Assembly: GCA_030457025.1 (NCBI GenBank)
Contig: JAKDSA010000022.1
Span: 1-37,282, forward strand
Source of the DNA: Brevibacterium sp.
Lineage (GTDB): Bacteria > Actinomycetota > Actinomycetes > Actinomycetales > Brevibacteriaceae
Direction of reading: 5' to 3'
DNA length: 37,282 bases
In this document: in pieces, positions 1 through 37,282 of the stretch
Numbering within the stretch: position 1 is the first letter of the stretch
Layout: each line of letters starts with the position of its first letter
Program-made: the position numbers and the translations under genes
Notes under the pieces: model-generated
What the model saw: only the letters and a program-made list of their open reading frames with translations
What the model was told of the DNA's origin: nothing
Database searches by the model: none

Positions 1-1210
1 CGAACCCTCCCGCGAACCCTCCTACGCTCCCGAAACCGTCCTCGTCGATGCGGGCCGCCCGCAGCGCGGCGACGGAGCCTCGGTCAACCCACCCATCGAA
101 CTGTCCTCGACCTTCGTGGGCAGCGGAGACATCGCCACGTCGCCATATGCCTACGGGCGATTCGACACACCCGCGTGGGGCCCCTTCGAGGCGGCGCTGG
201 GCAAACTCGAACATGCCGCGCTTCCCGGGCTGGTCTACGGATCGGGCCTGGCCGCGATCGCCTCGACGCTCAGCCTTGTCCCACGCGGCGGCACACTGTT
301 TATGCCTCGCCACAGCTACCAAGGATCACTGCAGTCGGCCGGCGAGATCGCCGAACGCTGCGGATTCGACCTCGTCACCGTCGACATCGCTGACACCGAG
401 GCGGTCATCGACGCACTCGACGCCCTCGAGGCGAACCGCTCGGTCGCCGACGAGGATCCGACTGCCGATGACAACCGAGGGGTTGCCTCGGCGATGCTGT
501 GGATCGAATCCCCGACCAACCCGATGCTCGAGGTCGCGGACATGCCGAGGCTCATCGCCGCCGCCCGCGACAGGGGCATCCTCACCGCCGTCGACAACAC
601 CTTCGCGACCCCGCTCCTGCAGACGCCGCTCGACCTGGGCGCCGACGTCGTCGTCCACTCGGTCACAAAGTACCTGGCCGGGCACTCGGATGTGGTGCTC
701 GGGGCGGCGCTGACCAGCAGTGACGATCTGCACGTTCGGCTCCATGCCGATCGGTCGATGCGCGGTGCCATCGCCGGGCCCTTCGAGGTCTGGCTGGCGC
801 TGCGAGGTCTGCGGACATTGTCGGTGCGCATGGAGCGTGCCCAGGACAACGCCGCCCAGATCGCCGATCGCCTCAGCTCGCATCCGAACGTCGTCGAGAC
901 CCGCTACCCGGGTCTGCCTGGGGACGCCGGGCACGACCGTGCGGCTGGGCAGATGAGCGGCTTCGGTGCGATCATCGTGTTCTGCGTCGAGACCGCGCAG
1001 CAGGCCACAGCCATCGCCGAGGCGGTCCGACTCTGGACCCCGGCCACGTCCCTGGGCGGCGTCGAATCCCTCATCGAACGCAGGCGCCGCCACGCCTCGG
1101 AGCCGACGTCGGTCCCCGAAGGATTGCTGCGCCTGAGCGTGGGCATCGAACACGCCGACGATCTGTGGAACGACCTCGACGCGGCGATCCGTGCCGCCCA
1201 CGTCGCCTGA
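1..1210 (+). CDS. PLP-dependent trans-sulfuration enzyme (cystathionine gamma-synthase/lyase family), 5' partial
   Basis: The reading frame is open from base 2 and has no ATG, GTG or TTG before the late GTG at 116. Homology to the family begins well before 116 (the PPIELSSTFV stretch at about bases 95-115), so the true start lies left of the window. About 402 residues are visible, close to the usual 380-400, so only a few are missing. The PLP-lysine motif SVTKYLAGHSD is at bases 659-691, preceded by the aspartate-containing TAVDNTFATP. Family members are cytosolic and interconvert cystathionine, homocysteine and cysteine, or cleave methionine. Synthase, gamma-lyase and methionine lyase cannot be told apart here. 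The stop codon overlaps the start of the next gene, so the two are translationally coupled. The first 22 bases hold a small direct repeat of CGAACCCTCC. Confidence 0.9.
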   Translation, partial: EPSREPSYAPETVLVDAGRPQRGDGASVNPPIELSSTFVGSGDIATSPYAYGRFDTPAWGPFEAALGKLEHAALPGLVYGSGLAAIASTLSLVPRGGTLFMPRHSYQGSLQSAGEIAERCGFDLVTVDIADTEAVIDALDALEANRSVADEDPTADDNRGVASAMLWIESPTNPMLEVADMPRLIAAARDRGILTAVDNTFATPLLQTPLDLGADVVVHSVTKYLAGHSDVVLGAALTSSDDLHVRLHADRSMRGAIAGPFEVWLALRGLRTLSVRMERAQDNAAQIADRLSSHPNVVETRYPGLPGDAGHDRAAGQMSGFGAIIVFCVETAQQATAIAEAVRLWTPATSLGGVESLIERRRRHASEPTSVPEGLLRLSVGIEHADDLWNDLDAAIRAAHVA

Positions 1211-1779
1211 TGGTGGAACCGTTCGTGCTCGACCGGCCAGGGCTTGGGGACCTGGACGAGGTGTTCGAGATCTACAGTGACCCCCGCGTCTGGACGCACT
1301 TTCCCAGCGGTCGGATGACGAAACGGGAGGAAGCCGAGGCGTTCCTCCTCACACGCATCGCCGATTGGGAGATCGATGGGTTCGGGATCTGGATCGTCCG
1401 CGAATCGGAGGGCGGCCCGGTGCTGGGGACCTGCGGCTGCGGCGTGAGACGCATGCCCATGGCCGATGAGTGGAGCCCCGACCGGATCGAAGCCTTTTGG
1501 AACCTCGGCTACCGCTTCCGACCCGAGGTTCAGGGTCGCGGCTACGCCAGCGAGATCTCTCGGCTGGCCATCTCTCGGGCCCAGGAACTCAATCCCAGCC
1601 TGCCGGTCATCGCCTATCTCCTTGAGCGCAATGCGGCCTCGCTGAAAGTGGCGGAGAAGGTCGGCCTGAGCCTGCAGCATCGTGCCCCGGACGCAGGCAA
1701 TCCAGACCCGCAGGCGATGCGACTGATCTTCGCTGACCGGAAACTGACCGCGAGCCAGTTGGCCGTCGCACTGGTCTGA
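1210..1779 (+). CDS. GNAT family N-acetyltransferase (RimJ/RimL-like)
   Basis: The protein has 189 residues from the ATG at 1210, which shares its A with the TGA of the upstream gene. This overlap implies translational coupling. The acetyl-CoA binding signature lies at residues about 104-120 (RPEVQGRGYASE, matching the Q/R-x-x-G-x-G/A pyrophosphate loop). It is followed by the ERNAASLKVAEKVGL stretch typical of strand beta6/helix alpha4 in RimJ/RimL-type enzymes. The protein transfers an acetyl group from acetyl-CoA to a primary amine, and the substrate cannot be inferred. No membrane segment or signal peptide is seen. Its position behind a sulfur amino-acid enzyme does not reveal the substrate. 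Confidence 0.88.
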   Translation: MVEPFVLDRPGLGDLDEVFEIYSDPRVWTHFPSGRMTKREEAEAFLLTRIADWEIDGFGIWIVRESEGGPVLGTCGCGVRRMPMADEWSPDRIEAFWNLGYRFRPEVQGRGYASEISRLAISRAQELNPSLPVIAYLLERNAASLKVAEKVGLSLQHRAPDAGNPDPQAMRLIFADRKLTASQLAVALV

Positions 1780-1883
1780 GCACGCTGCCGAACTGAGCGG
1801 GTGACGCGGAGCCGCATCAGGCGTACGGTGGTGACCGAAGCGCGCTTCTACGGACTGTAGAAGACAAGTGGGAGGGAGTGATC

Positions 1884-2882
1884 ATGCATGAGCACGGGAT
1901 GAGCGGACTGATGTGGCACCCGACACTTCCGCCGACGTTCCTGCGAGTCATCGACTGGCACCTCCAGCCGATCCCCATCATCGTCATTCTCGCGGCGTTC
2001 GGCCTGGTGCTGTATGCCTTCTGTGTGTGGCTGCTGCACCGCCGCGGAGTGAAGTGGCCGATCACACGCCTCATCTGGTGGACGTTGGGCATCGCCACCG
2101 TCATCCTCGTCGATGGCACGGCGTTGAATGGCTATGGCATGGCACTGTTCAGCATGCACATGATCCAGCACATGATTCTGTCGATGCTCAGCCCCATCCT
2201 GTTGGTCTTGGGCGCGCCGATCACCCTGATGCTGCGTGTCCTGCCGGCCGGGTCGGGTCGGTGGAATGCGCGCCGGGTGATCCTCTCCATCGTCCACAGC
2301 CCGCCGATGCGCGTGCTGACCAACCCGGTCGTGACAACCGTGCTGTTCCTGATGAGCTTGTACGGGCTGTATTTCACGCCCGCCTTCGACTGGCTGATGT
2401 CGACGATGTGGGGACATAACCTGATGTTCATCCACTTCGTGGCCATCGGGATGCTCTACTTCTGGAACATCTTCGGAGTCGACCCCTCACCGCGCACGAG
2501 CAGCAAGCGGCGAGTCCGCATCGATCCCACCGTAGTTCAGGTCTTCGAGATCGTGGCCACCGTCCCGTTCCACGCGTTCTTCGGCATCGTCGTGATGATG
2601 TCGACGACCTTGCTCACGAACTTCTACAGCATGCCGATGTGGGGCATCGATCCATTGGACGACCAGTTCCTCGGCGGCGGCATCGCGTGGGCCTTCACGG
2701 AGATCCCGACGCTGATCATGCTCGGGGTGCTGGTGCTCAAATGGCAGAGATCGGATGAACGCCTGAGTCGCCGTCTCGACCGCCAAGCTGCCAGGGACGG
2801 TGACGCAACACTGCAGGACTACAACGCGTATCTGGCTTCACTGGCTGAGGCGGACCAGCACGACCGACGCCACAGGGCGTGA
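1884..2882 (+). CDS. Cytochrome c oxidase assembly protein, CtaG (caa3-type) family
   Basis: This is a 332-residue polytopic membrane protein. The ATG at 1884 is preferred over the in-frame GTG at 1878 because GGAGG at 1871-1875 sits 8 bases upstream of it. Hydrophobic segments run through most of the first 290 residues. The family's conserved methionine/histidine cluster is present (SMHMIQHMILSMLSPILLV, around residues 93-111), as are the NLMFIHF and PFHAFFGIV helices. The C-terminal 40 residues are charged and cytoplasmic. In this family (PF09678) the protein assists copper or heme centre assembly of the terminal oxidase. No oxidase subunit genes are in the window, so the role is inferred from family membership only. 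Confidence 0.88.
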   Translation: MHEHGMSGLMWHPTLPPTFLRVIDWHLQPIPIIVILAAFGLVLYAFCVWLLHRRGVKWPITRLIWWTLGIATVILVDGTALNGYGMALFSMHMIQHMILSMLSPILLVLGAPITLMLRVLPAGSGRWNARRVILSIVHSPPMRVLTNPVVTTVLFLMSLYGLYFTPAFDWLMSTMWGHNLMFIHFVAIGMLYFWNIFGVDPSPRTSSKRRVRIDPTVVQVFEIVATVPFHAFFGIVVMMSTTLLTNFYSMPMWGIDPLDDQFLGGGIAWAFTEIPTLIMLGVLVLKWQRSDERLSRRLDRQAARDGDATLQDYNAYLASLAEADQHDRRHRA

Positions 2883-2954
2883 CCCAGAACAACTTATCGT
2901 GCGTTAAGGTGGGTGGGGAAGATCAGTCATCCAGCGCCAACCAGAGGAGTCGCT

Positions 2955-3713
2955 TTGACCTCGAGTGTTCTCACCGACCTGCACGATGGGGTCGTGACTG
3001 TCACGATCAATCGCCCCGACAGCCTCAATGCGCTGACTCGGGAATCCATGGAGGCGATCGGTGACGCTGTCGCCGAAGCGGCCACCTCGGCGCGGGCGGT
3101 CATCATCACCGGCAACGATCGGTCCTTCAGCTCGGGAGCCGACCTGCAGGGATCGGTGCAGGGCGGAGGGCTCGGGCTGGAGAAAGCCAACGCGATCATC
3201 CGCTCGATCGTCGACCTGCCGGTTCCGACCATCGCAGCAGTCTCCGGCCCGGCCGCCGGCATCGGCTGCTCCCTGGCGCTGGCCTGCGACTACACGATCA
3301 TGAGCGAAGAGTCCTACCTGATGCTGGCGTTCACCAAGATCGGCCTCATGCCAGACGGCGGAGCCACGGCACTGGTCGCCGCCTCGGCGGGTCGGCATCG
3401 AGCCATGAAGATGGCGCTGACGGCACAGAAGGTGTGGGCGAAGGAAGCCTTCGACTGGGGGCTGGCCAGCGAGGTTACGCCGGCGGGCGAGCACTTGGGC
3501 CGGGCACGGGAGATCGCGACGCAGTGGGCGCAGGGCGCGCCTCTGGCCTTCGCCGCGTCGAAGGACGCCATCAACAAGGCGGCGCTGACCGAGCTCGACG
3601 AGGCATTCGACCGCGAACTCAAGGGGCAGACCGCCCTGCGTGACAGCAAGGACTTCGCCGAAGGAGTCACAGCATTCATGGAAAAGCGCGGCCCGAACTT
3701 CACCGGGCAGTAG
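2955..3713 (+). CDS. Enoyl-CoA hydratase/isomerase (crotonase family)
   Basis: The protein has 252 residues if translation starts at the TTG at 2955, which has AGAGGAG at 2943-2949 upstream; the longer frame from 2913 lacks a site. Crotonase signatures are the oxyanion-hole segment SFSSGADL (about residues 57-64) and AAVSGPAAGIGCSLALACDY (about 95-114). The segment FTKIGLMPDGGAT follows. It carries aspartate where classical hydratases have the second catalytic glutamate, a pattern closer to PaaG-like isomerases. The likely role is hydration or double-bond isomerisation of acyl-CoA in the cytosol. An acyl-CoA synthetase follows 217 bases downstream, consistent with fatty-acid or phenylacetate-type degradation. 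The exact substrate is not determined. Confidence 0.88.
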   Translation: MTSSVLTDLHDGVVTVTINRPDSLNALTRESMEAIGDAVAEAATSARAVIITGNDRSFSSGADLQGSVQGGGLGLEKANAIIRSIVDLPVPTIAAVSGPAAGIGCSLALACDYTIMSEESYLMLAFTKIGLMPDGGATALVAASAGRHRAMKMALTAQKVWAKEAFDWGLASEVTPAGEHLGRAREIATQWAQGAPLAFAASKDAINKAALTELDEAFDRELKGQTALRDSKDFAEGVTAFMEKRGPNFTGQ

Positions 3714-3930
3714 TTCGAGGTCAGCAGCTCGACTTCCGCTTATTTCTAATTGGTAACATTGCGTCGAGAATTGTGACCGCTATCACCAGGAGGGATAGTC
3801 TGGCGTTGAAGGTGGCCCGGCCGCCCACATGATCTGACGTGATCTGGCTGCGACAGCTGACCCGAATCGAACCGCCCTCCGACCGCGCAACATAGCATCC
3901 CAGTACGACCACCCTGACCAAAGGAGTCTC

Positions 3931-5562
3931 ATGCTCACAGGTATTCCGTCCACCCTCGGTGACAGCTACCAGCTCAACACCACGAATATGATCCGCCATG
4001 CCGCGACTGTCTTCGGCGAGTCAGAGGTCGTCTACCGCCGGTCGGACGGTTCCTGGGGCCGATCGAACTATGCAGGTGAGTTCAAACGGATGGCTCAGCT
4101 GGCGCACGGTCTCGATGAGCTCGGCGTCGGGGCGGGGTCGATGGTCGGCGTCATCGACTGGAACTCGCGTCGCCACCTCGAACTCTACTTCTCGGTTCCC
4201 GGTGTTGCCGCCACCATGCTCCAGCTCAACCTGCGCCTGGCGCCCGAAGATCTCGCCTACGTGGTCAGCCACTCGAAGTCCGACTGGATCTTCGTCGACG
4301 AGTCCCTCCTCCACGTCGCCGAGGCACTCGCCCCGAAGCTCGACGTCAAGGGCTGGGTCGTCATGACCGACAAGTCCGCCTCAGAGATCGAGACGACGCT
4401 TGAGAATGTCGTGTTCTATGAAGACCTCATCGCTGACAAGCCCGAGACCTATGACTGGCCCGTCGTTGACGAGAAGACTGCAGCCTATGCCGGTTACACG
4501 ACCGGTACGACCGGCCGCCCCAAGGGTGTCTATTACTCCCATCGGTCCATCTACCTGCACACGATGGGCGGGCTGGCCGCACTTCACGCGGACTTCACCG
4601 ACTGTGTCATGCCGATCACCCCGATGTTCCACGTCTTGTCCTGGGGCTTCCCGCAGAACGCGGTTGCCGCCGGTGCCAAGCTCGTCCTGCCCGGCAAGTT
4701 CGCCGCCGAGGAGTTCGGTGCCATCGGTCAGGCGTTCATTGAGGAGAAGGTGACGCTGGCCAATGGTGCGCCCGCGATCTTCACTCCGATGCTCGCGATG
4801 ATGAAGAATATGCCGACCCCGCCCGACCTGACCGGAGTTCGGCTCGTCTCCGGGTCCTCCGAGCCGCCGCTGTCGATGATGCGCGGGTTCAAGGAGGTCA
4901 CCGGCGCCGAGGTGATCCACGGCTACGGTGCCACCGAGACCACCCCGCTGGCGACGACGAACTGGGGGCTCAAGCCCGGTGTGGACCTCAGTGAGGACGA
5001 GAGGTGGGACCTCAAGCGCTACCAGGGTCTGCCGATCATCGGCGTCGAAGTCAAGATCGTCGACCCGACAGGAGAGGAGATGCCTCGCGACGGGAAGTCC
5101 GTGGGCGAGATCGTGATGCGTGGACCGTGGATCACGGAGTCCTACTTCCAGCTGCCGGATAATGCCGATCGGTTCCTCGATGGCTGGTGGCGCTCGGGTG
5201 ACGTCGGCGTCATTGATCAGAATGGGTACCTGAAGATCACCGACCGCCTCAAAGACGTCATCAAGTCCGGCGGCGAGTGGATCTCTTCGATCGACATGGA
5301 GAACGGGATCCTCGACAACCCCAACGTCAAGGAAGCTGCCATCATCGGAGTCCCTGATGAGAAGTGGGATGAGCGCCCGGTGGCCTATGTCGTGGCCAAT
5401 GACGGCGCCGAGGTGACCCGGGAGTCCATCGTCGAAACGCTCAGCGAGCGCTTCGCCAAGTGGCAGATGCCCGATGAGGTCAATGTCGTCGAGGAGCTGC
5501 CGCGCACCTCGGTCGGCAAACTCGACAAGAAGCTGCTGCGCAAGAACTGGGATGAGAAATAG
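3931..5562 (+). CDS. Fatty-acyl-CoA synthetase (AMP-forming, AlkK/medium-long-chain type)
   Basis: This 543-residue adenylate-forming enzyme activates a fatty acid to acyl-AMP and then acyl-CoA. The start ATG has AAAGGAG 7 bases upstream. Core motifs appear in order: the phosphate loop [10 protein letters not shown] at residues about 189-198, GYGATET at about 331-337, the RSGDVG / LKITDRLKD hinge region around 427-449, and the C-terminal catalytic lysine motif GKLDKK at about 529-534. No signal peptide or membrane segment is present. Length and motif spacing match AlkK-like acyl-CoA ligases. Chain length cannot be read from sequence. It follows the enoyl-CoA hydratase gene on the same strand with its own 217-base leader, and ends before a long hairpin that it shares with a convergent gene. 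Confidence 0.92.
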
Positions 5563-5641
5563 AGATATGGGCGCCAGCAGGCCCTCTATGGGCTGAGGGG
5601 TGTCCAGAGGTGGCTCGCCAGAGTGGGCTGAGAGTTCGATG

Positions 5642-5699
5642 CAACGGTGGAGCGCCGGGACAGCTGTGCACGCGCAGTGGTCTCGGCGCTCCATCGTTG
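5642..5699. terminator. Long imperfect hairpin between convergent genes (element A)
   Basis: Arms CAACGGTGGAGCGCC (5642-5656) and GGCGCTCCATCGTTG (5685-5699) pair over 15 positions with one G-T wobble, around a 28-base loop. The hairpin lies between the acyl-CoA synthetase stop (5562) and the stop of the minus-strand gene ending at 5715, so it can terminate both. No clear T tract follows on the plus strand. Its arms closely resemble those of the hairpin at 6855-6922, which is unexpected for unrelated terminators. Confidence 0.7.
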
Positions 5700-5714
5700 T
5701 CACGAGAGGTTGTT

Positions 5715-6680
5715 TTAGGGATTCTCGAGCGCCGAGGTGATGGCCCACTTGATCTGAGCGAAGATCTGCGGTCGGAAGAGGTCTCCGAACGTGAGATTGA
5801 AGACCCGGAATCCGGCGTTGACGAGATTCATATTGCGCTGATGATTCTCACGTGCGGCGTCATCCGGTCCGCTCGGGTGCATGTAGTACTTGCCGATTCC
5901 ATGGACTTCGACGATGACCGGGGCGCTGTCGTGCCGAAAGTCATTCCTGCCGATGAACTTGCCGGTCGACGAAGAGGTCGTGACTTGAGGCCTCATCCCA
6001 GTAATGCCATGTCGGTGGAATTTGACCGCGCAGAAGGCCTCCGCGCTGGATTCATAGACGTTATCGGAGAGTTTGAGCGCCAACCGGGCGCGCTTGAGAC
6101 CCCGAGTTCCTACGACGAAGAATGGTTCGAGCGACTCTCGGACGATGAGGCTTTTCCGCAGCGCTTCCGAGATCAGCGGCACCGAGACCTCCAGCGGGTG
6201 ATCAAGCGCGATGTCGGCAAGCGTTCTGGGCAGGCTGGTCACGGGATAGCCAAGGTCGCGAGCGATGTCTTCGCAGGCGATGTCGCGATCATAGAGCGAC
6301 AGGTCCGGGTACTTGCGAGAGTAAGCGCTCCGAGAGATCTCGACCCTTTTCGTCCCTGTGACAACAGGATCGAGGCCATGGATCAGTGCTGCGGAGACAT
6401 GTGAGAAGACGTCGCCTGGCAGCACCGATTCCCGCCGTGATGCGATGCGAATCCGCAGCTTCTCGACTTCGTCCCTGATGTCGCCGCGGAGCTTGGGAAA
6501 CGTGGTCCCGGGCTCCTGTGCCAGGCGCCGGATGCTGTCGAAATGCGAGAGCGAACAATCGGACATGAGGATGTAGTAGCCGCGTCGCACTCTGCGCAGG
6601 CAGCAATTCAGCGCCGCAGTGAGATCGGTGCGAGGCATATCGAGTTCGGCGAGGTCATTCCTCGTCACGATCCGGAACAT
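5715..6680 (-). CDS. AbiEi-like wHTH / DUF559 (PD-(D/E)XK-like) two-domain protein
   Basis: The protein has 321 residues from the ATG at 6680; an in-frame TTG at 6719 would add 13 residues. The N-terminus (TRNDLAELDMPRTDLTAALN, then a basic VRRGYYIL turn) resembles the winged-helix domain of AbiEi type IV antitoxins. The C-terminal third has the layout of DUF559/Vsr-like nuclease folds: SSAEAFCAVKFHRHGI, then an acidic VIVEVHGIGKYY strand, then ENHQRNMNLVNAGFRVFNLTFGDL. The E-x-H-G-x-x-K-Y stretch occupies the position of the catalytic D/E-x-K core. Such proteins occur in many copies in actinobacteria without an established function. No AbiEii-like toxin gene is adjacent. Base composition is less GC-rich than the neighbours and hairpins lie on both sides. 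Domain assignment is from memory of the families and activity is unproven. Confidence 0.7.
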   Translation of the reverse strand: MFRIVTRNDLAELDMPRTDLTAALNCCLRRVRRGYYILMSDCSLSHFDSIRRLAQEPGTTFPKLRGDIRDEVEKLRIRIASRRESVLPGDVFSHVSAALIHGLDPVVTGTKRVEISRSAYSRKYPDLSLYDRDIACEDIARDLGYPVTSLPRTLADIALDHPLEVSVPLISEALRKSLIVRESLEPFFVVGTRGLKRARLALKLSDNVYESSAEAFCAVKFHRHGITGMRPQVTTSSSTGKFIGRNDFRHDSAPVIVEVHGIGKYYMHPSGPDDAARENHQRNMNLVNAGFRVFNLTFGDLFRPQIFAQIKWAITSALENP

Positions 6681-6720
6681 GTGACGATTATGCACCTTGG
6701 AGACATCAAAGACAATCAAA

Positions 6721-6740
6721 TGGCAGTAAATGCCACTATA
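6721..6740 (-). promoter_or_regulatory. Candidate promoter and operator of the AbiEi/DUF559 gene
   Basis: On the minus strand a TATAGT hexamer (plus-strand 6735-6740) is followed directly by the inverted repeat TGGCA-N5-TGCCA (6721-6735). The predicted transcription start would fall within this palindrome, about 45 bases before the ATG at 6680. No convincing -35 box is seen. A palindrome at the start site fits autoregulation, which is known for AbiEi-type antitoxins. That link is inference. Confidence 0.4.
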
Positions 6741-6854
6741 AGGAATGCGCGATGATGCAATTGCGCAGTCTGGCAGGTCTCGTATTGAGGGAGCCTGACC
6801 GCGCAGATTCGGAACTGGCAGGCCGCAGGGCAGCGGCGTCCGCGTCGCTTGTGT

Positions 6855-6922
6855 CGAAACAACGGCGGAGGGCCGAAACTGCTGTGTGCTCCCAGGGGCG
6901 TCGACGCTCCACCGTTGTGTCG
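6855..6922. terminator. Long imperfect hairpin (element B), similar to element A
   Basis: Arms CGAAACAACGGCGGAG (6855-6870) and CTCCACCGTTGTGTCG (6907-6922) pair at 14 of 16 positions around a 36-base loop. It begins 18 bases after the stop of the minus-strand gene ending at 6940, as element A begins 16 bases after the stop at 5715. Both elements share the core ACAACGG-N-GGAG on one arm and CGCTCC-A-N-CGTTG on the other. A role as transcription terminator is plausible. A dispersed palindromic repeat is the alternative. Confidence 0.6.
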
Positions 6923-6939
6923 GCGAACGGGCGTCTCAG

Positions 6940-7776
6940 TCAGGGATGATGGAGCAGGTATGTTCCGCCTTTGAGGCAGGTGTCGATGACCCAGCCGTCG
7001 GCGACCAGTGCGGTCAGCGAATCGCGCAGCGCCATCCGCCATCGTGAGGCAAGCTCGGCGTCCTGGCCGCGCAGCGCCTCGATATCGGACGGGAAGTCGA
7101 GGGAGACCAGACTGGCTTCCTTGGGCACCTCGGCAACCACAGGCTCGCCGGTGTCGTCGCTGCGCAGGCACTCGAAGGCGTCCTCCGCCTCGGTGAGGGC
7201 GGATCGAGCGGAGTTGTCGAGCCGCCATTGCACGACCATGCGGTCGCTGGCCTGCCCGGCGTTGACCCCGTCGCGCATCTGCCCGTAGAAGTCCTCGAGG
7301 TATTCGACCATGCCCACACCCAGGCGCTGAAAGTTGAAGTATGCGTTGCGTGCCACCAGCGGATCGAAGGTCCAGGTCATCTCCGTGATGCCCAGGTTGA
7401 GACACCACAGGCGCTGATGCAGCTTCATCGCCGATCCCGCTCCGCGACCGATGACCTGATGCCTCACTCCGGCGATATGCGAGTGCATGAGCGTGCCCAG
7501 CGGCTGACCGAAGAAGCCGATCGTCACGCCGATCATCTCGTCGGGCTCGTCGAGGCTGTAGGCCGCCGACACATAGTTTCCCGCATGAGCGAAGGCGACG
7601 ATGAGTCCGGGTTCGAGCACATTGGTGCCCGTCTCGTCGACGCTCCAGACCTCGTCGAGCAGGAGGGCGGCTTCGGCGGCCTCGGCGGCGGTGTGGATCT
7701 CACGCACCTCGATCCGAGCGGCCTCGGCTGCAGCTGCGTACTCGTCCTCGGCCAGAGCGATGATCTCCGAGTCCAC
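6940..7776 (-). CDS. Predicted GNAT-superfamily acetyltransferase, COG3375-like
   Basis: The protein has 278 residues if translation starts at the GTG at 7776, which has GAAGGA 9 bases upstream. The in-frame ATG at 7803 has no ribosome-binding site, and the open frame beyond it to 8052 runs antisense into the divergent gene. The segment GVRHQVIGRGAGSAMKLHQR, with the acetyl-CoA loop G-x-G-x-x-M-K, and the following WTFDPLVARNAYFNFQRLG are hallmarks of this family of uncharacterised acyltransferase-like proteins. The N-terminal 30 residues are Ala/Glu-rich and helical. No substrate is known for the family. It is divergent from the 3-hydroxyacyl-CoA dehydrogenase gene and is followed by hairpin B. 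Confidence 0.8.
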   Translation of the reverse strand: MDSEIIALAEDEYAAAAEAARIEVREIHTAAEAAEAALLLDEVWSVDETGTNVLEPGLIVAFAHAGNYVSAAYSLDEPDEMIGVTIGFFGQPLGTLMHSHIAGVRHQVIGRGAGSAMKLHQRLWCLNLGITEMTWTFDPLVARNAYFNFQRLGVGMVEYLEDFYGQMRDGVNAGQASDRMVVQWRLDNSARSALTEAEDAFECLRSDDTGEPVVAEVPKEASLVSLDFPSDIEALRGQDAELASRWRMALRDSLTALVADGWVIDTCLKGGTYLLHHP

Positions 7777-7887
7777 TGTTGTCAATCCTTCGCGCGGTGT
7801 CATGGTGACATTGTGCCACCGAACTGCCCATCGCAACGGGGTGGAACACGCATATCTGAGGGCGCGGTGGAGGTATAGCCTGGGAGT

Positions 7888-8823
7888 ATGAGCTTCTGTG
7901 TTGCTGTCATCGGGGCCGGGACAATCGGCCGTTCCTTCGCCTGGCTGTTCGCCCGCGCGGGCTATTCGGTGCAGGTATTCGACCCCAGAGGCGACCTCGC
8001 CGAGCTGGTCACCGAGTTGCAGGCCGACGTCAGTGCCGACGCTGCCGCACACAACATGCTGGCCTCCGAGCTCGGGACCCTCAGCCTCGCCGAATCCGTC
8101 GAGGCCGCAGTGGCTGAGGTCTCCTTCGTACAGGAATCGGGACCCGAGGACCCGCAGACGAAGCCGAAGCTGTTTGCTCAGATCGCTGCTGCCGCCCCGG
8201 CGGACGCGGTCTTCGCGACCTCCTCGTCGACCATCCCCGCATCATTGATCGCCCGTCATCTGCCGGCGCAGGCCGCAGCGCGCGTCATCGTCGGCCATCC
8301 GTTCAACCCACCTCACCTGATGCCGCTCGTCGAAGTGGTTCCGGCCCCGGCGACCAGCCCTGACACAGTCGAGCGGGCTCTTGAGTTCTACCGCAGCTGC
8401 GGCCGTGAGCCCGTGGCGCTCAATCGGGAAGTGCGCGGGTTCGTCGGCAACCGGCTGCAGAATGCGCTGATGAAGGAGGCGATCTCGCTGGTGGAAAACG
8501 GTGTCATCTCGGCGCCCGACCTCGACGCGGTGATGAAGAACTCCCTGGGCCTGCGCTGGTCTGCGGTGGGGCAGTTCGAGGCGATGCACCTCGGCGGGGG
8601 AGACGCGGGGATCCGCGGGTTCATGCACCACATCGGGAGGTCGTTCGCCCAAATCGGTGAGCTTCCACTCGACCTCAGCGATGAGGGGATGGCCGAGGTC
8701 TATGCCCAAGTGGAGCAGGCCTACGGACAGACACCGAGTGAAGCCGGCGCCGAGGCGCGGGACCGCACCCAGCGTGCGGTGCTCGAGATCCGTGGTCAGG
8801 GTGGTGCGCACTCGCAGGAGTGA
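7888..8823 (+). CDS. 3-hydroxyacyl-CoA dehydrogenase family protein (NAD-dependent)
   Basis: This 311-residue cytosolic dehydrogenase has an N-terminal Rossmann motif (VIGAGTIGRSFAWLFARAGY) with the G-x-G-x-x-G loop at residues 9-14. It also has the catalytic histidine motif VGHPFNPPHLMPLVEV (residues about 135-150) and the C-terminal domain opening with REVRGFVGNRLQNALMKEA. It lacks a fused hydratase domain. It oxidises the 3-hydroxyl of an acyl-CoA or a related hydroxy acid; carnitine and gulonate dehydrogenases share this architecture and cannot be excluded. A TATAGC hexamer at 7874-7879 lies 8 bases before the ATG, so the transcript may be leaderless. The last codons and the stop lie inside a 25-base tandem duplication. 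Confidence 0.88.
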   Translation: MSFCVAVIGAGTIGRSFAWLFARAGYSVQVFDPRGDLAELVTELQADVSADAAAHNMLASELGTLSLAESVEAAVAEVSFVQESGPEDPQTKPKLFAQIAAAAPADAVFATSSSTIPASLIARHLPAQAAARVIVGHPFNPPHLMPLVEVVPAPATSPDTVERALEFYRSCGREPVALNREVRGFVGNRLQNALMKEAISLVENGVISAPDLDAVMKNSLGLRWSAVGQFEAMHLGGGDAGIRGFMHHIGRSFAQIGELPLDLSDEGMAEVYAQVEQAYGQTPSEAGAEARDRTQRAVLEIRGQGGAHSQE

Positions 8824-8855
8824 GGCACCTGCGCACTCACAGGAGTGAGGCACCG
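8806..8855. repeat. 25-bp tandem duplication spanning a stop codon
   Basis: Two adjacent 25-base units (8806-8830 and 8831-8855) differ at two positions. Each contains GCGCACTC and CAGGAGTGAGGCACC. The TGA stop of the dehydrogenase gene (8821-8823) is inside the first unit, and the second unit carries an identical TGA-containing segment downstream. Confidence 0.9.
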
Positions 8856-8900
8856 GGCCGGCTGCCCGCGCTCTCGCCGATCAGAGTGCCGAAACAGGCC

Positions 8901-8940
8901 GCGCCGGAACTGCTCAGACCGCGCCGGAACTGCTCAGACC
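8901..8940. repeat. 20-bp perfect tandem duplication at a gene end
   Basis: The 20-base unit GCGCCGGAACTGCTCAGACC occurs twice without interruption (8901-8920, 8921-8940). The stop codon of the minus-strand SnoaL-like gene (TCA at 8934-8936 on the plus strand) lies in the second copy. It sits in the short convergent gap between two genes, 45 bases from the 25-bp duplication. Confidence 0.95.
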
Positions 8941-9287
8941 GCCGCTTGGAAGAAGTACGTGGTGCGTTCGGCGATGAGGCCATCGGTGTCGAAGAGGAAG
9001 AAATCGGCAAAGCCCACGGAAGTATCCGTACCGTCCTTGAGCCGGCCGGTGAAGACCCCGCGGCTGGAGGCGCGATCGCCGTCGACGAGGATCTCCGTCA
9101 ACGAGTGCGAACCCGATTCGATGACGCGCTCACCGTGGTAGAAATCGGTGATCTGAGATCCGACCATGGTCGGGTATCCGGGCCGATCGTAGTGTCCATC
9201 GGCCGCAAACAGCGCCGAGGTGGCACCCGGGTCCCCGGCGTCGACGGTGGAGTAATAGCACTTCACGAGTTCAGTCACACTGTCCAT
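8934..9287 (-). CDS. SnoaL-like / nuclear transport factor 2-fold protein
   Basis: This 117-residue protein has the SnoaL/NTF2 cone-fold pattern: an N-terminal helix (TELVKCYYSTVDAGDPGATS), then ALFAADGHYDRPGYPTMVG, then alternating strands ending in GFADFFLFDTDGLIAERTTYF. The ATG at 9287 has no Shine-Dalgarno; the open frame extends to 9368, but family similarity begins at this ATG. Such proteins act as small isomerases, hydrolases or ligand-binding domains in the cytosol. The substrate is not inferable. It is convergent with the dehydrogenase gene, and its stop codon lies within the 20-bp tandem repeat. Confidence 0.8.
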   Translation of the reverse strand: MDSVTELVKCYYSTVDAGDPGATSALFAADGHYDRPGYPTMVGSQITDFYHGERVIESGSHSLTEILVDGDRASSRGVFTGRLKDGTDTSVGFADFFLFDTDGLIAERTTYFFQAAV

Positions 9288-9464
9288 GGCAACACAGTAA
9301 CAGCGATCACATCTCACGTTCCGCTCAAGGGGTGGGACGTGGAATTGCCGCCGAGGTGATTGGGCCATAGCGTGGGAGGTGAATCCATTCGTCGACCGGT
9401 GCCGGATCTTCGGTGCTGCGTCGTTGGATCGAGGTCAACAACCCCACCAGAAATGAGGCTCGAC

Positions 9465-10844
9465 ATGTCCACCATGTATCGCGTGACCAACCCGGCAACC
9501 GGCGAAGTCGCCGAGGAATTCGCCACTGCCACCGACTCAGAGATCTTGGCCGCCCTCGATCGATCCGCGACCACCTTCACCGAATGGAGTCAGACGTCCG
9601 TGGCTGATCGCGCCGCGATCCTCTCCCGGGTCTCCGAGATCTACGCCCAGCGGGCTGAGGAACTCGCAGGTGTCATTCAGCTGGAGATGGGCAAGGCCGT
9701 CCCCGAAGGCAAGGGCGAGGTCGGGCTGAGCTCGGCCATCTACCGCTACTTCGCCGACAACGCCGAGGCATTCATGGCCGATGAACCGCTGCGCGGGCCA
9801 GAGGACGGCACTGCGATGATCCGCCGCAAGCCGGTCGGGTCCCTGCTGGGCATCATGCCCTGGAACTTCCCCTATTACCAGGTTGCGCGCTTCGCGGCCC
9901 CCAACCTGGCATTGGGCAACACGATCCTGCTCAAGCACGCCCCGCAGTGCCCCCGCTCGGCTCAGATCATGGAAGAGATCTTCATCGAGGCGGGACTGCC
10001 AGAGGGCGCCTACATCAACATCTATGCGAGCAACGAACAGGTCGCCGACCTCATCCTGCCCGACCCGCGCAACCACGGGGTCTCCCTGACCGGGTCCGAA
10101 CGTGCAGGCTCGGCAGTCGCGGCCGAGGCGGGCAAGAACCTCAAGAAGGTCGTCCTCGAGCTCGGCGGGTCCGACCCCTACGTCCTCCTCGACACAGACG
10201 ATGTCGCGAAGTCGGCGAAGACAGCCTTCAGGTCCCGCATGGGCAACACGGGCCAGGCTTGCAACTCGCCCAAGCGCATGATCGTCATGGACGAGGTCTA
10301 CGACGAATTCCTGTCCTCGATCACCGAGGCGGCGAAGAAGTTCACACCCGAATCCCCCGGAGACGAAGGCTCCCGCCTGTCGCCGCTGTCGTCGGTGGCG
10401 GCCGCTGATCGCTTCATCGAGCAGGTCCAGGACACCGTCAAGGACGGTGCGACTCTGCTCGCCGGCGGCAAGCGCTACGACGGTGGGAATGCCTATGTCG
10501 AACCGGTCGTCCTGGCCGATGTGGAGAAGGGAATGCGCGGCTACTACGAAGAGCTCTTCGGTCCCGCCGTCATCGTCTATCGCGTCAGCAGTGAGAAAGA
10601 GGCCGTCGAGATGGCCAATGACACCCCGTTCGGCCTGGGCGCCGCTGTGTTCTCCAACGACCTTGAGCGGGCCGAGCGTGTCGGTTCTCAGATCGACTCC
10701 GGCATGGTCTTCCTCAACACGCCCGAAGGCACTCGTGAATACCTGCCCTTCGGTGGAGTCAAGCGCTCCGGCGTCGGCCGTGAGCTGGGACCGCTGGCCA
10801 TGGACGAGTTCGTCAACAAGCAGATGGTGTTCAAGAAGAACTGA
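9465..10844 (+). CDS. NAD(P)-dependent aldehyde dehydrogenase, succinate-semialdehyde type
   Basis: The protein has 459 residues. The ATG at 9465 is chosen because GAGG at 9455-9458 lies 6 bases upstream; the frame is open from 9360. Catalytic residues are visible: the general-base glutamate in VVLELGGSDPYV (residue about 232) and the nucleophilic cysteine in NTGQACNSPKR (residue about 266). The cofactor-binding motif IMPWNFPYYQVARF is also present. Length and sequence resemble the Sad/GabD-like succinate-semialdehyde dehydrogenases, which oxidise succinate semialdehyde or related aldehydes to acids. No GABA transaminase is adjacent. The downstream neighbour is a short-chain fatty acid transporter, separated by a strong terminator. 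Confidence 0.9.
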   Translation: MSTMYRVTNPATGEVAEEFATATDSEILAALDRSATTFTEWSQTSVADRAAILSRVSEIYAQRAEELAGVIQLEMGKAVPEGKGEVGLSSAIYRYFADNAEAFMADEPLRGPEDGTAMIRRKPVGSLLGIMPWNFPYYQVARFAAPNLALGNTILLKHAPQCPRSAQIMEEIFIEAGLPEGAYINIYASNEQVADLILPDPRNHGVSLTGSERAGSAVAAEAGKNLKKVVLELGGSDPYVLLDTDDVAKSAKTAFRSRMGNTGQACNSPKRMIVMDEVYDEFLSSITEAAKKFTPESPGDEGSRLSPLSSVAAADRFIEQVQDTVKDGATLLAGGKRYDGGNAYVEPVVLADVEKGMRGYYEELFGPAVIVYRVSSEKEAVEMANDTPFGLGAAVFSNDLERAERVGSQIDSGMVFLNTPEGTREYLPFGGVKRSGVGRELGPLAMDEFVNKQMVFKKN

Positions 10845-10891
10845 GCCTGAGCTTCCGGCGCACTGCGTCGCCTGAGCCGCTTTCCCACTCT

Positions 10892-10925
10892 CAGGGTGTT
10901 GACCGCACCGGCGGTCAGCACCCTG
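10892..10925 (+). terminator. Strong intrinsic-type terminator after aldehyde dehydrogenase
   Basis: Arms CAGGGTGTTGACCGC (10892-10906) and GCGGTCAGCACCCTG (10911-10925) pair over 15 positions with a single G-T mismatch, around the tetraloop ACCG. The stem begins 48 bases after the stop at 10844 and is followed by ATTGTAT rather than a full T tract. It separates the dehydrogenase from the downstream transporter. Confidence 0.85.
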
Positions 10926-10931
10926 ATTGTA

Positions 10932-10962
10932 TGCTGAGACCCCATACAGTCTTTTCTCAGCA
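10932..10962 (+). promoter_or_regulatory. Leader hairpin abutting the ribosome-binding site of the fatty acid transporter
   Basis: Perfect 7-base arms TGCTGAG (10932-10938) and CTCAGCA (10956-10962) enclose a 17-base loop. The last base of the second arm is the first base of the AGGAGG Shine-Dalgarno (10962-10967) of the gene starting at 10973. The element could influence translation initiation or serve as an operator. No direct evidence separates these options. Confidence 0.4.
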
Positions 10963-10972
10963 GGAGGATCTC

Positions 10973-12352
10973 ATGTCGGCACAGAAGCCGTCGACCCAGA
11001 CGAACGCGGCCGCGTCAAAAGGGCTGATGCGTCCGGTCAATCGTTTCCTCGAGCAGTGGATTCCGTCAGCGCTGACGTTCGCCATCGTTCTCACACTCAT
11101 CGTCGCCGTTCTGGCGTTCATCCTCACGGGAGCCAGCCCCACCGATGTCGTCACCGGCTGGGGCGAGGGACTTGCCGGACTGCTCGCGTTCATGACGCAG
11201 ATGTCCCTCATCCTGCTCCTCGGCCACATCCTCGCCAACACGGGACCGGTGCAGAAGTTGCTCACCCGCCTGGCTCGTGTCCCCGGCAGCCCGACGTTCG
11301 CCTACGTCTTCGTCTTCGTCGTCGCAGCGGTCGCCAGCCTCATCACCTGGGGGCTCGGGCTCGTCGTCGGCGCGCTCCTGGCTCGCGAGATCGCCGTGCA
11401 GGCGCGCAGCCGCGGGCTCAAAGTGCACTTCCCGCTGCTCGTCGCCGCCGGATACTCCGGTTTCGTCGTCTGGCACATGGGCTACTCCGGTTCTGGACCG
11501 CTGACGGCAGCCACCCCTGATTCCTTCCTCGCCGAATCCCTGGGCGGAGAAGTCATTCCTGTCAGCGAAACCATCTTCTCGACCTGGAACCTGCTGGCCA
11601 TCCTCGCAGTCATCGTCGTCTGCGCCGTCTTGTTCTTCCTCGTCGCACCGAAGAAGGATGCCCCTGTCTACGAACTCCCCGAGTCGATCGCCTCCGAGGC
11701 AAAAAGCACCGTCGACGAGGAGGTCGTGACCCCGGCCGACCGCATCGACGCGTCACGGATCCTGACTCTCATCGTCGGTCTGGCGCTCGTCATCTACCTC
11801 GCCGTCCACTTCGCCCAGGGCGGGGGACTGACTCTCGATATCGTCAACTGGTCGTTCCTCGCACTCATCTTTCTGCTGGTGAAGAACCCCTTCGAACTCA
11901 TCCACCTGACGAAGGAAGCCGCCTCCAACGTCGGTGAGATCCTGCTCCAATTCCCGCTGTATGCAGGAATCCTCGGGATCATGTCCACGACCGGCCTGAT
12001 CGCGGTCTTCTCCGATGCCCTTGTCTCGATTGCGAATCCGACGTCCTTCGGTGTTCTCGCCTTCCTCTCGGCCGGTCTCGTCAACTTCTTCGTCCCCTCG
12101 GGCGGCGGCCAGTTCGCGGTGCAGGGCCCGATCATGCTCGATGCGGCCAACCAGCTGGGCGTCGATCCGTCGATTGCGATCATGGCGGTCTCCTACGGCG
12201 ACCAGTGGACGAACATGCTGCAGCCGTTCTGGGCGCTTCCGGTCCTGGCCATCGCGGGACTGAAGATGCGTGACATCCTCGGCTACACCTCGGTGACCTT
12301 CCTCGGTTCGGGCGTCGTCATGGTCGCCGCGTTGTTCTTCGTCTCCCTGTGA
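10973..12352 (+). CDS. Short-chain fatty acid transporter, AtoE family
   Basis: This is a 459-residue integral membrane protein with about a dozen hydrophobic segments. The ATG at 10973 is set by AGGAGG ending 5 bases upstream; the longer frame from 10931 is rejected. Family (PF02667, AtoE/TIGR00366) traits include the N-terminal NRFLEQWIPSALTFAIVLTL, the conserved HMGYSGSGPLTAATP loop and the C-terminal FFVPSGGGQFAVQGPIM, which precedes GDQWTNMLQPFWALPVLAI. The family imports acetoacetate, butyrate or other short-chain fatty acids. The neighbouring aldehyde dehydrogenase and nearby acyl-CoA genes fit growth on small acids. A hairpin touches the Shine-Dalgarno. Confidence 0.9.
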   Translation: MSAQKPSTQTNAAASKGLMRPVNRFLEQWIPSALTFAIVLTLIVAVLAFILTGASPTDVVTGWGEGLAGLLAFMTQMSLILLLGHILANTGPVQKLLTRLARVPGSPTFAYVFVFVVAAVASLITWGLGLVVGALLAREIAVQARSRGLKVHFPLLVAAGYSGFVVWHMGYSGSGPLTAATPDSFLAESLGGEVIPVSETIFSTWNLLAILAVIVVCAVLFFLVAPKKDAPVYELPESIASEAKSTVDEEVVTPADRIDASRILTLIVGLALVIYLAVHFAQGGGLTLDIVNWSFLALIFLLVKNPFELIHLTKEAASNVGEILLQFPLYAGILGIMSTTGLIAVFSDALVSIANPTSFGVLAFLSAGLVNFFVPSGGGQFAVQGPIMLDAANQLGVDPSIAIMAVSYGDQWTNMLQPFWALPVLAIAGLKMRDILGYTSVTFLGSGVVMVAALFFVSL

Positions 12353-12613
12353 GGCTGAGCCGAATGCCGCCGCATACTCCACCAATTGCCCGGTCACTTC
12401 GTGCCCAGTCACTTCGTGCCCATTGCCACGTATCCACTCGACGCGCTCGGTTCGGTTGCCGACGGTTACGGTATGGTAGCCTGCATAGTTGGTCTCATCC
12501 GGTGAATCCTGTGTGAAATAGGTGGGTGTGCCGTGAGCCGGCGTGAAATCGGCCGGCACGCAGAAGAAGCAAGTCAATTCGGGCGAGATTTCGTCCTATG
12601 AAGGAGCAAGCTG
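12353..12613. other. Intergenic stretch with a 15-bp tandem repeat and an antisense open segment
   Basis: This 261-base gap between two plus-strand transporter genes has a perfect tandem repeat GTCACTTCGTGCCCA at 12393-12407 and 12408-12422. On the minus strand it is open from a TTG at 12577 into the transporter gene. The intergenic part of that frame (about 74 codons) reads like ordinary protein (for example TPTYFTQDSPDETNYAGYH). No ribosome-binding site is seen for it and no family is recognised, so it may be a gene remnant. AAGGAG at 12601-12606 serves the next gene. Confidence 0.5.
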
Positions 12614-14683
12614 ATGTCAGCCGCAGTGGACAAACCCGCGGAGAAGTCGAAAAAGGGGGCGAAGGCCGTGCTGCCTCCGGTGAATAAGCCGGTATTCATC
12701 GCAGCTGCACTGGGTACCCTGGCCATCACCATCTGGGCGCTCATCGCCCCTGCCAACGCCGAGGGGGTCCTCGGCGCCGTCGTCGGCTGGACCTCGGACT
12801 GGTTCGGCTGGTTCTACGTCCTCCTTGTCGCCGTGGTCCTGATCTTCGTCATCTATCTCGCGGCTTCGAAGTACGGGAACACCAAGCTCGGCCCCGAGCA
12901 CTCCAAACCGGAGTTCGGCCTGCTCGCATGGGCATCCATGCTCTTCGCCGCTGGCATCAGCACCGACCTCATGTTCTTCGCCGTCTCCGAGCCCGTCACT
13001 CAGTACCTGGCTCCGCCGAGCACCCAGCCGGAAACCGTTGACGCGGCGCGCGAAGCCACGGTCTGGACACTGTTTCACTACGGTCTCAGCGGTTGGGGAC
13101 TCTATGCCCTCATGGGCATCTCCCTGGCGTACTTCGCCTACCGGATGAACATGCCATTGGCGATCCGCTCTGCGCTTGCCCCGATCTTCGGCAAACGCGT
13201 CCACGGGGCATTAGGCGACACGGTCGACCTCGCTGCGCTGCTGGGCACCGTCTTCGGTGTGGCCACCTCTTTGGGCATCGGCGTGGTCATGGTCAACACC
13301 GGCCTCAACCAAGTCTTCGGCATCCCGATCGGTGTGGGCTCACAGATCGGCATCGTCGTCGTCGGCATTGTCGTGGCCACGCTCTCAGCCGTGTCAGGTG
13401 TGGACAAAGGCATCAAGTTCCTCTCGATCCTCAACGTCTTCCTCGCAGTCGCACTGAGCCTCTGGGTCCTCATTGCAGGCAACACCCAGTTCCTGCTCAA
13501 CGCCTTCGTCCTCAACGTCTTCGACTTCATCAGAATGTTCCCGGACATGGCGGGTCAGACTTTCGCCTTCGAGGACACCGGCACATGGATGACCGACTGG
13601 ACCCTCTTCTTCTGGGCCTGGTGGATCGCCTTTGCCTCATTCGTCGGACTCTTCCTCGCCCGCATCTCCCGCGGACGCACGATCCGCCAGTTCGTTCTCG
13701 GGACTCTGACGATTCCGTTCATCTACATCTTCATGTGGATCTCGATCTACGGAAACTCTGCACTCGACCTCATCCGCAACGGTGGCAAAGAGTTCGGCGA
13801 GAAGACGATGCTCAACCCCGAGGGCGGGTTCTACGAGCTGCTCTCGAACTACCCGGGATTCGTCATCATCGCCGCACTCGCGACGATCACAGCACTGCTG
13901 TTCTACGTCACCACCGCAGACTCCGCCGCACTCGTCATGGCCAACCTCTCCTCGCATCTGCCGACAGCGCAGGACGACGGCCGTCCGGGACTGCGCATCT
14001 TCTGGGCCATTGCCACCGGCGCACTGACCATCGCAATGCTCATCGTCGGTGGTGTGGGTGCGCTGCAGAACGCGACCGTCGTCATGGGGCTGCCCTTCGC
14101 TTTCGTCGTCATCCTCGTGATGATCGGGCTCTACAAGGCGCTGCGGGTCGAAGCGAACCGGGTCGACAGCGTCGACCAGAGCCTGCCGGGCTCGCTGGCC
14201 AGGCGCTCACGCACAGGCGACGGGAATGAGCCCTGGCAGCGTCAGCTGAGCCGGGTTCTGTCCTTCCCCAGTGGCAACAAGGCACGCGACTTCGAACGCG
14301 AAGTCCTCACTCCCACGTTGGAGGAAGTCGCCGCGGAGATGGCCGAACGAGGAGTCGCGGCCCGTTGCGGTCGCATCGATACGGAGGGGCAGTTCGTTGA
14401 GGACGGCGAGCTCATCCAGCTGGAGGTCGACGGCGAGGGCCAGTATCCCTTCCGGTACCAGATCTGGCCGCACAAGGTCAGTGTGCCCTCCTTCGGCGGA
14501 CACGTGCCGCGCGGGACCGAGGACTACTACCGCATGGAGGTCTACCTCGACGGTGGTACCGGGCAGGGCTACGACGTCATGGGCTACTCGAAGGAACAGC
14601 TCATCGACGATGTCCTCGACAAGTACGCCCGCCACGTGGAGTTCCTGCAGCTGCAGGAGAACATCGCCAACCACGACGACTGA
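12614..14683 (+). CDS. betT: BCCT-family choline/betaine transporter, BetT-like with long C-terminal domain
   Basis: The protein has 689 residues, matching BetT (about 680) rather than the shorter BetP or CaiT types. AAGGAG lies 7 bases before the ATG. Twelve hydrophobic segments span residues about 25-520. The BCCT core helix GLSGWGLYALMGISLAYFAY (tryptophan region) and the WTLFFWAWWIAFASFVGLFL helix carrying the aromatic substrate-box residues are clear. A hydrophilic tail of about 160 residues follows, ending in the segment VEVYLDGG-like / GYDVMGYSKEQLIDDVLDKY typical of BetT regulatory domains. It is expected to import choline, driven by protons or sodium, for glycine-betaine synthesis. 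No betA or betB gene is nearby. Other BCCT substrates remain possible. Confidence 0.85.
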   Translation: MSAAVDKPAEKSKKGAKAVLPPVNKPVFIAAALGTLAITIWALIAPANAEGVLGAVVGWTSDWFGWFYVLLVAVVLIFVIYLAASKYGNTKLGPEHSKPEFGLLAWASMLFAAGISTDLMFFAVSEPVTQYLAPPSTQPETVDAAREATVWTLFHYGLSGWGLYALMGISLAYFAYRMNMPLAIRSALAPIFGKRVHGALGDTVDLAALLGTVFGVATSLGIGVVMVNTGLNQVFGIPIGVGSQIGIVVVGIVVATLSAVSGVDKGIKFLSILNVFLAVALSLWVLIAGNTQFLLNAFVLNVFDFIRMFPDMAGQTFAFEDTGTWMTDWTLFFWAWWIAFASFVGLFLARISRGRTIRQFVLGTLTIPFIYIFMWISIYGNSALDLIRNGGKEFGEKTMLNPEGGFYELLSNYPGFVIIAALATITALLFYVTTADSAALVMANLSSHLPTAQDDGRPGLRIFWAIATGALTIAMLIVGGVGALQNATVVMGLPFAFVVILVMIGLYKALRVEANRVDSVDQSLPGSLARRSRTGDGNEPWQRQLSRVLSFPSGNKARDFEREVLTPTLEEVAAEMAERGVAARCGRIDTEGQFVEDGELIQLEVDGEGQYPFRYQIWPHKVSVPSFGGHVPRGTEDYYRMEVYLDGGTGQGYDVMGYSKEQLIDDVLDKYARHVEFLQLQENIANHDD

Positions 14684-14691
14684 CCACACAC

Positions 14692-14721
14692 GGCGACTGA
14701 TGCCAGTCTGAGTCAGTCGCC
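14692..14721 (+). terminator. Hairpin downstream of the BCCT transporter
   Basis: Perfect 9-base arms GGCGACTGA (14692-14700) and TCAGTCGCC (14713-14721) enclose a 12-base loop and begin 8 bases after the stop at 14683. No T tract follows. It is likely a terminator or the first of two in tandem. Confidence 0.65.
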
Positions 14722-14730
14722 GGCCATATT

Positions 14731-14769
14731 GAGCCCGGTGTCTGCCCTACAGGGGCAGGTGCCGGGCTC
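14731..14769. terminator. Second hairpin, overlapping the 3' end of the convergent gene
   Basis: Arms at 14731-14747 and 14753-14769 share GAGCCCGG/CCGGGCTC and TGCCC/GGGCA stems with an internal three-base mismatch and a short loop, followed by TTCCTC. It overlaps the last codons and stop of the minus-strand aspartate dehydrogenase gene and may act on both strands. Confidence 0.55.
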
Positions 14770-15652
14770 TTCCTCGTCCCATACCCTCCAGACATGTCCG
14801 TAGGGTGCGAGTGACGGACAGGGCGGTCAGTCCGCTGGTCGCGGGGTTCTCCGGGCTCGGCGTGGACGAGATGGAGAACGCGAAATCTCCTGCCGGCCCG
14901 GTGGCAGTGATCTCATGGTGCGAATCCTCCTGACGCGGGTCCGCGCGGATCACCACTCGTGTCCGATGCAGAGCCTCGGCCATGAGTTCGTCGTCCGCGC
15001 TCGCCCCGAATCCGAGCCCACGTGTCGCCCAGGCTAGGGCCACGGTGATGTTGACGTTGGCGGGGAACTTCACGATCGCCTCGGCGGGGGTGCCGGTGAA
15101 GATGGTCAGCGGGCCATCGTCGGGGGTCAGACTCTCGAGGCGGCGGACCTCCTCGTCGGGCATCCAGGGTTGGATCAGGCCGCTGGGGGCCTTTGCCGTC
15201 GTGATGGTCACCGTCTTGAGAGCCTGGGCCTGAGCTGCGGCTTCGAGGACGTCGAGCCCGCCGATCGCCCCATTCGTCACGTGTAGATCGCCCGGCCCGG
15301 CCAGGAGTGACCTTCTGGTCGGCCGATCGGCAAGAGCTCCGACGCTCGTGAGGATGAACGGAATTCCGGCGGCCACCACGGCCGGTCCATAGCTCCGTGC
15401 CGCTGGGACGCCTGCACATTCGACGACAGCATCGGCCGGGAGTGCAGTCCAGCACGAGTCCGCGGGGCTCTCGATTTGGATGAGCTCGGCGCCCTGGTCC
15501 CGATGTTCGGCATGCTTGTCGAGGTCGCGGACCAGCGCGGTCAGCGTCACCCGGCCACTCGAGATCTCCGGGTGCAGCAGGCGGGCAACGTGGCGTCCGA
15601 TCGCCCCGAACCCGATCATCAGCACCGATTTCACTTCCCGCTCTGGCCTCAT
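14747..15652 (-). CDS. Aspartate dehydrogenase family protein (NadX-like)
   Basis: The protein has 301 residues from the ATG at 15652; a GTG at 15667 is an alternative, and neither has a Shine-Dalgarno. The Rossmann loop VLMIGFGAIGRHVARLL is at the N-terminus. The second domain contains the family segment TNGAIGGLDVLEAA, followed by ITTAKAPSGL and the conserved KFPANVNITVALAWATRGLG. Members of this family oxidise L-aspartate to iminoaspartate with NAD(P), in NAD biosynthesis or amino-acid catabolism. No nadA or nadC gene is adjacent, so a catabolic or substrate-divergent role is possible. It is divergent from the glycosylase gene, with a 92-base gap, and its 3' end overlaps a hairpin. Confidence 0.85.
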   Translation of the reverse strand: MRPEREVKSVLMIGFGAIGRHVARLLHPEISSGRVTLTALVRDLDKHAEHRDQGAELIQIESPADSCWTALPADAVVECAGVPAARSYGPAVVAAGIPFILTSVGALADRPTRRSLLAGPGDLHVTNGAIGGLDVLEAAAQAQALKTVTITTAKAPSGLIQPWMPDEEVRRLESLTPDDGPLTIFTGTPAEAIVKFPANVNITVALAWATRGLGFGASADDELMAEALHRTRVVIRADPRQEDSHHEITATGPAGDFAFSISSTPSPENPATSGLTALSVTRTLRTCLEGMGRGRARHLPL

Positions 15653-15744
15653 AGCATCAGGGTACACATCGGCACGGACATTGCAGTGTCAGTGCGCCGG
15701 GGTACCGTAGCGGTGTGGATGACAGAGGCAGGGGAGAGGCACCG

Positions 15745-16371
15745 ATGACAGAGACGAATGTCGGCGATGGCACAGCCACTGACAGTGCCATCGTGGGTGA
15801 AGATGGGCTCGCCCGAACGCCGTGGGCCTACGGTGATCCGCTGCTGCTTCGCTACTACGACACCGAATGGGGAATGCCCGTTCGGGACGAGCCGGGAATG
15901 TTCGAGCGCCTGAGCCTCGAAGGCTTCCAGGCGGGATTGTCATGGTTGACGATCTTGAAGAAGCGCGATCGCTTCCGGGAGGTCTTCACCCGCTTCGACG
16001 CCGAGGCGGTGGCCGCGTTCGGCGAGCCCGACATCGATTCCCTGCTCGCTGATTCTGGAATCATCCGGCATCGTGGAAAGATCGAAGCCTGTATCGGCAA
16101 TGCCAGAGCAACACTGGCGATGCGTGATCAAGGGGGACTCGGCGATTTCATCTGGAGCTTCCAGCCGGAGACCACACCGCGTCCCCGCACGCTGAGCGAG
16201 GTGCCCACGACGAGCCCCGAGTCGTTGGCTCTGTCGAAGGCGCTGAAGAAGAAGGGGTTCCGGTTCGTCGGACCGACCACCATGTACGCGCTGATGGAAG
16301 CCGTCGGTATGGTTGACACGCACGTCCTCGGATCCCATCGCCGAGGTGCGGCCGGAATCTGGAGCGACTGA
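15745..16371 (+). CDS. DNA-3-methyladenine glycosylase I (Tag-like)
   Basis: The protein has 208 residues. The ATG at 15745 follows GGGGAGAGG; the open frame to 15715 is not used. The family pattern is clear: LLLRYYDTEWGMPVRDE, LSLEGFQAGLSWLTILKKRD and FRFVGPTTMYALMEAVGMVD. Tag enzymes excise 3-methyladenine from alkylated DNA. In E. coli Tag a zinc snap uses Cys4, His17, His175 and Cys179. Here the first cysteine and histidine positions appear replaced (TPWAYG and YYDTEW), and the C-terminal stretch VDTHVLGSHRR keeps a histidine but has no cysteine, so zinc binding looks lost. The Nudix gene follows after 50 bases, giving a possible DNA/nucleotide sanitation unit. Confidence 0.88.
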   Translation: MTETNVGDGTATDSAIVGEDGLARTPWAYGDPLLLRYYDTEWGMPVRDEPGMFERLSLEGFQAGLSWLTILKKRDRFREVFTRFDAEAVAAFGEPDIDSLLADSGIIRHRGKIEACIGNARATLAMRDQGGLGDFIWSFQPETTPRPRTLSEVPTTSPESLALSKALKKKGFRFVGPTTMYALMEAVGMVDTHVLGSHRRGAAGIWSD

Positions 16372-16421
16372 TCCGTTCGGCGATGATCCTGATGACATGC
16401 AGATCCTGATGAAAGGCTGGA

Positions 16422-16865
16422 ATGAACGATATCCGAGTCAGTGCACTCGTCTTGCTGCACCCTCTCGAACCCTTTCTGCTCATGGTCCGCAAGGAGGGCA
16501 CGACGTCGTTCATGCTCCCCGGCGGCAAACCCGAAGCCGGTGAGAGTGCCGAGGCGACGATCATCAGGGAGATCAGCGAAGAGCTCGGCCTCACCCTCGA
16601 GACGGGTCAGCTCTCACCGCTGGGAACCTTTTCCGCAGATGCGGCCAATGAAGCCGAGCACAGGGTGATCGGGGACGTGTTCTGCTATGAGGGGCTGCCT
16701 GCTGAACTCGATGTTGATCGAATCAACCACCAGGCCGAGATCGCTGAGGCTGCGTGGTTTCCCTACGCACCGATGCCGGCAGACGACGCGGAGCGTCAGT
16801 TTGCCCCACTGACCCGTCTGCAGGTTATTCCGGCTCTGGCAGAACGGGGCCTGCTCGCGCGATGA
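16422..16865 (+). CDS. Nudix hydrolase
   Basis: This 147-residue cytosolic hydrolase has a complete Nudix box at residues about 34-56 (G-x5-E-x7-R-E-x2-E-E-x-G, visible as GGKPEAGESAEA then REISEELGL). Nudix enzymes cleave nucleoside diphosphates linked to another moiety, using the box glutamates for magnesium. The substrate is not inferable. AAAGG 5 bases before the ATG serves as ribosome-binding site. It follows the DNA glycosylase gene on the same strand. An 11-base direct repeat GATCCTGATGA (16385-16395, 16402-16412) lies in the gap between them. Confidence 0.9.
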   Translation: MNDIRVSALVLLHPLEPFLLMVRKEGTTSFMLPGGKPEAGESAEATIIREISEELGLTLETGQLSPLGTFSADAANEAEHRVIGDVFCYEGLPAELDVDRINHQAEIAEAAWFPYAPMPADDAERQFAPLTRLQVIPALAERGLLAR

Positions 16866-16868
16866 GCC

Positions 16869-17176
16869 TCAGATGCCTCTGCGTTGGAACGCAAGTTCGA
16901 GGATGAACAGGTGGACGGCGTGCCCCAGCGCCAGGCCGGCCGGGAGGAAACTGAGCACGATGTCGAAGACACCGAAGTCCATGTAGGGCGAAGGATCGAC
17001 GTACCTTGGGGGATGGTGGCCACGGCACGTGGACTGACGTCGACGATCGTCGGCACACCGTCTGTGCAGTCCTCGGCCACGGCAGGGCCAGGTTGCAGGG
17101 TGGTTCCCAGAATCCAGGCGGAGGCTGCCACGGCCAAGGGGGCCGCCATTGTGGTGGGCGCATATGGAATCTCCAA
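16869..17176 (-). pseudogene. Small membrane or secreted protein gene with a homopolymer frameshift
   Basis: Two minus-strand frames join into one sensible protein. The first (from TTG at 17176; an ATG lies 27 bases further in) reads TTMAAPLAVAASAWILGTTL, an N-terminal hydrophobic segment, and continues to VSPRAVATIP. The second continues as YVDPSPYMDFGVFDI and VLSFLPAGLALGHAVHLFIL, a second hydrophobic segment, and stops at 16869. They meet at a run of five C residues around 17008-17014. One extra C would join them into about 103 residues. The start is also unclear, since the best-spaced GGAG serves a third frame. No family is recognised. A true mutation, slippage or a sequence error are all possible. 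Confidence 0.55.
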
Positions 17177-17373
17177 TCGAATGCTGAATGCGCATGTTCA
17201 GATGTCAATGGGTTCTGATTGATTTCGTCCGCAGGTGTTGAAATGGATCATTGCTTCGGGAATCGAGAACTGTGGTGGAGTTCGACGACAATGCTTTCGC
17301 GCAATAACCGCTTCCTCATGTCAGCGATTTCTAAGAAAGCTACTGCTCGACGGGATAGCCGAGGTCGCGAAGT

Positions 17374-18228
17374 GTGCCGCCAGTCGAAGTTGACCGACTG
17401 CGTCGCAGAGAGGGCAAATACTCCGCCGAGGCCAGGGTGACATTGGAACAGGTCTGGGACTGGTCCGGTCGACAGAGCGGAAAATACCTGGCTGCTGCGA
17501 TGCCTGTGCTGCTTGATGCTTTGGAACGTCACCGTTCGCTGACGGTGGGCCGAGACGGGTACAGTCCGCCGGTGCGAGAAGAACTGCTGTCCGTCAGCCC
17601 GGCTTCGGTCGACCGGTACCTGCAATGCGCCCAGTGCAGAATTCCTCGACCTCGCCGGAGGGGAAAATGAAGCTGAACCCGGCTTCTTCATGGCCGATGC
17701 CGTTGCCCACCCGGGGGTGAGTGTAATCGCGGGGAGTGTATTCACCTTCAATGCCACGTGTGTGCACACCGGGTGGGTGTTCACCCGAAGCCTTGCGGAC
17801 AACACCCAGGACCGCGTCGCCGATATTCTGCAATGGTCGCTCGACGAGATCGCGGGCATTCCCGTCTGTGGCGATGCCATCGAGCTGAGCAACGCATGCG
17901 ATGGTGTCCATGAAGCTGTCGGCTGCTGGGCGAGGGCGCTTGACATCGGCTACAGTTCAATCCTCAAGGACCATCGGCGCGACCGACTGCGGAGGCCTCG
18001 AAGATCCGGATGCCGGTCTCTTGGGTCAGGGGCTCGACCGGTCACCGCAAGCGGATCTACGACGAACCTGCTGCGCCGTTGGGCCGGCTGAGCGCGGCGG
18101 GCGTGATGTCGCCTGTTCAGGAAGCCGAACTGATCGCCTACCGCAACAGCCTCGACCCTGTGAAGCTCGCAGCAGACATCAGCCGGTGGCAGCGACAGCT
18201 GAGCGAGCTCACCCGGCCGATGAGGTGA
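17374..18228 (+). pseudogene. Degraded DDE/integrase-core transposase
   Basis: Fragments of one actinobacterial transposase lie in order in two frames. Frame one (17374-17670) has KYSAEARVTLEQVWDWSGRQ, then GKYLAAAMPVLLDALERH and SVSPASVDRYL. Frame two (from about 17639) has EAEPGFFMADAVAHPG and TCVHTGWVFTRSLADNT. Frame one resumes near 18010 with GHRKRIYDEPAAPLGRLSA and EAELIAYRNSLDP up to the stop at 18228. The region normally carrying the second catalytic aspartate is scrambled, and the block with the catalytic glutamate (NDQATIESKN-type) is missing, so the enzyme is dead. The N-terminal DNA-binding part before 17374 is not recognisable, and no terminal inverted repeats were found. The IS family is not assigned. 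Confidence 0.8.
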
Positions 18229-18668
18229 TGGTGCCGTCGCTGGGGGCGAGTCCGCCGAGAGCAGAAGGTTCAATTGTAGCAGGATTCCCTGCCGGTATAC
18301 TACCCGTGATCGCGTCTGTGTGACGAGCCGTTGTCGGGGATTACAATCGCGTAACTTCCGGGTACAGTGAAGACCGATTGTGATCTGACGAACCTTTTGA
18401 AACGCGGCACAACGAAATGTGCCGATCCTCGCCTGAGACGCGCCCGGATGACCAGGGGACGGTGCTTCGGCAGGGCTTCACCGGGGTTGGAGACGACCAC
18501 CATCGCCGAGGAGGTCGGCGTGCAGCCAGGCCACCCTCGAGCACCGGCAGAGCCGGGTTGTCAGTTGAGCGTCATGGGAGATGGCTTGGAAATTGTGTCC
18601 ACTGATGGAAGAAACCGACTGGTGAAGGCGAGCGGACGCCTGCTGCGGCGCAGTCTGCGAGACGACTC
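18229..18668. other. 440-base stretch without a recognisable gene
   Basis: This gap lies between the transposase remnant and a small membrane protein gene and is less GC-rich than its surroundings around 18265-18420. It contains open frames of 60-100 codons on both strands but no recognised family. One plus-strand frame (18367-18672) contains TTTIAEEVGVQPG, faintly like a TetR helix-turn-helix, which is too little for a call. A short hairpin GCAGG-ATTC-CCTGC lies near 18280. It is probably decayed mobile-element flank. Confidence 0.5.
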
Positions 18669-18893
18669 ATGATCCAAACCGTCGCCATCGCCATGATCGC
18701 CTATGCGGGAGTGGCCGTGTTCATCATCGTCTTGCTGCTGTCGAAGGCTGACTACGGACGATCGTGGCGCGATCGCAGAGATGCTGCGCGGATGGGGTTC
18801 TTCGTGCCCGTCTGGCCTCTGTTGTTGCTGTACCTGATCTTCCGCGCACTCTCTCGCATGTGGCAATTGGCCGAATGGGGGCAAACCCGCTGA
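18669..18893 (+). CDS. Small membrane protein, unknown function
   Basis: This 74-residue protein is not recognised as a known family. It has an N-terminal membrane segment (residues about 4-25, IAMIAYAGVAVFIIVLLL) and a basic-acidic cytoplasmic loop (SWRDRRDAAR). A second hydrophobic segment spans residues about 43-62 (GFFVPVWPLLLLYLIFRALS). The ATG at 18669 has no strong Shine-Dalgarno. The two-helix hairpin with a charged loop and sensible codon use support a real gene. It is convergent with the potassium channel regulator gene, with a 39-base gap. Confidence 0.6.
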   Translation: MIQTVAIAMIAYAGVAVFIIVLLLSKADYGRSWRDRRDAARMGFFVPVWPLLLLYLIFRALSRMWQLAEWGQTR

Positions 18894-18932
18894 GGGCCGG
18901 CCGCATTGAAGTCAGACACGCTGCTGCGATCC

Positions 18933-19661
18933 TCAGTCATCCTTGTCGAAGGCGCTGAAGTCCTCGACCTTGCGCGGGGTGCCGGCGATGAGCATCTCGT
19001 CATCGGCATACAGGGTCACATCCTGATCCGCGATGTCCCAGTGCTCGTCGCCGCTGCGCCTGAACGCCACGACTGTCACCCCATACTTGCCGCGCAGGTC
19101 GAAGGAGCCCAGCGGTGAGTCGGAGAAGCGAGTCGGTGGAGTCGTGCGGGCCAGTACGAAGTCTTCGCTGATCGGCAAGAAGTCCGACATGTGTCCGCGG
19201 ATCAGATGGGCCAGGCGGCGGCCCATGTCGTTGTCCGGCCGGATCACGTTCTCGATGCCGAGCTGATCGAGTATCTCCGCGTGCGTCTGGCTGATCGCCT
19301 TGGCCCAGATGTGCCGGTTCCCGATCTTCAGGATCTTCGACGCGGTGAGAATGCTGGCCTCGAGATCGCTGCCGATGGCAATCACCACCCGAGAGACTTC
19401 GTCGAGTCCGAGCTGACGCAGAACAGCCTCGTGGGTGGAATCAGCCCGGGACACGAAGGCCAGCGACTCCGAGTAGTGGGCCACGACGGCCTCGTCGATA
19501 TCGATGCCGATGACGTCGACGCCGTGAGCGGCGAGCTCGGATGCCAGCGATCCGCCGAAGCGCCCCAGGCCGATGACGGCAACTGCTCCATGCCGCGCCA
19601 TCGGTGAGGGATCGCCCAGGAAGAACGCGGCCGGCCTCGTCCGCCAGGATTTCGAATTCAT
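18933..19661 (-). CDS. ktrA: Potassium uptake regulatory subunit, KtrA/TrkA family (RCK domain)
   Basis: This 242-residue cytosolic protein has a TrkA-N Rossmann domain (VIGLGRFGGSLASELAAHG, G-x-G-x-x-G) at residues about 28-45 and GIDIDEAVVAHYSE carrying the adenine-ribose-binding acid. A TrkA-C domain occupies the last 80 residues, ending DEMLIAGTPRKVEDFSAF. The start at 19661 has GGAAGGA 7 bases upstream. Such proteins form octameric rings gating the KtrB ion-conducting subunit in response to ATP/ADP or c-di-AMP. It lies 79 bases downstream of the KtrB-like gene on the same strand, clearly an operon. The N-terminal 20 residues before MARHGAV are an extension relative to typical KtrA. Confidence 0.9.
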   Translation of the reverse strand: MNSKSWRTRPAAFFLGDPSPMARHGAVAVIGLGRFGGSLASELAAHGVDVIGIDIDEAVVAHYSESLAFVSRADSTHEAVLRQLGLDEVSRVVIAIGSDLEASILTASKILKIGNRHIWAKAISQTHAEILDQLGIENVIRPDNDMGRRLAHLIRGHMSDFLPISEDFVLARTTPPTRFSDSPLGSFDLRGKYGVTVVAFRRSGDEHWDIADQDVTLYADDEMLIAGTPRKVEDFSAFDKDD

Positions 19662-19713
19662 ATCAGTGTCCTTCCTTGTTCTTCGTGGATGTCGGTGCTT
19701 CGCGGATACATCC

Positions 19714-19731
19714 CCGGCGACGATTCGCCGG
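19714..19731 (-). promoter_or_regulatory. Intercistronic hairpin between ktrB and ktrA
   Basis: Perfect 7-base arms CCGGCGA (19714-19720) and TCGCCGG (19725-19731) enclose the tetraloop CGAT in the 79-base gap between the two potassium-transport genes, 9 bases after the ktrB stop. It could cause partial termination or mRNA processing that sets the subunit ratio. Confidence 0.45.
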
Positions 19732-19740
19732 TGGCAGTGC

Positions 19741-21093
19741 TCAGCCGATCAGCGGTCGTTCGACGGGCAGTTCGTAGCGGATCGTCCTGGCCCTCAGCGC
19801 CAGTGCCGAGGCGACTGTCACAGGACCGAGCCGGCCGAGGATCATGGCCGCGATGAGCACGACTTGGCTCAGTCCGGGCAGGTCGGAGGTGATGCCGGTC
19901 GACAGGCCCACGTTCGCGAAGGCAGAGATGACTTCGAAGAGTATCCGGCCCAGTCCCGGCTCAGGTGAGTCGAGCATGAGCACCGTGGTGGACAGAGCAA
20001 CCAGAGTCAGGGCGAGGACGATCACGGTCGTCGCCTGCCGGTGCGCCGACCCGGCCACGCGGGCTCCGAACAGGTTCGCCTTCGTCCCGCCGGTGATTTC
20101 GGCCCAGGTGATCGCCAACAGCACCATGACGGTCGTGATCTTCACACCGCCGGCAGTGCCCGCTGATCCACCGCCGACGAACATGAGGATGTCCATGCCG
20201 AACCAGGTTGCCGGGTGCAGGGCCGAGATGTCGACGGAGCTGAAGCCCGCCGTCCGCGTCGTCGTCGATTGGAACGCCGCGGTCTGCAGTTTGTCCCACC
20301 AATCGAGGTGGCCCAGAGTGCCGGGATTGTTCCACTCGACGGCGGCGATGAATGCTGTGCCGCCGAGGAGCAGAACCGGTGTGATGACGACGATGACACG
20401 AGTTGTCATCGACCATCTCAGAGGCACCCTGTAGTGCCGGAAGAGTTCGAGGAGCACCGGGTATCCCAGTCCGCCCAGGATGGCTCCGACGGCGACTGGC
20501 CCGCACACGAAGGGATCGGTGGCGTAGGCTGCCAGGCTGTCGGACTTCAGCCCGAAGCCGGCGTTGTTGAATGCCGAGACCGCGTGGAAGACCGCATCCC
20601 AGAGTGCACCGCCCGCCGATTCGTCATAGTGGAGCCAGAAGCGCAGGAACAGCGCCGAGGTGAGCGCGAGTTCCGTGGCCACCGTGAGGCCGATGATTCG
20701 CAGCACCATCGGTCTGATGCCGCCGATGTGTGAGCTCTTCGCCTCGGCCGCGACCGACTCCCGGAGGCGAAGCCCGACCCTGCCGGCCACCAGCATGGCC
20801 AACAGAGTGGTCAGAAGGAGGATTCCCAGTCCACCGGCCTGGATCAGCCCGAGGATCACAGCCTGGCCGAAGAAAGTGAAGTCGCTGCCGACGGAGAGGA
20901 CTTCCAGTCCGGTCACGCTGGTCGCCGAGGTGGAGGTGAAGAGTGCCGACACGAGTGAGATTCCGCCGGGGTCCGTGGTGGCAGCGGGCGTCATCAGCAG
21001 CCCGGTGCCGATGATCAGTGCAGCCAGGTACGTCACGACAACACGGTCGATGGCGTTGCGGTGAGGGTTGTGCACGCGCGGAGACCTAGTCAC
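19741..21093 (-). CDS. ktrB: Potassium transporter channel subunit, KtrB/TrkH family
   Basis: This 450-residue integral membrane protein starts at the GTG at 21093; a downstream GTG is a weaker alternative, and no strong Shine-Dalgarno is seen for either. It shows the four-repeat M-P-M architecture of the Trk/Ktr superfamily. Filter-region loops include TSTSATSVTGLEVLSVG, AVSAFNNAGFGL and the later STTTRTAGFSSVDIS and SAFANVGLSTGI, each with the filter glycine after the pore helix. It conducts potassium, usually sodium-coupled, under control of KtrA, encoded just downstream. It is divergent from the YihY-family gene across a 191-base region where I see no riboswitch I can support. Confidence 0.9.
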   Translation of the reverse strand: MTRSPRVHNPHRNAIDRVVVTYLAALIIGTGLLMTPAATTDPGGISLVSALFTSTSATSVTGLEVLSVGSDFTFFGQAVILGLIQAGGLGILLLTTLLAMLVAGRVGLRLRESVAAEAKSSHIGGIRPMVLRIIGLTVATELALTSALFLRFWLHYDESAGGALWDAVFHAVSAFNNAGFGLKSDSLAAYATDPFVCGPVAVGAILGGLGYPVLLELFRHYRVPLRWSMTTRVIVVITPVLLLGGTAFIAAVEWNNPGTLGHLDWWDKLQTAAFQSTTTRTAGFSSVDISALHPATWFGMDILMFVGGGSAGTAGGVKITTVMVLLAITWAEITGGTKANLFGARVAGSAHRQATTVIVLALTLVALSTTVLMLDSPEPGLGRILFEVISAFANVGLSTGITSDLPGLSQVVLIAAMILGRLGPVTVASALALRARTIRYELPVERPLIG

Positions 21094-21284
21094 GACTCAT
21101 CAGCACGGCTTCCGCTGTTGTCACCATGGCCCCACAGTACAACGATCAGATCGCTTCTCGGCGACCCCATACATGGGAGGAACCCCTGGTGGTGTCAACA
21201 GGTGGGACGAACCCCCTGAACGGTTACGATGTCCACGTACTGCACTTTCCCCAGCAGTCCGGTCGAGCGTCCAGGAGAACAGTC

Positions 21285-22187
21285 ATGGCAGAGGAGTTCC
21301 CGACCCGTGCCCAGCCGAGCAAGAAGGGCATCCTCGCCAATACGATCCGTCACGTAGTCAGTGATCAGGGGCTCGACCTGGCGGCGGGGCTGGCGTTCTA
21401 TGCGCTGCTGTCGATGGCACCGGCGACTCTCGCCCTCGTGTCCATGCTCGGTGTGATCGGGGAGGCGAAGTCCACCACCGAGGCGGTCCTGGGCCTGGCC
21501 TCGGACCTGTCGACCGAAGCCGCCGAGGCGATCAGCCCGATCGTGACCGAGTTGGTGTCGACTCCGGCCGCCGGTCTCACACTCATCGTCAGCGTCAGCG
21601 TCGCGATCTGGTCGTCGTCGAAGTACGTCGGCGCCTTCGGGCGGGCCGCGAACAGAGCGTATGCGGTGCAGGAGAGCCGTCCCCTCTGGAAGCTCAAGCC
21701 GATGATGCTGCTCATCACCCTGGTGCTGCTGCTCCTCATGGCGGCACTCGGACTGCTGCTCGTGGTTTCCGGCCCCATCGCGGAGTCGATCGGCCGATTA
21801 GTGGGCCTGGGTCCGGTGGCGGTGATGGTCTGGAGCATCGCCAGATGGCCGGTGGTGATCGTCTTCGTCATGTTGATGATCGCCCTTCTCTACTATGCGA
21901 CCCCGAACGTGAAGAAGGCGAAGTTCCGCTGGTCGAGCATCGGAGCGTTCGTTGCCCTCATCATGGTGATCATCGTGTCACTGGGCTTCGTCGTCTACAT
22001 CAACAATTTCGACAACTACAACGCCACCTACGGTGCTATCGGCGGTGTGATCGTCGGATTCGTCTGGTTGTGGATGGTGAATCTGGCTCTCATCTTCGGC
22101 GCGGAACTCGACGCTGAGATCGGGAGGTCCCAGACCCCGGACCGAGGCGGCAGGACCCCGGACCGAGACGGCAGGACTTCGAGCTGA
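21285..22187 (+). CDS. YihY/virulence factor BrkB family membrane protein
   Basis: The protein has 300 residues. The ATG at 21285 is chosen from AGGAG at 21273-21277, although the frame is open from 21126. Family hallmarks are GLDLAAGLAFYALLSMAPA near the N-terminus, SVSVAIWSSSKYVGAFGRA, the RWPVVIVFVMLMIALLYYATPN helix region (only part quoted) and NYNATYGAIGGVIVGFVWLW near the C-terminus. About six membrane segments are present. The molecular function of this family is not established. The final residues TPDRGGRTPDRDGR are encoded by a 21-bp tandem repeat that runs past the stop codon, so the C-terminus may vary between strains. Confidence 0.88.
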   Translation: MAEEFPTRAQPSKKGILANTIRHVVSDQGLDLAAGLAFYALLSMAPATLALVSMLGVIGEAKSTTEAVLGLASDLSTEAAEAISPIVTELVSTPAAGLTLIVSVSVAIWSSSKYVGAFGRAANRAYAVQESRPLWKLKPMMLLITLVLLLLMAALGLLLVVSGPIAESIGRLVGLGPVAVMVWSIARWPVVIVFVMLMIALLYYATPNVKKAKFRWSSIGAFVALIMVIIVSLGFVVYINNFDNYNATYGAIGGVIVGFVWLWMVNLALIFGAELDAEIGRSQTPDRGGRTPDRDGRTSS

Positions 22188-22212
22188 GACGGCAGGACTT
22201 CGAGCTGAGAAG
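22129..22212. repeat. Four 21-bp tandem units spanning a stop codon
   Basis: Units at 22129-22149, 22150-22170, 22171-22191 and 22192-22212 are each 21 bases. The first two share ACCCCGGACCGAG; the last two share GCAGGACTTCGAGCTGAGA. Because 21 is a multiple of three, the repeat encodes a heptapeptide. The TGA of the YihY-family gene (22185-22187) falls in the third unit, and the fourth is untranslated. The block ends 22 bases before the next start codon. Confidence 0.9.
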
Positions 22213-22234
22213 CCGAGTGACGTAGGGTCAATTC

Positions 22235-23440
22235 ATGAGTTCCGACAGGTCTGAGGCATCGACGTTCACGCCCGCGCTGCTGGGGCTTGTGTGGACGGCG
22301 ATGTTCGGATTCTCGGCATTCTTCTTCAGTTATTCGACAATGGTCTCGATCGCCGCTGTTCACGGACTCTCGACAGTCACCGGCGGTTCGGTGCTGACGA
22401 CGATGATGATCGGCGTCATTGCGGCCCAGCCGTTCGCGCCATGGGTCGGCCGTGTACTGGGGCTCAAGGGTGCGTTGTTCTTCGCCCTCGGGCTGCAGCT
22501 GCTGGGCCAGATCCTCGGACTGGCGGTATCCGCGCCTCTGCTCGGTCTCGTGCTGGCTGGGCTGTTCGGGGGAGTGGGCTTCGGCCTCTTCGTCGTTCTC
22601 GCCAATGCCGCAGTGCCGGCCACAACCTCCCCCGGCCGCATCGGCAAGGCGCTGGGAATCTTCGGTGGGATCACCTCACTGGCGGCCGCGGTCGGCGCGC
22701 CGCTGGGTCTGTGGCTGGTCGGCACGGTTCCCGTGTGGACCTTCCGAGCGATTGTGTGCGCCTCACTTCTCCTCGCCGTGCCGACCGTTGTGAAATACCT
22801 GCCCGGACGAGAGCGCAAGACTGAGAAGGAGCCGGCCGACGACTCCGGAGCCACCGTCCGCAGCGGGACGAGGGAACGTGAGACCCCGCGCCGGAGAGGG
22901 CACAAGATCGGTGATGCACTGCGCCTGATCATCATGCTCTCCCCGTTCCTCGTCGGTATGGTCGTCTTCGGCGTCATCGTCGGCTTCGGACCGGGCGAGG
23001 ACGTCGCCGGAGCCGCACTGTTCATCGGCGCAATGCAGCTCTCTGCAGTGGTCGGTCGGTTCGTCGCCGGTGCCATCGCCGACCGTGTCTCGCCCTTCGC
23101 TCTCAATCTTCTGGGCCTTGTCCTGGCGGTCATCGGACTCGTCGTCACAGTCGTCGTCTACGGCGGAGTGCTCTTCTTCGCGATGATGATCATCGGCCTC
23201 GGACTGGGCACTCTGCAGTCGGCCAGCTTGGTGATGGCCTTCTCCAGCGTCAGCACGCCGGCGAAGGCCAGTGTGGCCTGGAACATGAACTTCGACATCG
23301 GCTTGGCCATCGCCGGGGTCCTCGGCGGACTCGGCTTCACCTACCTCGGTGACTCCGCGACATTCCTCGTCTGCGCTCTGCTGCTGTTGGTCACCGGAAT
23401 CATCTCCTGGATTATGCAGACCCTGCGTCGCTCATCATGA
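22235..23440 (+). CDS. MFS transporter
   Basis: This 401-residue transporter has twelve predicted membrane segments and a basic cytoplasmic loop of about 50 residues between the sixth and seventh (residues about 190-228, ERKTEKEPADDSG to RRRGHKIGD). It lacks a drug-efflux motif that would place it in a named subfamily; the GFGPGEDVAGAALFIGAMQL region and VGRFVAGAIADRVSPF resemble the conserved motif A-like loop of the second half. The substrate is unknown. AGGG 7 bases before the ATG is a modest ribosome-binding site. The stop overlaps the last codons of the convergent ArsR gene by six bases. Confidence 0.88.
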   Translation: MSSDRSEASTFTPALLGLVWTAMFGFSAFFFSYSTMVSIAAVHGLSTVTGGSVLTTMMIGVIAAQPFAPWVGRVLGLKGALFFALGLQLLGQILGLAVSAPLLGLVLAGLFGGVGFGLFVVLANAAVPATTSPGRIGKALGIFGGITSLAAAVGAPLGLWLVGTVPVWTFRAIVCASLLLAVPTVVKYLPGRERKTEKEPADDSGATVRSGTRERETPRRRGHKIGDALRLIIMLSPFLVGMVVFGVIVGFGPGEDVAGAALFIGAMQLSAVVGRFVAGAIADRVSPFALNLLGLVLAVIGLVVTVVVYGGVLFFAMMIIGLGLGTLQSASLVMAFSSVSTPAKASVAWNMNFDIGLAIAGVLGGLGFTYLGDSATFLVCALLLLVTGIISWIMQTLRRSS

Positions 23441-23737
23441 GCCGGTTGCCCGGTCGTCCAAATCGGCCAGGAGCCCCACAGCGGCCCGCGTGTACTCGCC
23501 GATCCACCGGTCGTGGATGCGCTTGATCGGCAACGGAGCCAACGCCAGCTGACGGGTCCGCCCGATGCGCCGGCCGCCGAGCAGCTCGGCTCTCTCGAGG
23601 ACGCGGATGTGCTGCAGGACGGTCGTGCGATCGAGGTCGGCGAAGGCGGCGCAGACCTCACCGGTTGTGCAGGGCTCGTCGCACAGCTGGACGAACTGTC
23701 CTTCACCGTCATGGGCTACATCTCGAAGACGCCGCAT
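23435..23737 (-). CDS. ArsR-family HTH regulator, N-terminally truncated
   Basis: About 100 residues from the ATG at 23737, which has GAAGG 4 bases upstream. The helix-turn-helix is clear: QLCDEPCTTGEVCAAF, then DLDRTTVLQHIRVLERAELL, then the wing RRIGRTRQLALAPLPIKRIH. Regulators of this type normally begin with an ALADPTRRRIL-like helix, which is absent here; before the HTH the frame reads only MRRLRDVAHDGEGQFV. The upstream DNA is instead coding sequence of the plus-strand SRPBCC gene. Such ArsR proteins are usually encoded next to SRPBCC (AHSA1) genes on the same strand, whereas here the pair is head to head with overlapping 5' ends. It may be a deletion product with reduced or no function. 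Confidence 0.6.
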   Translation of the reverse strand: MRRLRDVAHDGEGQFVQLCDEPCTTGEVCAAFADLDRTTVLQHIRVLERAELLGGRRIGRTRQLALAPLPIKRIHDRWIGEYTRAAVGLLADLDDRATGS

Positions 23738-24142
23738 GAGACCTTCGAGGCGGTGGCCGATCCCCAGCAGCTCTCGAAGTACTTCACCACCGGGGGAGCG
23801 CACGGGCGGCTGGTGCCCGGCGCCGAGGTGACCTGGGACTTCGCAGATTTCCCCGGTCGGTTCCCGGTTGAGGTCATCGAGTCGGTCCAGGACGAGAAGA
23901 TCGTCATCGCGTGGGAGGGCACGGAGCATGCCACGGCTGCCAGCACGACGACGACATTCGAGTTCGCGCCGGTCGACGATGGGGCCCGGACCCTCGTGAC
24001 GGTTACCGAGAAGTCGTGGAAGACGACTGTCGGGGGAGCTGAGGGCGCTTTCGGCAACTGTATGGGGTGGACGGGAATGCTCGCCGCGCTCAAGGCCTGG
24101 ATCGAATTTGGCATCGATCTTCGCGAGGGCTTCTACAAGTAG
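23711..24142 (+). CDS. SRPBCC (START/AHSA1-like) domain protein, start uncertain
   Basis: About 143 residues from the ATG at 23711, which has no Shine-Dalgarno. The domain reads SKTPHETFEAVADPQQLSKY, then GRLVPGAEVTWDFADFPGRF, EKIVIAWEG and a C-terminal helix MLAALKAWIEFGIDLREGF. This is the AHSA1-type lipid/ligand-binding helix-grip fold. Similarity to the family's first strand probably begins a few residues earlier (LSFTV), but no start codon lies there, so the original 5' end may be lost. Its 5' end overlaps the truncated ArsR gene on the other strand. It ends directly against the convergent efflux gene with no spacer. The ligand is unknown. Confidence 0.75.
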   Translation: MGYISKTPHETFEAVADPQQLSKYFTTGGAHGRLVPGAEVTWDFADFPGRFPVEVIESVQDEKIVIAWEGTEHATAASTTTTFEFAPVDDGARTLVTVTEKSWKTTVGGAEGAFGNCMGWTGMLAALKAWIEFGIDLREGFYK

Positions 24143-25570
24143 TCAGCCCGGCGTGTTCTGACCGTGCGAGTTCTTGAGGAAGAACGACCCGAAGATGCCG
24201 AATATGCCGATGACGGCGGCAACGAAGAAGGCGACGTTGGCGCCGTGGACCATGCCCTCGACGCCATAGACTTCGGGGTCGCGGGTCGTGGAGACCATGA
24301 TGGTGACCAGGACCGCGGTGCCCACTGAGGCGGCGATCTGACGGAAGGTGTTGTTGAGCGCCGTGCCGTGAGGGATGAGACGCGGTGGCAGCTGATTGAG
24401 AGCCGCCGTCGTCACCGGCATCATCACCATGGCCACACCGAACATGCGGATCGTGTTGATGATCGCGAGGTAGAGGAACGTGGTGTCGGATTTCAAACCT
24501 GCGAACAGGAACGTGGTGACGGTGACCAGTGTGAATCCGGCGACGGCCAGCCACTTGGCTCCGACGGCGTCGAAGATTCGTCCGGTGACCGGGGACATCA
24601 GTCCCATCACTGCTGCGCCGGGCAGAAGCACGAGTCCCGATTCCATGGCGGAGAAGTCGTTCATATTCTGCATGTACAGCGGCAGGATCATCATCCCGCC
24701 GATCATGACGATGAACACGCACATGCCCAGGGCCGTATTGAGGGTGAACATCGGGTAGCGGAGCACACGGAACTCGAGCATCGGCTGCTCCAGCTTGAGC
24801 TGGCGCGGAACGAAGATGGCCAGAGCGATCACTCCGACGGCAAGCGGGATGAGGACCTGAAGACTCAGCCATCCTGCGTCGCCGGCGGTGCCGAAGCCGA
24901 ACAGCAGCCCGCCGAAGCCGAATGTCGAGAGGATGATTGAGAAGACGTCGAGCTTGGGGTATGTGCGTTCGGTGACGTTCTTGAGGATGAAGTAGGCGAA
25001 GATGATGTCGATGATCGCGATCGGCAGCATCATGTAGAAGAGAGTCTCCCACGGCAGGTGATCGACGATCCAGCCGGAGAGGCTGGGGCCGATGGCGGGG
25101 GCGAAGGCGATGACGAGACCGAACATGCCCATCGCGGTTCCGCGCTTCTCCACGGGGAAGATGGCGAAGAGGATGGTCTGCATCAGCGGCATGATGATGC
25201 CGCCGCTCGAGGCCTGAATCACGCGTCCGAGGAGAAGGACAGGATAGGCAGGTGCCAGTGCACAGACCAGCGTGCCGACGATGAACAGCAGCATCGCGGT
25301 GAGGAACAGTCCTCGTGTGGTGAATTTCTGGATCAGGAAGGCCGTAATCGGGATCATGATGCCGTTGACAAGCATGAAGCTCGTCGTCACCCACTGGGCG
25401 GCGCTGGCCGAGATGTCGAAGGACCGCATGAATGCCGGCAGCGCGGTGTTGAGCAGGGTCTGGTTGAGGATGATGACGAATGCACCGGAGACGAGGACCG
25501 CAAGAACCACATTCCGATTGATCGGCTTGCCGTCGGACGTCGTGTACTGCCCGCTGTCCTCTTTTGTCAC
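24143..25570 (-). CDS. DHA2-family multidrug efflux MFS transporter (EmrB/QacA-like)
   Basis: This 475-residue transporter has about fourteen membrane segments, as in the DHA2 family. The GTG at 25570 has GAAGGA 6 bases upstream. Recognisable family segments are LNTALPAFMRSFDISASAAQ near the N-terminus (substrate-proton pocket) and LLLGRVIQASSGGIIMPLMQ, which covers the motif-C-like helix. GMFGLVIAFAPAIGPSLSGW is the antiporter motif C proper. Such pumps expel drugs or toxic metabolites with proton antiport. Its stop abuts the SRPBCC stop (24142/24143). A TAGAAT hexamer at 25673-25678 on the minus strand could be a -10 box about 100 bases upstream of the start. Confidence 0.9.
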   Translation of the reverse strand: MTKEDSGQYTTSDGKPINRNVVLAVLVSGAFVIILNQTLLNTALPAFMRSFDISASAAQWVTTSFMLVNGIMIPITAFLIQKFTTRGLFLTAMLLFIVGTLVCALAPAYPVLLLGRVIQASSGGIIMPLMQTILFAIFPVEKRGTAMGMFGLVIAFAPAIGPSLSGWIVDHLPWETLFYMMLPIAIIDIIFAYFILKNVTERTYPKLDVFSIILSTFGFGGLLFGFGTAGDAGWLSLQVLIPLAVGVIALAIFVPRQLKLEQPMLEFRVLRYPMFTLNTALGMCVFIVMIGGMMILPLYMQNMNDFSAMESGLVLLPGAAVMGLMSPVTGRIFDAVGAKWLAVAGFTLVTVTTFLFAGLKSDTTFLYLAIINTIRMFGVAMVMMPVTTAALNQLPPRLIPHGTALNNTFRQIAASVGTAVLVTIMVSTTRDPEVYGVEGMVHGANVAFFVAAVIGIFGIFGSFFLKNSHGQNTPG

Positions 25571-26015
25571 CGAAGTTCCTTCTTTCCCTTACTCGTCTGA
25601 TTCCATCGGCCCGTTCGGTGCCGGCGCAGACCTGTCCGACTGCACCGGTTCTGTCCCCAACCGGGCTGTGCGATTCTACTCCCTACGGTCCGACCTCTAC
25701 TGACAGGGTATCGGCAGCAGGCAAGGGAGTGTGGCACAGAGGCATCCCGGAGACACCCGACTGTCCACCGCCGAGGCGATGCCTGAGATCGTCAGTCACA
25801 TCGCCATCTTGATTCGCCGAAACCGATGAGCCGGCAGGCTGAGTTATAGACGTCGACAGGATGTTGGGTGGTCGGAGTCGACAGCTGCAATTCTCGCTGC
25901 TGCCGCGTCATACATCGTTGTCGAGCCGGTGGACTCTCGTTGTCGAGCCGGTCGACGACAGGGCGCAGCCCGCTCCGTTGGCCAATTGACGCAGCGGATT
26001 GGAGCAGCTGCCTGA
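25571..26015. other. 445-base intergenic region with a short direct repeat
   Basis: No gene is supported here. The first 130 bases are probably the promoter and leader of the minus-strand efflux gene. A 15-base direct repeat CGTTGTCGAGCCGGT occurs at 25916-25930 and 25938-25952, in the tail beyond the aldo/keto reductase stop at 26016. Open frames of 75-135 codons exist on both strands but show no family pattern and no ribosome-binding sites. Confidence 0.5.
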
Positions 26016-27023
26016 TCACACGATCCGCGTCTCCGGGGATTTGGTCTTCGCCGGATCCGTTTCGGGTAGATCACCGAGGGCATCATCGATGCGGGAGAGC
26101 ACCTCGGCGTCGAGCTTCACACCGGCTGCGGCGACATTCGAGTCGACCTGTTCGGGACGTGAGGCACCGACGAGTGCGGTCGCAACATTGTCGTTGGCGA
26201 GCACCCAGGCGATGGCGAGCTGTGCCATCGTCAAGCCCAGGTCGGCGGCGATGGGTTCGAGCTCGGCGACCGCGTTGAGCGTGTCATCGTCGAGATAGCG
26301 GCCGGTGATCATGTCTTTGCCGCCCTTCTCATCGGTGGCCCGGGATCCGGCAGGCGCCGGCTGTCCCGGCTTGTATTTGCCGGTGAGTACGCCCTGCGCG
26401 ATCGGTGACCACACGACCTGGGAGACCCCGAGTTCCTTGGACGCAGGGACGACCTCGGATTCGATGACGCGCCAGAGCATGTTGTACTGCGGCTGATTCG
26501 ACACGAGCTGGATGCCGTGGCCGCGGGCCAGATGATGGGCTGCGCGGATCTGATCGGCGTTCCACTCGCTCACGCCGATGTAGAGGGCCTTGCCGGCGCG
26601 TACGACATCTGCGAAGGCCTGCATGGTCTCTTCCAGCGGGGTCTCGTAGTCGTATCGATGGGCCTGATAGAGGTCGACGTAGTCGGTGCCCAGGCGCGAG
26701 AGCGAGCCGTTGATCGATTCCGTGATGTGCTTGCGGGACAGGCCGGTGTCATTGTGTCCCTTGGGTCCGGTGGGGAAGTAGACCTTGGTGAAGATCTCCA
26801 GGGACTCGCGACGCTGTCCCTTGAGGGCATCGCCGAGGACCTGCTCGGCCACGGTGTTCGCGTACACGTCGGCGGTGTCGAAGGTCGAGATGCCTGCGTC
26901 GAGAGCGGCGTGAACACATTTCGTCGCGGTGTCGTTCTCCACCTGGGAACCGTGCGTGAGCCAGTTTCCGTAGGTGATCTCCGAGATCTTCAGGCCGCTG
27001 TTTCCAAGATATCTGTGCTCCAT
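26016..27023 (-). CDS. Aldo/keto reductase (voltage-gated K+ channel beta / YghZ-like group)
   Basis: This 335-residue NADPH-dependent (beta/alpha)8 barrel enzyme carries the catalytic tetrad positions: aspartate and tyrosine in FDTADVYANTVAEQVLG, lysine in EIFTKVYFPTG and histidine in YVDLYQAHRYD. The N-terminus EHRYLGNSGLKISEITYG and the cofactor segment ALVGASRPEQVDSNVAA near the C-terminus are typical of the group. It reduces aldehydes or ketones in the cytosol; the substrate is unknown. The gene starts 9 bases after the stop of the GntR gene, so the two form an operon. That regulator probably controls it. Confidence 0.92.
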   Translation of the reverse strand: MEHRYLGNSGLKISEITYGNWLTHGSQVENDTATKCVHAALDAGISTFDTADVYANTVAEQVLGDALKGQRRESLEIFTKVYFPTGPKGHNDTGLSRKHITESINGSLSRLGTDYVDLYQAHRYDYETPLEETMQAFADVVRAGKALYIGVSEWNADQIRAAHHLARGHGIQLVSNQPQYNMLWRVIESEVVPASKELGVSQVVWSPIAQGVLTGKYKPGQPAPAGSRATDEKGGKDMITGRYLDDDTLNAVAELEPIAADLGLTMAQLAIAWVLANDNVATALVGASRPEQVDSNVAAAGVKLDAEVLSRIDDALGDLPETDPAKTKSPETRIV

Positions 27024-27032
27024 GGATCCAGC

Positions 27033-27752
27033 CTACTGCTGGGCGGGCGGACTGGACACCCCCCGCCGGAGCATCGTCGAATCGAAGGCTGCCGATGACC
27101 TCGCCGAGGTGGCCGTCGGTGGGGCGTTCTCCGCGAGGTGTCCGCGCAGGGTGGTGGCGAACGCGGCAGAGTCGCCGGTGCGCAGGTGCTCGACCAGCGA
27201 GACGTGTTCGGCGATGATCTCTTCGCATCGGTCGAGGAGTCGTTCCCCGGAGGCGAAGAGGATGAAGCGGTGCCGGTCGGAGAGCTGCGTATACAGTTCC
27301 AGCATCACCTGGTTGTCTCCGGCCTCGACGAAGCCGCGATGGAAGGCCAGCGTCAGGTCGATGAAGGCGGTGATGTCGCCGGAGTCGAAGGCCTCCCTCT
27401 GAGCCTCGATCGAATGGTCGAGACCATCGGCCAGTTTCTGCCGCAGCGCATCCGGGGCTCGGTCGACAGCAGTCGTCTCGAGCACGAATCGGGCATCGGC
27501 GAGTTCGGCGACGGTGCGCTCATCGACTCCCTGGACGATGGCACCGCGCTTGGGGTAGATGATGATCCACCCCTCGTCCTGCAGTCGGGCGAGTGCGACC
27601 CGCACCGGCGTGCGGCTGACCTGGAGATCGGCCGCAAGACCGGTCTCACCGAGCATGGTTCCCGGCAGGTGGGTGCCGGTGAGGATCTGAGCGCGGATGA
27701 GCTGATAGGCGCGCTCGGCTGCGCTGGTGCTGCCGCCGCTGTTCGTCGCCAC
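27033..27752 (-). CDS. GntR-family transcriptional regulator, FCD (FadR) subfamily
   Basis: The protein has 239 residues from the GTG at 27752, which follows GAGGAGG. The N-terminal winged helix is clear: ERAYQLIRAQILTGTHLPG, then LAADLQVSRTPVRVALARL and the wing YPKRGAIVQG. The C-terminal FCD domain has metal-ligand positions in FHRGFVEAG and EHVSLVEHL. Such regulators bind organic acids or acyl-type ligands, often using a divalent metal. It shares an operon with the aldo/keto reductase and lies 84 bases downstream of the MFS gene. The direct-repeat element upstream of that MFS gene is a good candidate binding site. The last 35 residues are a low-complexity Ser/Thr/Ala tail. Confidence 0.9.
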   Translation of the reverse strand: MATNSGGSTSAAERAYQLIRAQILTGTHLPGTMLGETGLAADLQVSRTPVRVALARLQDEGWIIIYPKRGAIVQGVDERTVAELADARFVLETTAVDRAPDALRQKLADGLDHSIEAQREAFDSGDITAFIDLTLAFHRGFVEAGDNQVMLELYTQLSDRHRFILFASGERLLDRCEEIIAEHVSLVEHLRTGDSAAFATTLRGHLAENAPPTATSARSSAAFDSTMLRRGVSSPPAQQ

Positions 27753-27836
27753 CGAAGCCTCCTCGTCTGCCGTGCAGAAGATGTCATTGCCGTACCTGCT
27801 GATCGTCGTCCGCCTCGGGCGGGGTGATCCTCTGAC

Positions 27837-29132
27837 TCAACGTACCTGAGATGTCTTAGCGGTGGCATTCGCTGAGTGGACAGGTTCCTTCTGGCCGGGC
27901 CACCGCATCAGCGGGACCGCGCGAATCGAGAATGCCAGGGCGATGAGGAGGACGATGGTGGCCATCATATTGATCCACAGGAACCCACCAGCCTGCAGCA
28001 CCGTGCCGGCCATGCCCGCCATGAGCGCACCGCCGAGATTCATCGCCGAATCCGAGGCACCCTGCAGGGTGACCTTCGCATGCTGTGGCACCGAGGCCGT
28101 GAGCAGCGCGGACCCGCCGATGAGGAACATCGACCAGCCGATGCCGAGGAAGATGAGTGCCGTGCTCAACAGGACCATGGACGAGACCTCGGCCGCGGCA
28201 TCGACGACGCCGAGAGTGATGGCGGTGGCGAAGACGACGACACCGCCGGCGATCACCGTTCCCGGCCCGAAACGATCGGCCATCCACCCGAACACGGGGG
28301 AGAGGGCGTACATGCCGGCGATGTGGACACTGACGACGATGCCGATCGCGCCGAGGGAGAACTCCTGGTGATCCATGTGCACTGGAGTCATGACCATGAC
28401 GTTGGTCATCATCATCTGGCCGGCGATGATCGTGATCATCGCGAACAGGGGAACCGGGCGGGCAATGGCGAAGCGCAGCGCCGGCCCCAGCTTCATCGTC
28501 GCTGGTTCAGCCCTGGAAGAGGTGGACTCAGTCACCGCCTCGGCGGCACCCGGTTTGATCTTCTTGGTCAGCGTCGATGCGACCAGCGTCGCCAGCCCGA
28601 ATGCGGTCATCGAGATCAGGTAGGGACCGGCCAGTTCGTTCATGCCCAATGCCGCGCCGAGGTGAGCGCCGGGTTCGGTGAAGCTGGGCCCGAGCACGGA
28701 GCCGACGGTCGTCGCCCACACCACCAGCGACATGGCCCGCCCAGCGGACTTCGGATCGACGAGGTCGACGGCCGCATAGCGAGCCTGCAGGCCAGAGGCG
28801 GTCGCGGAGCCGCACATCATCATGCCCAGCATGAACAGGGGCAGGAGCTGGAACGCGACGCCGAGGAGGACGACCGTCGCACCCAGAGCGCCGATGCCGA
28901 AGCCCAGAGTCAGCGCGGTTCGCCGGCCGGCCTTGCCCGCCAGCACCGCCAGGGGATAGGCGATGAGGCCGGCGCCGAGGATGACGCTCATCTGGGCGAT
29001 GCCCGCCATCGAAGTCTTGCCGGTGATCTCCTCTGCGAGCAGTCCGCCGACCGCGTAGCCGGAGGCGATTCCGGCACCGGAGAGCAGCTGCGCGGTGATC
29101 AGTTTGGCCTGTGCTCGCATGCGGGTCTTCAT
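27837..29132 (-). CDS. MFS transporter
   Basis: The protein has 431 residues with about twelve membrane segments. The ATG at 29132 has GGAAGG about 6 bases upstream. The N-terminal half contains GIAQMSVILGAGLIAYPLAV and the motif-A-like loop GKAGRRTALTLGFG; the second half contains SPVFGWMADRFGPGTVIAGG, the repeat of motif A. A charged loop (residues about 195-220, KKIKPGAAEAVTESTSSRA) separates the halves. The substrate is unknown. The promoter at 29168-29196 carries tandem operator-like repeats, suggesting tight control, probably by the GntR protein encoded just downstream. A broken enoyl-CoA hydratase remnant diverges from the same region. Confidence 0.88.
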   Translation of the reverse strand: MKTRMRAQAKLITAQLLSGAGIASGYAVGGLLAEEITGKTSMAGIAQMSVILGAGLIAYPLAVLAGKAGRRTALTLGFGIGALGATVVLLGVAFQLLPLFMLGMMMCGSATASGLQARYAAVDLVDPKSAGRAMSLVVWATTVGSVLGPSFTEPGAHLGAALGMNELAGPYLISMTAFGLATLVASTLTKKIKPGAAEAVTESTSSRAEPATMKLGPALRFAIARPVPLFAMITIIAGQMMMTNVMVMTPVHMDHQEFSLGAIGIVVSVHIAGMYALSPVFGWMADRFGPGTVIAGGVVVFATAITLGVVDAAAEVSSMVLLSTALIFLGIGWSMFLIGGSALLTASVPQHAKVTLQGASDSAMNLGGALMAGMAGTVLQAGGFLWINMMATIVLLIALAFSIRAVPLMRWPGQKEPVHSANATAKTSQVR

Positions 29133-29167
29133 CGACGCCTTCCGTCATCTGTGAGATACACTCACAC

Positions 29168-29196
29168 AACATAGCTTGGATCCAACTTGGATACAA
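29168..29196 (-). promoter_or_regulatory. Promoter with overlapping direct-repeat operator for the MFS gene
   Basis: On the minus strand, TTGTAT (plus 29191-29196) and TATGTT (plus 29168-29173) form -35 and -10 boxes with an exact 17-base spacer. The stretch reads as the 11-base tandem repeat TTGTATCCAAG / TTGGATCCAAG, so a repressor bound here would block RNA polymerase. TTGGATCCAA is itself a palindrome. The ATG lies 35 bases downstream of the -10 box. Confidence 0.65.
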
Positions 29197-29208
29197 TATG
29201 GTCTCACT

Positions 29209-29658
29209 GTCGCCGAGGACCACCACGGCGTGGGGCGGGTGTGTGAGGCGATCAAGGGCTGCGAACTGCCCGTCGCCGTCGCCATTCACGGCTACTGCAT
29301 CGGGGAGCGGCAGAGATCGCGGCCGCCGCTGACTTCAGGGTCGGCGGAACGGGGCCCTGGTATTCGATGCCCGAGGTGCGCATCGGGATTCCCTCGGTCC
29401 TCGAGTCCGTCGACCTTCACCGGCAACTGCTTCAGCGCCGAGGACATGGACACGTGCGGATTCCTCAACGCCGTCGTCGACGATTCCGCGGCCGAGGACC
29501 GGGCGCTGGGCTACCTCTACGACACGATGAGGGCCCCTCGCGCGGTCATCGCCCAGCAGAAGAGACTGCACCGGACGTGGAAGAACAGCTTCGAGCGTGA
29601 GGCGCTGGCCGACAGCAAGAAGGAGTTCGCGCTCGCCTTCGCACGCAATCACGGCTGA
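29209..29658 (+). pseudogene. Enoyl-CoA hydratase/isomerase remnant
   Basis: Three crotonase pieces lie in order but in different frames. VCEAIKGCELPVAVAIHGYC (first frame) ends at the oxyanion-hole region. A second frame gives AEIAAAADFRVGGTGAWYS and MPEVRIGIPSVLESV. The first frame resumes with NCFSAEDMDTCGFLNAVVDD through LHRTWKNSFEREALADS to the stop at 29658. At least one base is missing after the glycine-rich turn, and a segment is lost between the second and third pieces. The N-terminal third is absent; it would overlap the MFS promoter. The protein cannot be made. Confidence 0.75.
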
Positions 29659-29713
29659 GCTGAAGAGGTGTCGGGGATTGCTCGCCGAGGCGGGTGTGGG
29701 ATGAGATAGGCGA

Positions 29714-30529
29714 ATGGACTTTGTGGGATTGGTGTTCGTCGGCGTTCTGGTCGGACTGAGCACTGTGCTGTTCGGATTCGGCGGCGGCTTCGTCACCGTC
29801 CCGATCATCACCCTCGTCCACGCCGACCTCGGCAGTGACACGGCACGGGTGGCCGCGGCCACCTCGGCGCTGGTGATGCTCGTCAACGCCGTCGTCTCCA
29901 CGATCTCGACGAAGCGCGAGACTCTGGCCCACCTCAAAGGCGAATGGTGGCTGTTCATCCTCCTCGCCGCCGGTGGGGCGTTCGGGGCCTTCTGCGCGAA
30001 GTTCGCTCCCGAGGTCCTGTTGAAGTGGGGTTTCGTCATCTACATCGCGGTGACCGCGATCGACCTGCTCGCCCGTCCCGGCTTCTTCCGCCGAGGTGGG
30101 GCGCAGGTTCGCGCGAAAGCTGGGAAGGGCAGTGAAGACCTCGGCGAGGGCGGTCGCGGAATCGCGGCCCTGTTCGGTTTCCCAATCGGCGGCCTGGCCT
30201 CCTTCCTCGGCGTCGGCGGCAGCGTGATGACGGTCCCGATGATGCGCCGCTCCGGGGCGACCATGACCGTGGCGACCACCCTGGCCAACCCTCTGACCTT
30301 GGTCATCATGCTCCCCGCAGTCCTCGTCACGATCACCACCCATGCCTCCACCGAGATCCCGGGAATGATCGGCTCCGTGGATCTGCGCTCGGCGCTCGCC
30401 CTCCTCGTCGGTGCGATCCCGCTGATCGTGCTGCTGCGTCGCCGCGTCCCCAAGATCCCGGAGATCATCCACGCCTGGGGCTACGTCATCCTCCTCATCA
30501 CCGCCGGAGTCGTCGTCGCCGTGGCCTGA
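29714..30529 (+). CDS. TauE/SafE family sulfite/organosulfonate exporter-like permease
   Basis: This 271-residue membrane protein has about eight segments in two homologous halves. The first half starts VGLVFVGVLVGLSTVLFGFG followed by GGGFVTVPIITLV; the second half repeats the pattern as FPIGGLASFLGVGGSVMTV. These glycine-rich entry loops define the TauE/SafE (PF01925) family, implicated in anion export including sulfite, sulfoacetate or taurine-derived products. Only a weak ribosome-binding site precedes the ATG at 29714. No sulfonate gene is nearby, although the window opens with a sulfur amino-acid enzyme 29 kb away. The substrate is not assigned. Confidence 0.88.
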   Translation: MDFVGLVFVGVLVGLSTVLFGFGGGFVTVPIITLVHADLGSDTARVAAATSALVMLVNAVVSTISTKRETLAHLKGEWWLFILLAAGGAFGAFCAKFAPEVLLKWGFVIYIAVTAIDLLARPGFFRRGGAQVRAKAGKGSEDLGEGGRGIAALFGFPIGGLASFLGVGGSVMTVPMMRRSGATMTVATTLANPLTLVIMLPAVLVTITTHASTEIPGMIGSVDLRSALALLVGAIPLIVLLRRRVPKIPEIIHAWGYVILLITAGVVVAVA

Positions 30530-30631
30530 GCAGGGTGTGACGCCGAGCGGACGACTTGACATCGACGGGCCGCGCTATAACCTGCGCCCTCGACGATCAG
30601 GGGGCCGCTGGGTGGGTGTGCCGGGTTGGCT

Positions 30632-31333
30632 CTAGCCGTTCCAGCGGCGCTCGCGCAGCACGGTGGGCAAGCCGAAGTAGATGGGCGGCCGCGCGGAGGC
30701 TTCCTGCGCGCGGGCGGAGGATCCGCTGCCACCAGAACCTGCGCTACCAGATCCCGCGCCACCAACTCCGCTGCCACCCGATCCCGTGGCGCTCGCCCCG
30801 CCCAGCGCCCACGCGCTTTCCCAGCTGATGAGTTCGCCGGCGTGGCAGACCGGGTCGCCGCCGCTCGAAGGCGGTTCGGCCCACAGCCACAGGTTGATGC
30901 CGTACTCGACGAGGGTGAACTTCTCAGCGGATGAGCGTCCGGCGTTCTCCTTGACCAGTGCCGATCGCACCCGCGCCGAGGTGGTCTCGAGCTCCGTCCA
31001 CCCGTCCTGTCGGTGAGGGAGGAAGATCCACGTCCCCGCGGGGACGTTTTCGGGTACAAGCTCCTCGGCGGTCATGGTGTCGATGAAACCGTCTGGGTTC
31101 CCAGGTTCGGAGGTGGCGTCGCTGGCGAGGAGCTGACCGAAGCAGGTGCGGGCCACCTCGGCGGTGGGGGAGACGAGGAGGATATGGGCGGCCTCATTCC
31201 GGACGTCGTCCCAGTCCAGGTGGGTGAAGGGGTTCGCCTGCATCGTGGACAGGACCTGAAGCCAGTGCCCTGGAACCGGGGCGTCGGTGATCAGGTGCGC
31301 CGTCTCGGGCCGCTCTGAATCGTGTCGCACCAT
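30632..31333 (-). CDS. Uncharacterised protein with a Gly/Ser-rich C-terminal tract
   Basis: The protein has 233 residues. The ATG at 31333 is preferred because GAGGGG lies 8-9 bases upstream; a GTG at 31342 is in frame. No known family is recognised. Residues 1-170 look like a soluble globular domain (NPFTHLDWDDVRNEAAHIL, AGTWIFLPHRQDGWTELETT, VEYGINLWLWAEPP). They are followed by about 30 residues of almost pure Gly/Ser/Ala (GSGGSGVGGAGSGS) and a short basic end. No signal peptide or membrane segment is visible. It is divergent from the lipoprotein nuclease gene across a 160-base region that contains the ACGAATTCGT palindrome. A link to the nuclease pair is possible but rests only on position. 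Confidence 0.65.
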   Translation of the reverse strand: MVRHDSERPETAHLITDAPVPGHWLQVLSTMQANPFTHLDWDDVRNEAAHILLVSPTAEVARTCFGQLLASDATSEPGNPDGFIDTMTAEELVPENVPAGTWIFLPHRQDGWTELETTSARVRSALVKENAGRSSAEKFTLVEYGINLWLWAEPPSSGGDPVCHAGELISWESAWALGGASATGSGGSGVGGAGSGSAGSGGSGSSARAQEASARPPIYFGLPTVLRERRWNG

Positions 31334-31493
31334 TGTCTGCACCCCTCAATAACGAATTCGTCACTTTGCGTCCGCAGCTAGTGCAGCCGCCGCAATTCAG
31401 TCATATCATTTCTGTAGTGGATCGCGACGCGGCGTCTTTGCCGCGCACGGTCCACGACCACGTTCTCACCTCTTTGTGCACGACTGGACACCC

Positions 31494-32663
31494 ATGCCCT
31501 TCTTCGTCTTCCTCAACCATGCCACGAAACGCCTGCGGGCAGGCCTGATCTTCGCTTTCATCGCTGTCCTCAGCCTCGCTCTTCTCTCCGCCTGCGCTGA
31601 GGGCGGCGACGTCGAAGCTGGAGCCGATGAGGCTTCCCGGAGTTCGGAACCGAGCCCAGCAGCTGATGCGACGACGGCGCCTGCAGCCCAGTCGGAGACC
31701 GCTGAGCCCGGTCAGAACAGCCAGGACAGCTCGGGTGGGGGCAGGGCCGAGGAGACAGAACAGGGCCGGGCCGGTGGTTCGACTCCCGGCACAGCCCTGG
31801 CGATGCTCGAGGAGCTGGAGGTCAAGGGGCGGGCCCCGAAGACCGGGTACGACGCGGACCTCTTCACATGGCGGTCTGACGCAGACCGCAATGGCTGCGA
31901 CACCCGCAATGATGTTCTGCGCCGCGACCTGCGCGACATCACCCTCAAGGCAGGGACGAAGGGCTGCGTCGTCATCGCCGGTGACCTCAGCGACGAATAC
32001 AAGGGCGAGACCTACGCCTTCGACCGCGACCCGAACAACATCGACATCGATCACATCATCGCCCGCTCCAACGCCTGGCAGACCGGGGCCGCGAAGTTCG
32101 ATGAGGACACGCTCAGGGAGTTCGGCAACGACCCGCTCAACCTGTTGGCCGTGAGCTCGAGCCTGAACCGGCAGAAGGGTGACGGCGATGCCGCGACCTG
32201 GCTGCCACCGGCCAAGAGCTACCGCTGCGACTACGTCTCCCGCCAGATTGCGATCAAGCACAAGTACGAGCTGTGGGTCGTCAAAGCGGAGAAGTCCGCG
32301 ATGCAGCGAGTGCTTGGCACCTGCAGCAACCAGCCCGCGTTCACGAAGGACGTCGCCTGGCCAGAGCCAGGTGAGGGCGACAACGTGAAGACGGCGGAGG
32401 ACGCCTCGACGAAGAAGAAGTCGAGTTCGAAGAAGTCATCGGGTTCAAGGAAGAAGACGAGCTCGGGATCGAGCTCCGGATCGGGATCGGATTCGCCTGG
32501 CGCGGGGTCGAAGCGGTCCGGCTCAGGTTCGGGCTCGTCAGGCTCGGTCTATTTCGAGAACTGCACCGCTGCTCGTGATGCCGCAGCCGCACCCGTTCAC
32601 CGAGGCGACCCGGGGTATGCGTCCCACCTGGATCGCGACGGTGACGGAGTCGGCTGCGAATAG
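31494..32663 (+). CDS. Secreted lipoprotein HNH nuclease (DUF1524 family) with Excalibur domain
   Basis: The protein has 389 residues from the ATG at 31494; a GTG at 31476 would add six. An N-terminal signal ends in a lipobox (LLSAC, Cys34), so the protein is exported and lipid-anchored. After a Ser/Ala/Thr linker, the nuclease domain carries the family signatures: NGCDTRND (residues about 133-140), IDIDHIIARSNAW with catalytic His187, GNDPLNLLAV, and LNRQKGDGD with Asn225. A basic Lys/Ser linker (residues about 305-350) leads to a C-terminal Excalibur motif, FENCTAARDAAAA to DRDGDGVGCE, a calcium-binding-like module. It is expected to degrade extracellular DNA or act on incoming DNA. Activity is inferred from conserved residues. 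Confidence 0.88.
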   Translation: MPFFVFLNHATKRLRAGLIFAFIAVLSLALLSACAEGGDVEAGADEASRSSEPSPAADATTAPAAQSETAEPGQNSQDSSGGGRAEETEQGRAGGSTPGTALAMLEELEVKGRAPKTGYDADLFTWRSDADRNGCDTRNDVLRRDLRDITLKAGTKGCVVIAGDLSDEYKGETYAFDRDPNNIDIDHIIARSNAWQTGAAKFDEDTLREFGNDPLNLLAVSSSLNRQKGDGDAATWLPPAKSYRCDYVSRQIAIKHKYELWVVKAEKSAMQRVLGTCSNQPAFTKDVAWPEPGEGDNVKTAEDASTKKKSSSKKSSGSRKKTSSGSSSGSGSDSPGAGSKRSGSGSGSSGSVYFENCTAARDAAAAPVHRGDPGYASHLDRDGDGVGCE

Positions 32664-32792
32664 TCGCCGCTGGTTGCCGGGGCAGCTGATCTCCTCGGCG
32701 GCAGAACAGTTTCGTTTTCAACAGATAACGAATCGGTGACGGAATGGGTGAAAGCGACTGCTGTAGAGACAACCTGCCCTAACATTTCAAGC

Positions 32793-33914
32793 GTGCCTAA
32801 TTCGATGAACTCCGCAGACGCTGCTCGCAGCACTCGAATTCGGGCAGTCTCCCTTCTGGCCATACTTGTCTTTGCGCTGCTCTCCGGGTGCGCGGGCGGC
32901 AGTGGGGGTGAGGTCGTCGGAGGTGAAGTGGCCTGGTCGACCGGTGGAGGAGGATCCGCCGATTCGGACCCGGTGCCCTCACGACCTGCGGCCTCGGCAG
33001 CACCAGCCCCTGGCCCTCGACCGCATGGCGGCGACTCAGAAGTGCCCGCGAGTTCGGGCCCTGACGTCTCGGCGCAGAATGAGGCGACGCCCGCAGCGGG
33101 AGACGAAGGCAACAGCGATTCTCCTCAGCACAGTGCAGGTGCTGCAGAGTTGGGCGCGGCACGGTCGATGCTCGACGAGCTTGAGGTCAAGGGCAAAGAT
33201 CACACCACCGGTTACGACCCACAGCTCTTCGACTGGTCGGCAGACGTCGATGGCAACGGCTGCGATACACTCAACGACGCGCTCAGGCGCGACCTGAGAA
33301 GCCTTCAGATCGAGGCCGGGACGAAGGGGTGTGTTGCCACCGCCGGTGACCTCGAGGACGAATACTCGGGTAAGGCATACGGCTTCGAGCACGGATCGGC
33401 CACTGTCGACATCGACTTCATCGTCTCCGGTTCCAATGCCTGGCAGACCGGGGCCGCTGCCATGTCCGCCGAGGAGCTGCGGGAGTTCGGAAACGACCCG
33501 CTCAACCTGCTGACCGTGAGCGCAGACCTCATTCGGCAGAAGGGCGGCGGAGACGCGGCCGCATGGCTGCCACCGAACGAGTCCTTCCAGTGCGAGTACG
33601 TCTCTCGCCAGATCGCAGTCAAGCACAAGTACGGACTGTGGGTGGCCGCCGCGGAGAAGGGTGCTATGCAAGCCGTGCTCGACACCTGCGCGGATCAGCC
33701 CGCCTTCACCAGGGAAGTGGCTTGGCCGAAACCGGGCGAGAGCGTGAAGACTGAATCGGCCGCCGGGGAGTCCACGCAGCAGTCCTCGACACAGCCCTCT
33801 GGTGAGGACTCGGAAACCGACTCGACAGAGCCCTCAGCGAATCCGGCCGCTCAGGAAGCGGCTGATGACGACGCAGACGCCTCCACCGCGGAGCGGACTG
33901 CAGACGCCGACTGA
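32793..33914 (+). CDS. Paralogous lipoprotein with an inactivated DUF1524/HNH domain
   Basis: The protein has 373 residues from the GTG at 32793, placed 7 bases after TAACAT and so possibly leaderless; an ATG at 32805 is the alternative. A signal with perfect lipobox LLSGC (Cys33) anchors it outside. Its central 190 residues align end to end with the preceding nuclease, including GCDTLND, GSNAWQTGA and FGNDPLNLL. However, the catalytic histidine is phenylalanine (DIDFIV, residue 209), the helix asparagine is isoleucine (LIRQKG, residue 247), KGD is KGG, and both arginines of the NGCDTRND region are replaced. It has no Excalibur domain and ends in an acidic tail (EDSETDSTEPS to DDDADAS). It is most likely a pseudoenzyme, with immunity, regulatory or DNA-binding roles all conceivable. 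Confidence 0.85.
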   Translation: MPNSMNSADAARSTRIRAVSLLAILVFALLSGCAGGSGGEVVGGEVAWSTGGGGSADSDPVPSRPAASAAPAPGPRPHGGDSEVPASSGPDVSAQNEATPAAGDEGNSDSPQHSAGAAELGAARSMLDELEVKGKDHTTGYDPQLFDWSADVDGNGCDTLNDALRRDLRSLQIEAGTKGCVATAGDLEDEYSGKAYGFEHGSATVDIDFIVSGSNAWQTGAAAMSAEELREFGNDPLNLLTVSADLIRQKGGGDAAAWLPPNESFQCEYVSRQIAVKHKYGLWVAAAEKGAMQAVLDTCADQPAFTREVAWPKPGESVKTESAAGESTQQSSTQPSGEDSETDSTEPSANPAAQEAADDDADASTAERTADAD

Positions 33915-33936
33915 CTCACACCCGCAGAGCCGCGAG

Positions 33937-34446
33937 CTACTTGGCTTCGAGTGGGAAGATGAGCAGGCTTCCTGAGGCGGTGGCGACCGTTTTGCCCGTG
34001 TTGTCAACGACCTCGCCTTCGGCGAAGGCGACGCGGCGACCGCCCTTGGTGACGCGTCCTGTGCAGACCAGGGGCCCGCTGTCTTTGGAGACTGGGCGCA
34101 GATAGTTCACCTTGATCTCGATCGAGGTGTAGCCGGTGCCCTTGGGCAAGGTGGTGTGAACGGCACAGCCGAGCGCCGAGTCGAGCAGTGTGCACACCAG
34201 GCCGCCGTGGACCATGCCGATCGGGTTGTGATGCGATTCATCGGGGCGGCAGTGGAAGGTGACTGTGCCTTCATCCACCTCGGCGATCTGCATTCCGATG
34301 TGCGCGCCGATGGGTGCTCCGGGGACCTCACCGCTGGCCATTTTGCGCAGGAAGTCGATGCCGTCCATCGTCGGCAGCAGCGACAGGCCCTGTGAGGTAT
34401 CCGTCCAGGTCACCGTGGTCTCTCGGGTGCTTGAATCGGTGCTCAT
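33937..34446 (-). CDS. PaaI-like hotdog-fold thioesterase
   Basis: This 169-residue cytosolic acyl-CoA thioesterase starts at the ATG at 34446, preceded by GAAGGAGG at 9 bases. The 4HBT/PaaI hotdog helix is present (HHNPIGMVHGGLVCTLLDSA), followed by YTSIEIKVNYLRPVSKDSG and a closing strand pair VAFAEGEVVDNTGKTVATA. It hydrolyses acyl-CoA, often aryl or stalled intermediates. It begins 1 base after the stop of the next thioesterase gene upstream, so the two are co-translated. Both are divergent from an HxlR regulator. Confidence 0.9.
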   Translation of the reverse strand: MSTDSSTRETTVTWTDTSQGLSLLPTMDGIDFLRKMASGEVPGAPIGAHIGMQIAEVDEGTVTFHCRPDESHHNPIGMVHGGLVCTLLDSALGCAVHTTLPKGTGYTSIEIKVNYLRPVSKDSGPLVCTGRVTKGGRRVAFAEGEVVDNTGKTVATASGSLLIFPLEAK

Positions 34447-34447
34447 C

Positions 34448-34882
34448 TCAGTGTGCCTCCTTCGGCATCGGAACGTTCTGCAGACGCAGCTGTCCCCGGG
34501 CCAGCACCTTGTCCGACGTGGTGTCGGTGATGATGACCTCCCACAGCTGCTGCGTGCGGCCCTGGTGCAGGGCGGTGCCCTCGACGGCGACGGGGGCACC
34601 GGTGGTCGGGCGCAGGAAGTCGGTGGCGTTGTGAATGCCGACAGCGAACTCGCCGCGTTCGGACACGGCATGGCTGGCACCGATGCTTCCGATGCTCTCC
34701 ACGATCGTTGTGTAGACACCGCCGTGGACGACGCCCCACGGCGTGAGGTGGTCCACTCCCAGATCGGCATGGCCGCGGACGCTCGTGTTCGTGACCTCGT
34801 CGATGATGAGCCCCGAGGCGGCGACGAAGCGGCTGCTGGCTTCGAGCGAGACGTCCGGGACGGACTCTGATGGTGCGTTCAT
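34448..34882 (-). CDS. PaaI-like hotdog-fold thioesterase
   Basis: The protein has 144 residues from the ATG at 34882, with AAAGGAG 5 bases upstream; the frame runs open to 35086 but that part is antisense to the HxlR gene. The hotdog signature is DHLTPWGVVHGGVYTTIVES, followed by VGIHNATDFLRPTTGAP and a final strand VLARGQLRLQNVPMP. It is a paralogue rather than a duplicate of the downstream thioesterase, as similarity outside the signature is low. The two may form a heteromer or act on different acyl-CoAs. The adjacent divergent HxlR gene is the likely regulator. Confidence 0.9.
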   Translation of the reverse strand: MNAPSESVPDVSLEASSRFVAASGLIIDEVTNTSVRGHADLGVDHLTPWGVVHGGVYTTIVESIGSIGASHAVSERGEFAVGIHNATDFLRPTTGAPVAVEGTALHQGRTQQLWEVIITDTTSDKVLARGQLRLQNVPMPKEAH

Positions 34883-34901
34883 CGGTTCTCCTTTGAGCTG
34901 C

Positions 34902-34921
34902 CTGAATAGCCTGGCTGAATA
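34902..34921. promoter_or_regulatory. Direct repeat in the divergent thioesterase/HxlR promoter region
   Basis: CTGAATA occurs at 34902-34908 and 34915-34921 (13-base period) in the 103-base gap between divergent genes. Spacing just over one helical turn suits a regulator dimer, plausibly the HxlR protein. No stronger promoter boxes are clear. Confidence 0.35.
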
Positions 34922-34985
34922 ATTTGAAGTTAGCCTACACTGGAGTGACAGGTCAACTGCAGGAGAGACGAGGAAGGGGGCGCCG

Positions 34986-35468
34986 ATGGACTGGCTGGAA
35001 TTCGACACCGCAGACTGCTCGATCCAGAAGACGCTGGATGTCATCGGGGAGAAGTGGACCGTGCTCATCCTCCGTGAGGCGTTCAACGGCGTGCGCCGGT
35101 TCGACCAGATCCGTGATCATGTCGGCGTCTCCGACCCGGTGCTCTCCGACAGGCTGCGCAAGCTCGTCACGGCGGGCGTCCTCGCGGCCAGGCCCTATCG
35201 CGAACCCGGGCAGCGGGCACGCAAGGAATACCGACTCACGGACAAGGGACTCGACCTCTATCCGGTGATGATCTCGCTGCTGCGGTGGGGTGATGAGCAC
35301 TGCGGGGACACCGATGGGCCGCCGCTCGAGGTCCTCCACCGAGACTGTGATGAGCCGGTGCGAGCTGTCGTCGAGTGCGCGGCTGGGCACACCGTCTCCT
35401 CGCCGAAGGAGGCCCTCACTTCGCCTACGTCTGCGGCGACTAGGCGGTCTGTGCCCGTGGGCGACTAG
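34986..35468 (+). CDS. HxlR-family winged-helix transcriptional regulator
   Basis: The protein has 160 residues. GGAAGGGG precedes the ATG at 34986. The HxlR pattern is unmistakable: an N-terminal cysteine (ADCSIQKTLDVIGEKWTVLI), then FDQIRDHVGVSDPVLSDRLR, then LVTAGVLAARPY and KEYRLTDKGLDLYPVMISLL. The N-terminal cysteine (residue 11) is the redox or aldehyde sensor position in several family members. The C-terminus contains a possible metal motif (HRDCDEP, VVECAAGH). The last 12 residues and stop are encoded by a 25-bp tandem duplication, so the tail TRRSVPVGD is probably recent. It likely controls the divergent thioesterase pair. Confidence 0.92.
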   Translation: MDWLEFDTADCSIQKTLDVIGEKWTVLILREAFNGVRRFDQIRDHVGVSDPVLSDRLRKLVTAGVLAARPYREPGQRARKEYRLTDKGLDLYPVMISLLRWGDEHCGDTDGPPLEVLHRDCDEPVRAVVECAAGHTVSSPKEALTSPTSAATRRSVPVGD

Positions 35469-35484
35469 GCGGTCTGTGCCCGTG
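35436..35484. repeat. 25-bp-period tandem duplication covering two convergent stop codons
   Basis: A 24-base unit containing GACTAGGCGGTCTGTGCCCG occurs at 35436-35459 and 35461-35484. The second copy contains CTAG at 35465-35468, which supplies the TAG stop of the HxlR gene on the plus strand and the TAG stop of the LysR gene on the minus strand. The first copy carries the same CTAG read in another frame. The 25-base period shifts the plus-strand frame. Confidence 0.95.
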
Positions 35485-36361
35485 CGCGGATGAGATCCTC
35501 GGCGGTGCGCACGTAGGGGTGGTGATGCACCGCCTCCCTCGTCTGCAGGACGATCCGGCGCCGAGGTGTCGGATCGATCAGCGGCACCGCTGTGACTCCG
35601 TTCGGCAGGTCACGAATCGCCAGCGAGGGCAGGGCCGAGACCCCGACTCCGGCGGCAACCATAGCCAGGACGGCGTAGTGGTCATCGGAGCCTGCCGCAA
35701 AGCTGGGTTCGTAGCCGGCCGCATTGCATGCCCGGGTGACGATGAGAGCTGCCGGTGTGTTGCTGATGTCGGCGTCGACCCACGCCTCGTCGCTGAGCTG
35801 GGACATCGAAACCGCCTCGGCGCCGGCCAGGCGATGATCGGAGGCGACGACGAGCAGGAAGTCCTCCTCGGTCAGCACCTGCCGTCGGAAACCCGGAATC
35901 GTCCGCGGAGGAAGCGAAGGCTCCTCCGAATGGATCTCAAGATCGTGCGGACTCCAGTCCTCGGCATCCGTCGCGGGGCTGAGGCTGATCTCGAACGCCA
36001 CCGTGGGGAATTCGGTGACGACTGAGGAGACGATGGAGGGGATCCACTCCTTCGCCGCCGAGGAGAAGCAGCCGATTTCGAGACGCGGTCGGGGGCCTCG
36101 GCGCAGGTCATCGAGCGTGGCCTCGAGGCGTCGCAGACTGGAGAAGACTTCGCCGGATTCCTCGGCCAGGCGCACTCCCACGGGGGTCGGTGCGATTCCC
36201 CGGCCGCTCCTGTCATAGAGGGGCAGGCCCACGTCCTTTTCCAGCCTGATGATGTGCTGGCTGATCGTTGCCGGAGTGTATTGGAGATTGGCCGCAGCCT
36301 GCTGGACGGAGCCGCTGGCGACCACTGCCCTCCAGATCGCGAGTCGGTGGGTGTCGAGCAT
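35465..36361 (-). CDS. LysR-family transcriptional regulator
   Basis: The protein has 298 residues from the ATG at 36361. The longer frame to 36526 is antisense to the divergent gene and rejected. The N-terminal HTH is MLDTHRLAIWRAVVASGSVQ, then AAANLQYTPATISQHIIRLE; the linker helix and a two-lobe effector domain follow (LEIGCFSSAAKEWIPSI, AMVAAGVGVSALPSLAI). A TATAAT hexamer six bases before the ATG indicates a leaderless transcript. LysR proteins usually regulate a divergent gene, here a small membrane protein at 36443. The effector is unknown. Its stop codon overlaps that of the convergent HxlR gene within a tandem repeat. Confidence 0.92.
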   Translation of the reverse strand: MLDTHRLAIWRAVVASGSVQQAAANLQYTPATISQHIIRLEKDVGLPLYDRSGRGIAPTPVGVRLAEESGEVFSSLRRLEATLDDLRRGPRPRLEIGCFSSAAKEWIPSIVSSVVTEFPTVAFEISLSPATDAEDWSPHDLEIHSEEPSLPPRTIPGFRRQVLTEEDFLLVVASDHRLAGAEAVSMSQLSDEAWVDADISNTPAALIVTRACNAAGYEPSFAAGSDDHYAVLAMVAAGVGVSALPSLAIRDLPNGVTAVPLIDPTPRRRIVLQTREAVHHHPYVRTAEDLIRARAQTA

Positions 36362-36367
36362 GCTCTG

Positions 36368-36373
36368 ATTATA
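36368..36373 (-). promoter_or_regulatory. Consensus -10 box of the LysR gene (leaderless)
   Basis: The minus strand reads TATAATCAGAGCATG, placing the start codon about where transcription begins. No good -35 box is present. ATACCT is repeated upstream on the minus strand (about 36375-36395), which could be the LysR autoregulatory site. Confidence 0.6.
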
Positions 36374-36442
36374 AGGTATTTGCTGACAGAGGTATGAAAA
36401 CAATTGCTTGTGCTTGATGGAGCGGAAGGCGAGGATGAAGGC

Positions 36443-36667
36443 ATGTGGATCATTCCGTTGCTGTTTCTCGCCTGTGGCTACGCCGTCGTCCTCTTCGGCA
36501 TGGGGCGTTTCCTCCAGCCGTCCCACGACCGGTTGAGAATGAGGCGATTGGACAATCCTGCCCTCGTGCAGACTTTGGCCCGAGGCTGGGCCACTCTGAC
36601 TTCAAACGACAGCCTCGAACGCATCACCGATGAACTCGGAGTGCGTCGACGCGGGCCACTCGGCTGA
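36443..36667 (+). CDS. Small single-span membrane protein, unknown function
   Basis: The protein has 74 residues from the ATG at 36443, which has GAGG 8 bases upstream; the frame is open from 36404. One N-terminal membrane segment (residues about 2-20, WIIPLLFLACGYAVVLFGM) is followed by a basic cytoplasmic tail (QPSHDRLRMRRLDNPA) ending VRRRGPLG. No family is recognised. It is divergent from the LysR gene with an 81-base gap, the classical position of a LysR target. The hydrophobic start and ribosome-binding site support translation. Confidence 0.6.
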   Translation: MWIIPLLFLACGYAVVLFGMGRFLQPSHDRLRMRRLDNPALVQTLARGWATLTSNDSLERITDELGVRRRGPLG

Positions 36668-36726
36668 AAGGGCCTGCGGTAACCTCTCGCCGAGACACCT
36701 GCGGAGCTCCGAAGCGTTGCTGTGCG

Positions 36727-36778
36727 CACCGGTGTTGGGGCGTTCTACCGGTGTCTCGAGCAGGTCCTCTGCCTGCTC
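36727..36778. terminator. Two adjacent short hairpins between convergent genes
   Basis: CACCGGT (36727-36733) pairs with ACCGGTG (36747-36753), and GAGCAGG (36758-36764) pairs with CCTGCTC (36772-36778). Both have 7-base perfect stems. They lie between the stop of the small membrane protein (36667) and the stop of the antiporter gene (36788). No T tract is present, so termination is a tentative call. Confidence 0.4.
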
Positions 36779-36787
36779 ATGGCCTGC

Positions 36788-37282
36788 TCAGGAGAAGAGC
36801 GTGATCCCGAAGATCGCGAAGACGACGAGGTGGGCGCCACCATGGACGGCCGTGATCTTCTTCGCCGCGAATGTCGTCACCGACACCAGCAGGGTGACGG
36901 CGAAGAGGAGCAGATTCGCCGGCGACTCCGCGAGTACGATCGGCTGATCGGTGAGCAGTCCGATGAGCAGCACGGTCGGAATCGTCAGCCCCACCGTTGA
37001 CACCTGCGCCCCGTGGCACAGATTGCTCACCCGCTGAATCTCACCGGCCCACGCGGCCCGCACCGAGGTGATCGTCTCCGGGAGGAAGACGATGAGTGCG
37101 ATGACGACCCCTGACAGAGCCACAGGAGCGCCGAGGCGACCCAAGCCGTCATCGAGCAGCGACGCCATATCGTGGGAGAGCAGCACGATCGGCGTGACCG
37201 TGGCGACGAGCAGGGCCAAGCGCACGATGATCTCGGTGCGGTGGGTGGAGATGATCTCGACGATGCTCTGCTGCGGTGCAGT
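36788..37282 (-). CDS. ChaA-like calcium/sodium:proton antiporter, C-terminal part
   Basis: The frame is open to the right edge of the window. The last 164 residues are visible and the N-terminal half lies outside. Six hydrophobic segments are seen. The CaCA-type alpha-repeat motif GVVIALIVFLPETITSVRAA is followed by EIQRVSNLCHGAQVSTVGLT, with the glutamate and the serine/threonine of the ion-binding site. This matches the ChaA branch, which exchanges calcium or sodium for protons at the cytoplasmic membrane. The final segments TFAAKKITAVHGGAHLVVF and a hydrophobic end are typical. Nothing can be said about its promoter. Confidence 0.85.
   Translation of the reverse strand, partial: TAPQQSIVEIISTHRTEIIVRLALLVATVTPIVLLSHDMASLLDDGLGRLGAPVALSGVVIALIVFLPETITSVRAAWAGEIQRVSNLCHGAQVSTVGLTIPTVLLIGLLTDQPIVLAESPANLLLFAVTLLVSVTTFAAKKITAVHGGAHLVVFAIFGITLFS

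What the first reader, a model, noticed from the sequence alone, without database searches (positions are those of the whole stretch)
31494..33914. Tandem secreted lipoproteins: an intact DUF1524 nuclease followed by its catalytically dead paralogue
Seen: two adjacent lipoproteins share a collinear central domain of about 190 residues. Copy one keeps the HNH histidine (DIDHII), the helix asparagine (LNRQKGDGD) and NGCDTRND. Copy two has Phe, Ile and Gly at the first three, and loses both arginines around NGCDTRND, while the surrounding scaffold (GSNAWQTGA, FGNDPLNLL, AAWLPP) is kept. Known: these residues form the metal/catalytic site in HNH nucleases. Inference: selection has kept the fold but not catalysis, so copy two may bind the same substrate, or bind copy one as an immunity or inhibitor partner. 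A surface nuclease plus pseudo-nuclease pair would be a new two-component DNA defence, nutrient-scavenging or competition system.
Basis: partly seen in the sequence, partly recalled or inferred. Interest (0 to 1): 0.8.

Follow-up and report, generated by a model that had tools for sequence, protein, structure and literature searches.

The report
Conserved dead twin of secreted nuclease
Some Brevibacterium species carry, right behind a probable DNA-cutting surface lipoprotein, a second copy whose cutting site is lost but whose protein is kept by natural selection, so the copy probably does a different, still unknown job at the cell surface.

Summary
Copy 1 (31494-32663) is a lipoprotein with an intact GmrSD_C/DUF1524 HNH domain and an Excalibur tail. 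Copy 2 (32793-33914) is a 59%-identical paralogue without Excalibur, with Phe for the HNH His and Ile for the helix Asn. It is not strain decay: at least 12 of 57 Brevibacterium genomes carry a copy-2-type gene (10 beside an intact copy 1, one beside a copy 1 split by an insertion, one alone in the same slot). They form one clade (bootstrap 100). Asn is lost in 12 of 12 and His in 10 of 12; 47 unbroken active-type ORFs lost neither. Copy 2 is under purifying selection (omega 0.16-0.17), keeps a lipobox, has a private linker motif and has become acidic. Both genes carry the same upstream box, resembling the MtrA box, so they are probably co-regulated. Obligate immunity fits badly: 22 genomes have the intact nuclease at this locus without copy 2, and one has copy 2 alone. 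Most likely copy 2 is a retained pseudonuclease with a protein-binding or modulatory role in the envelope. Activity, interaction and partner are untested.

The parts
31349..31364 (+). Upstream box ATAACGAATTCGTCAC before copy 1 (MtrA-box-like)
31494..32663 (+). Copy 1: lipoprotein HNH nuclease (longest ORF starts at GTG 31476; ATG 31494 likely)
31593..31595 (+). Copy 1 lipobox Cys codon (LLSAC)
31899..32309 (+). Copy 1 GmrSD_C (PF07510) HNH domain
32052..32054 (+). Copy 1 HNH His codon (DIDH), general base by homology
32166..32168 (+). Copy 1 helix Asn codon (LNRQK), metal ligand by homology (my mapping)
32553..32660 (+). Copy 1 Excalibur calcium-binding domain (absent from copy 2)
32725..32740 (+). 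Upstream box ATAACGAATCGGTGAC before copy 2; in 10 aligned pair loci ATAACGAA is the longest fully conserved run upstream of copy 2 apart from the run that holds the GTG start
32793..33914 (+). Copy 2: pseudonuclease lipoprotein (GTG 32793 likely start; ORF listed from 32736)
32889..32891 (+). Copy 2 lipobox Cys codon (LLSGC)
32925..32987 (+). Copy-2-specific linker motif EVAWSTGGGGSADSDPVPSRP
   Evidence: STGGGG in 12 of 12 copy 2, 0 of 51 other ORFs (4 of the 51 broken or cut)
33270..33674 (+). Copy 2 GmrSD_C domain, fold kept by prediction, catalytic residues lost
33417..33419 (+). Copy 2 Phe codon in place of the HNH His
33531..33533 (+). Copy 2 Ile codon in place of the helix Asn

Best explanation
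Copy 2 is a conserved pseudonuclease: an old paralogue of a secreted, membrane-anchored HNH nuclease that lost first the metal-site Asn and then, in most lineages, the general-base His. It is kept by purifying selection as a non-cleaving surface lipoprotein and is probably expressed together with copy 1 through the same regulatory box. I think its job is protein binding in the envelope (tuning or positioning copy 1, or holding another envelope partner) rather than DNA binding. Shown: one origin, loss of catalytic residues, purifying selection, a shared box, an acidic shift, a private linker motif. Inferred: no nuclease activity, the surface location, co-expression. Guess: the binding partner. 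Rough probabilities: retained pseudonuclease 0.9; co-regulated with copy 1 0.7; protein-binding or modulatory role 0.5; acting on copy 1 itself 0.3.
For: His93 is kept in 47 of 47 unbroken active-type sequences but 2 of 12 copy 2, and Asn131 in 47 of 47 against 0 of 12. At these sites copy 2 varies freely (F/Y/Q/L/H and I/M/K/S), while 63 of the 91 columns conserved (90% or more) in active types are identical in all 12 copy 2. Clade support is 100. Omega is 0.164-0.174 for copy 2 against 0.080-0.085 for copy 1; omega=1 is rejected, 2dlnL 217 for the 10-sequence core. Gene order is conserved. The copy-2 model is confident (pLDDT 89.9) and, like copy 1 (88.3), ranks nearest to the Vvn/EndoI exported nucleases. 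In relatives, H508A kills Eco94GmrSD cleavage and N676A impairs SspE. TAACGAA lies upstream of all 12 copy 2 and all 10 copy-1 partners; background 0.017 per 420 nt. Net domain charge averages -18.4 in copy 2 against -3.5 in copy-1 partners, with K58E and K147E in 12 of 12. STGGGG linker motif 12 of 12 against 0 of 51.
Against: No interaction or activity was measured. Some active-type relatives are also very acidic (net down to -21), so charge alone does not exclude DNA binding. The two early-branching copy-2 proteins (G028, G021) keep His; since Eco94GmrSD N528A and N535A stay partly active, they may still cut weakly. A partner role for copy 1 is not demanded by the gene pattern: G021 has copy 2 alone and G052 has copy 1 split. 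The second half of the box is poorly conserved, and the sites are related by descent, so they are not independent. No PDB match reached E 0.001 for either model; the solved GmrSD-family member BrxU ranks only 16th for copy 1 and is not among the 50 matches of copy 2.
Confidence: 0.5

Rival explanations
1. Copy 2 is a non-cleaving DNA-binding surface receptor that holds DNA for copy 1 (nutrient scavenging or uptake).
For: The Asp next to the lost His is invariant in all 12 copy 2, and the scaffold around it is largely kept. Eco94GmrSD H508A is cleavage-dead but still binds DNA.
Against: Copy 2 lost or reversed basic residues common in active forms (K58E, K147E in 12 of 12; R33 kept in 2 of 12; R150 kept in 3 of 12) and has a mean net domain charge of -18.4, plus an acidic tail in the 11 measured. 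Eco94GmrSD N522A, also inactive, binds less well.
Confidence: 0.18
2. Copy 2 is a dedicated inhibitor or immunity protein for copy 1.
For: Tandem order, shared upstream box, an acidic protein that could mimic DNA. Unrelated inhibitors of His-Me nucleases are known: Nin for NucA/NucB and NuiA for Anabaena NucA (passages of PMC5758888).
Against: 22 genomes have an intact copy-1-type gene at the same locus with no copy 2 seen there, and G021 has copy 2 without copy 1. An exported nuclease is not obviously dangerous to its maker (inference).
Confidence: 0.17
3. Copy 2 is a slowly decaying duplicate without a function.
For: Omega is about twice that of copy 1. The former active-site positions vary freely. 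I found it in only 12 of 57 genomes.
Against: Omega=1 strongly rejected; no stop inside the domain matches; lipobox, linker motif and upstream box kept in all 12.
Confidence: 0.07
4. Copy 2 is still an enzyme, with migrated catalytic residues or another substrate.
For: The metal-side Asp and the structural Asn of the HNH are invariant; two orthologues keep His.
Against: No residue is gained consistently at either lost site (F/Y/Q/L; I/M/K/S), which argues against a new common chemistry.
Confidence: 0.08

Closest known systems
GmrSD C-terminal / DUF1524 HNH domain (PF07510), e.g. GmrD, SspE, BrxU
   Same: Same Pfam family. Copy 1 keeps the D-H...N...N residues named for GmrD (D113, H114, N169, N178; passages of PMC4619093; the mapping onto copy 1 is mine).
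   Different: Copy 1 and copy 2 are stand-alone exported lipoproteins with no GmrS/DUF262 half found in or beside them. Copy 2 lacks H and the last N. By fold, BrxU is only a weak match (rank 16 for copy 1, E 0.26).
Periplasmic/extracellular endonuclease I (Vvn, Vibrio EndoI)
   Same: Best PDB fold matches of both models (Foldseek prob 0.90-1.00 for these entries; best E 6e-3 for copy 1, 5e-2 for copy 2); also exported beta-beta-alpha-metal nucleases.
   Different: Only 12-16% identity, query-normalised TM 0.39-0.51, no match at E 0.001 or better; no sequence-level match in the PDB.
NucA/Nin and NucA/NuiA nuclease-inhibitor pairs
   Same: A nuclease with a separate protein inhibitor; in B. subtilis the nucA and nin genes are adjacent (passage of PMC5758888).
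   Different: Those inhibitors are not described there as nuclease paralogues; here the second protein is a dead copy of the nuclease, and no inhibition has been shown.
Pseudonucleases of the fungal Dis3/RNase II family (Ssd1 and others)
   Same: Inactive relatives of a nuclease kept as binding proteins (titles and starts of abstracts of PMC8097288 and PMC8934651 in the listing).
   Different: Other fold (recalled), eukaryotic, RNA-binding.

Membership tests
GmrSD_C / DUF1524 HNH nuclease (copy 1) | Profile match over the curated cut-off | tested here: met
   78.1 bits against cut-off 23
GmrSD_C / DUF1524 HNH nuclease (copy 1) | D-H, structural N and metal N present | tested here: met
   DIDH, NDPLN, LNRQK
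GmrSD_C / DUF1524 HNH nuclease (copy 2) | Profile match over the curated cut-off | tested here: met
   40.5 bits against cut-off 23
GmrSD_C / DUF1524 HNH nuclease (copy 2) | Catalytic His and metal Asn present | tested here: not met
   Phe and Ile; 10 of 12 copy-2 sequences lack His, 12 of 12 lack Asn
GmrSD_C / DUF1524 HNH nuclease (both) | Cleaves DNA | not testable with these tools
   needs an assay
GmrSD type IV restriction enzyme | GmrS (DUF262) NTPase partner or fusion | tested here: not met
   no such Pfam domain in either protein or in the six neighbouring ORFs scanned
Bacterial lipoprotein | Signal peptide with lipobox Cys | tested here: met
   LLSAC and LLSGC after hydrophobic stretches; a lipobox in 12 of 12 copy 2; judged by pattern, no signal-peptide predictor on hand
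Nuclease-immunity/inhibitor pair | Nuclease not found without its partner | tested here: not met
   22 genomes with the intact nuclease at this locus and no copy 2 seen
Nuclease-immunity/inhibitor pair | Partner binds and blocks the nuclease | not testable with these tools
   no co-folding or assay on hand
MtrA regulon | 8-bp direct repeat, 3-bp linker, (A/G)TAACAATttn(A/G)TAACAAT | tested here: inconclusive
   first half and the 11-bp step fit, second half poor
MtrA regulon | Genome encodes MtrA | tested here: met
   one match over NF040689's cut-off, 383.4 bits against 300
Anti-phage defence system | Match to a known defence protein | tested here: not met
   0 PADLOC matches for 4 proteins, the two copies and two neighbours

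The most novel reading that the evidence does not exclude
A two-protein surface nuclease module in which a dead, acidic paralogue made under the same envelope-stress (MtrA-type) control binds the living enzyme and sets its activity or place in the cell wall: a regulatory subunit evolved from the enzyme itself, in effect a built-in DNA-mimic brake on an extracellular nuclease.
Probability: 0.22. Interest if true: 0.62.

Novelty: new variant of a known kind. Interest (0 to 1): 0.42.

Why it matters
Relatives of this nuclease are widespread in the class (288 of 394 genomes match a copy-2 profile at E 1e-20), yet none of the titles listed in seven literature searches (lists cut at 8-20 papers) deals with the exported form. 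A natural series at one locus, from active enzyme through Asn-less but His-keeping to fully dead yet selected proteins, lets one test how a nuclease turns into a non-enzyme. The shared box may tie an exported nuclease to cell-wall control.

Tried and rejected
Strain-specific decay: rejected by 12 orthologues and omega. Defence system: no PADLOC match for 4 proteins; named neighbours are a TauE permease, two thioesterases, HxlR and LysR. Copy-2-type proteins outside the genus: none seen in what I read. 42 of 42 relatives checked (29 best-scoring class-level hits to the copy-2 profile, one of them in the genus, and 13 viral-contig hits) keep the His; the Asn pattern matched in 39 and is visible by eye in the other 3. 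This is a best-hit sample, not a census: one search lists more matches that I did not read, and its list is cut. An order-level family scan (253 of 297 genomes match) could not be used to find tandem pairs because its match list is cut. In the genus I did not fetch every PF07510 match (most of those left out have long frames of 500-1000 residues), so 12 of 57 is a lower bound. A tandem pair with both copies keeping His and Asn exists in G023 (L044), so tandem duplication alone does not mean inactivation. PDB by sequence: no match. The promoter scan found no promoter-like site and 2 terminator-like sites, 1.1 expected. The first box pattern had a base set at the wrong place and found 0; the corrected one found 9. 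PHROGs: copy 1 matched only in its tail and linker part, copy 2 not at all.

Dropped before counts: 4 broken or cut ORFs (L041_3283, L042_4281, L082_1481, L083_5769) were left out of the 47 active-type sequences; 'active-type' means every other ORF outside the copy-2 clade. The tree used 59 of 63 ORFs, those with at least 150 residues. The omega fits used the 190-codon domain only.
Full report
WHAT IS THERE. Two same-strand lipoprotein genes lie at 31494-32663 and 32793-33914. Both hold a GmrSD_C (PF07510) domain; only copy 1 has a C-terminal Excalibur domain. They are 59% identical. The genome has one further PF07510 match, on another contig. Copy 1 has DIDH...NDPLN...LNRQK; copy 2 has DIDF...NDPLN...LIRQK.

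WHICH RESIDUES MATTER. Passages of PMC4619093 assign GmrD D113 (metal), H114 (general base), N169 (structural) and N178 (metal). The 9-residue step from N169 to N178 matches N122 to N131 here (my mapping), so copy 2 keeps D and the structural N and loses H and the last N. Passages of PMC4437046: Eco94GmrSD D507A, H508A and N522A are dead, H508A still binds DNA, and N528A and N535A keep about 25-50% activity; which of these Asn corresponds to N131 I could not settle. A passage of PMC9646914: SspE N676A is markedly impaired. So loss of His should kill cleavage; loss of the helix Asn alone may only weaken it.

RECURRENCE. A family scan of 57 genomes of the genus found PF07510 in 52. I fetched 52 regions around many, not all, of the matches and found 63 ORFs by tblastn, the window's two included. 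Twelve ORFs in 12 genomes are of the copy-2 type; 12 of 57 is thus a lower bound. Ten sit beside an intact copy 1 (G000, G002, G004, G005, G016, G017, G028, G045, G047, G056). In G052 copy 1 is split by an insertion. In G021 copy 2 stands alone where the pair should be, and the family scan gives G021 only this one match. The twelve form one clade, UFBoot 100; G021 and then G028 branch first and are the two that keep His. The simplest order is: Asn lost first, His later. The place of the clade among active sequences is poorly supported (58), so the time of duplication is open.

CONSERVED, NOT DECAYING. In 47 active-type sequences (all unbroken ORFs outside the clade) His93 and Asn131 are invariant; in copy 2 they are kept in 2 and 0 of 12. 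Of 91 columns conserved at 90% or more in active types, 63 are identical in all 12 copy 2. Codon models give omega 0.080 (copy 1, 10 sequences) and 0.174 (copy 2, 12); for the closer sets of 9 and 10, 0.085 and 0.164. omega=1 is rejected with 2dlnL 217 (copy-2 core), 311 (copy 2, all 12) and 245 (copy-1 core). Pairwise NG86 medians over 45 genome pairs are 0.124 and 0.188; in some pairs copy 2 is the more constrained one. So copy 2 is freer than copy 1, but far from neutral. G021's lone copy is also constrained (0.15-0.25 against five others).

WHAT CHANGED. Mean net charge of the domain: copy 2 -18.4 (range -24 to -10), copy-1 partners -3.5 (-6 to -1), 37 other active types -5.9 (-21 to +9). 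In 12 of 12 copy 2: K58E (Lys in 37 of 47 active types), K147E (Lys in 42, Arg in 4 of 47), and Asp at position 31 (Lys in 28 of 47). R33 and R150 are mostly lost. Copy 2 lacks Excalibur, and its C-terminal tail is acidic (net -5 to -20) in the 11 orthologues measured (for G021 the script did not find the domain start). A linker motif 12 residues after the lipid Cys (WSTGGGG...DPVP) is in the copy-2 sequences, its STGGGG core in 12 of 12 and in 0 of 51 other ORFs. A retained short motif in an otherwise loose linker and an acidic surface suggest a protein-binding role; this is inference.

STRUCTURE. Best PDB matches for both are Vvn and Vibrio endonuclease I, with weak E-values (6e-3 and 5e-2; none at 0.001 or better) and query-normalised TM 0.39-0.51. 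BrxU, a solved GmrSD-family enzyme, ranks 16th for copy 1 and is absent from the 50 matches of copy 2. No sequence match in the PDB.

A SHARED UPSTREAM BOX (new). ATAACGAATNNG occurs without mismatch twice in the window, before copy 1 (31349) and before copy 2 (32725); with up to one mismatch there are 4 matches, 0.40 expected. Upstream of copy 2 in 10 aligned pair loci, ATAACGAA is the longest fully conserved run apart from the one that holds the GTG start. TAACGAA lies within 420 nt upstream of the lipobox (or of the domain where no lipobox was found) in 43 of 63 ORFs, including all 12 copy 2 (153-163 nt before the lipobox) and all 10 copy-1 partners (232-234 nt). The background in the same loci, these sites included, is 53 in 1,316,594 strand-bases. 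The sites are orthologous, so they are not independent. The 20 ORFs without it are mostly the more distant relatives. In the whole genome RTAACGAATNNGTNAC has 3 perfect matches (the two copies and one other) and 6 with one mismatch, against 1 for the reversed pattern. Of the seven other sites, two precede NlpC/P60 proteins, two precede an M28 peptidase gene (and a second, divergent gene), one lies before a secreted repeat protein (and a divergent gene), one lies just behind a LytR_C gene, and one lies inside an ORF. The C. glutamicum MtrA site is (A/G)TAACAATttn(A/G)TAACAAT, and its targets include mepA, mepB and nlpC (passages of PMC3353115). The genome has one MtrA over the NCBIfam cut-off. 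I read the box as a candidate MtrA site; its second half is weak, so this is open. That both copies keep it argues for common control.

AGAINST A REQUIRED PARTNER. At the same locus (beside an ORF that I labelled SseB from memory; it has no Pfam or NCBIfam match) 22 genomes have an intact copy-1-type gene and no copy 2, counted by me: L045, L047-L059, L061-L063, L065-L067, L072, L079. So copy 1 does not need copy 2.

WIDER. The family is widespread in the class. 42 of 42 relatives that I read from other sources (41 of them outside the genus or on viral contigs) keep the active site. The dead form therefore looks like a Brevibacterium invention, within what I sampled.

LITERATURE. Nine searches (two were on NucA/Nin and on MtrA). 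No listed title concerned a dead paralogue of an exported DUF1524 nuclease; the lists show 8-20 of 8 to 7,794 papers, and the library holds open-licence papers only. Papers were seen as listings or passages, none in full.

VERDICT. A real, selected pseudonuclease lipoprotein, probably co-regulated with its active twin; the mechanism is open. A new variant of a known kind (pseudoenzyme beside enzyme).

Noticed in passing
L041:3283-3726 and L042:4281-4460 (G052); L082:1481-1912 (G019): The copy-1-type nuclease gene is interrupted at the same place in two species, within the codons of the HNH helix (after LNRQ), by near-identical elements (98.6-99.7% over three blocks of 1.1-3.0 kb) that start with a tyrosine-recombinase gene (PF00589). 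In G052 the two gene pieces lie about 15.6 kb apart. A mobile element seems to aim at the conserved nuclease codons.
   Followed up: partly
window 31349-31364, 32725-32740; L134-L140, L143-L147: Candidate MtrA-type regulon in Brevibacterium: the box RTAACGAATNNGTNAC also lies before two NlpC/P60 genes and an M28 peptidase gene, and just behind a LytR_C gene.
   Followed up: partly
L044:1049-2804: G023 has a different tandem pair of PF07510 lipoproteins in which both copies keep His and Asn.
   Followed up: no
L089-L101: Thirteen viral contigs encode relatives of the nuclease that keep His and Asn, so this nuclease type also travels with phages or prophages.
   Followed up: no
G622, G608, G470, G566, G662, G381, G615, G527, G452: Nine class-level relatives, all of one family code (f35), are listed with one in-frame TGA in the profile match; not examined further, and a stop near the domain end could explain it.
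   Followed up: no
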